DNA from: a virus
IMG/VR virus record: IMGVR_UViG_3300046559_001153
Coordinates: 62,001 to 126,000 of that record
Strand: one strand, 5' to 3'
Length of the DNA stretch: 64,000 nt
In this document: positions 1-64,000 of the stretch, piece after piece
How the letters are laid out: each line of letters opens with the position of its first letter
Position numbering within the stretch: position 1 is the first letter of the stretch
Notes under the pieces: generated by a model
What the model saw: the letters and a program-made list of their open reading frames with translations, nothing else
What the model was told of the DNA's origin: nothing
The model's database searches: none
Translations under genes and position numbers: made by a program

Positions 1-27
1 TCATCTGGCCGTCTGGAACCGGGACAG

Positions 28-1086
28 GTGATTAACCCTAAATTGTACAGGGCTCTCGAGAAACGTTTTGGCGAGGTGCGTGTAGGCTCGCCAGGGCTCG
101 AGCTGATCGGCAAAACTGAGCGAATTACGACAGCGTCCGGCCGCGATCATCCTGTCTTGTCGGTGAGGTACTGGGGGGAGCATTACGCTGTCTGCTGCCC
201 CAAATGCGGAGATACCAAACATAGGCTCTATTTCAGCCAGCGATTTGGTGTCAGCGACAAGCACGGGCTCAATAAGAATCTCGTGTATTGCTTCAACGAG
301 AACTGCTATGCCGAGTGGGAAGACCGAGAACACCTGTACTCTTTGTTGTTCAACTTCAATATCGGTTCTCAGAAAATTACGGATTTGCGTAAAGGCAAGA
401 CTCTGACTGAGGTCGAGCTGAAGGTGGTGATCCCCGGCATCACTTACAAGTTGGAAGATCTCGATGAAGATCATGCTTCTCGACGATACATTGAAAGCCG
501 CGGTTTCGATCCAAACACCCTGTCAAAAATCTACGGGGTGTCTTATTGCGCGTTTGCCCAGGATTACCGCGTGCACAGGCGTATCTTGATCCCCGTCTAC
601 AATGACGGGAACCTTGTCGGCTGGCAGGCTCGCTATGTGGGTGAACTGGATTGGAAGGGTGAGAATAAGTCAGTCAAGAAGTACCATACCTGCCCGGGCA
701 TGAGGAAGTCTCTTTGCCTGTACAACCTGGACAGGGCTAAGCACTATCCGACCGGGGTAGTTGTTGAAGGTGTGACTGATGTGTGGTCCTTCGGTCCAAT
801 GGCCGTCTCTGGTTTCGGAGACAAGATCTCCCCAGGTCAAGTCGACTTGCTCGTTAAACATTTTCAGAACAAGTCGTTGTTGATTGTGTTGGATAGTGAG
901 CCGAGCGCGTTGGAAAAAGCGCACGAAGTCGCGGAAGAACTGCGTGGCCGAATCGTGAAGGGCGTAGCCGTGATAACGTTGCCCGACGGATCTGATCCGG
1001 CTGATCTGGATCGACGAGTTCTGTGGCAGATCGCTAAGAAACAGGCGGCAGAGCAGGGTGTGTTCTGCTCATTCAAACGGGCGTAA
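28..1086 (+). CDS. DNA primase, zinc ribbon plus TOPRIM
   Basis: Synthesises RNA primers at the phage fork, by family inference. A zinc ribbon is visible as CPKC at residues 57-60 paired with C88 and C93. A TOPRIM domain follows, with the EGVTD acid motif (E247, D251) and a second acidic motif LDSE (D289, E291). This is the DnaG/T7 primase layout without a fused helicase. GTG at 28 is the first start inside the window, but the frame stays open to base 1 and the site before it is weak, so the true start may lie upstream. The stop codon is the first three bases of a repeated palindrome. The DNA polymerase gene follows. Confidence 0.85.
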   Translation: MINPKLYRALEKRFGEVRVGSPGLELIGKTERITTASGRDHPVLSVRYWGEHYAVCCPKCGDTKHRLYFSQRFGVSDKHGLNKNLVYCFNENCYAEWEDREHLYSLLFNFNIGSQKITDLRKGKTLTEVELKVVIPGITYKLEDLDEDHASRRYIESRGFDPNTLSKIYGVSYCAFAQDYRVHRRILIPVYNDGNLVGWQARYVGELDWKGENKSVKKYHTCPGMRKSLCLYNLDRAKHYPTGVVVEGVTDVWSFGPMAVSGFGDKISPGQVDLLVKHFQNKSLLIVLDSEPSALEKAHEVAEELRGRIVKGVAVITLPDGSDPADLDRRVLWQIAKKQAAEQGVFCSFKRA

Positions 1087-1101
1087 CTTTTCAAAAAGTT
1101 A
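1084..1101 (+). repeat. 18-nt intergenic palindrome, copy 1
   Basis: TAACTTTTCAAAAAGTTA, an imperfect inverted repeat whose first TAA is the primase stop codon. A Shine-Dalgarno AAGGAG follows 8 bases later, then the polymerase start at 1122. Six similar copies occur at 13522, 17224, 33625, 34770, 47303 and 58329. It is too short and AT-rich for a strong terminator; an operator, promoter element or RNA processing/translation control site is more likely. Confidence 0.8.
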
Positions 1102-1121
1102 ACAATTTAAGGAGTCGCGGT

Positions 1122-4100
1122 ATGGCTGATCGTGTGCTGATTTCTGATCTGTCCGCGTCGAAAGACAATACTAAAAAACAGCTGAGCAAGCAGGCAGTTG
1201 CCGGTTTGCGTGTCTATCCATTTACTGCCCCGGGGATGCCGAAACCGGGTCCGTCTTTTGTCGCCGCCGCCCGACAGTGGGTTGGAGAGCCCGACGAGCC
1301 TCCGCATGTCCTGTCGAAAGATCAGATCGTTAGGAGGAAAGAAGCGTACGATAAAGCTGTGAATGAACAACTCGCTCAGTTTTATGAGGACGCGTTATAC
1401 AATCCTTTCGATATGCCCGTCGGCTTCAGGCACAAGGATCCGCCATTCCGTGAAGCGCGTTTTGGGTCTAGCCATTTCGTCCCTGGCAGTTTATGGGATA
1501 CGTCTAATATGGGCGACAGGCATAACATGCCTCCGGGCGGATATGGCCCGCGTCGTGCTCGAATCATGGTTATCGGAAAGACGCCTAACCAGGATGAGGT
1601 CAGGCATAACCGTAATCTGGTTGGCGGACCCGGTAGCTATCTTCTCGAGATGCTTCGTCAGTACGGTATTGATGACATGGCCAGCTGGTATGTGACCAGC
1701 CTGGTGAAATTTATCCCGCCGAGGGATAAGACGGCTCTCGCAGCTGAGTGGGTTCAAGACTGCGCTCCGCTGTTGCAGATGGAATTAAGAATCGTTCGAC
1801 CGGAGATCATTCTTTGTCTCGGCGCTGATGCAGTGAAGGCTGTGTTTGGTAAGGGAGTCAAGTTGGCCGAGGTTGAAGGTCGTGATGTTCCCCTTACGTA
1901 CAATTACCATTTATCCGATAGTCATTATCCATTGCGCCACACGGCGAAAGTTTTCTCAGTCGTGCACCCTGCTTTCGTCATGCGTACTCCGGCCGAGGGG
2001 CCTAGATTGGCAGCTAGTTTATCTAGGTTTTCACGAATGTTAGCTGGTGAGGATCTGGGCCAGGAAGAGGTTGACATCGACCATCGCGTCATTCGAACGA
2101 TGGACGACTTGGTACTCACTTTGCAGGACGCAGATGACGAATGTACAGATGGCCTTATTGCTGTCGATGCCGAATGGAATGGGCGTCATCCGCAAAATCG
2201 TGACGCCTATGTGAGGACAATCCAGTTCTCCTGGGCTCATGGTAAGGCTGCCAATATCGTCGTGACAGACTCGACTGGCGGGTGGTGTTTTGATGAACCG
2301 AAAGAGGAGTTGATTGCCCGATTGCTCGACTTTTTCGAGGACAAGAGAGTCGTCGGTCACTACTTGGCAACTGACTTGGAAGTCCTCATTCACTGGGGAT
2401 TGGACCTGCGTCCTCAGTATGCCGTGCCGCAGGACAATCGCGGCGATCAGCTGGCGTGGGAACGCACGCGTAATGAAGGCGGGGCCAACACGGCTTACAT
2501 GGCTCACGCTATTGAAGAGACGGGCAAGTTTGGATTGGATGCTTTATCTTTGCGGTATACGTCTGCCCCGGCGTATTGGGCGGAATTGGATCAATGGAAG
2601 AAAGCCTACTGCGCCAAGAGAAAGATTAAGCTGAAGTCGCTCGAGGGATATGGTCCATGCCCTGATGCAACCCTGGTCCCTTACGGTAATTACGATGCCG
2701 ACGTTACCCTCCGTATTTACCACAAGCTGAATGATCTGTTGGACTGCGACTACCAGGGTAACTGCTGTCGTGAAGCGTATTGGCGATCGATGTCAGTCGA
2801 GCCGGCCGTGATCGAGATCAATCGAACAGGTCTCACGCTGGATATGACACGAGCCCGTGTTCTGGCTGAGCGTTTCATGAAAGCTCGCGATGAGCTAGAA
2901 GATCGAATCAGGGCGTGGGCTAAGTGGCCTAAATTGAATCTGAGATCACCGCTTGAGGTTAAGGAATTCCTGTTTGGCGCCAAGCTGAATGGCAAGAAAT
3001 CGCCGACTGGTGGTATGGTCCGTTTGCGTCCACCAGAGGCTAAGAGCCTCAGGCTGGCACCCATATTCGATACCAGCAAACGGCCGATATCCTGGGCTGA
3101 AATTGAAGAACGTCGCGAGACGGATATCTACAACCCGTCGACTAACAAGTCGAATCTGCAGCTGCTCTTCTACGAGAACGAAAAGTACTCCGAGCAGATC
3201 CGCTGGTTTCGCGACTTCCGTTTCGTTGATCAGGTGATGAAGTCTGTGCTGCAACCGAAAGACAGACGTTACGTGAACGAGGACTCGGTTCGAGATTTCA
3301 AGGGTGGTATTCCGTGGGCCATGTGTGACGACGGACGAGTTAGAACACACATCTGGACAACTAAAGAAACGGGTCGATGGTCGTCGAGTGATCCGCCGTT
3401 GCAGAATATCAGCAAAGTTCGTGACGACGATTACGCGAGAATTCTGGGTGCTGAGAACTACAAGAACAAGATTCGAAGTATGTTCAGAGCGACCAGGGCC
3501 AGCGATCCTGGTGCCTGGGTCAATGAGGACTGTCTGCTTATTGAAAGTGACTTTACTGGCGCCGAGTTATGTATGACGGCTTGGATGTCTGGCGACGCGG
3601 CGATGATTGAGCATGTGCGTCGTAACGCATTGCCGGAGAATGACCCAGACTACTACGACATCCACAGCAATGTGGCTGTGCTGGCTTTTCGTCTGAAATG
3701 TCTTCCGACAAAAGCTGGGTTGAAGTCGTTGCCAGGGCCGACCAAGGATGGCAAGAAGTACCTGCGAGATATCGCCAAACGAATCATGTTTGGAATGTTC
3801 TACGGACGAGGTGCTGCAGCCATTTCGCGTGAGGCTCGTGAGCAGGGGGTTGATGTTTCAGTCGACGAGGCTCAGGGCGTCATGGAGACCATTTTCGATC
3901 TCTATCCGAATTTGAGACCGTTTTACGCTGAGTGCAAAGCTAGAGCTTCAAATCCTGGCTGGATCTGTACAGCTTTCGGTAGTTTCCGACGGGTCATGCC
4001 GACGCGAGATCAGGAAGTACTGTCAGAGTTTGAACGACAGTTCATGAACGTCCCCATTCAGGGCGGGGTGGCCTATGCCATGTCGCAGGGGATTACCAAT

Positions 4101-4397
4101 CTGTGCCATTATCGTGATAAGTCAGGTGATCCGGATATGTTCCGGGTCGTTTTGCAGGTGCATGACGCTGTGATTCTTGAAGTTCCGATTAGCAAGGTCG
4201 CCAGTGTTGCGCAGACTGTGATGCCGCTGTGCCTAGAAGAGCAGGTGCCGGTTTATCCGTGCACACTATCTGGCGATTCCACAGGCGACGGGCCTTACCG
4301 GTTCTCTGCAGTTACTGAGGTATTTGCCAGATGGGGTGAAAGGATAACCAAAGCAGACTGTCAAAAATACGGGTTACCCCTCGAACTGGGTGTTTAA
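1122..4397 (+). CDS. Family A DNA polymerase with N-terminal UDG-like domain
   Basis: Replicative polymerase of 1091 residues with three parts. Residues about 147-310 look like a family 4/5 uracil-DNA glycosylase-fold domain (GKTPN at 152-156, YVTSLVKF at 190-197, then PEIILCLGADA). Residues about 330-530 are a DEDD 3'-5' exonuclease (VDAEWNG near 346, GHYLATDLE, and YDADVT). Residues about 540-1080 are the polymerase: motif A SDFTGAEL near 808, motif B RDIAKRIMFGMFYGRG near 881 and motif C VHDAV near 1012. The start has AAGGAG 9 bases upstream. UDG-polymerase fusions are known in some phages; whether this domain is catalytic or structural cannot be read here. Confidence 0.95.
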   Translation: MADRVLISDLSASKDNTKKQLSKQAVAGLRVYPFTAPGMPKPGPSFVAAARQWVGEPDEPPHVLSKDQIVRRKEAYDKAVNEQLAQFYEDALYNPFDMPVGFRHKDPPFREARFGSSHFVPGSLWDTSNMGDRHNMPPGGYGPRRARIMVIGKTPNQDEVRHNRNLVGGPGSYLLEMLRQYGIDDMASWYVTSLVKFIPPRDKTALAAEWVQDCAPLLQMELRIVRPEIILCLGADAVKAVFGKGVKLAEVEGRDVPLTYNYHLSDSHYPLRHTAKVFSVVHPAFVMRTPAEGPRLAASLSRFSRMLAGEDLGQEEVDIDHRVIRTMDDLVLTLQDADDECTDGLIAVDAEWNGRHPQNRDAYVRTIQFSWAHGKAANIVVTDSTGGWCFDEPKEELIARLLDFFEDKRVVGHYLATDLEVLIHWGLDLRPQYAVPQDNRGDQLAWERTRNEGGANTAYMAHAIEETGKFGLDALSLRYTSAPAYWAELDQWKKAYCAKRKIKLKSLEGYGPCPDATLVPYGNYDADVTLRIYHKLNDLLDCDYQGNCCREAYWRSMSVEPAVIEINRTGLTLDMTRARVLAERFMKARDELEDRIRAWAKWPKLNLRSPLEVKEFLFGAKLNGKKSPTGGMVRLRPPEAKSLRLAPIFDTSKRPISWAEIEERRETDIYNPSTNKSNLQLLFYENEKYSEQIRWFRDFRFVDQVMKSVLQPKDRRYVNEDSVRDFKGGIPWAMCDDGRVRTHIWTTKETGRWSSSDPPLQNISKVRDDDYARILGAENYKNKIRSMFRATRASDPGAWVNEDCLLIESDFTGAELCMTAWMSGDAAMIEHVRRNALPENDPDYYDIHSNVAVLAFRLKCLPTKAGLKSLPGPTKDGKKYLRDIAKRIMFGMFYGRGAAAISREAREQGVDVSVDEAQGVMETIFDLYPNLRPFYAECKARASNPGWICTAFGSFRRVMPTRDQEVLSEFERQFMNVPIQGGVAYAMSQGITNLCHYRDKSGDPDMFRVVLQVHDAVILEVPISKVASVAQTVMPLCLEEQVPVYPCTLSGDSTGDGPYRFSAVTEVFARWGERITKADCQKYGLPLELGV

Positions 4398-4415
4398 TTT
4401 TCACAAGGAAATGTC

Positions 4416-5282
4416 ATGTCATTTGTAAGTAAGATCAAGAAAGTGACGGTCAAATCGTTGACGGCGAAGCAATCAGCTGCGGCGCCCACCGACATCGATT
4501 TCAGCAAGAGAGCGACTTACAACCTGCTGATTACTCCAGGTCTGGCCGCCTGGATATTGGAAAACAAGAATGGGTCCAATCTTCGTAAGACGATGGTCAG
4601 GGCTCATGTTCGCCTCCTCGGCGATACGATGGCTCGAGGTGACTGGGTGGACAATCACGTACAGCCAATTATTTTTGACGAAAACGGGGATCTGGCTGAT
4701 GGGCAGCACCGTATGCAGTGCGTCGTCGATACCGGTAAATCGATCTGGATGAAAGTTGAAGCGGGTTGTCCGGACGCATGGTCCAAAACATATGACACCG
4801 TGCAACCTCGTGGTTTGAAGGATCATGCGCCTTTCTCTAACGATCCCAAGCTCAACGGGTACATGGCTACGATCGTTCGCCAATACCAGACCCTGCTGAC
4901 TGGCAATGGCCGTACTCAGCCGACGTCCATTTACGAAGCGCTCTACTTGGAGCACGCTGACGCGATCAACTTTGCTGCACTGTTTGCATCATCGAGGGTC
5001 AAGGCAGTGACACGGGCCGGCGTTTCCTGCGCACTACTGGAAATGTTCGAACGCGGACGAGCACAGTCCAAAGCCTTTGCCGAGTCTCTTCGTGTGCCAG
5101 ACGGCCCTATTCAGCCCGCACGAATGCTTCGCGACTGGTGCCAGCGCAATTCGTCTTCCGGCGGCGGGACTACCGGCACACGCCACTGGTTTGACCGATC
5201 GGTATTCTGCATGAATGCGTTTTTCGAGGGCCGCGATATCACCCAGGTGAAGCCCGGCATCTGGGGCGTGAAGAAGAAATAG
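4416..5282 (+). CDS. ParB/sulfiredoxin-fold DNA-binding protein
   Basis: A 288-residue protein with the ADGQHRM signature of the ParB N-terminal nucleotide/nuclease fold (the GxHR motif), preceded by QPIIFDENGDL. Family members include partition proteins, ParB-like nucleases and phage replication accessory proteins; the sequence does not discriminate among these. The N-terminus is basic (KIKKVTVKSLTAK) and could contact DNA. Its place directly behind the polymerase, 18 bases downstream with AAGGAA before the ATG, argues for a role in DNA metabolism. Confidence 0.6.
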   Translation: MSFVSKIKKVTVKSLTAKQSAAAPTDIDFSKRATYNLLITPGLAAWILENKNGSNLRKTMVRAHVRLLGDTMARGDWVDNHVQPIIFDENGDLADGQHRMQCVVDTGKSIWMKVEAGCPDAWSKTYDTVQPRGLKDHAPFSNDPKLNGYMATIVRQYQTLLTGNGRTQPTSIYEALYLEHADAINFAALFASSRVKAVTRAGVSCALLEMFERGRAQSKAFAESLRVPDGPIQPARMLRDWCQRNSSSGGGTTGTRHWFDRSVFCMNAFFEGRDITQVKPGIWGVKKK

Positions 5283-5314
5283 AGCGGCGAAAAACATTGG
5301 CGTTGCATCGTACG

Positions 5315-5380
5315 GGATGGGCGGGTATGCTTGCTCTCCCATCCACCAAATCGCCCAGGGACGGGCCCTTTAGGACCCGT
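5315..5380 (+). other. Two hairpins in a 103-nt intergenic gap
   Basis: GGATGGG (5315-5321) pairs with CCCATCC (5338-5344) across a 16-nt loop. ACGGG (5361-5365) pairs with CCCGT (5376-5380) around CCCTTTAGGA. No T-tract follows, so these are not a typical intrinsic terminator. The second hairpin would sit immediately before the kinase start and could affect its translation. Confidence 0.4.
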
Positions 5381-5385
5381 TATTG

Positions 5386-6003
5386 ATGAACGCGTTTTGC
5401 ACTCTCGATGAAGCCGTTTCTGCGGCCAAAATCCGCTTCAGGCGTGAGATAGAGCAGGCTCTGGCCACGTGGCGTAACGCCCGATACGACGGCCGATTCC
5501 CGATGATTTCCGTCAATGGTCCTGGCGGATGCGGGAAGGATCAGACGTGCTGCTACATCTCTAGAGGGGCTGGCTGGGGTGCTGTTGATCTTGGTCAATT
5601 CGCTGTGTCTAACGCCGTAAAAGAGATGATCGGCTGGTGTTTGAACATAGATCCTGACCAGGCTTACATGCAGCGGCGAGACCACCGAACCTACTGGTTC
5701 GAATGGTGTAACCTTTTTCGCAAGGAAGACCCAGCCATTCTGGCCAAGCTGGCCATGCAAGATCGCGGGCTCGTGTCTGGCATTCGTGCCAGGGAGGAGT
5801 TTGAGGCCTGTCGCGATCAGCAAGTGTTTGACATTGCTGTCTGGATCGACCGGCCAGGCATCAAAGCTGAACATCACACGCTGGAAATCGGCCAATCTGA
5901 TTGCGATTACACTATTTTGAATCACGGCAGTTTGGTCGCGCTGAAGAAGGAAGTTAGTAAGTTTCTCGACAAGTTTGGCATTTTGAAGGAAGGAAGTATT
6001 TGA
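5386..6003 (+). CDS. P-loop dNMP kinase-like protein
   Basis: A 205-residue P-loop protein. The Walker A is GPGGCGKD (G45 to D52), with Asp after Lys in place of Ser/Thr. This GxGKD form occurs in T4 gp1-type deoxynucleoside monophosphate kinases and relatives. A lid/substrate region is plausible at RRDHRTYWFEW and around DRGLVSGIR. It would phosphorylate dNMPs for the nucleotide pool, consistent with MazG-like and ThyX genes elsewhere in the window. The start is ATG 5386; a TTG lies one codon upstream. The stop overlaps the next ATG. Confidence 0.65.
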   Translation: MNAFCTLDEAVSAAKIRFRREIEQALATWRNARYDGRFPMISVNGPGGCGKDQTCCYISRGAGWGAVDLGQFAVSNAVKEMIGWCLNIDPDQAYMQRRDHRTYWFEWCNLFRKEDPAILAKLAMQDRGLVSGIRAREEFEACRDQQVFDIAVWIDRPGIKAEHHTLEIGQSDCDYTILNHGSLVALKKEVSKFLDKFGILKEGSI

Positions 6004-8033
6004 TGTCGACAACTGTTGGCAGAAAGAAGGACGACGGATACCGTTTGAAGAAACACGTCAAGATCGGGTCATCTGTGCCCATCGGCGACAAGACGATCGC
6101 CCCGGGTGTCTCCCACTTGACTGTGATCAGGCCTCAGATGCAGAAGGGCCCTTTGTGGTTTCGCATCGCGCCGACTCTGGACAAGGACAACTTGCAGCAG
6201 TTCATGCCCGTTTGCTACACCGACGACCCGGCTCTGGACAACGTTACGGACTGGGTGAGGGCAATGCCGGCTGCACGTTACATGGGCGTTGAGGGCGGCG
6301 AAAGGGCTACGTGCTTGTTGCACGCCCCTAACAACGAGTCCTACGACCCCTGGAAGGTGAATCCGTACTACCTGCTGTACCGCTACGCCAAGCGAGCTCA
6401 CGACAACGTCAAGTCGAAGGAAAACGCGAACTGGCAGCCGCAGTGGAACGGGGTCATTCACGGCAAGGAAGCCGGGCTCAAGAACCCGGACGTGCTGTAC
6501 ATGCTCCTGGGCTACGTCTACGAGAACGGGAAAGACCGCTACTTCAAGGAGAATGGCGTTCCGCTCGGCCTCGGAGAGAACGATGGGACGATCTTGATCC
6601 AATTGACCAAGAGCGGTGGTGAAGCCGTCGTGACGCAAGCTGTGGATGCCAATCCGAACTTCCAGCAGGGTGTGGCTGATCACGATACCAGTGATCCGGC
6701 AGCCGTGCTGGCGGCCTATAACGACTACTTCGAGAAGGCTCACAAGTACGGTGACGTCACCTCGTTGAAGACCGGCCGAATCTGCTGCGTGCACGACCCC
6801 GAGCTGTTCCCTGTTGATCAGCTGGTCCCGACTAAGGCGCCGAAGATCGGCATTTCGACCAACAAGAAGGGTGGCGGCAAGAAGGAAGAATTCAGCCACT
6901 ACGATGCCTTCTTCCGCAAGAACTACTTCTACAGACGCCAGGAGAAGTTCTCGGTTGACCTGTCCGAGCACGAAGAGAAGATCAAGAAGCGCATTCAGTT
7001 CTTGTCAGAACTGCTGTACGTGCCGTCTCACGAAGAGCTGGCGTTGTGGATCGCCTTTGCCTTCAAGCCGGTCGGCAAGTTGCTGACGCTGGCCTGGGCA
7101 GACAATCCCGAGTTCATGACGGACGACGTGCGTAAAGTCCTGGGTGCAGCCAGGGTCGTGGCTGTTTCTGGTTCGAAGAAGTCGCGAGCAAAAGCGGACG
7201 TGACGGCTCCTCCGCAGGAAGAGCTGGCTGCTGATGACGAAGTGACTGGTTCGCCCGTCACTGACGACGACGAAAACGAGGACGATCTTCCTCCTCTTCC
7301 GCCTGACGCGGACGAAATCGATGACGAAGAAGGCGACGCGACACCGCCCGAGTCACCCGAGACCGACGACGAGGTGGCTGAGGATCCGGCAACGGACGAT
7401 GTTCCTCCCGAACCGGAAGCAGAGGCACCCGCGGCAGACGAAGAGGCCGCGGCTGAGGATGCCGACCCGGAAGATGACGAAACATTGGACGATCCGGACG
7501 CCGGGGACGATGACACGGCTTTGCCCGAGGGTGGGCCTGACGCGGATGATGACGACGAGGAAAGCGACGAGGTCTTGCCCCCGCTTGAAGACGACGATGA
7601 TGACGGGGAACCTGATGCCGCAGCTGACGAATCGACGGAAGAGGCCCCGCTGCCTGACGACGATGACGCGGGATCTGACCAACGTCCTCGTACTGCTGCT
7701 TCGAAACCGGCGACCAAGCCTCGTACGGCTCCGGCCGCTCAAGTTGAAACGCAGCCCGAAGAGGAGACTGGCCCGCCTGTGACTAAGGCGCGTCCGGCTT
7801 CTCCGAAACCGGCGGCGGCCACCAGACCGGCTGTCCCAGCGGCCAAACCGGCTGTTGCTCAGGCATCTAAGCCTGCCGCCGCAGCTGCTCCGAAGTCCTA
7901 CTACAAGGGAGCAGCCAATGGGGTTACTCCTGCTGCTACGCCGGCCGATCCGGCAACGCAGAAGAGGATCCAGGCCAAGGATTCGGCCAACACGTCAGCC
8001 AAAGCTCGTAGTGCAGCGCGTACTGCGAAGTAG
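6003..8033 (+). CDS. Candidate ssDNA-binding protein with long acidic and Pro/Ala/Lys tail
   Basis: A 676-residue protein. Residues 1-380 are a compact, aromatic-rich region. Residues about 405-560 are almost all Asp, Glu, Pro and Ala, and residues about 565-676 are Pro/Ala/Lys/Thr-rich. Its position between nucleotide kinase and RecA-like genes, plus an acidic tail as in gp32/SSB proteins, suggests a single-stranded-DNA-binding hub. The tail is far longer than in T4 gp32, and the final basic block is unusual. I see no diagnostic OB-fold motif, so the function is inferred. A GAAGGAAG Shine-Dalgarno precedes the ATG, and a terminator follows the stop. Confidence 0.4.
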   Translation: MSTTVGRKKDDGYRLKKHVKIGSSVPIGDKTIAPGVSHLTVIRPQMQKGPLWFRIAPTLDKDNLQQFMPVCYTDDPALDNVTDWVRAMPAARYMGVEGGERATCLLHAPNNESYDPWKVNPYYLLYRYAKRAHDNVKSKENANWQPQWNGVIHGKEAGLKNPDVLYMLLGYVYENGKDRYFKENGVPLGLGENDGTILIQLTKSGGEAVVTQAVDANPNFQQGVADHDTSDPAAVLAAYNDYFEKAHKYGDVTSLKTGRICCVHDPELFPVDQLVPTKAPKIGISTNKKGGGKKEEFSHYDAFFRKNYFYRRQEKFSVDLSEHEEKIKKRIQFLSELLYVPSHEELALWIAFAFKPVGKLLTLAWADNPEFMTDDVRKVLGAARVVAVSGSKKSRAKADVTAPPQEELAADDEVTGSPVTDDDENEDDLPPLPPDADEIDDEEGDATPPESPETDDEVAEDPATDDVPPEPEAEAPAADEEAAAEDADPEDDETLDDPDAGDDDTALPEGGPDADDDDEESDEVLPPLEDDDDDGEPDAAADESTEEAPLPDDDDAGSDQRPRTAASKPATKPRTAPAAQVETQPEEETGPPVTKARPASPKPAAATRPAVPAAKPAVAQASKPAAAAAPKSYYKGAANGVTPAATPADPATQKRIQAKDSANTSAKARSAARTAK

Positions 8034-8045
8034 TCGTCAAGACCC

Positions 8046-8079
8046 GTGGCGGGTTGCATTTGCAGCCCGCCACGTTTTG
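8046..8079 (+). terminator. Intrinsic terminator
   Basis: GTGGCGGG (8046-8053) pairs perfectly with CCCGCCAC (8066-8073), with an extra inner TGC/GCA pairing, followed by GTTTTGT. It sits 12 bases after the acidic-tail gene and 38 before the RecA-like gene, separating the two transcriptionally at least in part. Confidence 0.85.
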
Positions 8080-8111
8080 TGTTCCCGTTAATTATTAGGG
8101 AGTGACGTCAG

Positions 8112-9425
8112 ATGGCTAAGGAAGAGCAGGATGCTGAGAAGCCCAAACGCAAGAAAGCGAAGAAGGCTCAGAATGTAGGCTGGCACGATCCAAATTGTCG
8201 TACCACGCTTAGAGACAACACGATTCGATTCATGGTTGACGACTCGGCTCGAGAGTTTGGCGGGGCGTCGGCTGTGATGGTTGTCGGCGATGCGAACAAC
8301 ATGTTGATCGGATTGCCCATGCCGTGTATTGCCCTTGAATGGGCCATGGTCAACTCGATCTTCCCGCTCGGATTGCTGGTCCAGATCGTCGGTTTGCCCG
8401 GTACATGTAAGTCAGCGTTGATCTATGAGATTCTGCGTTGGTTTCACGAATTTGAGAATACCGGTATGGGTGTCCTCATCGAGAACGAAACCAAGATGTC
8501 CCAGGTTTTGATCAACTCGATTTTCAATTACTCGGCGAAGGGCTTGATCTTCGACGAGACATACAGCCTCGAGGAGTGGCAGGCTAAGATCCAGTATTAC
8601 ATTCGTCGCTTTCGCGAACGGATGGACGGGACAAAGTCTGAACCAGGCCCGGGACGGATCTACCCTGTAGGTCTCGCGTTGGACAGCTTGATGAGTAAGT
8701 CGGCTTTGGAGATTCAGGAGAAGGGTGAAAAGGAAGGCCACTTCGGTCGCAACTTCGCGATCGAAGCCGGGTCAATTAAGACGTTCATGCAGTCTGTTCC
8801 GCCCAAGCTGGCGGACATGCCTATGACGTTTCTTTACACCAATCACTTGAAACCGCAGACGAATCAGAAGACAGGCCACAAAGACGATCACGCGCCCGGC
8901 GGGTACGCGGTCGAATTCCAGGGCACGTTGATTCTGAAGACGACCGTTGTGAAGCGCAAGATTTCCACTGCTCATTTCGTCGGTCGCGGTATCGACATTA
9001 AGGTCATCAAGAATTCCATCGGGGAGACGGACCGATCATTTCAGACCCGTTTGCTGTGGTGGAATGAGTCGTATAACAACGAGGCCGGACAAGAGTGCCG
9101 CCGTCAACGGACCAGCTGGGATTGGGGATGGTCGACAGTCAAGTTCTTGAGTGAGCTGACTGGCGACGTAAAAGCCCGTGTCAGTGAGATCGTTGACCTG
9201 CACATTGGCCAGACTGGTGATGCGACTTGTAACGTCTGGTCGAAGGCTCTCGACATCAAACAGGGCCAGCCGTTCAGCTGGACTCGTGCTGGCGAGATGA
9301 TTCAGAATGACCCGGACATGCTGGCCAGGCTGAGGCTAGCGCTGGACATCAACGTTGGGACCATATTCAATCCCGGCGAAGATTATCGTGAGCAGCAGAA
9401 ACGACTGAAGAAAGGCTTGCCGTAA
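8112..9425 (+). CDS. RecA/UvsX-like recombinase with Cys in Walker A
   Basis: A 437-residue RecA-fold ATPase. Walker A is GLPGTCKS (G94 to S101), with Cys99 where the family has the second Gly. A Walker B-like strand is GLALDSLM. Near TNHLKPQ the protein continues with GGYAVEF and a beta strand, matching the RecA L2/core order. It is expected to form filaments for strand exchange and replication restart. Lys100 and Ser101 are kept, so ATP binding is plausible despite the Gly-to-Cys change. The N-terminus is Lys-rich. The stop overlaps the next start (TAATG). Confidence 0.75.
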   Translation: MAKEEQDAEKPKRKKAKKAQNVGWHDPNCRTTLRDNTIRFMVDDSAREFGGASAVMVVGDANNMLIGLPMPCIALEWAMVNSIFPLGLLVQIVGLPGTCKSALIYEILRWFHEFENTGMGVLIENETKMSQVLINSIFNYSAKGLIFDETYSLEEWQAKIQYYIRRFRERMDGTKSEPGPGRIYPVGLALDSLMSKSALEIQEKGEKEGHFGRNFAIEAGSIKTFMQSVPPKLADMPMTFLYTNHLKPQTNQKTGHKDDHAPGGYAVEFQGTLILKTTVVKRKISTAHFVGRGIDIKVIKNSIGETDRSFQTRLLWWNESYNNEAGQECRRQRTSWDWGWSTVKFLSELTGDVKARVSEIVDLHIGQTGDATCNVWSKALDIKQGQPFSWTRAGEMIQNDPDMLARLRLALDINVGTIFNPGEDYREQQKRLKKGLP

Positions 9426-9973
9426 TGGATCGAGATGAATTTCTAACTAAGGTTGGTGGAATCGGTTCATCGGCCGAGTATCACATGCAGCTCCAGGAGA
9501 ATTTTGAACACGGTCGTGTGAGCGCCGCATTACGGATCCTCGGTATCGGCGGAATGAAAGCAGCCGTGTTGGCCCACAGCAAAGCGCTTGAAGATCGACC
9601 ATTCTTGCTGTTCTCCGCCTTCAATGAGTTGTTCCCCACGTTTCCGGCCGTGTTGGCTGCCCGGTACCTGAAGAAGCAACAGACTGGCTTGGATGCCAAG
9701 TGGTCATTCACGTTTCGCAAATTCACCGGTACGCCGTTCTTTAAGGCCTACGATGACGTGTGCGAAACCGTTGGTGAGATTGGCAAGCCTATTGCTGTCT
9801 GTTTTGCTCGAATCGGCTTCGCGGATGGGATGGTCATTCATACCGTCCGCGGTTTGCCGAGGTGCGGAGTCCGATTGGATTACGCAATGGACGACGAGAA
9901 AGATCCAATCTTTCTCGAGCCGTTCAACGTCTTTATGCAGTCAGTCAAACAATCTGGCTGGAAACCTAGTTAA
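9425..9973 (+). CDS. Unknown protein coupled to the recombinase
   Basis: A 182-residue protein with no motif I recognise. It begins inside the recombinase stop (TAATG), so it is translationally coupled and probably works with it. Composition is that of a normal globular protein, with several Phe-rich helices (FLLFSAFNELFPTF). A recombination mediator is possible from context only. Confidence 0.65.
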   Translation: MDRDEFLTKVGGIGSSAEYHMQLQENFEHGRVSAALRILGIGGMKAAVLAHSKALEDRPFLLFSAFNELFPTFPAVLAARYLKKQQTGLDAKWSFTFRKFTGTPFFKAYDDVCETVGEIGKPIAVCFARIGFADGMVIHTVRGLPRCGVRLDYAMDDEKDPIFLEPFNVFMQSVKQSGWKPS

Positions 9974-9992
9974 TTTCTGAAAGGATTTTTTC

Positions 9993-10850
9993 ATGTCAAC
10001 TGAGTTGATCAGATCTCCCGCAGCAACCGAGGCGTCACTGGCTAAGATTCTCGAGGACATGAGCCCCGAGCTTCTCACGTCCAGAAACACGATTGCTGGA
10101 ATTCTCAAAGCGGGTGAAGAGGCTCTGCTGCTCCAGCACTGGGACCTCGGCTCCGAAGTGCAAAGGATCAAACAGAACCCGGACCAGTTCGGAGAGAACT
10201 CCGTGGAGAAGGTGGCCCAATCGCTGGCCATGGACGGTTTCTCGTACCTCAAACCGACCCGCCTGTACGACGCGATGGAGATGGTTGAGTGCTGGCCTGA
10301 CCGCGCTCAGATCGAGCAATTCGCTGTCGAGGGTCTTTTGACCGTGCAGCACCTGACCGAGTTGAAGCGTATTGCGTCGTCCAAAGACCGCAACAAGATG
10401 CTGAAACGCGTTGTCGACAAGAGGCTGTCTGCCATCCAGGTCCGAAACGAGATCCGCGGCGATGGCGTCGGTATGAATCGCAAATCCACCGGCAACACGG
10501 GACGTCCGGTGAAAAAGCCGTCGTCTACGGCGGCCGGTCTCAAGCAGATGTCTCTTTTCATCCAGAAGGGCCAGAATCTCAATACGGCCATCTGGGTCGG
10601 CTACGTGCTGTCCCGTCTCGACAAGATGTCCGATACCAGCGTCACAGAGAAACTGGCAGGCGATGTGAGCCAGCTGGTTCTGGACATGGAAGAGTACATC
10701 AACGATTCGCGGACGACACTGGATCGATTGCGCAAGCTCGACCTCCGATTCAGGAAGCTGGTGGGGGGCAATGAAACCACCGGCGGAAAATCGAAGGCCA
10801 GCAAGATCCCGGCTAAGGCCGGCAAGAAGAAGGCAGGTGCTGCTGCCTGA
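9993..10850 (+). CDS. Unknown protein, DUF1016-like N-terminus
   Basis: A 285-residue protein. The segment LLLQHWDLGSEVQRI and then FGENSVEKVAQSLAMDG resembles the W-x-L/I-G plus yG..v..Ls pattern of DUF1016-type DNA-associated proteins. A middle helical part is followed by a Lys/Ala-rich basic tail (KSKASKIPAKAGKKK) suited to nucleic-acid contact. It has a good Shine-Dalgarno, AAAGGA, 7 bases before the ATG. I assign no enzymatic activity. Confidence 0.6.
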   Translation: MSTELIRSPAATEASLAKILEDMSPELLTSRNTIAGILKAGEEALLLQHWDLGSEVQRIKQNPDQFGENSVEKVAQSLAMDGFSYLKPTRLYDAMEMVECWPDRAQIEQFAVEGLLTVQHLTELKRIASSKDRNKMLKRVVDKRLSAIQVRNEIRGDGVGMNRKSTGNTGRPVKKPSSTAAGLKQMSLFIQKGQNLNTAIWVGYVLSRLDKMSDTSVTEKLAGDVSQLVLDMEEYINDSRTTLDRLRKLDLRFRKLVGGNETTGGKSKASKIPAKAGKKKAGAAA

Positions 10851-11017
10851 TAACGTACAAAATCTATCGATGGGTTGACGGCGAGTGGAAATTCTGGATG
10901 TGGGCTCGCGGTCGATCAGAGAAACAGATCGTCGCTGCTGTGGCTTTTCGAAGCGGAGTTTCTCGCAATCGAATCAAAGCCGAGCAGTCCGAGATACCGC
11001 AGATCGCTGACGAATAA
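10847..11017 (+). CDS. Small protein with non-canonical start, possible HTH
   Basis: An open frame of 56 codons fills the gap and reads as a real protein: YKIYRWVDGEWKFWMW, then KQIVAAVAFRSGVSRNRIKAEQ, which resembles a helix-turn-helix. No ATG or GTG lies in frame before residue 18. CTG 10847 overlaps the upstream TGA exactly as ATG does elsewhere (CTGA in place of ATGA); ACG 10853 is the other candidate. The next gene has its own GGAG at 11018. Confidence 0.5.
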   Translation: MITYKIYRWVDGEWKFWMWARGRSEKQIVAAVAFRSGVSRNRIKAEQSEIPQIADE

Positions 11018-11030
11018 GGAGTCCTAGCTG

Positions 11031-11831
11031 ATGATCTCGATCAATGTCCTGCTATTCGGCGACTACACCGACCTGGCCGAACGCTGTTTGCGTTCGATCT
11101 GTCCAATTCTGATACCCGGGAAAATCTCGGATGTCAGAATTGGACTTAACGGTGTGTCGCAGGAATCGCGGGGTGTTGTCAGAGACTGGCTGGCTACTCT
11201 GCCTGACGGGATCGACTGGAAAGTGTTTGATCCCGGCAAGAACGTCTGGAAGTATCCGCTCATGCGTCGCATGTTTCATAATGACAAACCACCGATGGTC
11301 ATGGGGGCCCAGGTAGCAAAGCCCCCATTGACCATGTGGTTCGACGACGACTCTCATTTGCAATTCGCTGACGCCGTTTCTGGTGCTCGATTTTTGAATC
11401 TGATTGAGTCCGAGTTTACAAAGCCGGCAGTTGGCATGCTGGGCGAGATCTGGCAGAAAAGGTTATTGCCTGGCCAGGAAGAGTGGGTCAAGAGCCGTCC
11501 CTGGTACGCGGGTGGCCCCGTTGCCACTATGACCAGATTTGCTACCGGTGGATGGTGGACCATTCGCACATCGCTGCTTCGCAAGTTTGACTGGCCCGAT
11601 CCGACCATTCGCCATAACGGGGGCGACACGTCACTTGCTCAAATGCTCTTTCAGCAGAAGTATCAGATCATTGATATCCGCGGCCGTCATTGGGTCAAAG
11701 TCAATGACGCCCCTCGTCGCGGGGAGAATCAGACTCCGGCGGGCCAAAATTTCAAGCGTGGTGTCGACGTCGATTTGTCGCACCACGATTTCACATGTCA
11801 GGTTTTATCTAGAGGAGCTGACCGGTTATGA
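11031..11831 (+). CDS. GT-A type glycosyltransferase
   Basis: A 266-residue protein with GT2-like features. The N-terminal beta strand MISINVLLFGDYT leads into a nucleotide-sugar fold, and MWFDDDSHL (D105-D107) is the metal-binding DxD. GGWWTIRTSLLRKFDWPD is typical of the acceptor-side region. It would transfer a sugar to DNA, a virion protein or a host surface glycan; which one cannot be told. It lies inside the replication block, unlike the other three glycosyltransferases at 26.7-30.6 kb, so DNA modification is one option. Confidence 0.7.
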   Translation: MISINVLLFGDYTDLAERCLRSICPILIPGKISDVRIGLNGVSQESRGVVRDWLATLPDGIDWKVFDPGKNVWKYPLMRRMFHNDKPPMVMGAQVAKPPLTMWFDDDSHLQFADAVSGARFLNLIESEFTKPAVGMLGEIWQKRLLPGQEEWVKSRPWYAGGPVATMTRFATGGWWTIRTSLLRKFDWPDPTIRHNGGDTSLAQMLFQQKYQIIDIRGRHWVKVNDAPRRGENQTPAGQNFKRGVDVDLSHHDFTCQVLSRGADRL

Positions 11832-12277
11832 ATTTCACTTACCTGCCGCCAATCCTGGCGTCGGTGGCAAATTACTCTGACCCATCCCCAACGGCTGACC
11901 AGCCGATTTTTGCTCTTCCTCGTAAGGGGTCTGAACAGTGGGCAGTGCCTTTGACACTGGATGGGGACGAGACCAAGTGGTCTCTCACGTCACAGGGAGA
12001 CATTGTTCGTTTGCCCCTGCATTCGCCGTCTGGCGGTTATAACACGCCGGAAGCGCGTGACGTGTCTGTGATTGCCGCGGCCATTGCTCTGGGGATGCAA
12101 CTCGCATCCCAGTTCAAGGAACGTTTCTGCGACGTCGACCATCCGCGGTTTTCGCCGGTCGCCGTCCAGCTGGTAATCGGGGATGCTGTGCACGAGTTTG
12201 CGCCCGGGGGAATCGGCCCGAATTCTCCGGCAATGTTTCGCTTCTATTTGGGCATCGCTTTTCGAGACAAGGACTAA
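11828..12277 (+). CDS. Unknown protein
   Basis: A 149-residue protein starting at an ATGA overlap with the glycosyltransferase. No known motif. The C-terminal half (VIAAAIALGMQLASQ, then VQLVIGDAVHEFAPGG) looks like an alpha/beta fold. Coupling suggests a shared operon and perhaps a shared process with its upstream neighbour. Confidence 0.65.
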   Translation: MNFTYLPPILASVANYSDPSPTADQPIFALPRKGSEQWAVPLTLDGDETKWSLTSQGDIVRLPLHSPSGGYNTPEARDVSVIAAAIALGMQLASQFKERFCDVDHPRFSPVAVQLVIGDAVHEFAPGGIGPNSPAMFRFYLGIAFRDKD

Positions 12278-12280
12278 GCA

Positions 12281-12634
12281 ATGGCTGAAGGTACAGATCA
12301 CCGGTATGTGTTGACCAAGCTGGCCGCCCTGCTGGCCGAGCTGGAAACACAATTTGACGCCCATCTTTACTGGCAGCGTTTGTTGAATGATCCCACGGCG
12401 CCGGGCCTGTCGACGATCTATGTGCCCGAGACTGACAATTCAGAGGACAAGCTAGGCCGACTCGATCTGTCAGTGTTGTCACCAGACACATATCAGGCCT
12501 TGGTGACAGCCCAGCTGTCTGGCTCTTTCGTCAATTACAGCCGATCCTGGGACGAGGTCAGTAAATTGGCCAATCATGTTTTACAAGCGTTGACGGCTCC
12601 CGCGCAACCTCCGGCCCCAGTCCCACCATCATGA
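12281..12634 (+). CDS. Unknown protein with Pro-rich tail
   Basis: A 117-residue mostly helical protein ending in a Pro/Ala run (PAQPPAPVPP). Three bases separate it from the previous gene and it overlaps the next by ATGA. No family recognised. Confidence 0.6.
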   Translation: MAEGTDHRYVLTKLAALLAELETQFDAHLYWQRLLNDPTAPGLSTIYVPETDNSEDKLGRLDLSVLSPDTYQALVTAQLSGSFVNYSRSWDEVSKLANHVLQALTAPAQPPAPVPPS

Positions 12635-13524
12635 TCGCCCGACTCCCACTCGCCCTGCAGAGAACAGCCAGGATCAGGCATGACGTGCTCAGCCTGTTGA
12701 CGATCGACTACAACAACTGTGTATTTGACGGCGAGAGTATCGACTCGCTGGTTAGCGATCTTCGTCAAATTATGCCGGCTATGACAAAGCCGACCGTCCT
12801 GGCCAGCTGCGTGAAATACCTGATCGGGCAACGGCCGAGCCCGGCAGCGCTCGAGTTGTTGGCCTGGCGGTTGGGTGGTAACTATTACCGAATAGCCCGA
12901 CGCCGGGTTGTTCTGCCGTGGCGTGGCCAGTCGATCGATGAGTGGGTACCTGCCTATGTCGATCAGGCCCGCCCCTACATTACAAAAAGGGGTAAGCACG
13001 GTTACATCTTCCGATTCAAGATTCTGGCTGGTTTTACAGCCGGGCTGCTGACTGAGCAGTTCTGGAGCGATTCATTCTGCCGGTTTATAAGTCGTGATTG
13101 CGGATTTACGCGTCGAGGATCCGGGGCAAGGTTTCAGCAGGGAAACCAATTTGTCCTGCTGCGATTCATGTTGCGAATTTCCGCGGTCAAATCCGTGACG
13201 CAGCCTGTCTTCGAGGGTGTGATGACTCCGGTCCCGTCGCCCTTGTTGAAATGGAATCGTGACATCGGGAAGAGTCGTGACCGGATGACCCCGTTTGAGG
13301 GGTGCCCGCCAGGCTACCAACGCCCTCTTGTGCTGCCATGTCATCTCTGCGATGTTGGTTTTGAGACGTGCAAAAACGGGACACACCGACGACAGTACGT
13401 CCGCGGTTACTGCACGATGTGCGACACGATCGACAGCTGGATTGATCCAGAATTCGATGACTCTGTGTGCATTCGATGCCTGTTTAAGGTGCGGATCAAT
13501 CCGGCCAAAGCTGTGTTGACGTAA
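12631..13524 (+). CDS. Unknown protein with C-terminal zinc clusters
   Basis: A 297-residue basic protein. The C-terminal third carries CHLC, a single C, then CTMC and CIRC, consistent with two treble-clef or ribbon zinc sites. The N-terminus is Arg-rich and helical. Nucleic-acid binding is likely from charge plus zinc sites, but no family is assigned. It starts at ATGA (12631), and its TAA stop is the first triplet of palindrome copy 2. Confidence 0.65.
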   Translation: MIARLPLALQRTARIRHDVLSLLTIDYNNCVFDGESIDSLVSDLRQIMPAMTKPTVLASCVKYLIGQRPSPAALELLAWRLGGNYYRIARRRVVLPWRGQSIDEWVPAYVDQARPYITKRGKHGYIFRFKILAGFTAGLLTEQFWSDSFCRFISRDCGFTRRGSGARFQQGNQFVLLRFMLRISAVKSVTQPVFEGVMTPVPSPLLKWNRDIGKSRDRMTPFEGCPPGYQRPLVLPCHLCDVGFETCKNGTHRRQYVRGYCTMCDTIDSWIDPEFDDSVCIRCLFKVRINPAKAVLT

Positions 13525-13539
13525 CTATCTAAAAAGTTA
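13522..13539 (+). repeat. 18-nt intergenic palindrome, copy 2
   Basis: TAACTATCTAAAAAGTTA, overlapping the upstream stop codon. AAGGAG begins at the last base of the palindrome and ATG 13552 follows 12 bases later, so folding of the repeat would touch the ribosome-binding site of the next gene. Confidence 0.8.
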
Positions 13540-13551
13540 AGGAGCAATCAA

Positions 13552-14001
13552 ATGGGACTGACAACTGACCCGAATGACCCGTGCCTGAGGGAACATGAAC
13601 CCGACGGGCAACAGTCTTGTTATCTCGTTCTCTCGGAAGAGGAGCGGGCTAAAGGTTTTGTTCGTCCAGTTCGCACCAAGTACATACACGTTGGTTGTCG
13701 TCCGAAAGGCCCCACCCGCGAGCTGACGGCCAAAGAACACGAGCAGTATGACCAGTTTGGATATGTGCTCTTTGAGCCGTCCACTGGTTCTGAGGGGTCT
13801 GGCCTCGGCCGATACTGGACTAAGGATCGTCTTGAGAGCGGATGCGGCGCAGAGACGACAATGCCTCAAGCCATTGCCGAGACGTACGCGAGAGACCCGA
13901 CGTATTACGGGGGCACGTTTTGCTGCAATTGCGGCAAGCATTTCCCTGTCGGCGTCGACGGTGAGTTTGTCTGGGAAGACGGCAGTCGAGTCGGGACGTA
14001 A
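13552..14001 (+). CDS. Unknown Cys/His protein, likely zinc-binding
   Basis: A 149-residue protein with scattered C and H in the first half (DPCLREHEPDGQQSC, then YIHVGC) and FCCNCGKHFPV at the C-terminus, a plausible zinc ribbon. It resembles small conserved phage proteins of unknown role seen near replication genes. No catalytic motif. Confidence 0.65.
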   Translation: MGLTTDPNDPCLREHEPDGQQSCYLVLSEEERAKGFVRPVRTKYIHVGCRPKGPTRELTAKEHEQYDQFGYVLFEPSTGSEGSGLGRYWTKDRLESGCGAETTMPQAIAETYARDPTYYGGTFCCNCGKHFPVGVDGEFVWEDGSRVGT

Positions 14002-14029
14002 CTGTTAATCATTCAATTGAAAGGGACAT

Positions 14030-14473
14030 GTGGATACTTCTGCAAACGCATTTCAAGACGTAGCTGTAAAAACGGAGAGCATGCCGACAACGGGCCCGCT
14101 GCCCAAGATGGAAGCTGACGAAATTACCCGACTGATGCATGCCGTGCTTGGTGTGCAGTCTGAAGCCGGCGAACTGGCTGACATCCTGAAGAGGCATTTG
14201 TTCTATGGCCAGCCGCTCGATCTGGTTCATATCGCCGAGGAGCTGGGCGACATCTGTTGGTACATCGCGATCGGGACCGACGCGGCCGGGTTCCCGTTGG
14301 GTAACGTGTTCAACGCAATCAGCGACAAGCTGAGAGTCAGGTACGGGGATGAATTTGACATGGCAAAGGCAGCCGAGAAGGCCCGCGACCGACCAGCCGA
14401 ACGACGGGCGATGATGGCAGCTTTGTTTGATGGACTGAACAAACCGGAGGTACCCAGTGTCCCTGCAGCTTAG
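14030..14473 (+). CDS. MazG-like NTP pyrophosphohydrolase
   Basis: A 147-residue all-alpha protein with the MazG/dUTPase-2 metal motif. SEAGEL supplies E45 and E48, and HIAEELGDICWYIA supplies E70/E71 and D74 (ExxE...ExxD). It probably hydrolyses NTPs or dNTPs to monophosphates for pool control. It starts at GTG 14030 after AAAGGGA. The end overlaps the next gene by 17 bases. Single-domain length, as usual for phage MazG-like proteins. Confidence 0.8.
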   Translation: MDTSANAFQDVAVKTESMPTTGPLPKMEADEITRLMHAVLGVQSEAGELADILKRHLFYGQPLDLVHIAEELGDICWYIAIGTDAAGFPLGNVFNAISDKLRVRYGDEFDMAKAAEKARDRPAERRAMMAALFDGLNKPEVPSVPAA

Positions 14474-14966
14474 AAGCCGTGACAGCAACGACCAGCGATT
14501 CACCGATCCCAATCGTGACATGGCTCACTGTTTCCCTAACCTGGTCATGGGGGCCGCCCAACTGATCGACAGTGAAAGATGGCCTGTGTTTCGTGAGTAT
14601 CTATTCAAAAACAACGTCCAGACAGACGACCTGAACGAGGTCATGCTGGCGTTGTGCGCCTTTACGCAGTCCTGCCTGGAGCTGCCAGAAGAGACTGTTG
14701 ACGAATGCCTGCGACGCTCCGGGTTTCAAGCTTGCCGACAGGAGGCCGTTATGGCCTATCTGGCTGCCCTCGGAAGCGTCGTCCTCGGAGGCGTCTTCTC
14801 CGGGCGACGGATGGCCTATCTGGGTGAAGGGACCATCAACCACCCGTACAGCATGATGACGGCCGCCAGGAGGTTTATCAAATTGTCCGGTCTCCCGCCC
14901 TGGCGACGTAAACTGTACTTCTTGTGGAAGGACATTCGCCGAATTATCCGCCGTCTTGGCAAGTAG
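14457..14966 (+). CDS. Unknown protein, hydrophobic mid-segment
   Basis: A 169-residue protein starting at GTG 14457 inside the end of the MazG-like gene, with GGAGG just upstream. A hydrophobic stretch (AYLAALGSVVLGGVF) is long enough for one membrane helix. The C-terminus is basic (WRRKLYFLWKDIRRIIRRL), giving a positive-inside tail. No family recognised. Confidence 0.6.
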   Translation: MSLQLRSRDSNDQRFTDPNRDMAHCFPNLVMGAAQLIDSERWPVFREYLFKNNVQTDDLNEVMLALCAFTQSCLELPEETVDECLRRSGFQACRQEAVMAYLAALGSVVLGGVFSGRRMAYLGEGTINHPYSMMTAARRFIKLSGLPPWRRKLYFLWKDIRRIIRRLGK

Positions 14967-14975
14967 GAATCTTGA

Positions 14976-15542
14976 ATGATTTTTTCTATCGATCCCTCGC
15001 TGACTGGCACAGCCGTCTGTTTGTGGGATCCGTTAAAACACGAACCAGACCTCGTTCGACGTTTCGAGTCAGACGCGACACATACCCTGGTCGATCGCAT
15101 TCGCCGTTATCGCCGTTTAGTCCGATCCGTGTTGTCGTGCTTTGATTTTGCCAAAGTGACCCTCATCTTGATCGAGGGTTACAGCATGGGCTCTAAGGGT
15201 GCCGCGGTGACTGGTTTGGCTGAGTACGGCGGCATTCTTCGAAATCAGCTGGTGCGCAAAGATGGGCCCCCTGTCATTGAAGTGTCGCCCCACTCGTTGA
15301 AGAAGTTCGCGACCGGAAAAGGGAACTGCAACAAGGGCTTTGTTCAGGCCCATGTGGCCCGTCGCTGGCAAATCATTTACGAGACTGACGACGAGATCGA
15401 CGCCTACGTGCTGGCGCGGATGGGCCTGTGCTATCTCGATGACGCGGCGTTTGAGACCACTGGCCAGCGCGAGGTGATTGATAAACTCAAGAACCCGGTC
15501 GGCAAATCAAAAAAGAAACGAAAGGCAAAAAATGACGGATGA
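14976..15542 (+). CDS. RuvC-like Holliday junction resolvase
   Basis: A 188-residue RNase H-fold nuclease. D6 lies in FSIDPSLTGTA, E67 in ILIEGYSMG, and the C-terminal acid pair D139/D142 in TDDEIDAYVLARMG, as in RuvC. It would resolve branched DNA before packaging or during recombination with the RecA-like protein. The tail is Lys-rich. It overlaps the next gene by 11 bases. Confidence 0.85.
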   Translation: MIFSIDPSLTGTAVCLWDPLKHEPDLVRRFESDATHTLVDRIRRYRRLVRSVLSCFDFAKVTLILIEGYSMGSKGAAVTGLAEYGGILRNQLVRKDGPPVIEVSPHSLKKFATGKGNCNKGFVQAHVARRWQIIYETDDEIDAYVLARMGLCYLDDAAFETTGQREVIDKLKNPVGKSKKKRKAKNDG

Positions 15543-16566
15543 ACCGATGCCTGATCCTGCGACCCCTGTGGAGCCGCCGGCCGAACCCTCGAAGGAAGAG
15601 CAAGAGGCGGCTTTCAACGAGTGCCGAATGCTGTGCGAAACAGACCACGCTATCAACGAGGCCTTTCACGCTGTAGCCACAGCCAGATACGTGCATCAGA
15701 CGGCCAAAAATCGAATGCTCGAACTGGTGAGGGCAAAAGCCAAAGAGAAGCTGACAGAGTTGATGATCACCAGCGCGTCTATGTTCGAATCTGAGCACAA
15801 CCAGATCACACTGCAGCAGGTCCGCGACCGACACGTCAATATCCTGACGCCATTCCTGTTGAAGTTGATCGGCACCTGTGAGGAGGAAGAGAAGCAAGCA
15901 CGCCACGCAGACATAATGCAGGCAGAGGAACAACGTCGTAAGCGTCCGTTGGCTATCGGCGATCTGACCCTGGATCGTAACCGGTCAATCATCGTGCCTG
16001 TTTACTGGCTGCCTTCGGTGAGCGTGTTGATCGAGCAGTTGCTGCTGTCTCTTCCGGATGACCATAACATGCGCATCGTCCGTTTGACTAACTTCAAGTC
16101 TCACCCCGACGCGGCTAAGAGGTGTGTCGAGGTGCCGGCCAAGATCTTTGACGGAATGGCTCAGTCGGCCGACCGATTTCGACATGCGATTACGTCGCTG
16201 GTTCAAGAACGACTACGACAACCCTCAGTTGACATTGTGATCATTGACGACTTGCTCAAGCTTGGGCAGCCGTCAATCTTTGGAATGGACCCGGTGCGAC
16301 ACGCTGCCGCCATGCATAAGAACATGAGAAATGGCCTGAGAGAAGTCGGCGCTGTGTTGATTGCCGGCTTTCAGACTGACTTGTCTCCATCTACGGATCC
16401 GAAAGACAGCACATGGGGCCCATTGGCCCAGTTTACTCGCATCCTGGCTATGGACGTGCGTGATCCTGTCGAGGGTATCCGCCGTATTGAGTGGGGTCCT
16501 TTGACGTTTCGAGTCGACGAGGAAACCTGGGACAAAGCCCGAGGCCTCGGGCTCATTGTCCCCTAG
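15532..16566 (+). CDS. Unknown protein, degenerate RecA/DnaB-fold possible
   Basis: A 344-residue protein. ATG 15532 is preferred over an in-frame upstream codon at 15478 because purine-rich AAACGAAAGG precedes it. The N-terminus is acidic and Pro-rich, then a long helical region. From about residue 145 an alpha/beta region contains VDIVIIDDLLKLG, a Walker B-like strand, and GAVLIAGFQTDLS. I find no Walker A, so an inactive ATPase fold or an accessory protein is more likely than a helicase. Confidence 0.55.
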   Translation: MTDEPMPDPATPVEPPAEPSKEEQEAAFNECRMLCETDHAINEAFHAVATARYVHQTAKNRMLELVRAKAKEKLTELMITSASMFESEHNQITLQQVRDRHVNILTPFLLKLIGTCEEEEKQARHADIMQAEEQRRKRPLAIGDLTLDRNRSIIVPVYWLPSVSVLIEQLLLSLPDDHNMRIVRLTNFKSHPDAAKRCVEVPAKIFDGMAQSADRFRHAITSLVQERLRQPSVDIVIIDDLLKLGQPSIFGMDPVRHAAAMHKNMRNGLREVGAVLIAGFQTDLSPSTDPKDSTWGPLAQFTRILAMDVRDPVEGIRRIEWGPLTFRVDEETWDKARGLGLIVP

Positions 16567-16578
16567 TAGGAGAACAGG

Positions 16579-17226
16579 ATGGCCCGCGGCAAGAAGATCG
16601 ATGAGTGGGAGTTTGAAATTGACAGCGTGATCGTCGTGATCCCCGTCTACATGCAAAAGGCCAAGTACGAGACACAGTTCAACGCATTGGCTCCCCAGTA
16701 CGAGTTGAACATGTGGGATAAAGACATCAACAAGCTTAAAGATGCGACGCGGGACGAACTGGCCGCCAAGCTGAGTGTTGTCTGGGAGCGATTCATTTAC
16801 GTCACATTCTGTGGGGTGAATGACCAGCCAACTGTTTACGACGACGATAACGCAGAGGAACTCGCCGAAAAACAACTCACAGGCGAATTCGAGGTTTTTA
16901 GTGGTCTGCAGTACGAGATCGTGGAGATAACCACCCGTGGTGACGGCGATAAGATGCATCGTCATCTACACGGGAATTATGGGAGCAGGGCGCTAAGCGG
17001 TCTTCCGCATACTGGTGTAGAGGCCCGCAATCTGCATTACGACTGGAAGCCGACGACGTCTGCCCTGATACCGTATACGCCTGAGAACATTGAAGCTCTG
17101 GAGACGATCCGCGGCCAGTTCATCGCGTTGAATAAGCTGCTCAAAGACCGGTTCATGCCGGACAAGATCGACGCCCTGCTGACAGAAGTTACGTCAAGTA
17201 AGTTGCGGCTCATGTACACCCCGTAA
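16579..17226 (+). CDS. Unknown protein
   Basis: A 215-residue alpha/beta protein with no recognised motif, starting 12 bases after the previous stop behind AGGAGAA. It is rich in Asp/Glu/Lys and probably cytosolic. Its TAA is the first triplet of palindrome copy 3. Confidence 0.6.
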   Translation: MARGKKIDEWEFEIDSVIVVIPVYMQKAKYETQFNALAPQYELNMWDKDINKLKDATRDELAAKLSVVWERFIYVTFCGVNDQPTVYDDDNAEELAEKQLTGEFEVFSGLQYEIVEITTRGDGDKMHRHLHGNYGSRALSGLPHTGVEARNLHYDWKPTTSALIPYTPENIEALETIRGQFIALNKLLKDRFMPDKIDALLTEVTSSKLRLMYTP

Positions 17227-17241
17227 CTTTTCAAAAAGGTA
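17224..17241 (+). repeat. 18-nt intergenic palindrome, copy 3
   Basis: TAACTTTTCAAAAAGGTA, starting with the upstream stop codon. One outer base pair is lost relative to the consensus. The next gene starts at GTG 17263. Confidence 0.75.
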
Positions 17242-17262
17242 ATTCATTTACAGAAAGAAATC

Positions 17263-17961
17263 GTGCAGAACACAAGCATTTTGTTCGTTGGTTATTCCAT
17301 CAGCGTCAAGGAATCGCTCGAAGGGCTTGTCCCCAACTGGCCGCCAGACGCTGTTGATGCGATCCCGGCCGGCGAGGCCGCCGTTTTGGAGGCGCGAGAG
17401 GATGTCCGCAAACGGGTTGCGGAAGATCCCGCCGTCCATTTGTTCGACCTGGCCCGAGTGGTGATCCTTGATCCGCAGGCCGAAACTGTGTTTGACACAG
17501 CTACGATCGATAAGCCAGCCGTTTCGACCGCCGCTGGCTGGCTGCTGGATCATTACCCCGACGCCTGGGGATTGACGCCGTTCCATTACACCAGCGGTCC
17601 TCCCAAGGTGTCGTTCTACGGTTTTGACATGCGTCTGTTCCTCAAACTGCTGGGACTCGGCGCCGCTCAGCTGGGACAAGCCTTGCCCGCCGGCTTGTGG
17701 TACAGCAACACCGACCATCGTGACATGGAAGGCGCTCTATTGCCCAGCCAGTGCACCGCCAAGAAGTTCACGCTGATGCAGGCGATGAAGTCTATCGGCA
17801 TGCTGGACGATCCGGAAAACCAGATTGATTCTACCTGGGAACCCAAGAAGGATCCGATGATCGACGTTCGAATTGCGTCCGAGATCGCGACCAGGTTGGG
17901 ATTGCTTCTAGTGAAGAAGGTTGAGAAGATCGGCGGCAAAACCAAGACCCGATCCAAGTGA
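17263..17961 (+). CDS. Unknown protein, weak 3'-5' exonuclease-fold resemblance
   Basis: A 232-residue protein with a GTG start behind AGAAAGAAA. The segment VSFYGFDMRLFLKLLGLGA followed by YSNTDHRDMEG recalls the fNg..FD.p.L plus H.Dlm strings of PolB-like DEDD exonucleases, but the first acidic motif is not clear. It is equally likely to be an unrelated phage protein. The C-terminal tail is basic. Confidence 0.5.
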   Translation: MQNTSILFVGYSISVKESLEGLVPNWPPDAVDAIPAGEAAVLEAREDVRKRVAEDPAVHLFDLARVVILDPQAETVFDTATIDKPAVSTAAGWLLDHYPDAWGLTPFHYTSGPPKVSFYGFDMRLFLKLLGLGAAQLGQALPAGLWYSNTDHRDMEGALLPSQCTAKKFTLMQAMKSIGMLDDPENQIDSTWEPKKDPMIDVRIASEIATRLGLLLVKKVEKIGGKTKTRSK

Positions 17962-17968
17962 GACTGCC

Positions 17969-18661
17969 ATGACGCCAAAGCCGCACGGAGTAACGACTAA
18001 TTCGACACGCTTCGGCCCGGATGAGGTGAGCTACAAACCTTTTCCGCTGGGCCAGGCCAAGTCGTTAACTGAGCTGGGCGGAAGCCTGGCTTTCTTTACT
18101 CCGGCGATTCTGTTTTTGAAGATCGGCATGCACAACGGACCCTTTGCCGATTTCCAGGCGGAGATCGGCAAGGACGTCCCGTTCTACCATCACCGGTTCA
18201 ATTCACAGATATTCAAAGGCCTCGAATCTCCAAACGGTAACCAGGAGTGGAACCACGTGCTGTTTGCCTTGCCGAGCGAGCACTCAGACGCCTTCCTGCG
18301 ATTTATGGATTCGATCGTCATGATGAAGGAAAACGGATCGGGCAATCAGCCACTGACAGTCCGCGTTGGTCTACAGGCTTTGCAGATTGAAGATCCTCTG
18401 ATGCACGATAAGGCCGTCATTCTGCCGCCTGTGATTCCGAGCATTGACATCACTGTTCTTGGGGCCGATACGAATATCGGTATGCTGTACATGGAGCCCG
18501 GGACACCGGCCCAGCTGTGCGCCGGGAGCCCCAGTCCGAGGATGCAGAAATTTGCCAGAGACATGGTCAACGGTAAGAATCCACATACCGAGTCTGACGC
18601 TGCCTACTACAAACAGCTGTTCGACGCGGCTACTAAACCGAAAGAGAAACCCGATGATTGA
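17969..18661 (+). CDS. Unknown protein
   Basis: A 230-residue protein. ATG 17969 is chosen 7 bases after the previous stop; an upstream in-frame TTG at 17921 would overlap that gene. No known domain. It has several beta strands (PLTVRVGLQALQI, PSIDITVLGADTNIGMLYM). The stop overlaps the next ATG. Confidence 0.6.
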   Translation: MTPKPHGVTTNSTRFGPDEVSYKPFPLGQAKSLTELGGSLAFFTPAILFLKIGMHNGPFADFQAEIGKDVPFYHHRFNSQIFKGLESPNGNQEWNHVLFALPSEHSDAFLRFMDSIVMMKENGSGNQPLTVRVGLQALQIEDPLMHDKAVILPPVIPSIDITVLGADTNIGMLYMEPGTPAQLCAGSPSPRMQKFARDMVNGKNPHTESDAAYYKQLFDAATKPKEKPDD

Positions 18662-18935
18662 GCTCGAATTTCCGCCCGAAGTTGATGTCCAAGTTTCGAA
18701 GGATGCCGCGGGACACACGAAAATAGTTCTGACTCCCCGGTTCTACTCGAAGCGAGGCCAGGTGGCACTGGGCTACCTTACGACCACGTTCAAGTCGCAG
18801 CAGAAACCGGACGACAAGTATATGCTGCGAATCTCCGGTGCGACCGGCTTGATCACCTTCCGATCGGCCGACAGGGCGGTTGAGCCGGCCTTCCTGACGC
18901 CGGAGCCACCCCCTGACAAGAAGGCAGGCACATGA
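18654..18935 (+). CDS. Unknown small protein
   Basis: A 93-residue protein whose ATG lies in the end of the previous gene (ATGATTGA). It is beta-rich (EVDVQVSKDAAGHTKIVLTPRF), with a Pro/Lys tail. It ends in an ATGA overlap with the next gene. Confidence 0.6.
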   Translation: MIELEFPPEVDVQVSKDAAGHTKIVLTPRFYSKRGQVALGYLTTTFKSQQKPDDKYMLRISGATGLITFRSADRAVEPAFLTPEPPPDKKAGT

Positions 18936-19408
18936 TCAATCCGACTCCCGAGACAGTTGTTCCCAGCCGTTTGAATTACGTCAAGGTGTTCGTCCGGTTC
19001 ACACATTTTAAGATGAGTCCGTACGCATTCAGCGATCACGCCGAGCAGTCCTGGCAACTGGTCAGTGACGATCCGGATATGGCTGAGACGATCAGTGCCT
19101 GGGTGGACGAGACCAAATCGCTTATCATCTCTGCTGAGACTAGGACTGATATTTCGCACGGTAACATGGCAAAGGTCGTGTCTCAGACCACCACAGTCAT
19201 TTACACGAAAGCGGTGGACTATCGTGGACGAGAACCAAGAAAAACCGGAACAGACGAGTCCGCCAGACTTATCCACGGGCCCCGACCCGGTCCAACTGAC
19301 TCCAGCCCCGGATCCGTCAACCCAGGAGACGTTGTCCCCGCCGGCCCCGAAGTCGACCTGGAACGAGTTCCTATCTCACTGCAGTCCGGCAGCGAAGTCG
19401 GCGCTTAA
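18932..19408 (+). CDS. Unknown protein with read-through tail
   Basis: A 158-residue frame starting at ATGA. Residues 1-97 look like a compact protein. The last 60 residues (Pro/Gly/Ser-rich) come from DNA that also encodes the next gene in another frame. The natural C-terminus was probably near base 19223 and a stop seems to have been lost. Confidence 0.55.
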   Translation: MINPTPETVVPSRLNYVKVFVRFTHFKMSPYAFSDHAEQSWQLVSDDPDMAETISAWVDETKSLIISAETRTDISHGNMAKVVSQTTTVIYTKAVDYRGREPRKTGTDESARLIHGPRPGPTDSSPGSVNPGDVVPAGPEVDLERVPISLQSGSEVGA

Positions 19409-19973
19409 AGGCGAGCGGATCAGGACAAAGACTCCGGTCCCTGTCACCTATCGTCGCTTGTTGAAGCAATTGAGCGAAGACACCGTGGAATCGCTCAGTG
19501 AGCTGGCAGCCCCTCCGCCGTCCGACTATTGGGCTAATGCCTGTTGGAATTTGGTTGTCTGTCGTGATGGAGATTATGCGACTATTCACGAGTTCGGCAC
19601 CGAAGACGAGGTGGCGGCCGAGATTCGCAAGTACGACGGAACCGACACCATCGTGTTTGTCGTGCATGGCCGACAGGCCAAGATCTCGAGGAAGCCTCAG
19701 CGATTTCTGATTCTGCCTGACTGCGAGCAGGTCTTGCCCATCTTCGACGTGAGCGCTTTGGGACTGCCCGCCAGGTACACACCGCAGGGCCTGGACCTGG
19801 CTGTGCAGGAGAATGGTTTCTTGGGCAGGGCCGAGTACACGTTGCCGATTCCTAAGGGTCAGTTCAAATTGGAATCAAAGCATCCGACAGTGGTTCCCGA
19901 CACGCCGCCGCGTCACGAGGATCTGGCGACTGATGACGAGGAAGAAGATGAGGATTTTGATGAGTACGCGTGA
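19224..19973 (+). CDS. Unknown protein, acidic ends
   Basis: A 249-residue protein read from GTG 19224, overlapping the previous frame by 185 nt. The N-terminus is Pro/Glu/Thr-rich (VDENQEKPEQTSPPD), the middle is globular (YWANACWNLVVCRDGDYATI) and the end is DDEEEDEDFDEYA. GTG is the only sensible start before the globular part. It is the last gene before a terminator, so the replication block ends here. Confidence 0.6.
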   Translation: MDENQEKPEQTSPPDLSTGPDPVQLTPAPDPSTQETLSPPAPKSTWNEFLSHCSPAAKSALKGERIRTKTPVPVTYRRLLKQLSEDTVESLSELAAPPPSDYWANACWNLVVCRDGDYATIHEFGTEDEVAAEIRKYDGTDTIVFVVHGRQAKISRKPQRFLILPDCEQVLPIFDVSALGLPARYTPQGLDLAVQENGFLGRAEYTLPIPKGQFKLESKHPTVVPDTPPRHEDLATDDEEEDEDFDEYA

Positions 19974-20013
19974 GCTTAATTTTTGACTGAAATCAGGCAT
20001 ATAACTTGAAGCC

Positions 20014-20081
20014 GTTCGGTTTTAGACCTGGCCAGCGATCGTGTTGGCTTCGGCTTTAGACCTCGCCCGCAATCCTGTCGG
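20014..20081 (+). repeat. Tandem 34-nt direct repeat
   Basis: Two 34-nt units (20014-20047 and 20048-20081) share TTCGG, TTTAGACCT, GCC, GC and ATC at the same positions, with substitutions between them. The second unit forms the 5' arm and loop of the terminator that follows. This looks like duplication of a terminator or leader module. Confidence 0.6.
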
Positions 20082-20095
20082 CGAGGTATTTTTTA
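20061..20095 (+). terminator. Intrinsic terminator ending the replication block
   Basis: CCTCGCC (20061-20067) pairs with GGCGAGG (20080-20086), followed by TATTTTTTA. It lies 88 bases after the last replication-block gene and 14 bases before the next start. Confidence 0.85.
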
Positions 20096-20108
20096 TTCAA
20101 GGAGCGAG

Positions 20109-20312
20109 TTGCCCAAGTTAAGGATCTTTACGGGCGGAAGGATGGAAGGAAGACTCATTCTTGGCACGAAGACGAAAAACGTGCCCGACGGCTACATCAA
20201 AGTCTGGATTGCCGACGCGGTAAATGCTGACGGTTCGTACGTCAACAAACGCGTTGTGGTAGTCTCGTCTCACGAGTACAGAGGACTCGTGGCGCCGTTC
20301 CTCGCGAGGTAG
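20109..20312 (+). CDS. Small unknown protein, cassette gene 1
   Basis: A 67-residue basic protein with a TTG start behind AAGGAGCGAG. It contains beta-type segments (EGRLILGTKTK, GYIKVWIADAV, KRVVVVSSHEYRG). No family recognised. It is the first gene of a unit bounded by terminators at 20061 and 22374. Confidence 0.55.
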   Translation: MPKLRIFTGGRMEGRLILGTKTKNVPDGYIKVWIADAVNADGSYVNKRVVVVSSHEYRGLVAPFLAR

Positions 20313-20319
20313 TTTATGT

Positions 20320-20460
20320 ACCAGCGAGTAGATTGCCTAGCTTCGAAACAGTACCCCGTGTCGTGGATTATGCACAAGCGGGGATGAACTGTCGTAGCTG
20401 TCCGCAAGCAGCTTAACTTGCGGTAACGCCAATATGGCGTGCCTCGTCGGGCTCAACGAA
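20320..20460 (+). ncRNA. Candidate structured RNA or 5' leader
   Basis: Four consecutive foldable elements. First, ACAGT-A-CCCCG pairs with CGGGG-ATGA-ACTGT around a 20-nt loop, with outer AGCT/AGCT pairing. Second, CCGCAAG/CTTGCGG is a perfect 7-bp stem. Third, ACGCCA/TGGCGT is a perfect 6-bp stem with a 3-nt loop. Fourth, GCCT-CGT/ACG-AA-AGGC. No ORF fits this stretch. It ends 13 bases before the 616-residue gene, so it could be a cis-regulatory leader or an independent RNA. I cannot match it to a named RNA class. Confidence 0.55.
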
Positions 20461-20473
20461 AGGCGATGTCACC

Positions 20474-22324
20474 ATGAAGGTCCGCGAAAAAGGAGTGAGG
20501 CGCGGGGGACGAAAAGGGAATCTGTTCGGCCAGACCGTCGAAGATATCGATAGTCTGGATCGGCTTAATGAAGAGTGGCGAACGGAGGACCGTTGTTTCA
20601 ATGCAGTGGGAGAGATGATCGCGTCTAACGACCCGGAGCGACACCACTGGAGCGGTGTCGGGATGGCCGTCGTTTTTGATCCGGCATTTCCGTTTATTCG
20701 TGCGATGGTTAAGACCGAGTCAGGCTATCAACGGCAGCCGATGGTGCACTCGGTGCTGGCTATTCCGGCCGGACGCGATGTGGCGTATTTCGGGCACAAT
20801 AAACGAGCTACTGTTCTGGCCAGGCGTCATTATTTGACTGTTTTCGACGGTCGTATTTGTTTGCAGAGCATCCTCGGACTAACACCAGAGGGGACGTACA
20901 ACACGTCCGACGAGGCGTTCTGGGATTTATCGAAGCCACCGACATCGATCCCCAGAAACGCAGTCATGGTGAAGGAGCGAGCTGCCTATGTTTCAGCGCC
21001 GTTCAGCGGGCATTACGCCGTTGTCCTTCGCGAGGATTTAGGCAAGTTCTTTGCGACGATCAAGGATCCCCACACCGGCCTGACCTGTGTGGTGGCTGAA
21101 ATTCCCTATGATCTACTCGACAAAGCTTTGACGGAGTCGGAACCTCACAATGATGGGGCTCCAGTCGCTGTTGGCGACAAGCTGATTGAGTTCGAAGGCG
21201 TGCAGACGTTTATGCAACTGCGCGATTCCACGTCACGTGTAACCCTGGAGAGCTATCTGTCGCGTCGTCCGATGATGCCACGCGACGTGTTAAATCCTGA
21301 AAAGCACAGTTTCGATCTTCGTATTTACACGACGTTGATGAATCGGCTGACCAGTGGATTGGTTGATCGTCTCAATCTTTTCAACAGTTTGCCGCGACGC
21401 TCAGAGGGTAGGCCGCAAGGGCGTCGTTTTGTGATGTGGCAAGACGAATACTTGTCGAGCCCAAACGCCCATCCCGGAGACTGGCTCCCCGAGGCGTACG
21501 TGTTTCACGAACGAGGGGCAGATCAAAGTGACGATGATTACTTTGTTTCTATCCTCAAAAAAATGAACCTCAGTTTCAAGGAAGAGCTCGAGCGACAGGT
21601 TCATGACTATTTCGGGGTTCCCGCACCGGTTGATGGCGAGATCCTCTCTGTGACACTGCGTCAGCCCGACGTGTTTGGCAAACAGGGCTATGACGTGGTG
21701 TTCGTGGGATGCGATGGTCACCGTCGCATTTATACGCTGCCGTGGACAGCCTCATTCCCGGTTCGTGGACTGGAGAGAGGTCCCAAGCTCGGTCCGATCA
21801 AGGCGAGAGAATTGATGGCTTACGCTTTGACGTTCGGTAGCACACGCATTCAGACGATGCGAAATGAGGAGCACCTGCTGCCGCTGTGCGACGGAAATAA
21901 AGACCTGGCTACCACCTTGTTATACCGGCTCGGTTTGTTGCTCGTGCAATGTCGATGCGAGCCGGCGTTCTGCGAGGAGATCTCTGGCGGAAAACCGGGT
22001 TTGATGCTTTCGGCGCGGTACCTTGAGTCGAAGGCGGGGCATCTGCCGAATGAACAATTCATTTGGTGGGACATGCGGCCGTTGCTGCCTTACTACCGAG
22101 GTGACCTGGGATGTGCCATCCTTCCCTGGATTAAACTGGGGTCAGTCGGCCATGTTTGGCGGACCATGGCCTTTACCTGCAACATGTGTAGATTGAACTT
22201 TATTCCCCATATTGGGAATAAAGTTGACGAGGATTTGATCGGTTTTCCGTTCGACCTGATTAAAGCCGGCCATTGCCGTCCACGATCAGGTGCACCAGTT
22301 TACGCAGTTGCGAAAGCAAGCTGA
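20474..22324 (+). CDS. Large orphan protein of a terminator-bounded cassette
   Basis: A 616-residue cytosolic protein I do not recognise. The N-terminus is Arg/Lys/Gly-rich (KVREKGVRRGGRKGN). The body has no reverse-transcriptase YxDD, no P-loop and no endonuclease motif that I can see. Cysteines near the C-terminus (FTCNMCRLNF) and at VQCRCEPAFC might bind metal. No clear Shine-Dalgarno precedes the ATG; the strongly folded region upstream may control initiation. Isolation between terminators suggests separate expression, as in a moron. Confidence 0.6.
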   Translation: MKVREKGVRRGGRKGNLFGQTVEDIDSLDRLNEEWRTEDRCFNAVGEMIASNDPERHHWSGVGMAVVFDPAFPFIRAMVKTESGYQRQPMVHSVLAIPAGRDVAYFGHNKRATVLARRHYLTVFDGRICLQSILGLTPEGTYNTSDEAFWDLSKPPTSIPRNAVMVKERAAYVSAPFSGHYAVVLREDLGKFFATIKDPHTGLTCVVAEIPYDLLDKALTESEPHNDGAPVAVGDKLIEFEGVQTFMQLRDSTSRVTLESYLSRRPMMPRDVLNPEKHSFDLRIYTTLMNRLTSGLVDRLNLFNSLPRRSEGRPQGRRFVMWQDEYLSSPNAHPGDWLPEAYVFHERGADQSDDDYFVSILKKMNLSFKEELERQVHDYFGVPAPVDGEILSVTLRQPDVFGKQGYDVVFVGCDGHRRIYTLPWTASFPVRGLERGPKLGPIKARELMAYALTFGSTRIQTMRNEEHLLPLCDGNKDLATTLLYRLGLLLVQCRCEPAFCEEISGGKPGLMLSARYLESKAGHLPNEQFIWWDMRPLLPYYRGDLGCAILPWIKLGSVGHVWRTMAFTCNMCRLNFIPHIGNKVDEDLIGFPFDLIKAGHCRPRSGAPVYAVAKAS

Positions 22325-22326
22325 CG

Positions 22327-22342
22327 ACGCCCTTATGGGCGT
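22327..22342 (+). other. Perfect hairpin after the orphan gene
   Basis: ACGCCC-TTAT-GGGCGT, a 6-bp stem with a tetraloop, two bases after the stop. Its core ACGCC..TAT.GG.CGT resembles the third hairpin of the upstream leader (ACGCCAATATGGCGT). TTACGC at the gene's end could alternatively pair with GCGTAA here. Confidence 0.5.
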
Positions 22343-22373
22343 AAGGCGAGACCCAAATTGAATGATCGATCAC

Positions 22374-22412
22374 GGTGGCGGCCAGGTGATCTGGCCGCCG
22401 CCGTTTCTTACG
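22374..22412 (+). terminator. Intrinsic terminator closing the cassette
   Basis: GGTGGCGGCCAG (22374-22385) pairs with CTGGCCGCCGCC (22391-22402), a 12-bp stem with one G-T pair and a 5-nt loop, followed by GTTTCTTACGTTTT. The remaining 80 bases to the next gene hold no further feature I can support beyond its Shine-Dalgarno AAAGGAGA. Confidence 0.85.
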
Positions 22413-22492
22413 TTTTAGCCATTGGACAGGTACTGCCGTCTTCCATTCTTCTCTGGATTGCCGTATGCTGAGACCAAAGGAGACTACGAATT

Positions 22493-23662
22493 ATGCTCGA
22501 TGACAGTGCGGCATTACAGATGCTCGGTGGCGGCCCGGTCATGCAAACCCGCAAGGGCCTGCACGGCGTGAGTGTTCTGTCACCCGACCCGGATAAGCAC
22601 GTTCGCGTGGGTGGCGCCAGTGACATGGGCTTCATGGTCCCGATGGCCGATCTGATGACGGGCAGTCCGCCCGGTTTTGATCAGAGCAAGGCCGGCATGG
22701 TGGTGATTAACCCCGACGAATCAGGCAAAGGGACGTTGATCGATTTCAGCAAGTTGACCCCGGATGACGTGAATAGGGCTATGCGGATGGGATCCGATCC
22801 ATCAGATGCGATGGAGAAATTGGCCAAGCTGCATCCCCCACGATCCGCAGCGGTTGTCCAGCCCAGGCAGGTCCCCGTCGAACGTGTTATTTTGAATCAG
22901 TTGCCCCGGGTAGTCCAACATCCCCAAGCCATGCTTCCGCCGGCCAATCCGCCCTCGATCAATCCACCGCGGGTGATCTTGCCGGGTTTTGCCACTGTCG
23001 GGCAACCCCAACATATTCCCCAGGAACAGCCCATGCAAGCTCAGCCTCCGATGATGATGATGGCTCCCCCTGCGTCTCAGACTTGGACGTCGCCGGCTCC
23101 GTCTGTGGCCCAACCCGCGTTGCCCAATCCCAATGCCCCGATGTACCCGGCACAGCAGCCCGACGCCTTGTCGGTGATCATGCAGACTTTGATGGGAATG
23201 CAGCAACAAATCGACTCGCTGCGTCCTCAGCAGGTTCAGCCGTTTGTGCAGGAAGCTCGTCAGCCTGATTACACTCCCCTGGAGACTGAGGCCATTGCCG
23301 ACCTGAGTGCGCTGGAAATCCCCTGGTTGACACCCGTTGTCATGCCGCCAACCGTGGACGTCATGTTCAACCTGGGTGATGCGGGAGGCGTTCGTACCAA
23401 GTACCATCACGTCGAAATCACCGACGCATTGATCCTGTTGATCTACGATTCGCGGTTCGAAATGGCCACGCAGTATACGCCGCCGTTCACCAGAACCAGG
23501 GAAGCGGGACCCCTGATTTTGCAGATTGGCAAGTCAAAATCCCAACATCAGGCCCATCATTATCCCGGCCTCGATTTCGCTTTGGGTGTTTACCACGTAA
23601 CATTGTTGATGAAGGTGGTTCTCGAGCCCGAAGACCCGGTCGATCCGGCCAACGTCATTTAG
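22493..23662 (+). CDS. Pro/Gln/Met-rich protein upstream of portal
   Basis: A 389-residue protein. Residues 1-120 are globular; residues about 125-265 are Pro/Gln/Met low complexity (QPMQAQPPMMMMAPP). A C-terminal domain follows, rich in beta strands and aromatics. It sits just before a short linker gene and the portal gene, so a head-morphogenesis or virion role is possible from position only. Confidence 0.6.
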   Translation: MLDDSAALQMLGGGPVMQTRKGLHGVSVLSPDPDKHVRVGGASDMGFMVPMADLMTGSPPGFDQSKAGMVVINPDESGKGTLIDFSKLTPDDVNRAMRMGSDPSDAMEKLAKLHPPRSAAVVQPRQVPVERVILNQLPRVVQHPQAMLPPANPPSINPPRVILPGFATVGQPQHIPQEQPMQAQPPMMMMAPPASQTWTSPAPSVAQPALPNPNAPMYPAQQPDALSVIMQTLMGMQQQIDSLRPQQVQPFVQEARQPDYTPLETEAIADLSALEIPWLTPVVMPPTVDVMFNLGDAGGVRTKYHHVEITDALILLIYDSRFEMATQYTPPFTRTREAGPLILQIGKSKSQHQAHHYPGLDFALGVYHVTLLMKVVLEPEDPVDPANVI

Positions 23663-23670
23663 AGGCGAAC

Positions 23671-23826
23671 ATGGAAAAGCGAGCAGTAATCGAAGAGGGG
23701 CGGACGCCCCGCGAACAGGAGCTGTCGCAGCTGAAGAAGGCCAGCAACTGCGCCCCGCCAGAGCTCGAACAACATACGACGCAACGGCTGGCTGACGCGG
23801 CCGAGCGATCGTCGCAGTCCAAGTAG
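23671..23826 (+). CDS. Small charged protein
   Basis: A 51-residue, highly charged, helical protein (MEKRAVIEEGRTPREQELSQ...) in the gap before the portal gene. It starts 8 bases after the previous stop with GAGGCGAAC upstream, and ends 23 bases before the portal. No family recognised; coding is supported by its fit to the gap and the absence of any alternative frame. Confidence 0.55.
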   Translation: MEKRAVIEEGRTPREQELSQLKKASNCAPPELEQHTTQRLADAAERSSQSK

Positions 23827-23849
23827 CCTAAGACCGCAAGGATGCCCTG

Positions 23850-26735
23850 ATGATTGGTTCTCCGGTGCCCAGCGGTATGGGCGGTTACGGCGATCAGTTC
23901 CCTGATCCGTTTAACGACGTCGCGTCGATGAACATGCCATTGGGCATGCGATCGGCCTTGAGGACGTGCGAACGCATCTGGCTGGCATCCGGCTCGTACC
24001 GCATGGCCCAGCAGCGCATCTGCAGTTACTTCTTGACTGACATCCAGTTCAACGACTGCAGCGACGATGACCGATCTAAGTACACGGAGTTCGTCGAGGA
24101 CTTCGGTTTGCTGGAAGCCGAACAGCAGATGTACATCGATAGGGCGTGCTTCCATGGCGACGTGAAAGCCGTGACCAAGCACGGGGTTTTCAAACTTCGA
24201 GAGCTGGCTGGAAAGACTGTTGAAGTCCTGTCGCAAGGCGGCGAGTATCGACAAGCAACTTTCCAGTCGCACGGTCACCAGGCGTTATTGGAAGTGGCGT
24301 TTAGTGATGGTCGAACGATTTTGGCCACACCGGAACATGAGTGGACAGCTTTGAATTGTTCCGGCAAAAAGGTTGTCGTCCAGACAAAAGATCTGCACCA
24401 CGGGTATCGTATTCCTCGAGTTGTCGCCCCCCGACCAGAAAAAAATGAAGATTATTTTGAGGGGGTACGTCACGGTTTTGTTTTTGGTGATGGAACAGCC
24501 TACAACGATGAACGGCAGTCGGCCGCCATTTTTTATACGGCGAAAGACGACGAATTGATTCCCTATTTTGATGGCCACGGTGGGGAATTGAAACCGCGGC
24601 CATCTCGACCTGAACAGCGATATTTGCACGGTTTGCCCGGTCATTACAAGCAGCTGCCGTCTAACGATAAAAGCCCCAGCTACTGGTATGGTTTTGTTTG
24701 CGGATTTTTGGCCGCAGACGGCACTGTGGATACGTATGGTTGCGCCCTGTTGACGCAGATAGCCAAAGCGACTTTGGACGTAATTGTCGACCAGCTGCCC
24801 CGCATCGGGATGTGTGCTGGGCCAATTCGTGCTCAACGTCGAATTACCGACTTGAGAAAATACAGCGGCGAAAATGCCGTTTATGACAGCACAATTCACT
24901 TTGTCACGCTGTTGAAACGATTCATGCTGCCCCAGGATTTTCTGGTGACTAAGCACCGGATAAATTTCGAGGCGAATTTCAATTCGAAGTCGAATTATGG
25001 CAAGTACGTGCATATTAAGGCCATTCGTGAAACGGGTATCGTTGACGAGGTCTTTTGTTGTGCCGAAATGGAGACGCACACATTTGTCGTCGATCAGGCC
25101 ATTCTTACGAAGAATTGCTACGGAAATGCATTCGCTACGATCATGGTCCCGTTCAAGCGGATGCTGATGTGCCCGACAGCCAGTCGTGGATGTGGCAACC
25201 AGTACCCGTTGAAGGTCGTTTACAACGTCCCCAAATTCGCATTCAAATGGTCGCCATCGACCTGCGAATTTATCGCGACCTGCCCGCACTGCCAGTACCA
25301 CGGGCCATTCAAGGTCATCGATAATCCTGAGGACATGGAGAAACGCATCCGTGTAAAGACCTGGAATCCGCACGAGATCGAAATCCTGCACGACATGATG
25401 ACGGGCGATTGCGCCTACACATGGCGTATCCCCGAAGACTACAAGACTCAGATCCGTCGAGGAAACCTGTTCCATTTGGAACGTGTCTCCATGCCGGTTC
25501 TGCAGGCCATCAAAAAGAACCTGGTCTTTCGATTTCACGAGGATGTGCTCTTCCATATGAGGGAAGAGACGCCCAGCGGTATCCGTAACAGGGGCTGGGG
25601 AATTCCGCGGGCCCTGACGAACTTCCGTCAGGTGTACTACGTACAGGTGCTCAAACGGTACAACGAGGCCCTGGCCCTGGATTACATCATCCCCTTCCGG
25701 GTGATCACGCCGGTTGCCCGCCCGGGAGCGCTAGGCCCTGGCGCCCGAGCGTTGGATCCAATGGCCACAATGGACATGGGCGATTTCAGCTCCCAGGTCC
25801 GCAACATGATCCGCCGTCGACGACTCGACCCGGCCATGTGGTGCACGTTGCCATTCCCGATCCAGTATCAGGCCTTAGGCGGCGACGCGAGTCAGCTGGC
25901 GCCGAGCCAGTTGCTCGACCAAGGGCTCCAGCAGCTCCTGAATGACTCAGGGACGCCTCTCGAGCTGTACAACGGCTCTTTGACCGTCCAGACGGCCCCG
26001 GTGGCCCTGCGGCTGTTTGAGGCGACTAATACGCCCCTTGTACGGGCCGGCAATCAGTTCCTCAACTGGGCCATCAAGAAGGCCGCCCAGATCTTGCAGT
26101 GGGAACCTGTGAAGACCGCGAACAAGCGGGTCACCTACGCCGACGACGCATTGCGACAACAGTTGATCCTGCAGCTCATGACCGGGCAACAGGTCTCTCA
26201 GACGACCGGGCTCAGCGGTCTGGGTCTTGTCTTTACCGACGAGCAGAAGCGTCTGGCCGAAGAGGCCCGCGAGCAGGCCGATATCCGTACAAAGGTGCAA
26301 GACGAGATGGACGAAGCCGGTTTGTCCAAGGCCATGGTGCAGGGACCACAGGCTGGCGGGCAGCCTGGGGCGGCCGGTGGAGCAGCTCCTCCGGGTGGTG
26401 CGGCCCCTCCGGGCGGTGCTGGCGGTGCCAGTGCGTCTGGGCCTTCCCCGATCCCCGGGCAGTCAGACGCCATGCAGCCGGCAACAGCCTACTTGCAATC
26501 CAGGCCACCCGGCGGTCAGATCGACCTGCAAAGCTTCCAGCAGTCGGCCGATCAACTTGTTTCGGCCCTGGCGTCGCTACCTCACGAACAGCGGCAAAAG
26601 CAATTGCGAGAGCTGCGTGAGGGCGATCCGTCGATGCACCAGCTCGTCAGTGGTGGATTACAAAAAGCCAGACGTCAACAGAGCAGTCAGGGACAACAGG
26701 ATTCATCTCAGCAACCACCTCCCCAGGGGCAATGA
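23850..26735 (+). CDS. Portal-like protein interrupted by an intein
   Basis: A precursor of 961 residues. Removing the intein (residues 100-422) leaves a 638-residue protein that reads as a phage portal/head-tail connector type: N-terminal helices, a YGNAFATI motif right at the splice junction, a long central alpha region (RNMIRRRRLDPAMW), and a Gly/Ala/Pro/Gln-rich tail. After the junction CPTASRGCG and CPHC suggest a zinc ribbon, unusual for portals. No large terminase or capsid gene is next to it in this window. The portal assignment rests on the overall pattern. Confidence 0.6.
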   Translation: MIGSPVPSGMGGYGDQFPDPFNDVASMNMPLGMRSALRTCERIWLASGSYRMAQQRICSYFLTDIQFNDCSDDDRSKYTEFVEDFGLLEAEQQMYIDRACFHGDVKAVTKHGVFKLRELAGKTVEVLSQGGEYRQATFQSHGHQALLEVAFSDGRTILATPEHEWTALNCSGKKVVVQTKDLHHGYRIPRVVAPRPEKNEDYFEGVRHGFVFGDGTAYNDERQSAAIFYTAKDDELIPYFDGHGGELKPRPSRPEQRYLHGLPGHYKQLPSNDKSPSYWYGFVCGFLAADGTVDTYGCALLTQIAKATLDVIVDQLPRIGMCAGPIRAQRRITDLRKYSGENAVYDSTIHFVTLLKRFMLPQDFLVTKHRINFEANFNSKSNYGKYVHIKAIRETGIVDEVFCCAEMETHTFVVDQAILTKNCYGNAFATIMVPFKRMLMCPTASRGCGNQYPLKVVYNVPKFAFKWSPSTCEFIATCPHCQYHGPFKVIDNPEDMEKRIRVKTWNPHEIEILHDMMTGDCAYTWRIPEDYKTQIRRGNLFHLERVSMPVLQAIKKNLVFRFHEDVLFHMREETPSGIRNRGWGIPRALTNFRQVYYVQVLKRYNEALALDYIIPFRVITPVARPGALGPGARALDPMATMDMGDFSSQVRNMIRRRRLDPAMWCTLPFPIQYQALGGDASQLAPSQLLDQGLQQLLNDSGTPLELYNGSLTVQTAPVALRLFEATNTPLVRAGNQFLNWAIKKAAQILQWEPVKTANKRVTYADDALRQQLILQLMTGQQVSQTTGLSGLGLVFTDEQKRLAEEAREQADIRTKVQDEMDEAGLSKAMVQGPQAGGQPGAAGGAAPPGGAAPPGGAGGASASGPSPIPGQSDAMQPATAYLQSRPPGGQIDLQSFQQSADQLVSALASLPHEQRQKQLRELREGDPSMHQLVSGGLQKARRQQSSQGQQDSSQQPPPQGQ
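24147..25115 (+). mobile_element. Intein with LAGLIDADG endonuclease domain
   Basis: A 323-residue intein. Block A is CFHGDVKAVTKHGVFKLREL (starting at Cys100), block B GRTILATPEHEW with its His. Two LAGLIDADG-type helices are visible: GFVFGDGTA and GFVCGFLAADGTVD. Block F is EVFCCAEMETHTFVVDQ, and block G ends ILTKN, followed by extein Cys423. The residue before the terminal Asn is Lys, not the usual His. Both splice nucleophiles are Cys. Codon use is visibly more AT-rich than the exteins, consistent with later arrival. The second LAGLIDADG keeps its acidic residue; the first reads FGDG. Confidence 0.9.
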
Positions 26736-27487
26736 TGCCGAAAGTATTTCTGGTCGTACCATCATACGGCCACTACGACTACGTTTACGAAACTGTCCGG
26801 AGCGCATTCGAATGCACCCCGGACATTTCTGTTTGTATATTTGATGATGCGACGCCACCGGAGTTAGCACCCAGTCCTGAGTTTTGGGACAACTGGAATC
26901 AATTCGACCATACTCGAACAGGGTTTGTTACCTTTGACAAAAATGGCGGCCTTACGAGGTCTTGGAACGCCGGCTTACAGTTGGCAAGACAGGGCAAATT
27001 CGATTACGCGATCTGCGGCAATAGCGATCTGATCTTCTCACCCGGATGGTGGGAACCGATTCAGAAAGCGCTGGACGATGGCTGGGCCTTAGCTGGTCCT
27101 GTATCGAACGCCGCGGGAACTACCATCGGCTGTAGACAGGGCATTCTCAACTACCTGCCCGACTACAAAGTGTCAGATCAGACAAAAGACATTGAAGAGA
27201 CATCCGCTAGATTGAAAGCCAAAGGCGACCCGATCAATTCTCCGCTCAACGGATTTTGCCTGTGCGCCAAGACGGCTACCTGGTGGGACAATGCGTTTGA
27301 CGCTGATCACGTTTTCGATCCCCAGTACAAGATGACGCTCAACGAGGATCGTTTGCAGAAACGCTGGCGAGCGAAGGGTCTCAAATTCTGTGTCGTGCCC
27401 ACCAGTTTCGTTCTTCATTATCGATCGGTTACACGAGGGACCAGATATGTCCAAGGGCAGTGGTTGCGTAAAGGAGAAATATCGTGA
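26732..27487 (+). CDS. Family 2-type glycosyltransferase
   Basis: A 251-residue GT-A protein. It begins PKVFLVVPSYGHYDYVYETVRSA, the classic GT2 N-terminus, then SVCIFDDATPP, NGGLTRSWNAG and a DxD-like GNSDLIF. RLQKRWRAKG near the end fits the acceptor-side region. It overlaps the portal stop (ATGATG) and starts a run of glycosyltransferases. Substrate unknown: virion protein, DNA or host glycan. Confidence 0.8.
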   Translation: MMPKVFLVVPSYGHYDYVYETVRSAFECTPDISVCIFDDATPPELAPSPEFWDNWNQFDHTRTGFVTFDKNGGLTRSWNAGLQLARQGKFDYAICGNSDLIFSPGWWEPIQKALDDGWALAGPVSNAAGTTIGCRQGILNYLPDYKVSDQTKDIEETSARLKAKGDPINSPLNGFCLCAKTATWWDNAFDADHVFDPQYKMTLNEDRLQKRWRAKGLKFCVVPTSFVLHYRSVTRGTRYVQGQWLRKGEIS

Positions 27488-27984
27488 GTGACGAGATTGA
27501 AGACAAATGTCCGCATTGTGGCGATTCATACAGCGAGATTCGTTCCTGCGATCCGTTAGCCGTATTTGAGTGTGGTTCAGAGACATGGCGTGGCACGTCA
27601 TCCAGGCAGACTGACTATTGTCGCATTCGCCAGCTCGAGCTGGCGATCAAACTTGTCTGCTCTCAGAAGGCCGACGACAAATGCTGGATGGATCTGAAGC
27701 CATTGGCCGAGATGGTCGGGGTCAAGCTCGACATGCACGTCGGTGACAAGGCGGCTATGCTTGAGAACTGCAACCGGTACGTGAACAACGTGTGCATAGC
27801 GGGCGGCCCCTGGCCCACGTATAGTGAGCTGGTATCGATGTTGTTCAAGTGCGGGCGCCACGCGCCAGATTGCCCGAGCAAGTCTTACGGCCCGGGCGAT
27901 GATCCGGATGAATCAAATTGTGACTGCGGTTGGGTCTCGATCCGCGACAAACTGTGGCCAGCAATAACTGAAAACAAGCAGTGA
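27484..27984 (+). CDS. Unknown zinc-ribbon protein
   Basis: A 166-residue protein with GTG start in a GTGA overlap. It carries CPHCGDSY near the N-terminus plus many further cysteines, including CDCGW near the C-terminus. It lies between two glycosyltransferases. No family assigned. Confidence 0.6.
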   Translation: MSDEIEDKCPHCGDSYSEIRSCDPLAVFECGSETWRGTSSRQTDYCRIRQLELAIKLVCSQKADDKCWMDLKPLAEMVGVKLDMHVGDKAAMLENCNRYVNNVCIAGGPWPTYSELVSMLFKCGRHAPDCPSKSYGPGDDPDESNCDCGWVSIRDKLWPAITENKQ

Positions 27985-27998
27985 CGAGGGAGAGCATC

Positions 27999-28658
27999 AT
28001 GTCGCTGACCGTGTACACATGCATTCTCGGATCGATCGGCGACAAGCTCAGACCACCATCGTGCAAACTGCCTGGCATACATCTGGTCGCCTTTACTGAT
28101 CAGACAACGCCCGTCGATGGGTGGGAAATTCGTCGGCCGTTTCCGATGGCCGGATTGTCTCCGCGGCGTTTGGCTCGTTACCACAAGATCAACCCGCACA
28201 TCGTTCTGCCGCACCACGGTGACTCGATCTGGCTGGATGGGAGTTTTCAGCTGCGTGATTCGCCGATCGATTTTCTGTCGCATTTCCAAGAGGACATCGA
28301 GCTTGGTTGTTACAACCACACGGAACGCAGATGCGTTTACTCCGAATACCGCAGCTGTATCAGGCTTCGCAAAGACGACATCGGGCTGATGACCGCTCAG
28401 GTCGCCAGGTACCGCGAGGCGAAGTACCCGGAGAATGCCGGTCTGACAGAGACGGGCATCATTTACAGGAAGAACTGCCCGTCCGTGCAGTCGTTCAACA
28501 CGCTGTGGTGGGCTGAAGTAGCTAAGGGCAGCCACCGCGATCAGCTCTCGTTTGATTATTGTCTCTGGAAACAGTCGTGGGTCTGTCCATTGAAGGTTGT
28601 CCGTTTCCCTGGTTCTGTTTACTTGAATCCTTTAACCGCTTTCTACCGTCACCGTTAA
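27999..28658 (+). CDS. DUF616 (TOD1/MUCI70-type) glycosyltransferase-like protein
   Basis: A 219-residue protein matching the DUF616 pattern: VYTCILGSIGDKL, VAFTDQ (31-36), WEI, ARYHKINPHIVLP and SIWLDGSFQL (W78, D80). Bacterial and plant members are predicted nucleotide-sugar transferases. ATG 27999 with AGGGAGAG upstream is preferred to GTG 27981. This is a different family from the GT2 gene beside it, so the cluster probably adds a multi-sugar chain. Confidence 0.7.
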   Translation: MSLTVYTCILGSIGDKLRPPSCKLPGIHLVAFTDQTTPVDGWEIRRPFPMAGLSPRRLARYHKINPHIVLPHHGDSIWLDGSFQLRDSPIDFLSHFQEDIELGCYNHTERRCVYSEYRSCIRLRKDDIGLMTAQVARYREAKYPENAGLTETGIIYRKNCPSVQSFNTLWWAEVAKGSHRDQLSFDYCLWKQSWVCPLKVVRFPGSVYLNPLTAFYRHR

Positions 28659-28670
28659 TGAAAGGTTCTC

Positions 28671-29093
28671 ATGTCTGTTTATGACCAGATGATTGAAGAA
28701 GTGATCAAAATGCAACCGCTTCAAATGCAGAGCACATGGGCAGAATCACACAAGCGTCTGCATGGCGAGCTTTTCGCGTATTGCTCGCCTGGGCGAGGAT
28801 TTATGTCGTGTAGACCAGATAATAAAGTGTGCGGTTGTCTCACCCAGATCAGAGCTAGCCATTGGTTTGAAGACCCACCACGTAAGTTCGCGTGGACGGA
28901 CGAACTGACGAAGCTGATTGCCGAAGATGATCGTCTGCCGTCTGATATGGGTGACTTGGTAAGGAAATGGCCTGGCATGTCGGCCGATGAACGCCGAGCC
29001 ACGCTCATTCCTTTGGCCGAATGGCAAGAACGTCTGGATAAAGAACTCAATCGCACTACTCCGGTCTTCGGCCAGTTCAATAATCCGCATTAA
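28671..29093 (+). CDS. Paralogue family A member 1, unknown
   Basis: A 140-residue protein, first of four related proteins (others at 29106, 44371, 48070). Shared features are YDQMIEEVIKM at the start, a FAYCSPG patch, CGCLTQIR in the middle, WTDELTKLI, and a C-terminal ERRATLIPLAEWQERLDKELNR. The CGCLT motif with an upstream Cys could bind metal. It has an AAAGG Shine-Dalgarno 5 bases before the ATG. Function unknown. Confidence 0.65.
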   Translation: MSVYDQMIEEVIKMQPLQMQSTWAESHKRLHGELFAYCSPGRGFMSCRPDNKVCGCLTQIRASHWFEDPPRKFAWTDELTKLIAEDDRLPSDMGDLVRKWPGMSADERRATLIPLAEWQERLDKELNRTTPVFGQFNNPH

Positions 29094-29105
29094 CGAAAGG
29101 ATCTC

Positions 29106-29516
29106 ATGTCTGTTTACGACCAGATGATTGACGCAGTGATCAATATGCCCGCTCGCGAGGTCCAACGACTTTGGGGCAGTGGCTACAACGAGGGGGCTGG
29201 GTATCTCTTCAGTTACTGCTCCCCCGGCCGAGACGATGAGGACTGTTCTTTCGCTGGGGACTGTTCTTTCGAAAGGGCGTTCTGCGGTTGCCTGACCCAG
29301 GTCAAAGCATACGACGCAGTGGCTTACACAGAGGAATTAACGCGAGAGATCCGCGCTGATTGGCGCTTGCCAACAAGCATGGTCACGTTTTTACTGGGTT
29401 GGGACAAGTTGGTGCCGGACGAACGACGGACAAAGATGCAGCCGTTTGCTGAATGGCAAGAACGTCTGGATAAAGAGTTCAATCGTCCGACTCCGGTCTT
29501 CCAACTGGCCGAATAG
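29106..29516 (+). CDS. Paralogue family A member 2, unknown
   Basis: A 136-residue tandem copy of the previous gene; both start MSVYDQMI and end AEWQERLDKE.NR.TPVF. Even the leader GAAAGG(A/T)TCTCATGTCTGTTTA is nearly the same, so this is a recent tandem duplication. It has an extra internal duplication, DCSFAGDCSFE, before CGCLTQVK. Confidence 0.65.
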   Translation: MSVYDQMIDAVINMPAREVQRLWGSGYNEGAGYLFSYCSPGRDDEDCSFAGDCSFERAFCGCLTQVKAYDAVAYTEELTREIRADWRLPTSMVTFLLGWDKLVPDERRTKMQPFAEWQERLDKEFNRPTPVFQLAE

Positions 29517-29533
29517 CCCCTTATCATGCGATC

Positions 29534-30574
29534 ATGGCAATCGGGCTGTACGTATCATACCGCCAGTCAGAACAGTGCTTCGCCGCGATTCAGCTGGCCG
29601 AGCTGCTTACCTCATTTGGCTCCCAGGTTGTAATTTACTCGCCCCAGTCCCCGCAAGCCGTTGGCTCAAGCTGGGACCGGGGCGTGTTGTCGCCCAAGAA
29701 ACTCCCATTTGAGACGGTGATGGGAGCCTTCGACTGGTGGATCTGGTTTGAACACATTCCTCCGCATTTAGAATTGATCTGCGATAAATCGAGGAACACG
29801 CTTGTTCCATCGTGGCACAAGCTGACAGCCAAGCACGAGTCGTCCATGAATCTCTACTCAGAGATTGTGGCACCGACGCTGGCGGTCAAGCGGGCTCTCG
29901 ATCAGAAGGAATTCACTTTGCCCGTGCATTGTGTTCCGTGGGATGCCCCGGGCGAGATACAAGCCATTCACCCAAAGCCGGCTGGCTATTACTGCCGGAT
30001 GCCCGAGCGTTTTACCGCTAAAGATACCATTCGGTTGGCCGTGATCGATCATTTGCTGGCGGAAGGATATCCAGTCACACTGGTCAAACCGATAACCACT
30101 TTGCCGCAGAACATTCTCAAAATCTTCGATAAGTGGTCGAAACTCCACAAGCAATTTACGCTGTTGCCTGCGTCAACCGTCTTGGATCACCTGGCCAGGA
30201 TGGCTAAATGCAGGTGGTCAGTTATTCTCGATTCGGCCGACAACCTCGGATATGCGTGTCTTGAATCTCTCTCGCTCGGGATGCCTGTCATTTGTTACGA
30301 TATCCCGCCGAGAGATGAGTACTTGAAACAGGGCCAAAACAGCATTCTGCTCGACTGCAATCTCGAGCTCAGCTATCTGGGCGCCCCTCGAGCGATCGTT
30401 GTGGCTGACCCTAACGCCGAAGAGTTGAGGGACTCCCTTTGGACCTCAACCCGAACAAGAATGCAGTCGATCATCAACCAGTCATTGTCAGGATTTAAGG
30501 ACACGCCGGATATCCTGATCGCACGACGAGAGGGCTTCAAGGCTCACTGGGAGCACTTGGCCAGATCTACTTAA
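29534..30574 (+). CDS. GT-B type glycosyltransferase
   Basis: A 346-residue protein with a GT4-like two-domain plan. The N-terminal Rossmann half starts IGLYVSYRQSEQCFAAIQLAELL. The C-terminal half has ILDSADNLGYACLESLSLGMPVICYDIPP, which matches the donor-binding E(x7)E-type region of retaining GT-B enzymes. It is the fourth glycosyltransferase-like gene in the window and differs in fold from the other three. Confidence 0.75.
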   Translation: MAIGLYVSYRQSEQCFAAIQLAELLTSFGSQVVIYSPQSPQAVGSSWDRGVLSPKKLPFETVMGAFDWWIWFEHIPPHLELICDKSRNTLVPSWHKLTAKHESSMNLYSEIVAPTLAVKRALDQKEFTLPVHCVPWDAPGEIQAIHPKPAGYYCRMPERFTAKDTIRLAVIDHLLAEGYPVTLVKPITTLPQNILKIFDKWSKLHKQFTLLPASTVLDHLARMAKCRWSVILDSADNLGYACLESLSLGMPVICYDIPPRDEYLKQGQNSILLDCNLELSYLGAPRAIVVADPNAEELRDSLWTSTRTRMQSIINQSLSGFKDTPDILIARREGFKAHWEHLARST

Positions 30575-30587
30575 TCGAAAGGCAATC

Positions 30588-30929
30588 ATGGCCACAACAC
30601 TCGTGTCTCACTTGGTCAATAAATTCTTGTTGTCTGATCCTCCAACTGATCCCGTCGTGTTGGCAATAATGCAGAGATTCGAGCTGTTTGCTCAACAGTA
30701 CGTGGACGACCTGCAGAGCGTGATGACTCAGATGGAAGTTCCGGGGACTGGTTTGCGACTGGATGACGGAAACGAACCAGTCACGGTCCAGATTCGTACG
30801 AAGGCTCGTGACTCGGTCCAGGGCACGATGAACGAGGGGGCCCATCAGGCCGTTCTCGGAAGGTCCATGTCAGGCAAGCAAGTCATTCAGGCGTTCGGCG
30901 TCGAAGATCCGTTGGCTCCAGGGGGTTGA
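30588..30929 (+). CDS. Unknown small protein
   Basis: A 113-residue protein behind GAAAGGCAATC and ATG. It is helical at the N-terminus and polar after residue 55, with no known motif. The stop overlaps a possible TTG of the next gene. Confidence 0.6.
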   Translation: MATTLVSHLVNKFLLSDPPTDPVVLAIMQRFELFAQQYVDDLQSVMTQMEVPGTGLRLDDGNEPVTVQIRTKARDSVQGTMNEGAHQAVLGRSMSGKQVIQAFGVEDPLAPGG

Positions 30930-30931
30930 TC

Positions 30932-31552
30932 ATGTCGGAGATCTCTGAAGGACAGCTCAAGCTTCTGTACGCCAGGATCTTCGATCTTTACTGCGAAGAG
31001 AATGAAGTATCGACGTCCGAGCGTGAAGACGTCGACGGGGCAAAGTTTGTCAGATGGCTCTTGTCCGAGTCGTTTGGGCTCCCATTGATCGACCGTCTCA
31101 GGGCCATGGAGGGCCCTGAGATTTTAGAATCAGTCTGGGATACGGTAATGGCCGCATTGGCCTCACCTGATGCACCGTTGTACTTCTTCCACTTGTTCCC
31201 GTATCTGAGTCTCGGGCACCGCAAGTGCGAGCCGCCGGTAATCGGCGTCGAGATGAACCTGGCTATCAAGTTTGCCGATGGCTTGGTAATTCGCCATCCG
31301 CCGATCGGTATTGCCAGTGAATCAGCCAGCGACAGGACTTGCGGAGACGGCCATCTGGGTATGGCGTTCCACAAGATGGCCAACGCGCTGGTCAAATGGA
31401 TTCGAACAAATTCGCTGCAGCAGCTGCATGATCAAGCCGCAGCTGTGATTGAGCAGCGAAGATCGGCGACAACATCCAGCACGGATGACGAAGCTGGCAG
31501 AAACCAGCTCATTCGACTGGCTCAACAACCTTTACAGGGGGGATTCGCATGA
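30932..31552 (+). CDS. Unknown protein
   Basis: A 206-residue protein; ATG 30932 is preferred to the overlapping TTG 30926. The hydrophobic-aromatic stretch PLYFFHLFPYLSLGH and the segment EMNLAIKFADGLVIRHPPIG are the only notable parts. The ending is polar and helical. It overlaps the nuclease gene by ATGA. Confidence 0.6.
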   Translation: MSEISEGQLKLLYARIFDLYCEENEVSTSEREDVDGAKFVRWLLSESFGLPLIDRLRAMEGPEILESVWDTVMAALASPDAPLYFFHLFPYLSLGHRKCEPPVIGVEMNLAIKFADGLVIRHPPIGIASESASDRTCGDGHLGMAFHKMANALVKWIRTNSLQQLHDQAAAVIEQRRSATTSSTDDEAGRNQLIRLAQQPLQGGFA

Positions 31553-32526
31553 GTACCGAACGACGCGCGGGACGAACTGATTTTGGCCTATTGGTTCTTG
31601 CTGCTGGCTTTTTGACTATTGGCGTGGGTTTCGCCGTTCTGCTCTCCAAGAGCGTTACCAGCTGGGAATCGAGCAGAGCAAAAACTCAAATCGCATCGTC
31701 GAGCCACACAGAGGAGTTGGCACCAATCACGGTAGACCTTAATCCGGTCGCTATCCTGCCCGACGAGCCGGTCTATCAGATTACCGCGGCCAGGCCGCCT
31801 CAAGAGGATCCGTTCCTCAAGTACACGCCAACCGAGGATTACTTTGTTCGACCGTTTGGATTGACGGCCTACAACGGAATGACTCGCTGCCCGTTGTGGG
31901 TTCTCGAGCGGCTGACTAAGAAGCACCTGGCCGGTAAGGCCAAACGGATCGGGTTGGATTTCTTTGCCGACCAGGAGATCCCGATTGAATTTCGAGCTCA
32001 CCCCCAGTCGTACGCTGGACAGGGCGAAGACAAAGGCCACGCAGCCAGTGCGGCCAATCACGAGCACGACATGGAAGAAATGAAGTCGACGTTTACCATG
32101 ATCAACTGCATGCCGCAGACGCCCGAGTGCAACCGACTTATCGTGCTGCAGGGTGAGGACATGGCCAGGGAGTTTGCCGAGATCGACGATAATACGATTG
32201 TCTACAGAACGACGGCGCCGTGCTGGTTGCCTGAGATGGTCTCCCGTAAAGACGGCCTGGTGAAATCGCATTACGAATTCAAAGCCATCGGTGCCGATCG
32301 AATATGGGTGCCCACGCATATAGCCTTCTCGCTGTACATTGTTAAGATCGGTGGGAGTGTAACGATGCGGGGATGGTTGGTCCCCAACCTGGAGAAGTAC
32401 CCCGAAAAAGCCACTTTCGACACGTACAAGAAGGACGTCGACTTTCTGGAGATGAGCACTGGGCTCAATTTTTGGAAGGGTCTCGACCAGCCGTTGCAGG
32501 ATCACCTGGAAAAAGAAACCCACTAA
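31549..32526 (+). CDS. Membrane-anchored DNA/RNA non-specific (NUC) endonuclease
   Basis: A 325-residue protein. Residues 12-33 form a transmembrane helix (FGLLVLAAGFLTIGVGFAVLL). A linker is followed by a beta-beta-alpha-metal nuclease domain: EDKGHAASAAN (D161-H164, a DRGH variant with Lys for Arg), then TFTMINCMPQ and N195 as the metal-binding Asn. This is the EndoG/Serratia nuclease family. The anchor with the domain on one face of the membrane could degrade host or incoming DNA near the envelope. It is coupled to the previous gene and followed by a membrane protein. Confidence 0.75.
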   Translation: MSTERRAGRTDFGLLVLAAGFLTIGVGFAVLLSKSVTSWESSRAKTQIASSSHTEELAPITVDLNPVAILPDEPVYQITAARPPQEDPFLKYTPTEDYFVRPFGLTAYNGMTRCPLWVLERLTKKHLAGKAKRIGLDFFADQEIPIEFRAHPQSYAGQGEDKGHAASAANHEHDMEEMKSTFTMINCMPQTPECNRLIVLQGEDMAREFAEIDDNTIVYRTTAPCWLPEMVSRKDGLVKSHYEFKAIGADRIWVPTHIAFSLYIVKIGGSVTMRGWLVPNLEKYPEKATFDTYKKDVDFLEMSTGLNFWKGLDQPLQDHLEKETH

Positions 32527-32550
32527 TCTCTTTTCGCAAGGACGCGAATC

Positions 32551-33123
32551 ATGAAGTACTTCGTTCGTTTTTTCTGGACCATTGTCGTAATGGGGATAGT
32601 CATCATTGCGGTCAACATCGTCTACAACACATTCTCCGATCAGACCGTTCACGCTCAGGTGATGAAACGGTTTGAACCGAAGATGGCCCCGAGTGACACC
32701 GTTGAAATGGACGAAGTACCGGCCGACAGAGTTCAGCAGGACGCTGAACAGGCCATGGCTATCAGGGTCGACCGACGTATTCGAATGCCCACGCATACAG
32801 ATATCGAGCTCTATTTGAGCTTCGGTGTTTTGCTGTTCGGGTTCTTCGTCATGCTCGGTCAATTTGCCATCATGATTCGTGAGCGTCGTTACTTCGACAA
32901 CATGTCGTTGAAGATGCTCACGATCACGATGGCCGTCACCAGTGCCCTGTTTTTAATAACGGCCGGGTTCAGCTCCGATCAGATCCAGCCGGCAATCGGC
33001 CTGATCAGTGGAACACTAGGTTTCGCGTTCGGTCTCCGCGGTGACACACCGGCTGACGCATCACAGAACTCGACACCCCGTCCGACACCCACGCCGCCGA
33101 TACCCCCGTCAATCAAACCATGA
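32551..33123 (+). CDS. Integral membrane protein
   Basis: A 190-residue protein with transmembrane helices at about 8-28, 88-109 and 119-140, and a weaker hydrophobic segment at 148-162. A polar loop of about 55 residues follows the first helix, and the Pro-rich tail reads PTPTPPIPP. AAGGA precedes the ATG. It could partner the membrane-anchored nuclease just upstream. Size and topology do not match classical holins. Confidence 0.65.
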   Translation: MKYFVRFFWTIVVMGIVIIAVNIVYNTFSDQTVHAQVMKRFEPKMAPSDTVEMDEVPADRVQQDAEQAMAIRVDRRIRMPTHTDIELYLSFGVLLFGFFVMLGQFAIMIRERRYFDNMSLKMLTITMAVTSALFLITAGFSSDQIQPAIGLISGTLGFAFGLRGDTPADASQNSTPRPTPTPPIPPSIKP

Positions 33124-33135
33124 AAGGAATTTGTC

Positions 33136-33387
33136 ACGAATAAATCGAACTCATACAAACTCTGGGCTTCAGCCAATGACTCGGTCAAGTCAATTGGCGA
33201 GGCCCAGAGTTCTTTATTGTCCATGATTGGACTGATGAAGACGTCTGACGATAAGCTGATAGCCGGTTTGCGTCGCGCTATCAAGGCTCTAACCAAGACC
33301 CAACAGTTGGTTCGTCAAATCGAGCCTACGGTTAGTATTCGTCCGATTGATCCGAAGACGTACTTCAACGAGCACTCCGCTCTGTGA
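33136..33387 (+). CDS. Small protein with apparent ACG start
   Basis: An open frame of 84 codons fills the gap. With ACG 33136 as start it reads (M)NKSNSYKLWASANDSVKSI, then a helical region ending in PKTYFNEHSAL. AAAGGA lies 7 bases before ACG, the same spacing as before ATG in neighbours. No ATG, GTG or TTG occurs in frame until codon 28. The end gives a GTGA overlap with the next gene. Either true ACG initiation or an ATG-to-ACG change. Confidence 0.55.
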   Translation, partial: TNKSNSYKLWASANDSVKSIGEAQSSLLSMIGLMKTSDDKLIAGLRRAIKALTKTQQLVRQIEPTVSIRPIDPKTYFNEHSAL

Positions 33388-33623
33388 ACGGGACTGTCGA
33401 ATGTGCGACCCCGTTCCTTATCCTGATTTGTGCTAGATGTTCTCGCATTCGTCGTGTGCCAGTTTCGCTGGCCGATGATCTGCCTACCGTGTGCTGTAAC
33501 GAGGTGCCACATACGGGCACACAGTGCGGCGGTTGGCTCCGCCCGTTGACCGGCGTGGAGCGAATGAATGAGGCTGACGCCTGGCAAGATGGCCAGCTGC
33601 GTTGGCGACGTTCCGAGCCCTAG
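33384..33623 (+). CDS. Small Cys-containing protein
   Basis: A 79-residue protein with GTG start in a GTGA overlap. C-x2-C (ICARC) and a later CC plus C (TVCCNEV, TQCGGW) suggest a zinc ribbon. Last gene before the 190-nt non-coding gap. Confidence 0.55.
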   Translation: MNGTVECATPFLILICARCSRIRRVPVSLADDLPTVCCNEVPHTGTQCGGWLRPLTGVERMNEADAWQDGQLRWRRSEP

Positions 33624-33624
33624 A

Positions 33625-33642
33625 TAACTTAGTAAAAAGTTA
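33625..33642 (+). repeat. 18-nt intergenic palindrome, copy 4
   Basis: TAACTTAGTAAAAAGTTA, one base after the upstream stop. Unlike the other copies it is not next to a start codon; the next gene begins 171 bases later. Confidence 0.75.
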
Positions 33643-33757
33643 CGGGTTTTTGAACATCTGTACACGCGATTATTGCTCATCAATTTTGTAAAAGTTTGAG
33701 CTACCCCCCTAAAACGAGTCAGTTCCGAGCTAGTGCTTTATCCAACCCAATGGGTGC

Positions 33758-33786
33758 TAAGTTAGGTACAAGGGGTACCTTAGTTA
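33758..33786 (+). promoter_or_regulatory. Operator-like dyad in a non-coding gap
   Basis: TAAGTTAGGTAC (33758-33769) is a near-perfect inverted repeat of GTACCTTAGTTA (33775-33786), with two mismatched positions. It lies in a 190-nt region (33624-33813) without ORFs that separates the virion/glycosylation block from the small-gene accessory region. A promoter with an operator is plausible here, but I see no convincing -35/-10 pair. Confidence 0.45.
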
Positions 33787-33813
33787 ACCGAATCCTCACC
33801 AACTGGAACTCAA

Positions 33814-34089
33814 ATGCCCCCAAAGAAACCCCACCGACGCCCAAATCTGACGCCTGAGGCCCCTGGCGGGCCCGCTGACGCTGTCGCGGTCCGAAACGCG
33901 TTATGGCGCTTTTGCACGACGATCGAGGCCACAGGTGGCGTTGTACGCGATTTGAGGGGAAATTATTGGCCAGTGGGCGATCCGGGCTGGATGGATCTGG
34001 CATTTGACTACATGACGGCCTGTTCTGCACTGGGCCGCAAGCCTAAGTGTAAGCGTGGTCGTCATCCTAACCCATTGTCTTATTTATAG
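33814..34089 (+). CDS. Small basic protein
   Basis: A 91-residue protein (MPPKKPHRRPN...), with VVRDLRGNYWPVGDPGWMDLAFDYM in the middle and a Lys/Arg-rich end. Possibly DNA-binding. First gene of the accessory region. No strong Shine-Dalgarno. Confidence 0.55.
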   Translation: MPPKKPHRRPNLTPEAPGGPADAVAVRNALWRFCTTIEATGGVVRDLRGNYWPVGDPGWMDLAFDYMTACSALGRKPKCKRGRHPNPLSYL

Positions 34090-34158
34090 TTGCGATGAAT
34101 GGTCGCAGATTGCGACCAAGTTGCGACAAATTGGTTGTCAACTGATAAGGAGAGATTG

Positions 34159-34488
34159 ATGGGTGATTCGTCGAGGATGGACCGCAATTACCGGTTCATG
34201 GAAGCATTCAATGAAGCGGCAGTCGCCAGCTGCTCGATAAAGCCGGGAGATACGCTGATCGTTAAAAGCACGGGCCTCGGCGAGCTGGATGGAATGACTT
34301 CCGGTGTGGGAATGTACGCCGTACTTCAATCTGCTAGCGGACAGTCTTTTGGGCTGATTCTGCAGGAGTACGGGGAGCTGTTCGAATCCGACGATAGCCT
34401 GTCTGACGCGGTCGAGCGGATATCGTCGACACTAAGCTTGGACGAGGCGAAGGTTCGCGAGATGCTCGTGGAGGCCGACCTTGACTAG
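34159..34488 (+). CDS. Unknown small protein
   Basis: A 109-residue protein from ATG 34159, preceded by AAGGAGAG; an upstream GTG at 34099 lacks such a site. The acidic C-terminal half (SLSDAVERISSTLSLDEAKVREML) is probably helical. It overlaps the next gene by 8 bases. Confidence 0.6.
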   Translation: MGDSSRMDRNYRFMEAFNEAAVASCSIKPGDTLIVKSTGLGELDGMTSGVGMYAVLQSASGQSFGLILQEYGELFESDDSLSDAVERISSTLSLDEAKVREMLVEADLD

Positions 34489-34765
34489 CACGCAGCGGAT
34501 CATGCTGGTCTGTGAAGGCTACATCTGGTCGAAGTCTCGCGGTTGGCTGGCTAAAGACGAGATTCTGATACCGGAGCTGTGGCCTCGAACGACCGGTGGC
34601 CGGGATGCGGCTGTACTGCGGATGGATTTTGCTCTTCCGCGTTTACCGCCAGAGCTCGACAAACGCAAGAATCTGAAGATTCGCGTTGTGACAGTGACGC
34701 TGAATTTCATGGAAGATGTCGAGCTGGAAAGCATCAAGGTGCCCAAAGACCGTGTCAAACTGTAA
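34481..34765 (+). CDS. Unknown small protein
   Basis: A 94-residue protein with TTG start inside the end of the previous gene. Beta-rich (KIRVVTVTLNFMEDVELESIK). No family recognised. Confidence 0.55.
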   Translation: MTSTQRIMLVCEGYIWSKSRGWLAKDEILIPELWPRTTGGRDAAVLRMDFALPRLPPELDKRKNLKIRVVTVTLNFMEDVELESIKVPKDRVKL

Positions 34766-34769
34766 CCGA

Positions 34770-34787
34770 TAACTTTTTACAAAGTTA
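34770..34787 (+). repeat. 18-nt intergenic palindrome, copy 5
   Basis: TAACTTTTTACAAAGTTA, 4 bases after the stop; AAGGAG starts at its last base and ATG 34799 follows. Confidence 0.8.
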
Positions 34788-34798
34788 AGGAGTCAAGC

Positions 34799-35371
34799 AT
34801 GAGCAGTGAAGCATCTCGTCCGTCGTTTGGTGACATTCGTGCCAGGCGAAGGGTTGCCGTGTTAACCGCGGCTGAGCACAGGTGGCAAGCAGCCAAAAAC
34901 GCGGCTTATGACGCCGAGCGTGGTCTCAACGAATTGATCGATTCGGCTGTGCCATTTGTTTGCAAGGCAGCCACCAAGCAACGGGTCAATATCGAGTGGA
35001 AAGGCTATAAGCAGAACGCCCAGTTTTCTACGAGCGTCATCATGGGCGTGAAGGCTAAGCAGATTCTATACGCGTTGAACAACAACAAGAAGTCGATTCA
35101 ATGGCAGCCGATCAGGGATATCACCCTGTTCCTGTCTATTTCGGCCGCGTTCAAGTTCTGCAAGCCCCTGCGATGGTCGCACCTTAAAGCGGCGCACAAG
35201 GCCTGGGCAAAAGCCCTGGCTAAAGCTCAGCATCTCGAAAAGGTGCATCAGCTGCTCGTCAGAGACCCCAGCCGCATTTACGACCCGCATCTGGAGCACT
35301 CGGGCGATCTGTCGTTGATCGAGGCTGACGCCGAGCGGGTCGTCGATTACTTCATTCGAGAGCTGAAGTAA
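34799..35371 (+). CDS. Unknown basic helical protein
   Basis: A 190-residue protein rich in Ala, Lys and Arg, mostly predicted helix (AEHRWQAAKNAAYDAERGLNELI, then HLKAAHKAWAKALAKAQHLEK). Charge suggests nucleic-acid contact. Immediately downstream of palindrome copy 5. Confidence 0.6.
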   Translation: MSSEASRPSFGDIRARRRVAVLTAAEHRWQAAKNAAYDAERGLNELIDSAVPFVCKAATKQRVNIEWKGYKQNAQFSTSVIMGVKAKQILYALNNNKKSIQWQPIRDITLFLSISAAFKFCKPLRWSHLKAAHKAWAKALAKAQHLEKVHQLLVRDPSRIYDPHLEHSGDLSLIEADAERVVDYFIRELK

Positions 35372-35380
35372 GAGGAACCA

Positions 35381-35605
35381 GTGTCCAGGCCATGGTTGGT
35401 TACGACAAACACCAGATCGAGGAGGGTGGAGATGAATGGATCCGCACCGAGTCAGTCATGCCCGTTGATTCCAACTACGAAGAACGAGGAGCTCGAATAC
35501 CGTGTCTGGCAAGTCGAAGCAGCTATCGACTTGCACCGGCAGAAAGGCCTGAGCGATGAGCGGCTCTACGCCATTCTTGGTGACGGGCTCGATCTCAAGG
35601 AGTAG
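35381..35605 (+). CDS. Small unknown protein, start uncertain
   Basis: A frame of 74 residues from GTG 35381 (AGAGGA 5 bases before) or 57 residues from ATG 35432 (GAGGAGGGTGGAG before). The conserved-looking part is LEYRVWQVEAAIDLHRQKGLS followed by ERLYAILGDGLDLKE, so either start keeps it. Confidence 0.55.
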   Translation: MSRPWLVTTNTRSRRVEMNGSAPSQSCPLIPTTKNEELEYRVWQVEAAIDLHRQKGLSDERLYAILGDGLDLKE

Positions 35606-35607
35606 CC

Positions 35608-35811
35608 ATGCGTAGACAGCAACTGGTTAAGCGGCCGACAGGATTGGCCATTCCACGCGGCGGCCACAATTACGACCTGCTTGCCTGGTTGCTGTCTCCG
35701 TTGGTTGTCGTGAGGAATGGAAAGCGAACTGTGCTGCGGACGACCAGAGAACAGATTGCCAGGTACTGGTACCTAATCGAGGAAGATTCTGCTCAGTTTT
35801 ATACGAAATGA
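35608..35811 (+). CDS. Small unknown protein
   Basis: A 67-residue basic protein, 2 bases after the previous stop. It has a hydrophobic patch LLAWLLSPLVVV and ends YWYLIEEDSAQFYTK. No family recognised. Confidence 0.55.
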   Translation: MRRQQLVKRPTGLAIPRGGHNYDLLAWLLSPLVVVRNGKRTVLRTTREQIARYWYLIEEDSAQFYTK

Positions 35812-35952
35812 TCGGCCAGGTAGATCACCGTCGGCCGGGTGAATGAGACCTATAAAATTCCCGAGGTCTGGGCAGTCAGTTGCAGCGTAGACGCCGAGTT
35901 AACCGGCGAAAGCAAAGCAGCTGGCTGCCTTCGGCTTTTTATGGAGAGCCAA
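35812..35952 (+). other. 141-nt leader with hairpins before next gene
   Basis: AGACC/GGTCT flank TATAAAATTCCCGA, and GCCG/CGGC and AAGCAGC/GCTGCCTT can also pair, followed by CTTTTTA. The frame is open through here from GTG 35839, but the only good Shine-Dalgarno (GGAGAG) precedes ATG 35953. The element could be an attenuator or regulatory leader. Confidence 0.4.
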
Positions 35953-36735
35953 ATGTACTTTGAAACACGGATACAGACGCACAAATTACGCCCTCTAGCC
36001 AGGGGATTCGACCGGTCTTACTTTCAGAAAATAGACCGGAAAGTCGGCGACCGAGAGAAGTCGGAACAGCGACTGAGGATTACCAAATTCTTTGTCGACG
36101 CGTTCGAGGAATATCGCATCAGGCAGCTCAAGGTGTTCTCCTACCCGGCGATTTATTGGCGCTGGGAGCGGCAGCTTCAACGGGCCATTACCTGCCCGGA
36201 GAAGCTGTTCATCGGGGTTGAGCGATTCAGGGACGTGCAGCTGAAGTCGCGCAAGCACATACTTGGAGGAAAGCCGCACGCAAGACGCTGGCGAACAGCC
36301 TGCGATGACGTCATCGGGTACGAGACAAGATCAGCCCGCTCGATCCATTTTCAGGCCGAACGACTCTGGATGATCGATCCGTTTGAGATGGGCGACGCGG
36401 ACGAATTTCATCGACAATTTCTGGACTGGACTGGCGCCTGGATCGATCCGTGCTGCCCACTGACTGGACATTTTGCCGCCGCTTTGCCTTATATGCTGAA
36501 TCGGTTTTCGGCGACTGCTCCCGTGTGCCCGCTTGCAGTCAGTTTCGTCATCGGCCGAGACAACTGGACGACAAAAAGGGATGAATTGGCTTTGAATCCG
36601 CGACTTGATGCTCTGCTGCGGATATTCGCTCGAAACAAGAAACGCCGGTTCGAACTGATTGACGCGTTCACTTACCGTCGATACGGCCGATCAAGCTTGA
36701 TGGGGACAGTGCTCGGCCTGGTCCATTTGCCCTAG
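35953..36735 (+). CDS. Unknown protein
   Basis: A 260-residue basic protein. The start ATG 35953 follows GGAGAG; the frame stays open upstream to GTG 35839. Arg/Lys-rich N-terminal half, with RITKFFVDAFEEYRIRQ and WRWERQLQRA. Two Cys near WIDPCCPLTGH. No known family; nucleic-acid binding possible from charge. Confidence 0.6.
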   Translation: MYFETRIQTHKLRPLARGFDRSYFQKIDRKVGDREKSEQRLRITKFFVDAFEEYRIRQLKVFSYPAIYWRWERQLQRAITCPEKLFIGVERFRDVQLKSRKHILGGKPHARRWRTACDDVIGYETRSARSIHFQAERLWMIDPFEMGDADEFHRQFLDWTGAWIDPCCPLTGHFAAALPYMLNRFSATAPVCPLAVSFVIGRDNWTTKRDELALNPRLDALLRIFARNKKRRFELIDAFTYRRYGRSSLMGTVLGLVHLP

Positions 36736-36752
36736 AAATCGAGAGGACACAC

Positions 36753-37061
36753 ATGTCAACAGCTGAGGAGCCTGGCCCTTTCCCTGGGGTAATCGCACAT
36801 TGGGCGTCAATCAGGCACAAACATGAGGCGGTGCTCGAATTTATGGGTTACTTGCACAGCAAGGGAATCGAGCTGGATTTTACAAACGCCAGCAACCACA
36901 CACCGATGAGTGTCAAAGTGCTGGTCGATGATTTTTTCGAACTCAACCACTATCAGCTGGACAAGCAACGACACTGGCTGTCGTTGCAACGGCGAAAGGC
37001 GATCGAAGATGGGCGTAAAAAAGGTAGCAACGAAGAAGAAAGTGACGAGAGCGAGATCTAA
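36753..37061 (+). CDS. Unknown small protein
   Basis: A 102-residue protein with GAGAGGA before the ATG. The helical core VKVLVDDFFELNHYQLDKQRH recalls small phage proteins of the form 'LLxxYFEIDxxxLExEKR' that have no known function. The tail is acidic. It overlaps the next gene by 53 bases. Confidence 0.6.
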   Translation: MSTAEEPGPFPGVIAHWASIRHKHEAVLEFMGYLHSKGIELDFTNASNHTPMSVKVLVDDFFELNHYQLDKQRHWLSLQRRKAIEDGRKKGSNEEESDESEI

Positions 37062-37539
37062 GATCGATCGGTCTGATCGGGCGTTAAACAAGCTGCCTGT
37101 ACACGAGCTGCTGGCTCTGGCACTCAATGACGCACGTGAGCAGGAAAAGCACGGCGGTTTGCACATGTCTGCCTGGTTTATGTCAGCTGATGAATCCGGC
37201 ATTTATAACATTCCAGCGAATCAGCTTGTCACCAGGGATCAATGCAAAACTTGCTTGGGTGGGGCCGTCATGCTCAATCGTTTGCCACCTAGAGTCAGGG
37301 CCCGGACGTTGCAGGAAAAGTCATCCAGGGTTCCGAGATGGGCGATAGCTTTGGACGCTTTGCGTCGCGGCGACGTCGAAACGGCCTTGAGGTGCCTGGA
37401 GCGGCCTGCCCTGCAATTAAAAATGCCTCTGGATGTTTCGATACCCGGCTACAGGTGGCAACGTGCCGATTGGTGGTCTGAAATGTGGAAGTTGCAAAAG
37501 CTGTTTAAGAGGCACGAAACAACCAAGAAAGGACGATGA
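37009..37539 (+). CDS. Paralogue family B member 1, unknown
   Basis: A 176-residue protein, first of four relatives (55892, 56394, 59585). Shared order: LPVHELLALALNDAREQEKH, an HxSxW segment, CKTCLGGAVM, then WAIALDALRRGDVETAL and a W-rich C-terminal helix ending near KLQKLF. The Cys pair before LGG is the most constant part. The N-terminus is a Lys-rich extension absent from the other three. Function unknown. Confidence 0.65.
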   Translation: MGVKKVATKKKVTRARSKIDRSDRALNKLPVHELLALALNDAREQEKHGGLHMSAWFMSADESGIYNIPANQLVTRDQCKTCLGGAVMLNRLPPRVRARTLQEKSSRVPRWAIALDALRRGDVETALRCLERPALQLKMPLDVSIPGYRWQRADWWSEMWKLQKLFKRHETTKKGR

Positions 37540-37808
37540 CCATGGCCGCAGCAAAAACACGGATGCAGTACATGAATGAGCATGCACGAAAGGCTTCCAA
37601 GCTCCTAGTGGGCCGAACGATCCGAGCCGTCTCGTACATGAGCGCTGAGGAGCAAGATGCGGCGGGATTCGACTTCAGCCCGCTTGTCATCGAGATGGAC
37701 AATGACTTGGTTCTTTTTGCCCTTCGGGATCCCGAAGGCAACGGCCCGGGCACGCTGATGGTTTACCCGCCAGGAAACGCCCAGGAGCACATTTTCGGCG
37801 ACATTTAA
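37536..37808 (+). CDS. Unknown small protein
   Basis: A 90-residue protein beginning in an ATGA overlap. The central part (GRTIRAVSYMS, then FSPLVIEMDNDLVLFALRD) reads as a small beta barrel-like fold. No family assigned. Confidence 0.6.
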   Translation: MTMAAAKTRMQYMNEHARKASKLLVGRTIRAVSYMSAEEQDAAGFDFSPLVIEMDNDLVLFALRDPEGNGPGTLMVYPPGNAQEHIFGDI

Positions 37809-37823
37809 CTGAAAGGACTCACG

Positions 37824-38201
37824 ATGACACGGATTGATCCCAGAACAATTCCTACGCTTTTCCTGGCCCACGGGATGACACCCACGCCAGGTAAAATCGG
37901 GGCTCGCAACTCGAAAGAGGGCTGCTTGTTGGCCGTGTTGATGTGTAACACGGGAATTGATGTGCGGGCGTCGACAACGGTCGAGACGATCGACCTGCTA
38001 GTCCCCCGCGGCTTTGACATCGACTATTTACGCGGTTTGAGGGCCGGCTTTGACGGCTTGTCGATCCTGCCCGACCGCGAAGAGGAACACAATTTTGGCG
38101 TATTTGACGGCCTGCAGGCCGCCAGCTGCCTTCGACAGGCTGGTCTGCTTTGCGAAGCCCCTCCCCCATCCAAGCTCAAGAAAGAACCCAATGCTGCATG
38201 A
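37824..38201 (+). CDS. Paralogue family C member 1, unknown
   Basis: A 125-residue protein related to the one at 57572: both start RIDP..IP.L, share a CLL.(V/L)L patch, RG(F/Y)D..YLRGL..GFDG and then an acidic run followed by a DG segment. The tail of this copy is Pro/Lys-rich. GAAAGGACTCACG precedes the ATG. Confidence 0.65.
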   Translation: MTRIDPRTIPTLFLAHGMTPTPGKIGARNSKEGCLLAVLMCNTGIDVRASTTVETIDLLVPRGFDIDYLRGLRAGFDGLSILPDREEEHNFGVFDGLQAASCLRQAGLLCEAPPPSKLKKEPNAA

Positions 38202-38790
38202 CACAGAGTACTACACCAAGCTTTACAATCAGATCGTGGACGATCCGGAGCACGTGGCACGCCTCAAGTACGGCACGCCGCGGCCCGGGCATCCGGAAGG
38301 GACGATTGAAGCACATGTCGGCCATTTGATCAGCAACATGGTCGTGCTGCACCTGCGGTGCCCCGAGCTCTCCCCGGTTGACGCAGAACGGTTGATGATC
38401 TTGGCTCAGGTGCACGACGCGTTCAAAGGCGTGTCCGGTGTGCGGGTGCCCATCGAAAGCCCGAATAGCCACGCGTCGCTGGCCCGGGCTTATCTGGCCA
38501 AACTGACAGATGACGAGGATATGCTGACGACTGTGCAGTACCACGACGAGCCTCAAGCCTTGTTCCGACGGCTCGAGGCCAAAGGCCAGGTCGATCAGGC
38601 CAGACTGGACCGGCTTATTGCCAGGATCAAGGACTGGGACTTGTTTTTGGCATTTTTGATCATGGACAGTTGCACGCCCGGCAAATCTCGAGACGAGGTG
38701 AAATGGTTTTTCACTGTGATTCCACCCGGCTCGAAGGTCACGATCGAGCACATCATTCCTGACACGGCTGACGTTGAGGTTGTGCAATGA
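38191..38790 (+). CDS. HD-domain phosphohydrolase
   Basis: A 199-residue protein with the HD-superfamily order: H42 in EAHVGHL, H75-D76 in AQVHDAFK, H94 in SPNSHASLA, H118-D119 in QYHDEP and a late Asp in IKDWDLFLAF. Such proteins hydrolyse nucleotides or phosphoesters (for example 5'-deoxynucleotidases). ATG 38191 overlaps the upstream gene by 11 bases, and the stop overlaps the next start. The role could be dNMP or signal-nucleotide turnover. Confidence 0.7.
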   Translation: MLHDTEYYTKLYNQIVDDPEHVARLKYGTPRPGHPEGTIEAHVGHLISNMVVLHLRCPELSPVDAERLMILAQVHDAFKGVSGVRVPIESPNSHASLARAYLAKLTDDEDMLTTVQYHDEPQALFRRLEAKGQVDQARLDRLIARIKDWDLFLAFLIMDSCTPGKSRDEVKWFFTVIPPGSKVTIEHIIPDTADVEVVQ

Positions 38791-39401
38791 CAGACGACGA
38801 GCCCGAGATCAAGTACGAGGTGCGGATTGAGTACGACCGAGACACAGACAGTCCCTGCGAAGGGGATGGAAACTGGAAGGTTTACAGCTTCTGCTCGCTG
38901 CACGCCAATTACAGGCATCCCCGCGAACTGATGGCCGATCCGTGGCAGGACCGGATTCCGAAAGGATGGCTCAAGAGGAAGCTCAATACAGGCTTGGCCT
39001 TTCAGCTCTCGTACCACGAACACAGCTTGTGCATGTGGTTTATTGCCGGCACAGCGAATCCGCCTGACATGGAGTGGGACGGCAATTCGCTGGCCGGCTT
39101 TGCGATTTGGGAAGAATCAGCCAGCCACATTGGCGCCAAGACCTACGCCTCTCGCAAGAAAGACTGCGTAGATTTCCTTACAGAATACACCGACTGGTGC
39201 AATGGCAACTGCTACTTCTACGCGATAGAGGACATTCACGGAAAAGAGATCGAGACAGCCTGTGGTTTCATCGGTGAGGCATCTCTGCGCGAGGGGATCT
39301 CCTACGGTCTGCCCAATGACGCGACCAAGGAGAACACACGGATTGTAGGTGAGGCGGCTGGTGCTGTTGATTACGACGACATTTTCGATTTGCTCGATTA
39401 A
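38787..39401 (+). CDS. Unknown acidic protein
   Basis: A 204-residue acidic protein in ATGA overlap with the HD gene. It is rich in Trp, Tyr and Cys (DWCNGNCYFYAIED). No motif I can name. Confidence 0.6.
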   Translation: MTDDEPEIKYEVRIEYDRDTDSPCEGDGNWKVYSFCSLHANYRHPRELMADPWQDRIPKGWLKRKLNTGLAFQLSYHEHSLCMWFIAGTANPPDMEWDGNSLAGFAIWEESASHIGAKTYASRKKDCVDFLTEYTDWCNGNCYFYAIEDIHGKEIETACGFIGEASLREGISYGLPNDATKENTRIVGEAAGAVDYDDIFDLLD

Positions 39402-39423
39402 CCCCTAAAAGAAAGACGCACAA

Positions 39424-39810
39424 ATGGCGACAACAACAACCGAGTTTGACGCCGGCCCTCGTAAGGTTGAGAAGGCCGATCCGGTCTCGCGGGACAGCAA
39501 TTTCTTCGGTTCTCGCCGGACGATGCTCAACAACAAGGAGACTGACAAGCTGTTTCCGAACAGCATGTCGCAGATGGACGCCTACCGTGCCACGAGGAAA
39601 TCGTTGTCCGAGCTGCCGGTCACCGCTCACAAGGAGAGGGCCAAGCTCGAAGCCGAGCTGGCTGCCAACCCTCTCGATGCAATCTGGGTCGTGTGCGATG
39701 ACGAACACGGCCAGTATTCGACCACTGTTGATCGTCTGGACTCCGGTCTCGTCGACTGGCGTCGTGCGGCGGCCAAGCGCCTGGCTAAGTTTCTGGGAGA
39801 AAAGGAGTAA
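39424..39810 (+). CDS. Unknown protein
   Basis: A 128-residue charged protein with AAAGAAAG before the ATG. C-terminal region DAIWVVCDDEHGQYSTTVDRL then helical AAAKRLAKFLGEKE. No family recognised. Confidence 0.6.
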   Translation: MATTTTEFDAGPRKVEKADPVSRDSNFFGSRRTMLNNKETDKLFPNSMSQMDAYRATRKSLSELPVTAHKERAKLEAELAANPLDAIWVVCDDEHGQYSTTVDRLDSGLVDWRRAAAKRLAKFLGEKE

Positions 39811-39812
39811 TC

Positions 39813-40004
39813 ATGACCCCGTCAACCACCAAACCAAAACGCAACCGGCTCGGAGAACGTTTAAGGGCCCAGGGATTCGATCTGACGACCTACGACCGGG
39901 CGGAGAGGGCCTATTACCCGCGGTGCAGCTGTTGTCAGGTTGTTGTCATCAATGGTACAGCCTGTCACGAAATAGGCTGTGGTAATCAGAAAGGATCATC
40001 GTGA
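39813..40004 (+). CDS. Small zinc-knuckle protein
   Basis: A 63-residue protein; CSCCQVVVINGTACHEIGC supplies four or five Cys and one His, as in widespread small phage zinc proteins of unknown role. Basic N-terminus. It overlaps the next gene by GTGA. Confidence 0.6.
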   Translation: MTPSTTKPKRNRLGERLRAQGFDLTTYDRAERAYYPRCSCCQVVVINGTACHEIGCGNQKGSS

Positions 40005-40573
40005 TGTTTACACCTGAGCAGTACAAACGGATCGGCCTGATCGAGACGACGGGCCACAGAGGCGGTCTGGGCGTGCAGATCCATGTAGCCGGATTAGAGC
40101 TGACGCCAGAGGAAAATAGCCTGGTTCGTGCAGAATGCGAACGCGTTCACAGCAAAATTCAGGCTATGCGAACCGCGAATGATCCGGAGGATCGTCAAAT
40201 AGGCGATAAGATCGTGGCCGATTTGCTGCAGTGTTTTGGGATGCCCATTTACGGAGAGCGGATCCCCAACGGTTACTGCAGCCAGTCGTGTTGCACCAAC
40301 AGGCCCTGGTTGCGGGTATTCACAACCAAAGGCCCGATTATTATTGGCTGGCGCAAGCGGGTCATCTCGATCGATTGGAGTAAATCGGACGTCGAAGCGA
40401 CAGCCGAGCAGCTGTTCCCTCTCGAGGAAACAACCAAGTGGGAACAGTTAATCCACGCTTGGGGATACGAGAAAGCCAAGCAATATCTGCAGACCATTGC
40501 AGACCAGCCAACGAAGGGAGTTACACGTGGAGTCGAGCAGCTTTTGGATCCGGTGGAAGACGCCCAAAGGTAG
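40001..40573 (+). CDS. Unknown protein
   Basis: A 190-residue protein with GTG start (GTGA overlap; ATG 40004 is the alternative). A Cys cluster GYCSQSCCTN lies mid-protein, with beta strands LRVFTTKGPIIIGWRKRVISIDW. No family recognised. Confidence 0.6.
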   Translation: MMFTPEQYKRIGLIETTGHRGGLGVQIHVAGLELTPEENSLVRAECERVHSKIQAMRTANDPEDRQIGDKIVADLLQCFGMPIYGERIPNGYCSQSCCTNRPWLRVFTTKGPIIIGWRKRVISIDWSKSDVEATAEQLFPLEETTKWEQLIHAWGYEKAKQYLQTIADQPTKGVTRGVEQLLDPVEDAQR

Positions 40574-40632
40574 AACTGCGTCTTTTATTTGAGGATCATC
40601 CCTGGCGCCATTCACACTGAAGGAGTTACGAC

Positions 40633-40965
40633 ATGGCCAAGAAACAAGCCAAAAAGCCGACGAAGAAGACGTTCCCACGCGGCAATGAACTGCTGCGACA
40701 GGTGGTTAATCAGATCATAAAGCACCCTGAAACGTGGGATCAGTCCAACTGGCACTGCGGTAGCTCTCACTGCGTCGGCGGTTGGGCGCAGGTCATGGGA
40801 GGCAGAGAACCCGATGCCGCGAGAGTTTTTGAGGATGCCAGGAAACTGCTTGGATTGAGTGAGGGCCAGGCATCTTGGCTTTTTTACGGCGGTCGTACGT
40901 TCGAAGAAATTTACTGTTTTGCCGCGCAGCGATTGGAAAAGTCGTGCGCACTACCCCTACTGTGA
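40633..40965 (+). CDS. HCxxGW-motif protein, paralogue family G
   Basis: A 110-residue protein. WHCGSSHCVGGWAQVMGG matches a recurrent phage/bacterial motif (W.C.t.HC.aGW...l.G) also present in the C-terminal part of the gene at 62073. The N-terminus is Lys-rich. GAAGGAG precedes it. A 59-nt gap upstream holds nothing I can identify. Confidence 0.6.
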   Translation: MAKKQAKKPTKKTFPRGNELLRQVVNQIIKHPETWDQSNWHCGSSHCVGGWAQVMGGREPDAARVFEDARKLLGLSEGQASWLFYGGRTFEEIYCFAAQRLEKSCALPLL

Positions 40966-40977
40966 CAGGAGCTGCCA

Positions 40978-41892
40978 ATGTCGACGAACGACCAGGAAGT
41001 GATTCGTGCGTTGCGATCAGACATCCAGCACGCTCAGGCCGAAGCGAAACGCCGGGAGCCAGATTATCCGTGGAGTCTTGGTACAGCGGCTGAAGCTGTG
41101 TGGGTACTCGGTGAGTCGCTGGCCGGGACAAGAGCAGCGAATACCGATTTACACGCCGAACTCTCCAGGCTGAAACTGGAATTGGCCCAGGCATACTGGA
41201 ACCGGGGTACTCCGAAAACCCCCACTTCGCCAGTCCCAGCCCTGAGCTACGAGCAGAGAAAAGACTACGCTTGCGAGGTTTGCAGTAACGTCCCGGACGA
41301 GGAAGGTCGCCTTGAGCACGGCCGAGGGTGTTACACGCAAAGCAGCGACGGCGGTGGAAGCAGCCGCGTTGAATTTGAACCAGCAGTCCTGACCGTGCCA
41401 GACTCTGGGTGGATACCGTCGTTCGATGAAATTCGTAACGTGCTCTCGATTTCAAAAGTCAGCACGCACGGAGAATTGTGGATTGCGATGCAGCAGGCTC
41501 TCGGAATGCTCAATCGCCGCCAGCAGTTGCCTCCCCTTAAACCCGAAGAAAGGAGATCAACCATGAAGATGATTTTTCGATGCCAGTGGATCAAAACGTC
41601 TGCGGGGCACAGGCCCAAAGCTGACGCGAACGGGGTCTATTTGCGGAATGTGCACGGCCGATACATCTACGAGAAATGCGAGCAATTCGCTGTTCGCCTG
41701 GAGCCGGTCAGCTTTCCACCCGCAGTCGCCGCCGTGACGGATCCGGATGTTCACGCGAATGCGAAGATCTGGCCCGGTGGTGGGGCGGTGGGGTCCATCA
41801 CGTTGGACTCAATTAGCCAGGAAGCGGCTGCCCATTTCAAGGTCGGAGAGGATTACGTTATTGACCCTGTTTGCCTGCCCGAAAAGTCTTGA
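40978..41892 (+). CDS. Two-part unknown protein with internal start
   Basis: A 304-residue frame. Residues 1-195 include a coiled-coil-like N-terminus and CEVCSNV....HGRGC, a zinc-ribbon-like patch. Residue 196 is an ATG (41563) preceded by a strong AAAGGAGA, and the part after it (MKMIFRCQWIKTS...) reads as a separate beta-rich protein. Either two genes fused in frame or a nested shorter product. Confidence 0.6.
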   Translation: MSTNDQEVIRALRSDIQHAQAEAKRREPDYPWSLGTAAEAVWVLGESLAGTRAANTDLHAELSRLKLELAQAYWNRGTPKTPTSPVPALSYEQRKDYACEVCSNVPDEEGRLEHGRGCYTQSSDGGGSSRVEFEPAVLTVPDSGWIPSFDEIRNVLSISKVSTHGELWIAMQQALGMLNRRQQLPPLKPEERRSTMKMIFRCQWIKTSAGHRPKADANGVYLRNVHGRYIYEKCEQFAVRLEPVSFPPAVAAVTDPDVHANAKIWPGGGAVGSITLDSISQEAAAHFKVGEDYVIDPVCLPEKS

Positions 41893-41980
41893 CGCAGGTA
41901 GATGGCTCCGAGTAAGGTGTTGTTCCCCCGTCTGAAGGCGGTGGAGAGTTTTTGTGTGTTTTGACAGAAGGAAGTGAAGC

Positions 41981-42643
41981 ATGAAGAAGTTTTTGAGCGT
42001 CGTTCTTGTTTTGTGTTGTGCGTCGAGCGTGGCCTACGCTCAACCGTGTCCGCCAGACCCCGGCACCGGCTGTTGCACCCCCTGCAACGCTCAACCCTGC
42101 GAGTACTCGTGTGTCACCGGCTGCTGTACTTTAGCGGTGACACAAAAAAAGATCCGTGCGGCGGATAAAGCCATTGATCTTGCCAGTGGCTGGTACCAGA
42201 ATCACGTGGAGGGCATCCAAGAGACTGCGAATGACGACGCGGTCTCGGTGGCCATTATCCAGTACAACGTGAACCATGGCGTCTATCCGCTCAACGGAAT
42301 GCAGATTGGCCAAATTAACGCCAAATTTGCATTCTTTTGGTACTCCATCGATTACGGAAACAGCTACTGCAAATCAGGGCACCGGAAAATGGATATTAGT
42401 GCAACACCCACAAAAGGTGCACGCAAAAACATCGAAGATGCCCGAACGGCCGTAGCGACAACCACGTACGTTAGCGAAGAGGCCGCGCAGGAATTGGCCG
42501 ACGCAGCCTTCGGACTGGCTCAGGCGGCCTATCATTCAGCCGACATTCCCAGCCCTCCAGGCGGGGATTACTATGAGGCCAACGCGGGCTACACGGCCGC
42601 CATCGGGAGTTACGGGGACATCCTGGCCTTTTTCCCCTGGTAA
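41981..42643 (+). CDS. Sec-exported Cys-rich protein
   Basis: A 220-residue protein with a clear signal peptide (MKKFLSVVLVLCCASSVAYA, cleavage after AYA at 20). The mature N-terminus has about nine Cys in 30 residues (PCPPDPGTGCCTPC...), suggesting disulfides or metal sites, then an Ala-rich helical body ending LAFFPW. GAAGGAAG precedes the start, and a strong terminator follows. It is exported from the host cell, and could act in the periplasm, on the surface, or in superinfection control. Confidence 0.7.
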   Translation: MKKFLSVVLVLCCASSVAYAQPCPPDPGTGCCTPCNAQPCEYSCVTGCCTLAVTQKKIRAADKAIDLASGWYQNHVEGIQETANDDAVSVAIIQYNVNHGVYPLNGMQIGQINAKFAFFWYSIDYGNSYCKSGHRKMDISATPTKGARKNIEDARTAVATTTYVSEEAAQELADAAFGLAQAAYHSADIPSPPGGDYYEANAGYTAAIGSYGDILAFFPW

Positions 42644-42683
42644 ATCCCAGGTCTGAAAACTGAGTCCGTTCAAGTTCAAGTTG

Positions 42684-42726
42684 CCCGGCAGATTGTCCAT
42701 TTGACAGTCTGCCGGGTCTTTTTATT
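42684..42726 (+). terminator. Intrinsic terminator after exported protein 1
   Basis: CCCGGCAGA (42684-42692) pairs with TCTGCCGGG (42708-42716), with inner TGTC/GACA, followed by TCTTTTTATT. The stem shares CCCGGCAG/CTGCCGGG with the terminator at 51381. Confidence 0.95.
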
Positions 42727-42739
42727 GGGGAGACTGATA

Positions 42740-43003
42740 ATGCCTTTACAGACAGACTGCATGTATATGGCTGAGAAACACCACAATCGCCAATCGTGGG
42801 GCAAACAATTCGCAGCCACGTTTGGACGGCCGCTCAAGCCCTACCTGGACGCGCGGACCGGCTTTGACGTCATCAAATTCGACGAAGAGCTGATCAAGCC
42901 GCCCGACGGACAGTCCTGCGAGGATGTCGTGCGGGAACAGCATGGGGAAGACGCCGTCACGATGATCAAGTCGCTGATTTCCGGGATCCGCAAACACCAT
43001 TGA
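42740..43003 (+). CDS. Unknown small protein
   Basis: An 87-residue protein from ATG 42740 with GGGGAG upstream; the frame opens earlier but lies in the terminator. FGRPLKPYLDARTGFDVIKFDEEL is its most distinctive part. No family. Confidence 0.6.
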   Translation: MPLQTDCMYMAEKHHNRQSWGKQFAATFGRPLKPYLDARTGFDVIKFDEELIKPPDGQSCEDVVREQHGEDAVTMIKSLISGIRKHH

Positions 43004-43015
43004 GGGAGAAAGAAC

Positions 43016-43312
43016 ATGGCAGGCAAGAAGGACAGTTTGAACTACGGCGTTGTCGCCGCCCCGCACAATCAGGCTGGCGTGACAATCTGGCTGGCAGTTG
43101 AGTCAGGCGATGGCATCCTGGCTGATATAGGCAATCCGGTCGCCTGCCTGGGATTTGTGATCTGCGAAGGCCTGAATCTGTGGACGGCTTTCAGGGTGCG
43201 AGGCAACAACACGGCGCGTGTGGGCGTCTGTCTGCCTGACAGGTCAACTGCGATCAATCGGGTAATGTCGAGCCAGGATTGGGCCGAGGGAGAGACTCAC
43301 GAGTCAATTTGA
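43016..43312 (+). CDS. Unknown small protein
   Basis: A 98-residue beta-rich protein (GVTIWLAVESGDGILADIGN, VACLGFVICEGLN, TARVGVCL). GGGAGAAAG precedes it. No family recognised. Confidence 0.6.
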   Translation: MAGKKDSLNYGVVAAPHNQAGVTIWLAVESGDGILADIGNPVACLGFVICEGLNLWTAFRVRGNNTARVGVCLPDRSTAINRVMSSQDWAEGETHESI

Positions 43313-43490
43313 TGAAGACACCTTTTTGAAAGCCCTCGTGCTGCTGGCACTAAGGCTCAGCAAGGGAGACCCGTACAGGCTGATCAACGAGGCTTTGTGC
43401 GAGCTGAACCATGACGGATTGTCGCTACGAGAGCTGCTGGATGTGGAGCTGTCTATTCCCGAGGAGATTCGAGAACGCCAGGGTAAATAA
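43299..43490 (+). CDS. Small protein with apparent ACG start
   Basis: A 63-residue frame reads (M)SQFDEDTFLKALVLLALRL, then DPYRLINEALCELNHDG and ends IRERQGK. ACG 43299 sits 4 bases after GGGAGAG. No ATG, GTG or TTG is well placed in frame at the start. Alternatively ATG 43312 (TGATG overlap) followed by a one-base slip in TTTTT at 43322-43326 would join the same frame. Confidence 0.5.
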   Translation, partial: TSQFDEDTFLKALVLLALRLSKGDPYRLINEALCELNHDGLSLRELLDVELSIPEEIRERQGK

Positions 43491-43561
43491 GCCCAGGTCG
43501 AGAGCAACAAAACGAGCAGCGAACTGGCAAGTAAACCCACACCAACAGGAGATCGGCGACA

Positions 43562-43930
43562 ATGCCCGGTAAAAAGACGACAAAGCACACGCCCAAACCA
43601 TGGCGCAAGGACATGCAGTTCGTCGTGGCGGATGATCCGACTGGCGAACATCCTGACATCTACATCGCTGAGATCGTCGTAGCGGACGAGGAAAGCCGGT
43701 ATGTGCTGAGTGAGGATGAACAGGACGCCAATGGCCGTCTGATAGCGGCGGCACCTGAGCTGCTGGACGCATTGATTCGCCTATGCGAATACGGGAACCT
43801 TTTGTTGACCCGCACAGGCGCATCAGGCCACAGGCAAACGGCTAGCGGAGAGTGGGTCGCCGATCCCGCCTCACAAGCGTTTCTTGATGCCCGCAAAGTC
43901 ATCATCAAAGCAACAGAAGGGGACGAATAA
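43562..43930 (+). CDS. LIAAAPELL-motif protein 1
   Basis: A 122-residue protein with NGRLIAAAPELLDAL, a motif recurring in many phage proteins of unknown role. It is followed by helical RLCEYGNLLL and ends acidic. Tandem with a relative at 43933. Confidence 0.65.
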   Translation: MPGKKTTKHTPKPWRKDMQFVVADDPTGEHPDIYIAEIVVADEESRYVLSEDEQDANGRLIAAAPELLDALIRLCEYGNLLLTRTGASGHRQTASGEWVADPASQAFLDARKVIIKATEGDE

Positions 43931-43932
43931 CA

Positions 43933-44322
43933 ATGTCTGAGTCAGAATTAGAGAGATGGGTGTGCGATGAATGCCCGGATGCGAATGGGTTCATGACGAT
44001 TCGCCTGGCAGACGGGACACCAAATGGTGATACGGGATCTCAGCCGATTGCCACCGTCTACAACAGAAGCAACGGTCAATTGATTGCCGCGGCGCCTGAG
44101 CTGTTTGCCGCGTTGAATAGCATTTATTACCTGGCCGAAAAGGGGCTCGAGCAGCTCGAGTCTGCTGCGAATGACGGAGTACCGGGGGCGCAGGCTGCCT
44201 ATGACAAGGCTGACAGGGTGGTGGAGGCGGTATTAATCGCTTTTGGCGATGCGATAGACCTGTGGGGCGACTCGCCGGTCGAAGCGGAGAAAAAGGACCC
44301 CGAACAGCGAACTGGGCAGTAA
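43933..44322 (+). CDS. LIAAAPELL-motif protein 2
   Basis: A 129-residue protein with NGQLIAAAPELFAAL in the same place, 2 bases after its relative. The N-terminus differs (WVCDECPDANG). Acidic C-terminus. Family F of the paralogue sets. Confidence 0.65.
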   Translation: MSESELERWVCDECPDANGFMTIRLADGTPNGDTGSQPIATVYNRSNGQLIAAAPELFAALNSIYYLAEKGLEQLESAANDGVPGAQAAYDKADRVVEAVLIAFGDAIDLWGDSPVEAEKKDPEQRTGQ

Positions 44323-44370
44323 GACAGACACCAATCCACCCGAGACAGAACAGGAGAAACCAACAAGGCC

Positions 44371-44745
44371 ATGAAGACTAAATCAAAATCCGACCTCTAC
44401 GACGCGGCCATTGAGCGGCTGATACGGATGCCGTGGAATGACGTGCAACAGCGGTGGGTGTGGGGCGCGGCTGAACATCCCGACGATGAGTCGAGACTGT
44501 TCGCTATGTGCGGGCCGCAGCTGTCAGGTTGTGGGTGTCCCACTATGGTACGGAGCGGGATGCCCGCGTCTACCCGCGAACTCACTAAGTCTATCCACCG
44601 CATGAGGAGCATCCCTGAATGCATCCTAGAACTCGAACTCCTCTGGGAGAAGGGCGTCTCGCTCGCCAGGCGACGGGCTGCGTTGCGGGGTTTTGCACGG
44701 GCGCAGAGGCTGGTCGACAAGGTCACGGGGCGTACCTGGAAGTAA
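44371..44745 (+). CDS. Paralogue family A member 3, unknown
   Basis: A 124-residue divergent relative of the 28671 pair: LYDAAIERLIRMP, QQRWVWGAAE, LFAMCGP, CGCPTMVRSG, TRELTKSI. The C-terminal EWQ.RLDKE block is eroded to RAQRLVDKVTGR. Confidence 0.6.
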   Translation: MKTKSKSDLYDAAIERLIRMPWNDVQQRWVWGAAEHPDDESRLFAMCGPQLSGCGCPTMVRSGMPASTRELTKSIHRMRSIPECILELELLWEKGVSLARRRAALRGFARAQRLVDKVTGRTWK

Positions 44746-44786
44746 GGCCAAATAACGATCATTACTCAAACAGACTGGGGGACAGA

Positions 44787-45605
44787 ATGGAATTCAAATC
44801 AACGGTAGATGTGCGCGTGGTGCAGGCGATGGGAGGGGACCACATGATTGTGGCGGCCGCCAAGGTGAGCACAAACGGGCCGTCCGCCTTAAGTTTTGCG
44901 AGAAAAGGGGTTCGCGTCAGTCGCGAGTGGCTGGAAGATGCCGGATGCATTTTTGATGCAGACGGTGAGATTCCAGTCGCATTGAACAGCCAAGGCGAAC
45001 CGTGGTCAGAAAAGGACACGGCCGGCCTGATCGGCTACCTCATCAAGCACAGGCACGGCACTCCCTTTGAGCATTCGGCGATCACGTTCTTTGTGCATGC
45101 ACCGCTGTTTGTCTGGCGTGAGTGGCACCGGCACCGGATCGGCTTTTCTTACAACGAAGAGTCGGCCAGATATAAAACACTGGAGCCGATCTTCTACCTG
45201 CCTGACCGTGAGCGGCCCATGATGAAGGTGGACGGCTGGAAACCAGGCAGGCCAAAGTTTCTGCGGTGCGAAGATGACGTGAAGTTCGAGAAGCTTTGCA
45301 GCAACCTGAGGGATGACTACGAGAGGAGCTACGCCCACTACCTGGAAAACCTGGAAATGGGGTTCGATCCAGGGCTGGCGCGTGATGGCCTGAATGTTGG
45401 CATTTACTCAGGCTGCTGGGTGACCTGCAATCCGCGGTCGCTCATGGCCTTCCTGTCGCTTCGCGTGCATTCACCGGAATCGACATTCGTCAGCTACCCG
45501 CTCTGGGAGATTGACTTGGCAGCCAGGGCGTGCGAATTGGCACTGGTAGCAGGCTGGCCGATTACTCACGCGGCATTCGTGGCAAATGGAAGAGTGGCCC
45601 CGTAG
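44787..45605 (+). CDS. thyX: Flavin-dependent thymidylate synthase ThyX
   Basis: A 272-residue protein that converts dUMP to dTMP with FAD and methylene-tetrahydrofolate. The signature is WHRHRIGFSYNEESARYK: RHR at 115-117, then three residues before SYNEES (canonical RHR-x7-S has two), a variant I recall from phage ThyX proteins. HGTPFEHSAITF and the C-terminal ESTFVSYPLWEI region also fit. ATG 44787 is chosen, with GGGG upstream; the frame is open earlier. Fits with the dNMP kinase-like, HD and MazG-like genes in a nucleotide-supply set. Confidence 0.9.
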   Translation: MEFKSTVDVRVVQAMGGDHMIVAAAKVSTNGPSALSFARKGVRVSREWLEDAGCIFDADGEIPVALNSQGEPWSEKDTAGLIGYLIKHRHGTPFEHSAITFFVHAPLFVWREWHRHRIGFSYNEESARYKTLEPIFYLPDRERPMMKVDGWKPGRPKFLRCEDDVKFEKLCSNLRDDYERSYAHYLENLEMGFDPGLARDGLNVGIYSGCWVTCNPRSLMAFLSLRVHSPESTFVSYPLWEIDLAARACELALVAGWPITHAAFVANGRVAP

Positions 45606-45663
45606 AGGGTTTGGAACGACATTTCGTGAAAGTGGCAATTTCAAATGAAAGTGGCAGATCAAA

Positions 45664-45927
45664 ATGAGAAGACTCGTAAACGTGCAGGAAGTGGAGGGCG
45701 ATGGGCTCATGGCTTTCATGGGCGAGCGGATCACGCTCTACTGTCTTAATTACATCTACACCGGGTTGCTCATTGGAGTGAATGACACCTGCGTCGTCCT
45801 GAAAGACGCAGCAATCGTCTATGAGACTGGGCCACTGCTGGAGAAGGATTGGAAGGAAGCGCAGGGATTTCCGTCAGACTGGTACGTTCAGATTTCGTCA
45901 ATCGAGAGCTTCGGGAGGCTTAAATGA
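45664..45927 (+). CDS. Unknown small protein
   Basis: An 87-residue beta-barrel-like protein (RITLYCLNYIYTGLLIGVN, CVVLKDAAIVYETG, WYVQISSIESF), resembling Sm/SH3-type small barrels by pattern only. Two near-identical 19-nt units (AAAGTGGCA...) precede it. It overlaps the next start by ATGA. Confidence 0.6.
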   Translation: MRRLVNVQEVEGDGLMAFMGERITLYCLNYIYTGLLIGVNDTCVVLKDAAIVYETGPLLEKDWKEAQGFPSDWYVQISSIESFGRLK

Positions 45928-46109
45928 AACGATCTGCGAAGCAAAAATGCAGGAGCTTGAGCTGGAGCCTGAGCCGGAGCAAGAGCCTGAGCCTGAGCTT
46001 GAGCGGGAGCCGGAGCCTGAGCGGGGGCCTGAACTGGGGCTGGAGCCTGAGCGGGAGCCTGAACCGGGGCTGGAGCCTGAGCGGGAGCCGGAGCTTGAGC
46101 GGGCGTTAG
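45924..46109 (+). CDS. Low-complexity repeat protein, frame uncertain
   Basis: A frame beginning in an ATGA overlap encodes a 61-residue Ser/Leu/Gly/Arg protein (RSLSWSLSRSKSLSLSLS...). A second + strand frame from ATG 45948 encodes a Glu/Pro repeat (ELEPEPEQEPEPELEREPE...) ending at 46123. Both come from the same DNA array. The ATGA position favours the first; the composition of the second is more typical of expressed proteins. Confidence 0.35.
   Translation: MKRSAKQKCRSLSWSLSRSKSLSLSLSGSRSLSGGLNWGWSLSGSLNRGWSLSGSRSLSGR
45955..46108 (+). repeat. Hexamer-based tandem array (GAGCCK/GAGCKG)
   Basis: About 150 bases built of GAGCCT, GAGCCG, GAGCGG and GAACCG hexamers with longer period substructure (units like GAGCCTGAGCGG recur). 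Likely to vary in length by slippage. Confidence 0.8.
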
Positions 46110-46166
46110 TGTGTTGTAGCTGAAGTAAAAGGTTGTTTGAGCTTGGAACAGGTTTTGCTATTCGGG

Positions 46167-46189
46167 CCGGGTGGGACACACTCACCCGG
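46167..46189 (+). other. Hairpin in 100-nt gap
   Basis: CCGGGTG (46167-46173) pairs with CACCCGG (46183-46189). The following ATTCTCACG has no T-run, so termination would be weak. It lies between the repeat gene and the zinc protein at 46225. Confidence 0.55.
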
Positions 46190-46224
46190 ATTCTCACGCG
46201 TAGGCGTCAATTCAGGGAATCCCC

Positions 46225-46722
46225 ATGAAAAAGACAATTGAGATCACAATCTGCGATTGGGCTCACTGCGAGAACAACGGCAGCACTCGGTGTGCGGCGT
46301 GCGGCTGTGACGTTTGTGACTCGCATTTGAGAGACAATCAATACGTATGTGAAGGATCCACGGGAGCTATGTTATCGCTGCAAGTACTGGTCTGTCCGGC
46401 CTGCTTTTCGGACGAGATAACCGCGAACATAGCCAGAGACAGACTGCAACAAATCCTTGCGGATGCCTGGTCGCGTCCGTTCGCAGATAAAACCAAGAAG
46501 GCTGATCAACCATCCGTTGTGAAGCGTTGCGAACGGGACCGGTTGGTCGACATCTTTGGCACGGCTTACGCTACGCTGTTGGCTCTTCGAGCGAATTCCC
46601 TGCCCGAGCTCGGTGTGCCGTGGTGCATCATTTCGTCTAACCTGGACTCGCTGCACGATCTGCTGACCTCGCTCGATAAGGACGCTCCGGCCAGGTTCGA
46701 GAAGGAGCTGCCTAAGGCGTAG
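46225..46722 (+). CDS. Zinc-binding protein
   Basis: A 165-residue protein. N-terminal CDWAHCENNGSTRCAACGCDVC and later HLRD plus CPAC form a B-box or ribbon-like double zinc site. The C-terminal half is helical. No family assigned; protein-protein or nucleic-acid adaptor role possible. Confidence 0.65.
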   Translation: MKKTIEITICDWAHCENNGSTRCAACGCDVCDSHLRDNQYVCEGSTGAMLSLQVLVCPACFSDEITANIARDRLQQILADAWSRPFADKTKKADQPSVVKRCERDRLVDIFGTAYATLLALRANSLPELGVPWCIISSNLDSLHDLLTSLDKDAPARFEKELPKA

Positions 46723-46760
46723 TTGGTTTAACCAATTTGGCACGTTTGAAAGGATTGATC

Positions 46761-46937
46761 ATGGAAGTTGTCCGCGTGCGGAAGACAAACGACACAGTCC
46801 GACAGGCAGCCGATAAAACCAGCGATTACGACGCCTGGCCTGATCGTCGTGAGGAGTACCCCGACATCCGATTCCCAGCCAGGCACGGGTACGACCCGGC
46901 CTTCTTCGACATCCAGTACCACGGAAGCGAGCTGTAA
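46761..46937 (+). CDS. Small unknown protein
   Basis: A 58-residue charged protein from ATG 46761 with GAAAGGA upstream. Ends FFDIQYHGSEL. A short palindrome, TTGGTTTAACCAA at 46723, lies just after the previous stop. Confidence 0.5.
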   Translation: MEVVRVRKTNDTVRQAADKTSDYDAWPDRREEYPDIRFPARHGYDPAFFDIQYHGSEL

Positions 46938-46940
46938 CCG

Positions 46941-47177
46941 ATGCAATTCCAACCCCACTTGTGTCCTGAGTGCGGCGAGCCGGCCGACGAAGTGACCACT
47001 TATGTGCTGGTTCACGCACCTATCGAGCCCATCGAGCCTATCGAGGACAATGAGTTCGATTACACGCATGAAGACATCCATGTGCTCTGGGACACGCACG
47101 AGATTTACCACTTCGATGACGGGACAGTCATGCTGCACTGCAAGAACAACCACGGCTGGTCAGCCACTGACACATGA
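46941..47177 (+). CDS. Small zinc-ribbon protein
   Basis: A 78-residue acidic protein. CPECGEPADE near the N-terminus and LHCKNNHGW near the end give a CxxC...C..H ribbon. A small EPIEPIE repeat sits between. 3 bases after the previous gene. Confidence 0.6.
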   Translation: MQFQPHLCPECGEPADEVTTYVLVHAPIEPIEPIEDNEFDYTHEDIHVLWDTHEIYHFDDGTVMLHCKNNHGWSATDT

Positions 47178-47195
47178 GTCTGCATCGTCCGTAAG

Positions 47196-47290
47196 CCGCG
47201 TGAGCGGAACCGAACTGTCGCGTGTCGTTACTCATCCACGCGGACAGAAACCATAAAGGCGGTGCCGGCCCCGCCGCGGGATCTGCGGCC
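47196..47290 (+). promoter_or_regulatory. Structured leader before Tat-signal gene
   Basis: Four hairpins in succession. CCGC-GTGA-GCGG (47196-47207) has a GNRA loop. CTGTC-GCGTG pairs with CACGC-G-GACAG (47215-47247). GGCGG pairs with CCGCC (47258-47275), and CCGC with GCGG overlaps the last. No ORF covers this stretch. It is followed by palindrome copy 6 and the Tat gene, so it is probably a 5' leader. Confidence 0.5.
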
Positions 47291-47302
47291 TGACCGGTCT
47301 TT

Positions 47303-47320
47303 TACCTTTTCAAAAAGTTA
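47303..47320 (+). repeat. 18-nt intergenic palindrome, copy 6
   Basis: TACCTTTTCAAAAAGTTA; GGAG begins 2 bases later and ATG 47331 follows. Confidence 0.75.
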
Positions 47321-47330
47321 TGGAGATACC

Positions 47331-47696
47331 ATGTCTGACTCAATCAGTCGACGAACGTTCTTCGGGCGGGCAGCTGCGGCGCCACTGGCTATCCCCGGCT
47401 CGCCCCTTCCGGCAGAGAAACCGGATAAGGCCTGGGTTATCCTGGGCATCAATTGGGAGTACAACGACGAGTACTCCTACGAAGATGGCGAGCATGTCCT
47501 CAATCAGGTCTACTATGACCAGGAGACGGCTCTGGCAGAATGCAAGAGGCTGTGTGACCAGTTCTTTGCCGGCCAGACGCCCACTGACTTTGAATGTGAT
47601 TGGAACTGGCTCGATATCGACGAGACGGATGACTGGGACGCGGTTCGAGCGGCCGGCTTCCCTGACCCTTACTATGTGAAGGAGATGGTCGCATGA
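47331..47696 (+). CDS. Tat-signal protein, unknown
   Basis: A 121-residue protein with twin-arginine N-terminus SRRTFFGRAAAAPLAIPG (SRRxFF, then a mild Ala/Pro hydrophobic stretch). The rest is strongly acidic with many Trp/Tyr (WEYNDEYSYEDGEH, CDWNWLDIDETDDWD). Folded export by the Tat system would be unusual for a phage protein. Alternatively the N-terminus is a chance match. It overlaps the next gene by ATGA. Confidence 0.55.
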   Translation: MSDSISRRTFFGRAAAAPLAIPGSPLPAEKPDKAWVILGINWEYNDEYSYEDGEHVLNQVYYDQETALAECKRLCDQFFAGQTPTDFECDWNWLDIDETDDWDAVRAAGFPDPYYVKEMVA

Positions 47697-48058
47697 GCAA
47701 TCCGCTAGTGCACGCAGAGCGATCGATGCTGAAGTGGGGCGGGGTTGTTGAGGACTACCTGCCCATTCACCAGTGGATGGACAGCACCAAGGCCCACTTG
47801 GCCGACAACCGGCATCGGCTGATCCTGCACAACTCATTCGGAATCATCCTGGCCGAGCAGGTGTTTGGCCCGGATTTAATCAACAAATCGGGTAAACGGG
47901 TGTTTGTCCGAGATATCACCATGTGGCACGTGCTGGAAGATCTCGGATTTGTGCCCACACTGGCCGAGTGTCTGAATGGAATCACTGTCGAGCCATGGAT
48001 GGCTGGGGCCCGCAAACTCAGGAAGAACGACGTTACTGCTGTCCCGGACGACCAATAA
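47693..48058 (+). CDS. Unknown protein
   Basis: A 121-residue protein in ATGA overlap. Helix-rich; FGIILAEQVFGPDLINKSGKR is distinctive. No family recognised. Confidence 0.6.
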   Translation: MSNPLVHAERSMLKWGGVVEDYLPIHQWMDSTKAHLADNRHRLILHNSFGIILAEQVFGPDLINKSGKRVFVRDITMWHVLEDLGFVPTLAECLNGITVEPWMAGARKLRKNDVTAVPDDQ

Positions 48059-48069
48059 AAGGAGACGCA

Positions 48070-48456
48070 ATGAGTGAACTTGACAAGTATGACCTGGAAA
48101 TCGAGAGGCTGATAAACCTGCCTGGATCCAGCACTGAGGCCGCGTGGCTCGACGGAGCGCTGTTGTTTCAGTTCGCGAGTCCCTCAGGTGATGTGGGCCA
48201 GTGTCCGAATGGTCAGAAGTGCGGTTGTCTGACGATGATCCGGAATGCAGCCAATAGTGCGAGTAAATTTGCTGCATGGACGCACAGTTTGACTATGGAA
48301 ATAGCCAGTGACGAACGCATCCCGTTGTCGGTGACCAACCTGATTGATGGGTGGTCTGTGTTGAGTCCGGACCAACGCAGGGACAAGCTGCAGCCCTTCG
48401 CCGAATGGCAACGTCGTCTGGACAAGGAGATTCGCAATGAGCGAGCCAGTGTTTAA
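48070..48456 (+). CDS. Paralogue family A member 4, unknown
   Basis: A 128-residue relative of 28671, 29106 and 44371: YDLEIERLINLP, FQFASPSGD, CGCLTMIR, WTHSLTMEIASDERIP, then RRDKLQPFAEWQRRLDKEI. ATG 48070 follows AAGGAGACGCA; the frame is open upstream but that lies inside the previous gene. Confidence 0.65.
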   Translation: MSELDKYDLEIERLINLPGSSTEAAWLDGALLFQFASPSGDVGQCPNGQKCGCLTMIRNAANSASKFAAWTHSLTMEIASDERIPLSVTNLIDGWSVLSPDQRRDKLQPFAEWQRRLDKEIRNERASV

Positions 48457-48844
48457 CCCCGGGGACGCGATCCGCAGCATCCTGGTCAGGATTCCCACCT
48501 ACCAGGGACCTGACTGCGGTTACGTGGACTTCGCTGCCCCGCTCGTCGAGCTGTTGATTGAGAATCACTGCGGGCTGACGATTCAAATGGGGCGTCCGGC
48601 CGATCACACGGGACACATGAGCATTCCCGAGATGGTGATCGAGAGACGCAGAAACGGCTGGTGCATCGCGTTGGCGCCAGATCACTGCAGTGATTCGAAC
48701 CTGCTGATCTACGTGGTCGACAACGGCGATGAGCCTAAGACCTACATAGTGATGGACGGACAGCGTAGTCAGTGGCCCGAGATTCTTGAAAATCCACCTG
48801 ATGAGGTGGATCAAATTCCCCAAGTGCAAGGAGGTGATTCGTGA
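48437..48844 (+). CDS. Unknown protein
   Basis: A 135-residue beta-rich protein starting inside the end of the previous gene (20-base overlap, GGAGATTCGCA before ATG). No family recognised. Its end overlaps the lipoprotein-like gene by GTGA. Confidence 0.6.
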   Translation: MSEPVFNPGDAIRSILVRIPTYQGPDCGYVDFAAPLVELLIENHCGLTIQMGRPADHTGHMSIPEMVIERRRNGWCIALAPDHCSDSNLLIYVVDNGDEPKTYIVMDGQRSQWPEILENPPDEVDQIPQVQGGDS

Positions 48845-49452
48845 TTTACTGCAAACTAACCGGCCTGCTGTTGGCTTGTGCGTATCTGTGGTCCTGCGTG
48901 GATGAGCAACCGGTCAGGCTGGTGTCGGTCTGGACCAGAGCTGATCAGTCGCTGGTCGCGGAAGCGGGGGACATCTTCGTACCGAGGTCATACAAGCCGG
49001 CACAGTCGAAGGAGCCTGACGACGGGTACGACGGCTCGGGTGTCTGGTTTGACAGGGCTAAAGAAAAGGCGAGAGCCTTGTCGATCGGGTCAAAGGCTCA
49101 GCTTGTGCCCAACCCCAATGATGGACCCGAAGATCCTCCGCCGGCGCCCGAGCCAGAGGACAAGCCTCAGATTGTGCACAGGATGATCTATGCCACAGCT
49201 ACCACGCTCGCGGATATGAAGAACGATGTGATCATCGTGAAGTACGAGCTCAAGCCTCGCGGCCGCGGCGGTGAGGACTTTCCCAGGTTCAGCTTTGAAC
49301 CGATTGTGGGGGATTTCGTGGTTAGCGACACGGGTGACGAATACCAGATCGTCAAGCGACGCTTTGGTTGGACAGGCAAACCACACAAATCCCAGGTGGC
49401 ACTGACCGTCTGGCTCAACCGGTGCAAGTCAATTGGCCCAGAGGATGAGTGA
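48841..49452 (+). CDS. Possible lipoprotein
   Basis: A 203-residue protein, GTG start behind AAGGAGGTG. The N-terminus MIYCKLTGLLLACAYLWSC fits a short lipoprotein signal with Cys19, although Trp at -2 is atypical. The remainder has a Pro-rich linker (PPPAPEPEDKP) and a beta-rich C-terminal domain (VIIVKYELKPRGRG). An envelope-associated role is inferred. Confidence 0.5.
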   Translation: MIYCKLTGLLLACAYLWSCVDEQPVRLVSVWTRADQSLVAEAGDIFVPRSYKPAQSKEPDDGYDGSGVWFDRAKEKARALSIGSKAQLVPNPNDGPEDPPPAPEPEDKPQIVHRMIYATATTLADMKNDVIIVKYELKPRGRGGEDFPRFSFEPIVGDFVVSDTGDEYQIVKRRFGWTGKPHKSQVALTVWLNRCKSIGPEDE

Positions 49453-49796
49453 TGGGTGAAGAAATGACAATTCGTGATCAATTTCAACAGGAGTATGGCA
49501 TGTCTGCTGTAAACGAACTTGAGATTCCTGATGAGTTCATGCTGGACGTAAATGAGCTGGCCTACGCGACGTCGCTGGGCTACCTCAGCTGTGCTCGTTG
49601 CCCGGTTGCAATGGCCCTACGCAGGATGTTCCCTGAGCAGGACATCGCGGTTGGCGGGGACGACGCCGACATCAACGATGTGACTTACCGGTTTGACGGC
49701 GAGTTCGTCCTCAAGGAGATACACGCTGGGAGACTGTTCAGCGTCAAATTGACCAAGAAACTAGCTAGGGGTAAAAAGAATGACAATTCGTGTTGA
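49449..49796 (+). CDS. Paralogue family E member 1, unknown
   Basis: A 115-residue protein from a GTGA overlap (ATG 49452 also possible). Shared with the next gene: CARCPVAMALRRMFPEQDIAVGG, YRFDGEFV and LFSVKL. The C..C.....LR pattern may hold a metal. Function unknown. Confidence 0.6.
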   Translation: MMGEEMTIRDQFQQEYGMSAVNELEIPDEFMLDVNELAYATSLGYLSCARCPVAMALRRMFPEQDIAVGGDDADINDVTYRFDGEFVLKEIHAGRLFSVKLTKKLARGKKNDNSC

Positions 49797-50043
49797 AGAA
49801 CGACATTTCGATCCGCCACTCAATTACCTCGATTGCTGGGGATGTCCGTTGGCCAAAGCTCTTCGAGAGCTTTATCCGAATACGGATATTGTCGTTGGCG
49901 GATCGAAATTGAGCATCGGCCGTCGGGAGTATAGATTCGACGGCATGTACGTGAGCCGTTGCGTCAGAGATCGTCTGCCATTTGGTTTAGAACTGGAGCC
50001 GATAGATGAAATTTCTAATCGAGATGAATGTCGAGCCGGATGA
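49780..50043 (+). CDS. Paralogue family E member 2, unknown
   Basis: An 87-residue tandem relative: CWGCPLAKALRELYPNTDIVVGG, YRFDGMYV, LPFGLEL. ATG 49780 lies in the last bases of its relative, preceded by GGGGTAAAAAG. Confidence 0.6.
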   Translation: MTIRVEERHFDPPLNYLDCWGCPLAKALRELYPNTDIVVGGSKLSIGRREYRFDGMYVSRCVRDRLPFGLELEPIDEISNRDECRAG

Positions 50044-50368
50044 CCCGGATGACTCTGCGCGGATTAGCAAGTACATCGGCTCGATCCTGTCTAACTGCAC
50101 AGCCACCGAGGCTCTGTCTGAGGCTATGCAGGCAACAGTCACTTTGAAGATAGCCGACTTGCTGGACTACCTGCCAAAGTCCCCCAGCGACGTCACTATT
50201 GATCGGCTGAAACGTTTCGCCGAACAGCTCGAGTCTGGAGAGCCCATTCCCTGCACACTCGTATCTCAGGAGCAAACCCCGGATGGACCCATTACTATTG
50301 TCAAAGACGGAACACTCGGACCAGACGGCATCAAGCCAAACGATCCCGATCGGGCTGATGGCGTCTAA
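50006..50368 (+). CDS. Unknown protein
   Basis: A 120-residue acidic protein starting 38 bases inside the previous gene, with GGAGC before the ATG. Helical core and polar end. No family recognised. Confidence 0.55.
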   Translation: MKFLIEMNVEPDDPDDSARISKYIGSILSNCTATEALSEAMQATVTLKIADLLDYLPKSPSDVTIDRLKRFAEQLESGEPIPCTLVSQEQTPDGPITIVKDGTLGPDGIKPNDPDRADGV

Positions 50369-50735
50369 AACTAAGCGTGAGACCGAGGCTGAGGCAACTG
50401 ACGCAGAGCTCAATCGTCTGAGACAGCTTGATCTGACGATCGAAGAGGCGATTGAGGCGCTGGTTGTCCTATACGAGGACATCTACTGTGTCAGCCGGAT
50501 GGGGATCAACTCGGGACTGTGTGATGACTTCGCTTGGGCTGTGTGTGAGTTGATTGACGGGGCTGAGTCGCACTGGGGTGATGAGCTGTGCGACGAGTCG
50601 GCCGATGAGCTGGACATCGAGTTGTACGGCTACCATTGCTTTGTCGCGTACGAGGGCAGATACTACGACTCCGAGGAACCGACCGGCGTGGACAATTTCC
50701 AAGACCTTCCCTGTTTCTCGAGAGGGGTGCCGTAA
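50358..50735 (+). CDS. Acidic unknown protein
   Basis: A 125-residue, very acidic protein. The C-terminal YGYHCFVAYEGRYYDSEEPTG resembles the HxW...gr.YDae.p.G string of small phage proteins with a papain-like or transglutaminase-like look, but no catalytic set is provable. It overlaps the previous gene by 11 bases. Confidence 0.6.
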   Translation: MASKTKRETEAEATDAELNRLRQLDLTIEEAIEALVVLYEDIYCVSRMGINSGLCDDFAWAVCELIDGAESHWGDELCDESADELDIELYGYHCFVAYEGRYYDSEEPTGVDNFQDLPCFSRGVP

Positions 50736-50797
50736 TCAAGCAACTTGAGTGAGTCTGTTCGGTGTTTGTTTTCTACTCTTTAACCCAGGAGTGTTTT

Positions 50798-51337
50798 ATG
50801 AAACGGCTTTTGAATTTCGTGTGTTCGTTGACGCTGTTGTTCGTGCTGCAGGACGTGAGGGCCGACGAGCACTCCGCCGATGCTGCGAGAGACAATGAAA
50901 AGCAATTGATTGAGGACATGGAGTCCGCTGACAGTCTGAGCTCGTGCCTGAACGCGGCGATCAAAGGCGGGAGTTTCTCACTGCGGGACCTCGTCAAGGA
51001 CATCAACAAGGGGGTCTACAACTCGAAACCGGCCGACAAACGACAAGAGATCCGCGACTACTACCTGGTCGCCGTCAGCAATGATAATGCCGCCGCCATG
51101 TGGATTCATAACACGGCAGTCGGCGCTCTGTGCCATCAAAGACGTGGAAACAGGTATTGCGAGATAGCTCAGGGGCATCCCGAAATGGAGATGAACCCCG
51201 ACAGCCAGATGTACTATGAAAAAGCGGCCGAGGCGTACAGCGACGGCTCCAATGACTGTTGTTATAAAGCCCTCACGTACATCTCCAACGGGCATTCGGC
51301 TGTTGCCGCCGCGTGGGACATCTTCAATAACTGGTAA
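50798..51337 (+). CDS. Sec-exported protein 2
   Basis: A 179-residue protein with a signal peptide (MKRLLNFVCSLTLLFVLQDVRA, cleavage after VRA at 22). The mature part is helical with six Cys, ends FNNW, and contains AYSDGSNDCCYKALTYI. AGGAG precedes the ATG. Gene organisation (own upstream gap, related terminator downstream) mirrors exported protein 1 at 41981, but the mature sequences are only weakly alike. Confidence 0.7.
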   Translation: MKRLLNFVCSLTLLFVLQDVRADEHSADAARDNEKQLIEDMESADSLSSCLNAAIKGGSFSLRDLVKDINKGVYNSKPADKRQEIRDYYLVAVSNDNAAAMWIHNTAVGALCHQRRGNRYCEIAQGHPEMEMNPDSQMYYEKAAEAYSDGSNDCCYKALTYISNGHSAVAAAWDIFNNW

Positions 51338-51380
51338 CACGTGAGATCTTCGTGAAGTGACGTTTCAATGAGTTGAGGCG

Positions 51381-51435
51381 CCCGGCAGCCACGATCACCT
51401 GATATGGTGGTTAGGCTGCCGGGTGTTTTGTTTTT
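51381..51435 (+). terminator. Intrinsic terminator after exported protein 2
   Basis: CCCGGCAGCC (51381-51390) pairs with GGCTGCCGGG (51414-51423), with inner CACC/GGTG, followed by TGTTTTGTTTTT. The stem shares its base with the 42684 terminator. Confidence 0.95.
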
Positions 51436-51451
51436 CTCGATAGGACATCCG

Positions 51452-51808
51452 ATGGCTAATAAAAAGAAACCGGCGAATTACAAGGGCTTCGGCGAACGCA
51501 AGACGCAGCAGCCGCCAGCGTTCATCGCCTGGTTTGACAACCGGGGCGAGCTTCACGAGTCTGAGCTCATTGTCGCGTACCGGACAGTCAGACAGACACG
51601 CTTGCTGGCTGGTTCCGAGGCGTTTGGTGGCCGAAAGCACGTCGAGTCCAGGTATCTCCACGCGTCGCAGCACGCGGCACGTGTGGCCCTGCTGAACAAG
51701 CTCAGGGATGAGCGTGATGACCTGTACGTCAAGCTTCAGTGCGTACAGGCCCGGATGCACCTGGTTGAGGCCCTCATGCAAATCCCCCAGTCGAGACAGC
51801 CAGAATGA
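51452..51808 (+). CDS. Unknown basic protein
   Basis: A 118-residue protein from ATG 51452 with ATAGGA upstream. Lys-rich N-terminus, central FDNRGELHESELIVAYRTVRQ, then a coiled-coil-like end (LNKLRDERDDLYVKLQ). Overlaps the next gene by ATGA. Confidence 0.6.
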   Translation: MANKKKPANYKGFGERKTQQPPAFIAWFDNRGELHESELIVAYRTVRQTRLLAGSEAFGGRKHVESRYLHASQHAARVALLNKLRDERDDLYVKLQCVQARMHLVEALMQIPQSRQPE

Positions 51809-52083
51809 GAACCAATTACAAGGCCGAGATTGACGTCGACCGGACAACCGGCCAGGTGAAGTCGCTTCGCATCCAGTTCCGGTCGGGTGACCATTCATCA
51901 ACGGAGTGGCGGTCGTGGGGCTGCAATCTGGATTTCGACAAGAATGACAGACTGCTCGGCGCCGAGATCTTCAAGCCTGTCGCCCGCAGCAAGCTGGCAG
52001 CCCTGACTAAGCAATTGGGGAAAGACGGTCAGTTCCTTATGGCCACAATTCCAAATGGTCTGTTGCTTGCGGAAGGGAGCTAA
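51805..52083 (+). CDS. Unknown small protein
   Basis: A 92-residue beta-strand-rich protein (KAEIDVDRTTGQVKSLRIQF) in ATGA overlap. No family recognised. Confidence 0.6.
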   Translation: MRTNYKAEIDVDRTTGQVKSLRIQFRSGDHSSTEWRSWGCNLDFDKNDRLLGAEIFKPVARSKLAALTKQLGKDGQFLMATIPNGLLLAEGS

Positions 52084-52086
52084 CCC

Positions 52087-52305
52087 ATGGAACAGACCGA
52101 ACGATGTGACACGCCTCGGTGTCGTGAGCCGGTTGTTCCAAATAAGAAGTTGTTTGGCCGGCCGCTGCGTTACTGTCAGTTCTGCTTGTTGATTCTGGAA
52201 GGGCAACTGGCTGATCGCCAGTTTCGTGATGCGCTGCTCGAGAGGGCGCGCGACTACACTGAGGCAGTGGACCGTAGACGATATGAAAGGAGTCAGGATG
52301 CCTGA
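52087..52305 (+). CDS. Small zinc-finger protein
   Basis: A 72-residue protein: CDTPRC...YCQFC gives a four-Cys site. The helical, Arg-rich tail (ERARDYTEAVDRRRYERS) may bind nucleic acid. 3 bases after the previous gene. Confidence 0.6.
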   Translation: MEQTERCDTPRCREPVVPNKKLFGRPLRYCQFCLLILEGQLADRQFRDALLERARDYTEAVDRRRYERSQDA

Positions 52306-52681
52306 ATCTAAGACGACACGCGGCCAACAACTGAAACCCACAGACGCGGAGTTGCTGGAGTTTGTGGCGAGGTTCGCGGGGCTAAAATATGTGCTGATAG
52401 AAAAAGATGGTACTGTTACACATCAGCTTGAAAATGACTCCAGGGATTATCCGGTCCCCGACTACCTCAACAGCCTCGACGCTTGGCACAGGGACGTGTG
52501 GCCGAAGATTCATGACGATCGGTACGAAGTCGATTGGTGGGCCGAACTCGTCGAACTTATCGGAAATGTAGGTGGCTGTGATTGGAAGTATGCCAACGCT
52601 GACGCCCGCAGCCGATGTCTCGCTCTGTGGAGAGCGTTGGATGGTAAATTACCGGACGCACTGGAAGGCGGTGTAAAGTGA
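52298..52681 (+). CDS. Possible phage ABA-sandwich-type protein
   Basis: A 127-residue protein from ATG 52298 (AAAGGAG upstream, 8-base overlap with the previous gene). YPVPDYLNSLDAWHRDVWPKI and the start LKYVLIEKDGTVTH resemble the small phage 'ABA sandwich' family; no activity known. Ends in a GTGA overlap. Confidence 0.55.
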   Translation: MPESKTTRGQQLKPTDAELLEFVARFAGLKYVLIEKDGTVTHQLENDSRDYPVPDYLNSLDAWHRDVWPKIHDDRYEVDWWAELVELIGNVGGCDWKYANADARSRCLALWRALDGKLPDALEGGVK

Positions 52682-52878
52682 ACAAAGGTGATGTAGTCTA
52701 CATCGTGGCTGTTCTGATTTCGACCGGAACATTTGTGCTTGGCTCTGTGCTTGGCTCATATTCAGGCGCATCAACTGTCCGAGGTGACGCTATCAAGGCC
52801 GGCGTCGCTCAGTGGTCTGTCGATTCGAAGACCGGGGTGACAAAGTTCGAATGGATAAAACCAGTCGATAGTAAGTAG
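52678..52878 (+). CDS. Small single-helix membrane protein
   Basis: A 66-residue protein, GTG start in overlap. One transmembrane segment (VVYIVAVLISTGTFVLGSVLG), then VAQWSVDSKTGVTKFEWI, an ending seen in small phage membrane proteins of unknown role. Confidence 0.6.
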   Translation: MNKGDVVYIVAVLISTGTFVLGSVLGSYSGASTVRGDAIKAGVAQWSVDSKTGVTKFEWIKPVDSK

Positions 52879-52916
52879 GCCCGGTGAAAGATCTGGTTCT
52901 CAAGTAAAGGACTGTC

Positions 52917-53069
52917 GTGGTATTTACACCCGAAGAGAGACAGGCCGCCAGCAGAGGATTTGTTGGCGGCCTGTTGGATGGTTGTCTTATGACGGTGCTC
53001 TGGCTGGCGTTGGTTGCCATGTTCACAATGATCTGGTTTGCCCTCTTTATCTGGATAGGCTGGTTATGA
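52917..53069 (+). CDS. Small membrane protein
   Basis: A 50-residue protein with GTG start behind AAAGGA. Polar N-terminus (VVFTPEERQAASRG) then a Trp/Phe/Leu-rich helix (VLWLALVAMFTMIWFALFI). It could be a small holin-like or lysis-timing protein with the previous gene, but there is no endolysin in this window. Ends in an ATGA overlap. Confidence 0.55.
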   Translation: MVFTPEERQAASRGFVGGLLDGCLMTVLWLALVAMFTMIWFALFIWIGWL

Positions 53070-53167
53070 AATACCCAACAGACGAGACACTAGAGAAATT
53101 CCTGTTCGAGTTTTGTGACGGCCGGGCCTGTCATGCTGGCGATGTCGTAGCTCTGGGGCCTCGTTGA
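53066..53167 (+). CDS. Very short ORF in overlap chain
   Basis: A 33-residue frame (MKYPTDETLEKFLFEFCDG...) between an ATGA overlap before and a TTGA overlap after. The neat overlaps support coding; the size is a caution. Confidence 0.45.
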   Translation: MKYPTDETLEKFLFEFCDGRACHAGDVVALGPR

Positions 53168-53637
53168 TCTTGCTGGGGAGTGTGGATTTCTGGCAGTTTA
53201 ACGTCATGCCGAACATCGAGGCTAGAGGCATCGAATTCGAGAAACGCTGGGCATTGACGCTTGAAGAAATGATCATGGACGAATTGCAGTTGGCTGACGA
53301 GAAGAACGGCCAGCCGGTCAGGAATCGATCTTTTAACGGGGTCGATGAGAATCTGTTGCGCATCAGGCTGATCACCGCCAGCACAAGGGAGCGATGGATC
53401 GCCTTGTACAATGCCTGTGACCCGCATCCGGTCGAGTACAACATGAAGCCGGCGCCTTATGGCGACATTATGCCGCTGTCTGAGTGGCTCGAGGCTGTGA
53501 ACACTGGGGGTTTTATTGATTATGACGGGAGCGGTTATCCGATGCGGGACGGCAACATGTCCAGCTTCTGCATCAAGCCGTCCCGTGCAGCGTTGGTGCC
53601 CCCCGACGCGACACACATTCAATGGTACAACAAGTAG
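53164..53637 (+). CDS. Paralogue family D member 1, unknown
   Basis: A 157-residue protein with TTG start in a TTGA overlap. C-terminus GSGYPMRDGNMSSFCIKPS....PPDATHIQWYNK is shared with the next gene. The N-terminal half is helical and diverged. Confidence 0.6.
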   Translation: MILLGSVDFWQFNVMPNIEARGIEFEKRWALTLEEMIMDELQLADEKNGQPVRNRSFNGVDENLLRIRLITASTRERWIALYNACDPHPVEYNMKPAPYGDIMPLSEWLEAVNTGGFIDYDGSGYPMRDGNMSSFCIKPSRAALVPPDATHIQWYNK

Positions 53638-53646
53638 GGAGACGAA

Positions 53647-54060
53647 GTGAATTCAGGGATTCCGCAGCGTGTGTTACTCGATCCTCTTGTGCGGCACCTC
53701 AAGGCGCAGCAGATGGAAGGAACCGAGTTTATTTTTGTGGTAGTGAGGCCCGACGGTGAAGTGTCAATCGAGTCGGATCTGCCGATGGAGCTGGTCTTCA
53801 CAATTTTGCGAGCCGTAGTCGACGACGCACCAGCCCTCGTGCAGTACGACCAGGAGATTGAGTTCGGCCAGGGCCAGCTGATTGACGTCGGCACATTTAT
53901 CTCAATGGCCGACAATCTGGTTCTAACGGACTGTGATGGCCGCGGCTATCCGGTCAGAGCTGGCAAACACAGTCAGCAGATCATCTATCCGTCGGGTGTA
54001 CGGGACATTCCGAATGACGCCACACACATCTGGTGGGTCACCAAAGACCAAGCTTCATAG
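53647..54060 (+). CDS. Paralogue family D member 2, unknown
   Basis: A 137-residue protein with GTG start (AGGGAGACGAA upstream). Shares DGRGYPVRAGKHSQQIIYPS and NDATHIWWVTK with its upstream neighbour. The rest is acidic and strand-rich. Confidence 0.6.
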   Translation: MNSGIPQRVLLDPLVRHLKAQQMEGTEFIFVVVRPDGEVSIESDLPMELVFTILRAVVDDAPALVQYDQEIEFGQGQLIDVGTFISMADNLVLTDCDGRGYPVRAGKHSQQIIYPSGVRDIPNDATHIWWVTKDQAS

Positions 54061-54070
54061 GGAGAATGAG

Positions 54071-54409
54071 ATGTACCTGATCGGTAACCGCTTATTCGAC
54101 ACTAAATGGTGGAACCAGGAAAAGGAGAAATGGGCCGGTCCGGACGAGGCAACACGATTCACTACAGAGGATGTCAAGAAGATTCGCCTGCCGCCCGAGG
54201 GCTATTGGTGTCCTCTATGGAGCGTCGACTTCGTCCAATTCTCGAGATTGATCAGCGAGGCGTCAGAGGCTGGTGCTTTTGCCGCGCCGATCATGTCACG
54301 CATGGCCGAATCAATGGATCTCACTGGCAGGCAGGTGTGTTCGCTTATTGACCGGGCGATCAATCGCTGGGACGAGGCTAAAATGAAATTGAAAAGGAAC
54401 AAAACATGA
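54071..54409 (+). CDS. Unknown protein
   Basis: A 112-residue protein from ATG 54071, AGGGAGAATGAG upstream. Trp-rich N-terminus (FDTKWWNQEKEKWAG). Helical end with basic tail. ATGA overlap with the next gene. Confidence 0.6.
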   Translation: MYLIGNRLFDTKWWNQEKEKWAGPDEATRFTTEDVKKIRLPPEGYWCPLWSVDFVQFSRLISEASEAGAFAAPIMSRMAESMDLTGRQVCSLIDRAINRWDEAKMKLKRNKT

Positions 54410-54777
54410 ATTGGAACGAGCCGTTGCTGGAGAACACACGGCAGATGTCCATCTGGCCCGAATCGCCCGAGGAGTTCGCCATGCTGGATCCGCCGGCGAA
54501 CAGAAGGATGCAGCTGCAACCGGTGTTCACGGGCGACATGTTCAAACAGGCTGTTGCTTATCCTGTCCTGGTCGAGGGCTGGGACAAGAAAAAATCAGGA
54601 CGCGTCAAACGGGCTTGGCTCAAAGAGTTCACCGAGGCTGAGCGAACGACAATCAGCAGCTATTACAAGCGGTTCTACCGCTGGCATCTGGTGACTGGCA
54701 TGCCTGCCCATGTTTCATGTCGTCTGACGACGCTGGCCTTGCTGCAGCGGGCTGTGAATTTCTTCGCAAGCATCTAA
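54406..54777 (+). CDS. Unknown protein
   Basis: A 123-residue basic protein. Central Lys/Arg block (GWDKKKSGRVKRAWLKEF) and a helical aromatic end. No family recognised. Confidence 0.6.
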   Translation: MNWNEPLLENTRQMSIWPESPEEFAMLDPPANRRMQLQPVFTGDMFKQAVAYPVLVEGWDKKKSGRVKRAWLKEFTEAERTTISSYYKRFYRWHLVTGMPAHVSCRLTTLALLQRAVNFFASI

Positions 54778-54787
54778 GGAGATTCAA

Positions 54788-55081
54788 ATGAGCTTGTACA
54801 TGACAATCGATGCGGCCCAGCTGAGAGCAGCACTGTCTGAGATCGAGGCAGCTGAGCAGAATGGATTCAATCATTGTCTGGCTGTGTTTTTCATCGCTGA
54901 GGCCAGTCGTCGCCTGTCTGGCACAAAAGCCGAGTACAGCGACATGATCGAGCGGGCCCATCCAACAGACGAGCGATTCGACTGGGGACGGTACCAGGAA
55001 GTGAGCCGGGAAAACAAGTTTGTGCGTGGCGAACTTGTACCAATCAAACCGAGAAAGAAAAGGAAGCACCGCGATGCTTAA
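54788..55081 (+). CDS. Unknown small protein
   Basis: A 97-residue protein, AAGGAG before ATG. Helical N-terminus, then KPRKKRKHRD tail. It overlaps the next gene by 8 bases. Confidence 0.6.
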   Translation: MSLYMTIDAAQLRAALSEIEAAEQNGFNHCLAVFFIAEASRRLSGTKAEYSDMIERAHPTDERFDWGRYQEVSRENKFVRGELVPIKPRKKRKHRDA

Positions 55082-55388
55082 AATCAACCGTGACGCGAAC
55101 CGTAAGGCCACTGACCACTGGGATGAACTGCAGGTTGTGCACGACGCGCTGGTCAAAACGCGAGATGATTGCGAGAAAGTTCCGTCCAAGAGATTGGGCG
55201 TCCGCATCTTCCATGAGGGAAATGAGATGATGTGGGATTCTCTGGTGCTCCCGAAAACGATAATCGCGGAGCTGCAGACCTGGCTGGTGGCCCGACTGAA
55301 GGAAGAGATCCACGCTACGAGAGTGACACAAGAACGGATTTGGACTGCTGAGGTCAAGGATCTGCACGCCAAAAACGGGACGAAGTGA
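55074..55388 (+). CDS. Unknown small protein
   Basis: A 104-residue helical protein from ATG 55074 with AAAGGAAG upstream. No motif. GTGA overlap with the next gene. Confidence 0.6.
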   Translation: MLKINRDANRKATDHWDELQVVHDALVKTRDDCEKVPSKRLGVRIFHEGNEMMWDSLVLPKTIIAELQTWLVARLKEEIHATRVTQERIWTAEVKDLHAKNGTK

Positions 55389-55612
55389 TGGCCGACGTCG
55401 TCAGTCTGAAGTCTGTGGGCTGTGCTTACCGAAACGGACGTCGGATGCCCGGTTGGGGCGTCATTTCGCTCGATGACGGCAGGAAGCTGTATTGCCGCGA
55501 AGCTGAGAACAGTTTTGACGCCATGTGTGCCCGGGCCGAATTGCTCGGGCACACAGTTTCTAGAATGCGAGCCCGTCTCGATCACTGGGTGGAGACGGGC
55601 CAGTTTATTTGA
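55385..55612 (+). CDS. Unknown small protein
   Basis: A 75-residue protein (GTG 55385 or ATG 55388). GWGVISLDDGRKLYCREAENS suggests a small beta domain. No family recognised. Confidence 0.6.
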   Translation: MMADVVSLKSVGCAYRNGRRMPGWGVISLDDGRKLYCREAENSFDAMCARAELLGHTVSRMRARLDHWVETGQFI

Positions 55613-55623
55613 AGGACTCACGG

Positions 55624-55968
55624 ATGCGAATTTTATCACCGATGACATTGGCGAGGATCATCGCCTTGCTGCCCGCCAGGTCTCAATTTGTATTGATAAC
55701 CGCGGTCAAGGAAGGCACGGGAGTCGACACGAACATCACTGATCCAAAGGTGGCTAAGATGTTCGTGCTCGAGACGGGGGCTGAGATGAGCCCTAAGGAT
55801 GCGGTCTGTCTTCATGACACGGATGGGGCTGGTGATTGTCAGCTGTGCGTCCGTGATCGAACGAAATGTCCACTCAACCCAGGAGAGAAGAATGGCGACG
55901 AGAAAGCTCACACACCAGATGATGGCCGACCTGTCCCTGCACAAACTGTTGGAGATCGGCCTGCGTGA
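55624..55968 (+). CDS. Unknown protein with read-through tail
   Basis: A 114-residue frame from ATG 55624 (GAAGGACTCACGG upstream). CLHDTDGAGDCQLCVRDRTKC in the middle may bind zinc. The last 26 residues overlap the next gene by 77 bases and look like an out-of-frame extension (Pro/Asp/Gly-rich). Confidence 0.55.
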   Translation: MRILSPMTLARIIALLPARSQFVLITAVKEGTGVDTNITDPKVAKMFVLETGAEMSPKDAVCLHDTDGAGDCQLCVRDRTKCPLNPGEKNGDEKAHTPDDGRPVPAQTVGDRPA

Positions 55969-56380
55969 TGTCAAGAAGCACGCGAAGACCCCAGGCTGTG
56001 TTGTGTACATGGGCACATGGCTGGAGACGTTGCAACCGCGTGCCCTTGACGACGAAGAGCCGGAGGCGCTGGCCACGTGTTTTGCTTGTATGGCCGGGTC
56101 TGTGATGAAGCAGACGTTTGGTATGTCACGTCATGAAGACATCGAGATTATGACGTCTACGCTACCCGAAGACGACCGCCGCGCAGCCTGTGAATGGACG
56201 ACAGTTTTGGACCATTTGCGATGCGGGCAAGTTGACAAGGCACTGACTGCGCTGGGACGCGATAGCGGTAAGCGTCTGCCCGTGAAGAATCGCAAGACAC
56301 CCGTGTACTCCAAAAGTCCGGCTAAGTGGTTCAAGGCCATGGAAAAGCTTCACGCTGAACTCAAAGCCGCCAACATCTAA
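55892..56380 (+). CDS. Paralogue family B member 2, unknown
   Basis: A 162-residue protein from ATG 55892 with AGGAGAGAAG upstream. Shares LHKLLEIGLRDVKKH, TPGCVVYMGTWL, CFACMAGSVM, LDHLRCGQVDKAL and KAMEKLHAELKAANI with the copies at 37009, 56394 and 59585. Confidence 0.65.
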   Translation: MATRKLTHQMMADLSLHKLLEIGLRDVKKHAKTPGCVVYMGTWLETLQPRALDDEEPEALATCFACMAGSVMKQTFGMSRHEDIEIMTSTLPEDDRRAACEWTTVLDHLRCGQVDKALTALGRDSGKRLPVKNRKTPVYSKSPAKWFKAMEKLHAELKAANI

Positions 56381-56393
56381 AAAGGAGCCGACA

Positions 56394-56840
56394 ATGCCCG
56401 AGACCAAACTGACCTGGCAGGAACTGAACACGTGGAAGCTGCACGAGCTGCTTGACTTGGCTCTGACCGATCTGAAGAAGCACGAGAATACGTCAGGCTG
56501 TGTCGTGAATATGTCCGTTTTCTTGTGGACCGGTGAAAGGCCTGGGGATAAATGCCAGGCTTGTCTGGCTGGAACTGTGTTACGACATTCGTTGGGACTG
56601 CTAAACCTGAGAGATTTGGTCAGCGGCGAGTCGCTTGATGTGCGGCAAGAGGCTCGCCGGTGGGTTTACGCAATCGATTACCTGCGGGCGGGCAGCGTGA
56701 GCCTGGCGCAAGAGGAGATGGATCGAGCAGAGCCGGCCGAGCCGATGGACCGAGTGGTTGTGGACTACCACGACGACCGCGACATGTGGCTCCACGACAT
56801 GACTCTGTTGCTGAGCGATCTTCGAGCGGCGAACCTTTAA
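56394..56840 (+). CDS. Paralogue family B member 3, unknown
   Basis: A 148-residue tandem neighbour: LHELLDLALTDLKKHENT, GCVVNMSVFLW, CQACLAGTVLRHSLGL, AIDYLRAGSV and LLLSDLRAANL. AAAGGAG precedes the ATG. Confidence 0.65.
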   Translation: MPETKLTWQELNTWKLHELLDLALTDLKKHENTSGCVVNMSVFLWTGERPGDKCQACLAGTVLRHSLGLLNLRDLVSGESLDVRQEARRWVYAIDYLRAGSVSLAQEEMDRAEPAEPMDRVVVDYHDDRDMWLHDMTLLLSDLRAANL

Positions 56841-56857
56841 TACCGAAGGAGAGGGAT

Positions 56858-57508
56858 ATGACCAGTAGCGATCGAGCGCGTGTGGGTTGTCTGCTGATAG
56901 CGTTGTTTGCGTTCATGGCGATCTACAGCGGTATCGCGTGGCACTGGTGGCATGACCCGGTCTCCCCATTCAAACCCGGAGACCGGGTCGTTCATCGGCA
57001 GAATCCCAAGGTCCGTGGCATATTCGTGGCCCTGGTCGTCGAGAACGGGATCCAGATGGCTTGTGTTTCGACAGACCGCGAAGCCATCTGGGAGACGGTC
57101 AATCCTTTCACCATTCCGTACGTTCAGAAGATGCCCGTGGTCCTATTGCGAAAGGAAGAACTGAGTGATAAACAACCAGATGTACGAGAGGGCCCGCCAG
57201 ACGCTCCAGGTCGCGACGGGGAACAACCAGAGCAGAATCACCCAAGACGCCTTCAACGACGGGTGGAAGTCCCTCCTGGAGTTCATGACGCGACCGCCGA
57301 CAATGCTGGCCAGAAAGAGAGACACGTACGAGGTCTTTTACTGGACTGGCGACAATGTCGTCGAGCTACACGCGTTCATGCGGGGCACGCTGCTGCCAAA
57401 GCATTTTCCACCCATGCAGTGGATCACTCGTCGCAGCAGCACCGACGAGATCAATTACTGGTCATCAGACGAATTCAACCATGTCTTCGAACTGATCGCC
57501 GAGCTTAA
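56858..57508 (+). CDS. Small membrane protein with long read-through tail
   Basis: The first 102 codons encode a single-helix membrane protein (CLLIALFAFMAIYSGIAW, then FKPGDRVVHRQNPKVRG, a small barrel-like domain). From about 57165 the frame continues for 344 bases through the next gene as an Arg/His/Gln-rich sequence with no stop until 57508. The TGA of the +1 frame lies right before the next GTG, so a one-base change probably removed the normal end. Confidence 0.55.
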   Translation: MTSSDRARVGCLLIALFAFMAIYSGIAWHWWHDPVSPFKPGDRVVHRQNPKVRGIFVALVVENGIQMACVSTDREAIWETVNPFTIPYVQKMPVVLLRKEELSDKQPDVREGPPDAPGRDGEQPEQNHPRRLQRRVEVPPGVHDATADNAGQKERHVRGLLLDWRQCRRATRVHAGHAAAKAFSTHAVDHSSQQHRRDQLLVIRRIQPCLRTDRRA

Positions 57509-57572
57509 ACCACTGGAAGAAGACGACGCTTCGGCATCGAAACCGCGGTCTGTAGGGGAGGGAACACATTGA
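57165..57572 (+). CDS. Unknown protein
   Basis: A 135-residue protein, GTG start with AAGGAAGAA upstream. The sequence is protein-like throughout (ERARQTLQVATGNNQSRIT, YEVFYWTGDNVVELHAFMRG), unlike the frame that overlaps it. Confidence 0.65.
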   Translation: MINNQMYERARQTLQVATGNNQSRITQDAFNDGWKSLLEFMTRPPTMLARKRDTYEVFYWTGDNVVELHAFMRGTLLPKHFPPMQWITRRSSTDEINYWSSDEFNHVFELIAELKPLEEDDASASKPRSVGEGTH

Positions 57573-57922
57573 TGAAACGAATTGACCCAAGTCTGATTCC
57601 CGATCTGTACGTCAAACACCAGCTGACTCCGGAGCAGGGAACGACACTAAAAAAGGACGAGGGCAAAGCCTGTCTGTTGGGGCTGCTGTACGTCGACGAG
57701 TGTTCGCCGGTGATACTTAATGACCCGGGTTTTGTTATTGCAATCGCCCAGCTGGCGAGGCGCGGGTATGACCCAGAGTACCTGCGGGGTTTGATGACTG
57801 GTTTTGATGGTCGCCGTCTGAAAATTGACGAGGACGAGTCTGAATACGTGATTGACGGATTCGAAGATGGCCGAACTGCCGTTAAGCTCCTAATTGCGAA
57901 AGGGATGGAATGGTTGAGATGA
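57572..57922 (+). CDS. Paralogue family C member 2, unknown
   Basis: A 116-residue relative of the gene at 37824: RIDPSLIPDLYVKHQLTP, ACLLGLLYVD, RRGYDPEYLRGLMTGFDG, then an acidic run and DGFEDGRTA. TGATG overlap with the previous gene. Confidence 0.65.
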   Translation: MKRIDPSLIPDLYVKHQLTPEQGTTLKKDEGKACLLGLLYVDECSPVILNDPGFVIAIAQLARRGYDPEYLRGLMTGFDGRRLKIDEDESEYVIDGFEDGRTAVKLLIAKGMEWLR

Positions 57923-58320
57923 CCGAGAGAGACGAGGCCATCCGTGGGATTGCTGTCAGCGTGTTCAAGCAGCACGACCTGTACACGCTGCACAGCCAGG
58001 TGATTGTGCATGGCAAGTCTATTCGCTTGGAGCTGTTTCCTCACGCGGTACGACATCAGCTGAGTGCCTTGTCGTTGGAGCTCGCGCCCGAGCTGAGGAT
58101 GTACCTCTTGGGGATTTACCTGCCGGAAGAGTGGTGGGGGATGGGCTTCGGTCAACAGTTGTACGACCTGGCTTGTGAGCTGGCGTCCGAGCTGGTGCTG
58201 GAAGACGTAGTGCAGTATCCGGTAGGGAAGACGGCTCGCGGAGAGCTGCGGCGAGATTACCTGCTTCGCCGCGGGTGGATGCCGTGTGAGGATGATCAAG
58301 TCCGCCGGTTTGTAATCTGA
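57919..58320 (+). CDS. GNAT-like protein
   Basis: A 133-residue protein from the ATGA overlap. MYLLGIYLPEEWWGMGFGQQLYDLA resembles the acetyl-CoA-binding strand and Q/R-x-x-G-x-G/A loop of GNAT acetyltransferases, and YLLRRGWMPCED fits the last strand. The N-terminal strands are diverged, so the assignment is tentative. Confidence 0.5.
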   Translation: MTERDEAIRGIAVSVFKQHDLYTLHSQVIVHGKSIRLELFPHAVRHQLSALSLELAPELRMYLLGIYLPEEWWGMGFGQQLYDLACELASELVLEDVVQYPVGKTARGELRRDYLLRRGWMPCEDDQVRRFVI

Positions 58321-58328
58321 CCGGCGGT

Positions 58329-58346
58329 TACCTTTTTAACAAGTTA
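58329..58346 (+). repeat. 18-nt intergenic palindrome, copy 7
   Basis: TACCTTTTTAACAAGTTA, 8 bases after the upstream stop; AAAGGGA follows and ATG 58367 comes 20 bases after the palindrome. Confidence 0.7.
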
Positions 58347-58366
58347 CAGAAAGGGACGGTGCGACG

Positions 58367-58774
58367 ATGTCTACAAATGGGACGGAAAAGCAGAGCGTGA
58401 TCACACTGGCTGGAGGCTTCGCTGCCTGGCTGACAACAGACGAGGTTAACGCCTGGCACGGGTTTTTGAGTGAACAAGAGCTCTGGAAGGAGTACTGTAA
58501 GGCTGACGCGCAGACTGAGGCGCTGAGTTTCATTTTTCAGGGCCACAACCCGCTGGGATATTCGGCGTTGGACTATGTGGTCGCTCAAGACAACGTTCAA
58601 CGGTTGGCTGACGAGCTTTTCAAGGTCGGCAAGGCCTGGTACGAAGAACACATTCTTCCGACCAGGCGTGACGAGAACACCGACAGGCAGCAGACGGTTG
58701 CCGATCTGGTCGACCAGCTTCTGAATGCAAAGCCGGTTCTTGATAAGCACAACGAGGCAACGGACGGGTCGTAG
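58367..58774 (+). CDS. Unknown protein
   Basis: A 135-residue acidic helical protein behind palindrome copy 7. AWLTTDEVNAWHGFLSEQELW and DYVVAQDNVQRLADELF are typical parts. No family recognised. Confidence 0.6.
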   Translation: MSTNGTEKQSVITLAGGFAAWLTTDEVNAWHGFLSEQELWKEYCKADAQTEALSFIFQGHNPLGYSALDYVVAQDNVQRLADELFKVGKAWYEEHILPTRRDENTDRQQTVADLVDQLLNAKPVLDKHNEATDGS

Positions 58775-58776
58775 GC

Positions 58777-58971
58777 ATGAAAAACGTTCGACCTTTGACG
58801 CCGGATGAAATGGCGGCCATACCGGCTATTCAGGCCATAGTCGGCGGTGGAGACTTTGGCTACTGCATGGACTGTGATGGTCTGCGAACAATCGCGGGTG
58901 GAAAGTGTTCCGGTTGTCAGAGGCCATTAGCTAAGGCAATACCACCAGGAGGAGACAACCATCTTGATTGA
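58777..58971 (+). CDS. Small zinc-ribbon protein
   Basis: A 64-residue protein: CMDCDG...GKCSGC gives a CxxC...CxxC site. It overlaps the next gene by 8 bases. Confidence 0.6.
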   Translation: MKNVRPLTPDEMAAIPAIQAIVGGGDFGYCMDCDGLRTIAGGKCSGCQRPLAKAIPPGGDNHLD

Positions 58972-59191
58972 CAATGCTGACCGTGACGAGATCGATGCGC
59001 AGATCCATGAAATTGCGCATCGATCTCTAATTGAAATGCACACCGCGGGTATCATGGACAGTCTGGCCAAAGTCGAGTTCAGCGTTCGAGAGAATCTGAT
59101 TCGACAGGTGCTCTCAGCGATTAAAGAAGAGTACTGCCTGCATTGCGGGTCGGATTCGGGTTCTTCGTGCCCCTGTCAAAACGACGATTGA
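58964..59191 (+). CDS. Small protein with C-terminal Cys cluster
   Basis: A 75-residue protein, TTG start with GGAGG upstream. Helical body and CLHCGSDSGSSCPC ending, probably a zinc site. Confidence 0.6.
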   Translation: MIDNADRDEIDAQIHEIAHRSLIEMHTAGIMDSLAKVEFSVRENLIRQVLSAIKEEYCLHCGSDSGSSCPCQNDD

Positions 59192-59203
59192 AAGGAGAGT
59201 TCA

Positions 59204-59524
59204 ATGAGTGATAAATTTGCTAACGATTTCATCCGTTGTCCACGCTGTCCACAGCCATCTAGTCGAGCCGGGCACAAGATCGGACCTACGCTGGTCTGTG
59301 TTGCACGCAATTACAGCGGTTGCAGTGTGGACATTGCTCAGTGCCCGGAATGCGGTAAGGCGTGGGAGATCAGCTACAAGGTGGCCGATATGACTCGAGT
59401 GCCGTCCTGGGATGGGCTAACTCGTCAACAACAGGAAGCAGCAGAGGCTGAGCAGAAAGAGCGCGATAAGCTCACGCGAAAGGTGGCGTTTGAAAAGTTG
59501 AAGACCGAGTTTGATCCGGATTAA
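59204..59524 (+). CDS. Zinc-ribbon protein
   Basis: A 106-residue protein with CPRCPQPS, a later Cys, then CPECGKAWEI, a ribbon, and a coiled-coil-like charged end. AAAGGAGAG precedes the ATG. Confidence 0.6.
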   Translation: MSDKFANDFIRCPRCPQPSSRAGHKIGPTLVCVARNYSGCSVDIAQCPECGKAWEISYKVADMTRVPSWDGLTRQQQEAAEAEQKERDKLTRKVAFEKLKTEFDPD

Positions 59525-59584
59525 CCACTGACTGGCGGAGTGTAACCGAAGAACCTGGTCACTTTTTCTTCAAGAAAGGACATT

Positions 59585-60028
59585 ATGAGCGAAGGAACAA
59601 CCGTACATCCCGAACTGATGACCAAGCTGCACGAGCTGTTGGAACTAGCTCTGCACGACATGGAACTGTTCGAGCAACAGCCGGACTGCCACGTAGACAT
59701 GGATACCTGGCTTCGCCCTGGGTGGCCTGACGAGGGTGAGAATCCGAAGCACTGTTATGCTTGCTTGGCCGGCACGGTATGGCGAATGACGCTCGGGCTG
59801 GAAGACACACCATCCGCCACGGCTCCGAACTGGGCCAATGCCCTGAATCAGTTGCGATATGGTCGTGTCTCTGACGCCTACTTTTATCTTCCTGGTTGGG
59901 AAAAGGACGAAAACGACCGGGATGTCAGATACCTTAACAGAATCGTTTGGGATTACCATTCGTCACGGGTGCACTGGTGGAAGGCCATGAGGAAGCTGCT
60001 GGCCGATTTGAAAGAAGCCGACGTCTAA
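59585..60028 (+). CDS. Paralogue family B member 4, unknown
   Basis: A 147-residue protein: LHELLELALHDMELFEQ, CHVDMDTWL, CYACLAGTVWRMTLGL, ALNQLRYGRVSDAY, and WWKAMRKLLADLKEADV. The gap before it holds an imperfect hairpin (CTTTTTCTT/AAGAAAG) overlapping the Shine-Dalgarno. Confidence 0.65.
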   Translation: MSEGTTVHPELMTKLHELLELALHDMELFEQQPDCHVDMDTWLRPGWPDEGENPKHCYACLAGTVWRMTLGLEDTPSATAPNWANALNQLRYGRVSDAYFYLPGWEKDENDRDVRYLNRIVWDYHSSRVHWWKAMRKLLADLKEADV

Positions 60029-60042
60029 AAGAAAGAATCGTG

Positions 60043-61113
60043 ATGCAGTACAAAACTCTTGAAGAATTAGAAAAGCGGTTGAGTGAAGCGATTAACGATC
60101 CCCGGTCGTTGTTTGGCGCCGGGGATGATGTCGACACAACGCTGCAACGGATCCAGATCTTCTGCCATCCGGACAAGCATCCCTACCGTCGAGAGACGGC
60201 GACCAGGCTATTCGTCCTGGCTGGTCAACTGGCTGACAAGGCCCGCGGACCGGCCATGACAGTTACATCGCCCACCCGAGCGTACACGGTGGAACGGCGC
60301 CTGGCCTCAGGAGACGTGGCTGACGTCTACGTGGCGACAGGCAGGGACATCGTCAAACCTGTCGCCACCGTGACCAGGAACCGCATCCTGCTGCGTCCTG
60401 GGGTGTCGGAGCCCGATCAGACCTACACGATCAAGGTCAGCCGCATTCAGGGCGCCGAGGCCCTTCTGGACCGCGAGCAGAAGGTCCTGCTGGCGATTGA
60501 GAAGGCGGCGATCGATAAGAACCTGGACAACATGCGGTCCTATTACCCGACGTTGGTCGAGTCGTTCCCGGCCAAACAGCGGTTCCAGCGGCGGGTCAAC
60601 GTGTTCGTCCACCAGCCGGGCATGTTCACGTTCGAGCAGGTGGCTGATAAGCACCATCGTCTGGATGCCAGGCACAGTGTGTGGATCTTTAAGCGGTTGC
60701 TGACAGCCCTGGCGTTCGCCCACCAGCAGGGCATTGTCCATTCTGCCATCACGCCCGAGCACGTTATGATCAGGCCTGAGAATCACCAGGTCCAGATTAT
60801 TGGCTGGGGCCAGTCGGTTGCCGTGGGGCAGCCTATCAAGAGCTACCCGCTTAAGTACAAGCCGTACTACCCGGATGAGGCGTTCGCGAAGAGGCCGACC
60901 CACTCGGGGGCTGACATTCACATGGCGGCGTTCCTCGTCAGCCGGTGGACGGCATTTAAGGCGTCAGAAGAGTCGCTACGGATGTTTTTCAACGGCTGCA
61001 GGTGCGAAGGCCAGTGGCAGCGGCCGGTTGACGGGTTTGAGCTGTACGACGAGTTCGATCGCCTGGCTAAGCGTGTGTACGGGGATCCCAAATTCGTAGA
61101 ACTGAAAATGTGA
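60043..61113 (+). CDS. J-domain plus pseudokinase fusion protein
   Basis: A 356-residue protein. Residues 1-70 look like a DnaJ domain: helices around FCHPDKHPYRRETATRLF with HPD at 42-44. Residues about 80-350 follow the Hanks kinase order: glycine loop LASGDVADVY (88-95), TIKVSR Lys131, QQGIVHSAITPEHVMI where HRD is replaced by HSA (233-235), and IIGWGQS in place of DFG (254-256). Both catalytic Asp are missing, so a pseudokinase is likely. It might recruit a host Hsp70 (DnaK) through HPD and a client through the kinase fold. Confidence 0.65.
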   Translation: MQYKTLEELEKRLSEAINDPRSLFGAGDDVDTTLQRIQIFCHPDKHPYRRETATRLFVLAGQLADKARGPAMTVTSPTRAYTVERRLASGDVADVYVATGRDIVKPVATVTRNRILLRPGVSEPDQTYTIKVSRIQGAEALLDREQKVLLAIEKAAIDKNLDNMRSYYPTLVESFPAKQRFQRRVNVFVHQPGMFTFEQVADKHHRLDARHSVWIFKRLLTALAFAHQQGIVHSAITPEHVMIRPENHQVQIIGWGQSVAVGQPIKSYPLKYKPYYPDEAFAKRPTHSGADIHMAAFLVSRWTAFKASEESLRMFFNGCRCEGQWQRPVDGFELYDEFDRLAKRVYGDPKFVELKM

Positions 61114-61117
61114 GACC

Positions 61118-61462
61118 ATGACTGAAATCTCGAATTCTCTGCAGTTGAAGATCATTGAAGCCGGTCTCATAGCTATCGTGAGCAAGGGCGGCAAACAAAT
61201 TCAACTGCGGGGCAACGGACGGACAATCACTGTGTTCCCGGATGGTGGCCGGGCCGGTCCATCGGTTTACGTCGGTGGCGTGACAGGCAGGTATCCAGGC
61301 ACTAAAAACATGACCGAGGAACAGGCTCTGGCTTTGGCGATCGAACTGGGCAGTGCTCGATGTACGGCGGCAAAGAAGCCAGTGTCTGGGAACTCGCTGG
61401 ACGAGATCAACGCAGAGCTGGCTATGGAACGGAATCGAAAAGATGAGGATCGCAAACAGTAG
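61118..61462 (+). CDS. Unknown small protein
   Basis: A 114-residue protein 4 bases after the J/pseudokinase gene. Beta-rich core (GGKQIQLRGNGRTITVFPDG), then helical ends. Possibly a partner of the fusion protein by position. Confidence 0.55.
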   Translation: MTEISNSLQLKIIEAGLIAIVSKGGKQIQLRGNGRTITVFPDGGRAGPSVYVGGVTGRYPGTKNMTEEQALALAIELGSARCTAAKKPVSGNSLDEINAELAMERNRKDEDRKQ

Positions 61463-61514
61463 GACCAATTGATAAGTATGAAGTCATCCGCGTACAGCGA
61501 GCAGGAGAAACGAT

Positions 61515-61892
61515 ATGACCGAATCGAAAGACGATATGTCTCTACTTGATCTTCTCAGAACGCCTGTCTCTGAGATTGAAAAAGCCGAAATTGCTGAAGT
61601 AATCGCAGCGGCAATGACCCACCCGGACGGTTCGAAAAACATGACAGCCTTGGCTATCCGCAGGCTCATGTTCCAGCATGGAGAACTCCAACAGCAACTC
61701 GCAGCCGTGACGAGAGAGCGTGACGATGCGGTTGCTGCTTATCGCGTCCTGGAAGCAGAAGGCAACAGGTGCATCGACGAATATATTTCTGGCAAGCTGA
61801 CGCAGTTGCGGGTCTGGTCAGACCGAATGGCGACGGCAATTGCCAAATCCCGCAACTCCCTGCCAGCCCCGACCGACAGGAGCGGAGCGTAA
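61515..61892 (+). CDS. Unknown helical protein
   Basis: A 125-residue protein behind AGGAG. Coiled-coil-like middle (FQHGELQQQLAAVTRERDDAV). No family recognised. Confidence 0.6.
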   Translation: MTESKDDMSLLDLLRTPVSEIEKAEIAEVIAAAMTHPDGSKNMTALAIRRLMFQHGELQQQLAAVTRERDDAVAAYRVLEAEGNRCIDEYISGKLTQLRVWSDRMATAIAKSRNSLPAPTDRSGA

Positions 61893-61894
61893 AG

Positions 61895-62026
61895 ATGGGC
61901 ATAGCCTTTTTGAACATCTTTGGGAACTGGCGTGTACCGGATGGAAGGCTTTGCACTTTAATTGCCGACACATGGCCAGTTTTTAGCGACACCACTGTTT
62001 CCGATCTGATGTTGGCAGGATTTTGA
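61895..62026 (+). CDS. Small unknown protein
   Basis: A 43-residue frame from ATG 61895 with AGGAGCGGAG upstream (MGIAFLNIFGNWRVPDG...). Hydrophobic and short; coding supported by the Shine-Dalgarno and tight spacing. Confidence 0.45.
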   Translation: MGIAFLNIFGNWRVPDGRLCTLIADTWPVFSDTTVSDLMLAGF

Positions 62027-62072
62027 GACCAACAATCGCGTTGACTGACCACTGACCACGAAAGGAACCACC

Positions 62073-62741
62073 ATGGCAATCCGAAATGAAAACGGAATCC
62101 TGTATGATGACAGAAACAACTCCGCGAGCATTGAGTATTGGGGCAGCGAGGAAGCGGCGCGAAAGGCGCTAGAGTCATTGGTGAACTGCTCCGACTGCTC
62201 CCGCTGCTCCGGCTGCTCCGACTGCTCCCGCTGCTCCGGCTGCTCCGACTGCTCCCGCTGCTCCGACTGCTCCCGCTGCTCCGACTGCTCCCGCTGCTCC
62301 GACTGCTCCGACTGCTCCCGCTGCTCCGACTGCTCCCGCTGCTCCGACTGCTCCGGCTGCTCCGACTGCTCCCGCTGCTCCGACTGCTCCCGCTGCTACG
62401 ACTGCTCCCGCTGCTCCGGCTGCTCCCGCATAGTGCCTCAAAAAGTCACTATTGAAATTCCATTTATCACCGAAATCCACAAGACAATCTATGCCGCAGT
62501 CTCACAGCCAAAAGCTCTGAACATGAGCGACTGGCACACGTGCGAGACGACGCATTGCCGGGCTGGATGGGTCGTGACGCTCGCGGGCGAGGCGGGTAAG
62601 AAATTGGAGAAACAAACGTCGCCACTGTTCGCAGCCCAACAAATCTACAAAGCCAGCGGGTATGAGATTTCGCCTGTGCGGTTCTTCGACTCGAACGAGG
62701 AAGCGATGGCCGATATGAAGCGTCTGGCGGAAGTTGACTGA
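62073..62741 (+). CDS. Cys-Ser triplet repeat protein with HCxAGW domain
   Basis: A 222-residue protein. Residues 39-119 are 27 uninterrupted C-S-x triplets (x is Asp, Arg or Gly; one unit is CYD). The C-terminal 95 residues carry WHTCETTHCRAGWVVTLAG, the motif also in the gene at 40633. A Cys every third residue could give a solenoid or dense metal site. AAAGGA precedes the ATG. No named family matches the array. Confidence 0.65.
   Translation: MAIRNENGILYDDRNNSASIEYWGSEEAARKALESLVNCSDCSRCSGCSDCSRCSGCSDCSRCSDCSRCSDCSRCSDCSDCSRCSDCSRCSDCSGCSDCSRCSDCSRCYDCSRCSGCSRIVPQKVTIEIPFITEIHKTIYAAVSQPKALNMSDWHTCETTHCRAGWVVTLAGEAGKKLEKQTSPLFAAQQIYKASGYEISPVRFFDSNEEAMADMKRLAEVD
62187..62429 (+). repeat. 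In-frame 9-nt tandem repeat (TGC-TCC-NNC)
   Basis: 27 copies of TGC TCC followed by GAC, CGC or GGC, with only one substituted unit (TGC TAC GAC). The perfect codon conservation of TGC TCC points to recent expansion by slippage, not old selection alone. Confidence 0.95.
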
Positions 62742-62769
62742 CCACTGACCCGAGAGAGGAGAGAGGGAT

Positions 62770-62946
62770 ATGCTCCAGAAAATTGAAATCGAAGACGTCA
62801 GCGATTGCGAATCGTGCACCGCCCGCCATAAGGGGATACTGGAGTTTCTGGCTACAACGAAAGCGAAAGTCTTGACGGACGTGATTTGCAGCGAATGCGG
62901 GCGCGAGACTCATATATTTGTGGCCGACGAAAGCGAAAGGGGATGA
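62770..62946 (+). CDS. Small zinc-ribbon protein
   Basis: A 58-residue protein: CESCTARH and CSECGRETH give a CxxC...CxxC ribbon. Strong GAGAGGAGAGAG precedes the ATG. ATGA overlap with the next gene. Confidence 0.6.
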   Translation: MLQKIEIEDVSDCESCTARHKGILEFLATTKAKVLTDVICSECGRETHIFVADESERG

Positions 62947-63167
62947 CGATGATTCTTTACCCAGTTGGCATATTCTTCATGCGTCGCCGCTCTGACGGCA
63001 AACTCTATCGCGGCGCGAAGTTCTGGCGTTGGACAAAATCGTGGCGACGGGCGGCCGCGTTACCAGAGTGGCATTGGATTGCCTTTGCATTGAATAAATA
63101 TCCCGACTCGGAACTTGTGACGCTCGAGCAATTGATTGACGAAGAATCGACCACGAAAGGGGGATGA
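62943..63167 (+). CDS. Small basic protein
   Basis: A 74-residue Arg/Trp-rich protein from the ATGA overlap (MTMILYPVGIFFMRRRSDG, then WRWTKSWRRAAALPEWHW). No family recognised. Confidence 0.55.
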   Translation: MTMILYPVGIFFMRRRSDGKLYRGAKFWRWTKSWRRAAALPEWHWIAFALNKYPDSELVTLEQLIDEESTTKGG

Positions 63168-63415
63168 CGATGGTGGCGACTAAAGACAAGCCGTGTGGCA
63201 ATCCGATGTGTGGAGTATCGACCGGGATTCATGGCGGCCTGACTTTCGGCAGCGGAGAATTGGACGAGTATGGCTTCTGGCAAGTACCGTGTTGTGCCTG
63301 CGCGAGAGCACACGAGAAATCGCAGCCGCAGGATGGTAACTGCTGGCCATTTACGAACGAACAACTATGGGGTACCGCCCAGACTATGAAAGGAATGACC
63401 GATGCCGATGAATGA
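63164..63415 (+). CDS. Small Cys-containing protein
   Basis: An 83-residue protein in ATGA overlap: CGNPMCGV and CCACARAH suggest a zinc site. No family recognised. Confidence 0.55.
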   Translation: MTMVATKDKPCGNPMCGVSTGIHGGLTFGSGELDEYGFWQVPCCACARAHEKSQPQDGNCWPFTNEQLWGTAQTMKGMTDADE

Positions 63416-64000
63416 TTCACAATACCTTGACTGGGCGACGCGTCTCGATGCGGCGATTGCTCCCGCGCACGGTAAGGTGGCTGCAATTTTTGCGGAGATT
63501 CGCGAAGTCCTGCGTACTGTCCGACGGGAGAACGACGAACTCAAGTCGCGGAATGTGGAGTTGCAGGCCCAGTTGAATCAGGTGCATTCGCACGTCAAGA
63601 CGGCGTTGGAGCAGCTTCGCGTTGACGTGTTGGAGTCGGGCTACATTCCTGATTCGTGGACGCTTGTGGAGGAATGCAAGATGTCTGGCGATAAACTCGC
63701 AAGAGTGGCGGAATGGCATCGGCGGATGGTTAAGGCTGAGGACGAACTCGCCCGGCTGAAGCATCCGCGATCCTGCGAGTGGGTCTACCCGCCGTTTGAC
63801 GAACCGAGGAAGATGCCGGTTGTCGGCGAGATCATCGAGTGGGAGATGGAGAAAAGCTGCGGACTCGGTTTACAAGTTATGCGATGGTCAGAGGAATGCT
63901 CACTCTGCTACGCGACCAAATGGCGTTACGTCGTCGCTCCCGCCGCACCATCCACATTCTGCCCGCATTGCGGAAGGGAATTGTCATTCACGAATGATAC
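63402..64000 (+). CDS. Coiled-coil protein with zinc ribbon, truncated by window end
   Basis: The frame stays open from ATG 63402 (GAAAGGAATGACC upstream) to the last base, at least 199 residues. The N-terminal half is coiled-coil-like (VRRENDELKSRNVELQAQLNQV). The C-terminal part has TFCPHCGREL, a ribbon. It overlaps the previous gene by 14 bases. Confidence 0.6.
   Translation, partial: MPMNDSQYLDWATRLDAAIAPAHGKVAAIFAEIREVLRTVRRENDELKSRNVELQAQLNQVHSHVKTALEQLRVDVLESGYIPDSWTLVEECKMSGDKLARVAEWHRRMVKAEDELARLKHPRSCEWVYPPFDEPRKMPVVGEIIEWEMEKSCGLGLQVMRWSEECSLCYATKWRYVVAPAAPSTFCPHCGRELSFTND

Follow-up and report, generated by a model that had tools for sequence, protein, structure and literature searches.

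The region between genes A and B of this phage probably forms an insulated transcription unit within the module of structural genes, holding a single fast-evolving gene, which we call F, and here also a small ORF preceding it. The window, which is the whole stretch of 64,000 nucleotides analysed, covered bases 62001–126000 of a virus record of 224,270 bases. The source is a large tailed phage encoding its own multisubunit RNA polymerase, and the record also contained genes for a phage RuvC-like resolvase, DNA polymerase, primase, DnaB-like helicase, and tail proteins. What had appeared from the letters of the region to be an orphan RNA/protein cassette proved to contain a member of an undescribed protein family, which occupies a fixed position in a little-known giant-phage lineage. 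The features of the region are listed below in window coordinates.

19224–19973, + strand: gene A, the left syntenic neighbour, with an acidic C-terminus (relatives' profile matches, E 1e-21 to 1e-76)
19977–20003, + strand: promoter-like bipartite element TAAT-N-AGGCATATA (from pattern scans; putative function)
20015–20082, + strand: tandem duplication of a 34-nt hairpin element (copies 82% identical)
20060–20094, + strand: terminator 1, an 8-bp stem (20060–20087) with a 12-nt loop, followed by A and then T6 (convincing)
20109–20312, + strand: 67-aa ORF with an AAGGAG Shine–Dalgarno sequence and a TTG start (ORF call)
20313–20473, + strand: untranslated, non-conserved leader in which hairpins are predicted (z −1.55 and −1.98; no Rfam match)
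20458–20463, + strand: GAAAGG, Shine–Dalgarno-like, 10 nt ahead of the ATG at 20474 (from the sequence)
20474–22324, + strand: family F gene, 616 aa (hhalign, hmmsearch --max, and synteny)
22196–22225, + strand: near-perfect 30-nt palindrome in the F coding sequence, near its 3′ end (from the sequence)
22372–22404, + strand: hairpin 2, terminator-like, with 14-nt arms, at the end of the unit (hairpin and T-rich tail in the F–B gap of relatives)
22413–22428, + strand: TTTTAGCCATTGGACA, a variant of the element T(7-9)AGCTAT[CT][AG]G that the lineage carries ahead of gene B (pattern scans)
22493–23662, + strand: gene B, the right syntenic neighbour, 389 aa (relatives' profile matches, E 1e-9 to 1e-147)

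The GTG at 19224 is the likely start of gene A, the longest ORF of which begins at 19065. In the proposed organization, hairpin 1 would stop transcription arriving from gene A; alternatively, it may attenuate transcription from the promoter-like element just upstream. F would be made from its own transcript ending at hairpin 2, and transcription of gene B and the portal gene would restart at the T-rich AGCTATC element. Separate transcripts would allow F to differ from its neighbours in the timing or level of its production.

Family F and its place in related phages

No close relative of this phage was found in the annotated phage collection. Its DNA polymerase showed 22–24% identity to the best annotated-phage matches, and the intein-free portal protein matched only Salmonella phage Arash and three Vibrio phages among annotated phages, at 25–27% identity. 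The portal gene (window 23850–26735) is split by an intein-like insertion at residues 100–422, and the extein after splicing aligned with the intein-less portals of relatives. IMG/VR scans with the intein-containing portal and with the DNA polymerase gave no relatives; these were obtained by an IMG/VR search with the intein-free portal aligned to Arash and the Vibrio phages. The first such alignment recovered 14 IMG/VR loci, three of them at 48% identity, and the second 59 loci, many at 45–58% identity. As these loci were found, the flanking genes A and B became recognizable.

Ten relatives carried one ORF of 390–692 aa between A and B, with the order A–F–B upstream of the portal gene, and the window protein fits this placement. 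In the relatives, the gene to the left of F, or of B, was a homologue of gene A. Both the 67-residue and the 616-residue ORF of the sequence-only reading are real, but the larger protein is not the orphan it was taken for: positional homologues exist, visible only to profile searches. Direct searches with the 616-aa protein gave no match in Pfam, PHROGs, annotated phages, IMG/VR, or GTDB contigs, and its own genome held no paralogue or other copy of the gene.

A family F profile was built from eight homologues with the window protein left out. In hhalign against the 186 proteins of at least 180 aa from its own genome, the window protein ranked first (prob 90.2, E 1.5e-6) with an alignment of 306 columns, and the runner-up reached prob 7.2. 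With hmmsearch --max (filters off) against 1188 ORFs of the genome it was again first (E 9e-4); an earlier profile of ten members, run with the default hmmsearch filters, missed it. In the reverse search of 4721 ORFs from relatives, the L057/L058 positional homologue ranked first (E 0.005). In L060, F is preceded by a 61-aa ORF to which the 67-aa ORF showed weak similarity (blastp E 0.025); this homology was set aside when a profile did not confirm it.

The window protein showed 14–20% identity to aligned F members. Identities to relatives were 18–29% for gene A, 20–25% for gene B, and 38–60% for the portal protein. As A and B are nearly as diverged as F, the low identity of F is typical of its neighbourhood and gives no sign of foreign origin; GC content was also similar across F, A, and B. 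Judged by sequence and gene order, we regard F as a fast-evolving lineage gene with a fixed place near the portal gene in many related giant phages.

The order A–F–B was seen at 11 loci, and A and B abutted without F at 25 loci, which include some near-duplicate records. In the portal tree, which has a distant outgroup and several long branches, the F-less loci formed one group nested among F carriers (support 100/99), and one change accounts for this distribution. F is therefore a lineage gene, not a cassette gained and lost repeatedly, and the single change is likely a loss in one clade rather than a gain. An apparent empty site can thus mean the loss of an older gene. The sequence-only reading had proposed a presence/absence check of the cassette in related phages; F was present in 10 relatives and absent from 25 loci. 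The one-change pattern comes close to a fixed core gene set, which that reading itself had named as speaking against its proposal. No F gene was found elsewhere in the F-less records; this search also missed the divergent copies in L054, L060, and L067, so it excludes close copies only. The 2.5-kb stretch was at one stage regarded as an insertion relative to L014–L016, which was dropped in favour of loss once the positional homologues were found.

This distribution also bears on the idea that F is a moron or accessory cassette, an independently regulated gene inserted between two structural genes that adjoin each other in relatives, perhaps with a function in defence or superinfection exclusion. 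As phage morons do, the region offers a single gene that has hairpin terminators of its own, and the genes on either side of it are neighbours in some relatives, here the 25 loci in which A and B abut. It differs from them in that ten diverged relatives keep F homologues at this position and that the absence of F is confined to one clade nested among carriers, so that a single loss accounts for the empty site. Divergence is moreover about the same for F, A, and B, and their GC is similar. A moron would have entered between two genes that were neighbours in the ancestor, whereas the tree, with its distant root, gave a single change that looks like loss; a moron would also carry its own transcription signals and terminator, and here the hairpins are present and the promoter is putative. 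We consider this explanation unlikely.

Hairpins, boundary elements, and the leader

Nearly all F carriers had one hairpin in the A–F gap and one in the F–B gap. The position and form of these flanking hairpins persisted among carriers while their sequences differed, and the first hairpins of several relatives lacked a T-tract. Since hairpins occur at both F borders in nearly all carriers, the insulated unit is conserved even though its sequence is not, and the isolation noted in the sequence-only reading extends in this form to the relatives. That reading had also described both borders as strong intrinsic terminators. Both hairpins exist and terminator 1 is convincing; hairpin 2, for all the length of its stem, has a mediocre T-tract, TTTCTTACGTTTT. 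The F–B gap holding hairpin 2 gave fold z values of −3.6 and −4.2. The duplicated 34-nt element was confirmed as tandem copies at 20015–20048 and 20049–20082, the second of which supplies most of terminator 1, and the repeat region (19974–20108) gave a fold z of −2.97. Hairpins of the form ACGCC-N3-8-GGCGT do lie on either side of the large gene (20426–20440 and 22327–22342), as had been remarked; this pair represents two of the three in the record, for a pattern picked post hoc.

The element before gene B, T(7-9)AGCTAT[CT][AG]G, had 20 plus-strand and no minus-strand matches in 1.54 Mb of loci, mostly at the gene B border and some of them from near-identical records. A looser form had five plus-strand and no minus-strand matches in the phage's own genome, and none in shuffles. 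The AGCTATC element was retained in many F-less A–B joints. It is a candidate promoter or transcription boundary of the lineage, and none of the papers searched contained it. In jumbo phages with multisubunit RNA polymerases, some operons are preceded by short, AT-rich promoter motifs that are conserved (PMC7598289), and this putative signal is comparable to them. The present phage resembles those phages in encoding beta and beta-prime parts, and differs in having beta together with the beta-prime catalytic segment in one ORF.

The own-genome AGCTATC elements, all on the plus strand, were located at L003:814, L006:18708, L008:9064, L009:8771, and window 22413; they usually stood directly after a GC-rich hairpin, and the one at L008:9064 followed a terminator hairpin. 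The phage RNA polymerase was encoded by two ORFs at G000 167367–180883 (L008:14-4093 and L008:10573-14883). One contains beta and then the beta-prime ADFDGD catalytic segment; the other contains a beta-prime C-terminal domain, and its last third also matched ATP-dependent DNA ligase.

Directly after gene A, F carriers showed the element CTAAA-N-G[CA]G[TG]CAYAA, whose strict form had eight plus-strand matches in relatives, including one duplicated record, and no minus-strand match. The element was absent from the A–B joints of F-less loci, and the window copy, at 19977, is degenerate. A promoter-like element upstream of terminator 1 would be in an odd order if it were the promoter of F. Bipartite elements of the TAAA-N-GGCATA type were also observed at L008:7109, L009:7568, and L003:7618, and the one at L008:7109 had a terminator hairpin directly downstream. 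The two boundary elements may mark separate transcription units; both are candidate transcription signals of a phage that has a multisubunit RNA polymerase of its own.

For the hairpins immediately preceding F, an untranslated leader is the simplest explanation, rather than a partner RNA. Four clean hairpins without an ORF had been described here, and a folded structure is indeed predicted, but its stability barely exceeded that of shuffled sequences: 20310–20476 gave z −1.55, with 14 of 200 shuffles equally or more stable, and a rerun on 20313–20473 gave z −1.98. Among the 41 other gaps of the genome, 12 fell below z −1.55, including the F–B gap. Rfam searches at gathering and relaxed thresholds returned nothing relevant for the leader, and its own genome held no second copy.

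A functional structured RNA at 20313–20473, controlling F or acting with it, would agree with 161 nt free of ORFs and a predicted multi-branch fold of −56 kcal/mol immediately upstream of the start codon. The z value of just −1.55, the missing Rfam match, and the leaders of relatives, which carry other hairpins, have no such region, and share no homologous sequence, make it improbable. RNA control had been argued from the lack of a visible ribosome-binding site at the large gene, yet the Shine–Dalgarno-like GAAAGG is present at 20458–20463. The same hexamer stands ahead of three other genes (at 28671, 29106, and 30588), where the spacer is 5 nt; the 10-nt spacer before the 616-aa gene is long. 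For a two-part RNA/protein system one would look for an RNA structured above chance or belonging to a known family, and neither was found. A defence, counter-defence, or mobile system of this kind is not supported for the region, in view of the syntenic family, the one-change distribution, and the weak RNA.

Possible role of F

From its position near the portal gene, F may be a virion-assembly or virion-associated protein, and polymerase work is the weaker option. Structure prediction with a fold search, as suggested in the sequence-only reading, was informative only through a homologue: the single-sequence model of the 616-aa protein was unusable (pLDDT 30.5) and was set aside, while the L057 homologue, modelled from 13 sequences (pLDDT 73, pTM 0.72), gave a local match. 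Its top matches in the PDB were RNA-polymerase chains, mostly beta-prime, at E ~1e-3 and TM-scores of 0.12–0.14. The top PDB sequence match of the family F profile was Thermotoga NusG (E 0.03). The fold search of the viral library gave no useful match, and F matched no Pfam family.

These results, in a phage that encodes beta and beta-prime, raise the question of whether F is a subunit of, or a factor for, the phage RNA polymerase. F shares with the barrel-type domains of beta-prime and NusG a local fold match of its homologue; it differs in that the TM-score is low, the sequence score is marginal, and the remaining protein is unmatched. We read these matches as a local barrel-type domain, which is no proof of a polymerase role. 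No sequence match to the beta or beta-prime families was obtained, the F profile aligned with the phage's own polymerase ORFs over 22–23 columns only (prob 0.5–2), and F was lost in one clade. A polymerase role is therefore doubtful. It is less probable still that F is a new kind of polymerase-associated phage protein with a beta-prime-like barrel domain, whose gene is gated by a promoter-then-terminator switch made of the element following gene A and then terminator 1; such a switch would be opened by antitermination and used again by this lineage at other genomic sites.

Elsewhere in the window, the RuvC-like resolvase was encoded at 14976–15542. The same place in L015 (5250–6697) held other ORFs, which by eye resembled a DnaQ-type exonuclease and endonuclease VII, and a resolvase replacement is possible.

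Follow-up and report, generated by a model that had tools for sequence, protein, structure and literature searches.

A predicted J-domain/pseudokinase fusion protein heads a gene module with vWA-like and PurA-like partners in large phages, plasmids and bacteria

Single chains that combine a J domain with a kinase are known: auxilin/GAK is a J-domain/kinase chimera and DNAJB1-PRKACA is an oncogenic fusion. The latter (PDB 4wb7) was among the PDB matches of our J profile and, like the viral protein described here, has a J domain and a kinase in one chain; unlike the viral protein, both DNAJB1-PRKACA and auxilin/GAK are active kinases, and their origin is unrelated. The nearest described arrangement is the TerY-P triad, which in the accessible text of the corresponding report comprises a vWA protein, a PP2C protein and a Ser/Thr kinase with a C-terminal zinc ribbon, and of which stand-alone, antiphage TerY-P-like modules are also reported there (PMC11090510). 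For the wider Ter network, a nucleotide signal has been proposed in the available portion of another paper, which also records DNAJ co-chaperones in jumbo phages (PMC7824862). A phage J protein with a known effect is Rki of RB43, which, according to the accessible text, binds DnaK, is toxic through DnaK and stabilises sigma-32 (PMC3486835). Rki and the jumbo-phage DNAJ proteins resemble the present protein in being phage-encoded J domains expected to use host DnaK, but differ from it in that the available text describes no fusion to a kinase fold for either (PMC3486835, PMC7824862). The open-licence literature, which takes in few subscription papers, yielded no description of a J-pseudokinase or of a vWA/PurA-like module in the text available, and the accessible parts of PMC9503650, PMC10892097 and PMC12619734 do not describe them; for one phage group, the available text of PMC10892097 names an adenylosuccinate synthase and, as a separate entry, a vWA gene. 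The J-pseudokinase/vWA/PurA-like module is thus apparently undescribed.

The DNA analyzed here is a stretch of 64,000 nucleotides (the window), corresponding to positions 62001-126000 of a 224,270-base IMG/VR virus record (IMGVR_UViG_3300046559_001153; G000). The fusion gene lies on the plus strand at 60043..61113 of the window, running from the ATG at 60043 to the stop at 61113, as the first-pass annotation had placed it; it encodes 356 amino acids and is present as a single copy in the whole record. Just upstream (59585-60028) is the last of three similar small proteins with a CxACLAGTV-type motif, the others being at 55799-56380 and 56394-56840; by eye these are seemingly paralogs, and the one next to the fusion gene has no Pfam match. 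Further along, an ORF at 62073-62741 contains many CSDCSRC-type cysteine-rich repeats in a row and then an unrelated C-terminal region; it likewise has no Pfam match. Elsewhere in the window, a 961-aa ORF at 23850-26735 seems, by eye, to bear an intein-like insert.

The N terminus had been read as a J-domain-like stretch containing HPD, and this was borne out. AlphaFold2, run for the full protein on a 46-sequence alignment, gave a mean pLDDT of 92.6 and a pTM of 0.83, and predicted helices at residues 6-15, 28-40 and 47-67, with the HPD loop (residues 42-44; 60166..60174, +) between the second and third, i.e., the layout of a J domain (residues 1-68; 60043..60246, +), followed by the N-lobe and C-lobe of a kinase. 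Helices II and III thus flank HPD in the model. Comparing the isolated J segment with known structures gave no decisive result. The first 75 residues modelled on their own with AlphaFold2 gave a pLDDT of 85.5; Foldseek placed DnaJ domains at ranks 1-3 with non-significant E-values of 0.39 or worse, and the best VIA-align match was to a DnaJ-like domain (Z 6.9, rmsd 3.7 over 70 residues), designed helical bundles scoring nearly as high. The identity of the J domain rests on sequence profiles. A Pfam search with the fusion protein alone gave no match to the J domain (PF00226). A 29-member profile matched solved J domains with a best value of 1.4e-14, and a 17-member profile of the protein's own closest group, built without canonical J sequences, matched solved DnaJ domains with a best value of 3.9e-8. 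Furthermore, leave-one-out J profiles scored the fusion protein at 20.5 and 22.7 bits, whereas the best of 20,000 sequences made by shuffling residues 1-75 reached 12.3 and 13.1 bits against the same profiles. We therefore consider the J assignment, made by sequence comparison, weak for this single sequence and firm for its family. Helix II, over the 13 residues before HPD, has a net charge of -1 (median of +2 in 50 relatives); a basic helix II is usual, although not defining, in J-domain proteins.

The J part is joined to a complete kinase fold (residues 69-350; 60247..61092, +), in agreement with the Hanks-kinase-like fold named in the first-pass annotation. With the fusion protein alone, the Pfam Pkinase match (1.3e-6) was below the curated cut-off, and the region matched phrog_3043, labelled 'kinase', at 6.9e-30. 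Foldseek with the full model returned kinases, and VIA-align ranked PknB of M. tuberculosis first, with a Z of 25.4 and an rmsd of 2.1 over 231 residues (model residues 69-346), so that the fold found for residues 80-350 is that of a kinase. In the AlphaFold2 model, the last helix stops at residue 346 of the 356, and no additional domain follows. Two residues of the ATP site are kept, the beta-3 lysine K131 (60433..60435, +) and the alpha-C glutamate E145. The catalytic residues are replaced: HRD reads HSA (residues 233-235; 60739..60747, +), putting A235 in the place of the catalytic Asp, the catalytic-loop Asn is H240, and DFG reads GWG (residues 254-256; 60802..60810, +), with G254 for the metal-binding Asp. 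Both altered motifs had been recognized earlier. The accompanying statement that the lysine and the glycine loop are retained holds for the lysine and fails for the loop, where GxGxxG reads LASGDVADV and one of three glycines is left. Because the HRD Asp, the loop Asn and the DFG Asp are lost, along with two of the three loop glycines, the protein is, as judged from its sequence, a pseudokinase and not an active Hanks-type protein kinase (PF00069). The combination of a J domain and a dead kinase in one protein is supported. PADLOC and NCBIfam matches (PD-T4-6, MkoA, MAD6 and PknB) reflected the generic kinase fold and fell far below the curated NCBIfam cut-offs, and the protein was accordingly not classed as a defence protein.

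When the single fusion protein was used as the query, a scan of viral contigs returned no relative, and alignments were needed. A search of phage records gave 191 matches among 50,697 at E <= 0.01, and 190 of these were mycobacteriophages, whose orthologs (~190) are annotated as 'kinase' or 'serine/threonine kinase'. Further members were found on many jumbo-phage contigs and some plasmids, and LR745208, a 485-kb uncultured phage, encodes a canonical J domain (PF00226, 1e-14) with an intact kinase (7.1e-29). For conservation, we used 59 unique viral sequences; the weak kinase hit L151 and identical sequences were dropped, near-identical pairs such as L207/L208 and L093/L100 were kept, and plasmid members were outside this set. 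HPD was kept in 50/59 and the full Asp/Asn/Asp triad in 8/59, and the comparison of HPD with the kinase core proposed earlier thus came out in favor of HPD among viral members. Many of the 51 members without the full triad also lacked the beta-3 Lys, and H248, the His after the catalytic loop, was kept in 58/59. In an alignment of 55 viral sequences, conservation reached 90% or more in no columns other than H42, P43, D44, P169, W214, H233, H248 and D291, and Pfam detected DnaJ (PF00226) in 35/55 (E <= 0.01) and Pkinase in 23/55. Among the nine of 59 without HPD, L169 and L056 have an altered motif and still match the J profile, and seven gave no J match.

Bacterial members carried an N-terminal CPxC zinc-ribbon-like segment in 40 of 41 sequences. 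In a tree of 76 kinase domains, these zinc-ribbon rows formed one clade (support 100/99), and J-bearing rows were spread over all the major viral groups. An ancestral J domain is plausible from this tree, whose root is not fixed, but not proven by it. The C-terminal YGDPKFV of the window protein (residues 346-352; 61078..61098, +) corresponds to a family [FY]GxPxF motif, which is kept from phage members to the zinc-ribbon bacterial relatives. A Xanthomonadaceae host for L011 and L012 was considered and is unsupported; the kinase-like ORF of L012 resembles those of Variovorax loci.

Among the named relatives are the 'serine/threonine kinase' proteins of Bixzunavirus (phrog_3043). Alice gp246, annotated as 'kinase', is 34% identical over residues 127-356. 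Like the window protein, to which it is an ortholog, it has HPD and a dead catalytic loop and is followed by vWA-like and PurA-like genes; unlike the window protein, it keeps the catalytic Asn and the Asp at the DFG position, and its three genes are tightly clustered. HPD was found in all five aligned Bixzunavirus sequences (5/5), each of which reads HGA where HRD is expected; with Ala at the position of the HRD Asp, the annotation 'kinase' appears to be mistaken. The order in Alice is the kinase-family gene, then an intein-bearing vWA-like gene and then the PurA-like gene (PF00709, 1.4e-54). The insert in the Alice vWA-like protein (L001:4756-6540) is Hint/intein-like, with weak Pfam Hint/intein matches, and is absent from the Breeniome copy (L009).

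The same order, kinase, vWA-like and PurA-like on one strand, was observed in the virus studied here, where the trio extends over 9.3 kb and is interrupted by other genes. The vWA-like gene (G000:127218-128264; phrog_2971, 4.1e-65) and the PurA-like gene (G000:130136-131356; PF00709, 5.8e-41 at 130166-131164) lie beyond the end of the window, just outside it, on the same strand as the fusion gene, and a NUDIX gene (4.7e-15) is located at G000:132148-132573. When the partners were used as the key for viral scans, 77 vWA-like loci were obtained, and 80 PurA-like loci were kept of 142. The vWA-keyed loci had a PurA-like gene in 63/77 and a kinase-like gene in 29/77 within about 9 kb, and the PurA-keyed loci had a vWA-like gene in 76/80 and a kinase-like gene in 42/80; the vWA-keyed set is the fairer, because PurA-keyed loci contain PurA by construction. 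In the 57 viral loci with all three genes, the order was kinase, vWA, PurA in 53 and vWA, PurA, kinase in 4, always on one strand. A kinase-keyed scan of bacterial genomes found a vWA-like gene in 37/39 loci and all three genes in 35/39, three of the four incomplete loci being short contigs or contig ends; bacterial L054 was rejected as a family member, being an ordinary kinase. Plasmids of R. opacus (Rhodococcus) and Tsukamurella encode J-pseudokinase, vWA-like, PurA-like and NUDIX proteins in a row, and on an A. vitis plasmid the first three are accompanied by a divergent NUDIX gene. Together, these results place the kinase-family gene at the head of a conserved set, with a vWA-like and a PurA-like gene, that recurs in large phages, plasmids and bacteria.

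The vWA-like family has no Pfam match, and we use the label for its likeness to vWA proteins, on the basis of a DxTGS-like MIDAS motif, present in 156 of 161 vWA-like neighbors, and of a layout that we take to be that of a vWA domain. The PurA-like ORFs of viruses carry GDxGKG in 137/145. The TTGR loop of adenylosuccinate synthetase binds aspartate; it is present in the two solved synthetases that were aligned, and the pattern T[TS]G[RK] was found in 0/145 viral PurA-like ORFs, with [WYF]QGxxR instead in 100/145. Without this loop, the viral enzymes may act on something other than aspartate. PurZ, the Z-genome enzyme, was rejected as the identity of the PurA-like partner (35 bits with the NCBIfam model, against a cut-off of 300). 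NUDIX or NAD-salvage-like genes were often found near the module, including clusters near vWA/PurA that we presume to be NadM-like (18 loci) and NadV-like (16 loci). In Vibrio phage Va1, a NADAR gene (L211:4182-4832, 9.7e-49) lies upstream of the vWA-like and PurA-like genes, and no kinase-family gene is annotated in that stretch.

The partners also occur without the kinase. In 84 loci with vWA-like and/or PurA-like genes there was no kinase match in the fetched flank, and 23 whole records of such loci had no full kinase match anywhere, which argues that the J-pseudokinase adaptor is an accessory of the module; 8 of the 23 records had a J-only match elsewhere. A separate J gene close by was not borne out, as the J profile matched only kinase-family ORFs among 3,900 neighbor ORFs. 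One unnamed family (L077:8603-8974 and 21 other loci), directly upstream of the vWA-like gene in its 22 kinase-less loci, perhaps takes the place of the adaptor. A second unnamed family (L172:6062-6853 and 13 other loci) was seen near the vWA-like gene, and a protein of ~519 aa (L123:498-2057 and 8 other loci), which may be a TROVE/Ro60 protein, within a few kb of it.

The 8 unique viral sequences with an intact triad formed one clade (support 100/100). All of their loci had a gene for a pyruvate-kinase-barrel protein beside the vWA-like gene and none had a PurA-like gene nearby; this barrel protein (L128:9629-10654 and 9 other loci; PF00224 at 6.2e-8 in L005) was found beside the vWA-like gene only where the J-kinase is intact. 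When 10 whole intact-kinase records were searched, PF00709 gave a single full-length hit (511 bits), which lay ~57 kb away from the kinase gene. For triad-less sequences, a PurA-like gene was in the locus for 48 of 51, that of the window virus makes 49, and two loci (L119 and L055) stop at contig ends. PP2C_2 was detected in 5/9 intact-kinase records and in 0/36 dead-kinase records (25 plus 11); the record of the present virus had no PP2C_2 (PF13672) match (0/1) in a search that finds 7 of 14 controls. PP2C was not adjacent to the kinase in the two records where it was placed (L114 and L121), and two of the five positive records (L122 and L123) are close, apparently near-identical copies. The link of an intact kinase to the pyruvate-kinase barrel and PP2C may thus represent one or two events, given the single clade and these near copies. 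The pattern fits a kinase/phosphatase switch kept in one lineage and lost in others.

Compared to TerY-P, the module likewise pairs a kinase-fold protein with a vWA-like protein, and the one viral clade with an intact kinase has PP2C in over half of its records. It differs in that the present kinase is dead, the extra domain is N-terminal (J, or a zinc ribbon in one bacterial clade), PP2C_2 is not matched in this virus record and a PurA-like enzyme stands in the third place.

We favor, tentatively and at somewhat under an even chance, a reading in which the protein would be a J-domain/pseudokinase adaptor, a subunit of the module that brings host DnaK to a vWA/PurA-like complex; both DnaK binding and the client are what we infer. 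The pseudokinase would bind the vWA-like partner, the J domain would recruit host DnaK, and DnaK would then load, open or stabilise the vWA/PurA-like complex and so may gate synthesis of a purine-derived nucleotide during infection, a purine-nucleotide output being our best guess. The likeliest ancestor would be a J-kinase/vWA/PP2C switch of the TerY-P type; in one viral clade the kinase is still intact, and several of its records still have a PP2C phosphatase. No HSP70 gene was found in this virus record (0/1) or in the records of relatives (0/36), and a working J domain would therefore have to use host DnaK. The first-pass annotation had offered a scaffold steering host DnaK to a client, which is plausible and consistent with HPD being conserved above the kinase core and with the lack of a viral HSP70 match; its other suggestion, an anti-host signalling decoy, found no support, and the conserved vWA-like/PurA-like linkage suggests that what the protein serves is the module and not necessarily host signalling. 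Evidence against the adaptor reading comes from the non-basic helix II (net charge of -1) and from the loss of the J domain in some members. These two observations would suit a J domain that no longer engages Hsp70 and is retained for dimerisation or for docking to the vWA-like protein, with the pseudokinase as the functional core, as would the zinc ribbon that stands in its place in a bacterial clade (support 100/99). However, few motifs of the viral family are as well conserved as HPD, a degree of conservation that a J domain with a purely structural role would not need, and we hold this explanation to be unlikely.

A new class of mobile signalling or defence module spanning jumbo phages, plasmids and bacteria, in which the J-pseudokinase would link cellular Hsp70 with a vWA-like platform and with a repurposed adenylosuccinate synthetase making a purine-derived signal or inhibitor, appears possible, if on the doubtful side; here too a TerY-P-like switch would be the ancestor, with chaperone recruitment replacing phosphorylation. 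We give slightly less credence than to a structural J domain to a free-standing DnaK hijacker resembling RB43 Rki, whose J domain would tie up or redirect host DnaK while the pseudokinase captures a host client, the neighboring genes being unrelated. Rki itself, in the accessible text, is a precedent for a phage J protein with that effect (PMC3486835), and the lack of a viral HSP70 match and the non-adjacency of the three genes in this virus point the same way; the tight vWA-like/PurA-like linkage speaks against it, since most relatives show it, among them those on plasmids and in bacterial genomes, where the cell is not being taken over by a phage. Finally, the kinase fold could keep an unusual catalysis, e.g., nucleotidyl transfer, despite its lost residues, and then not be a pseudokinase at all. 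Other transfer chemistries are known among pseudokinases, the ATP-site Lys and Glu are kept and H248 is near-invariant (58/59), but with all three metal- or proton-handling residues gone from this protein, a single loop glycine left, and 51/59 viral members without the full triad, many also without the Lys, we regard it as very improbable.

For the mycobacteriophages, the analysis recasts the 'serine/threonine kinase' of ~190 sequenced phages as a J-domain pseudokinase open to experiment, and links it with two uncharacterized companion genes. Were the adaptor reading true, a signalling switch would have traded phosphorylation for Hsp70 recruitment, and a likely unrecognized nucleotide enzyme, spread across jumbo phages, would have been pointed out.
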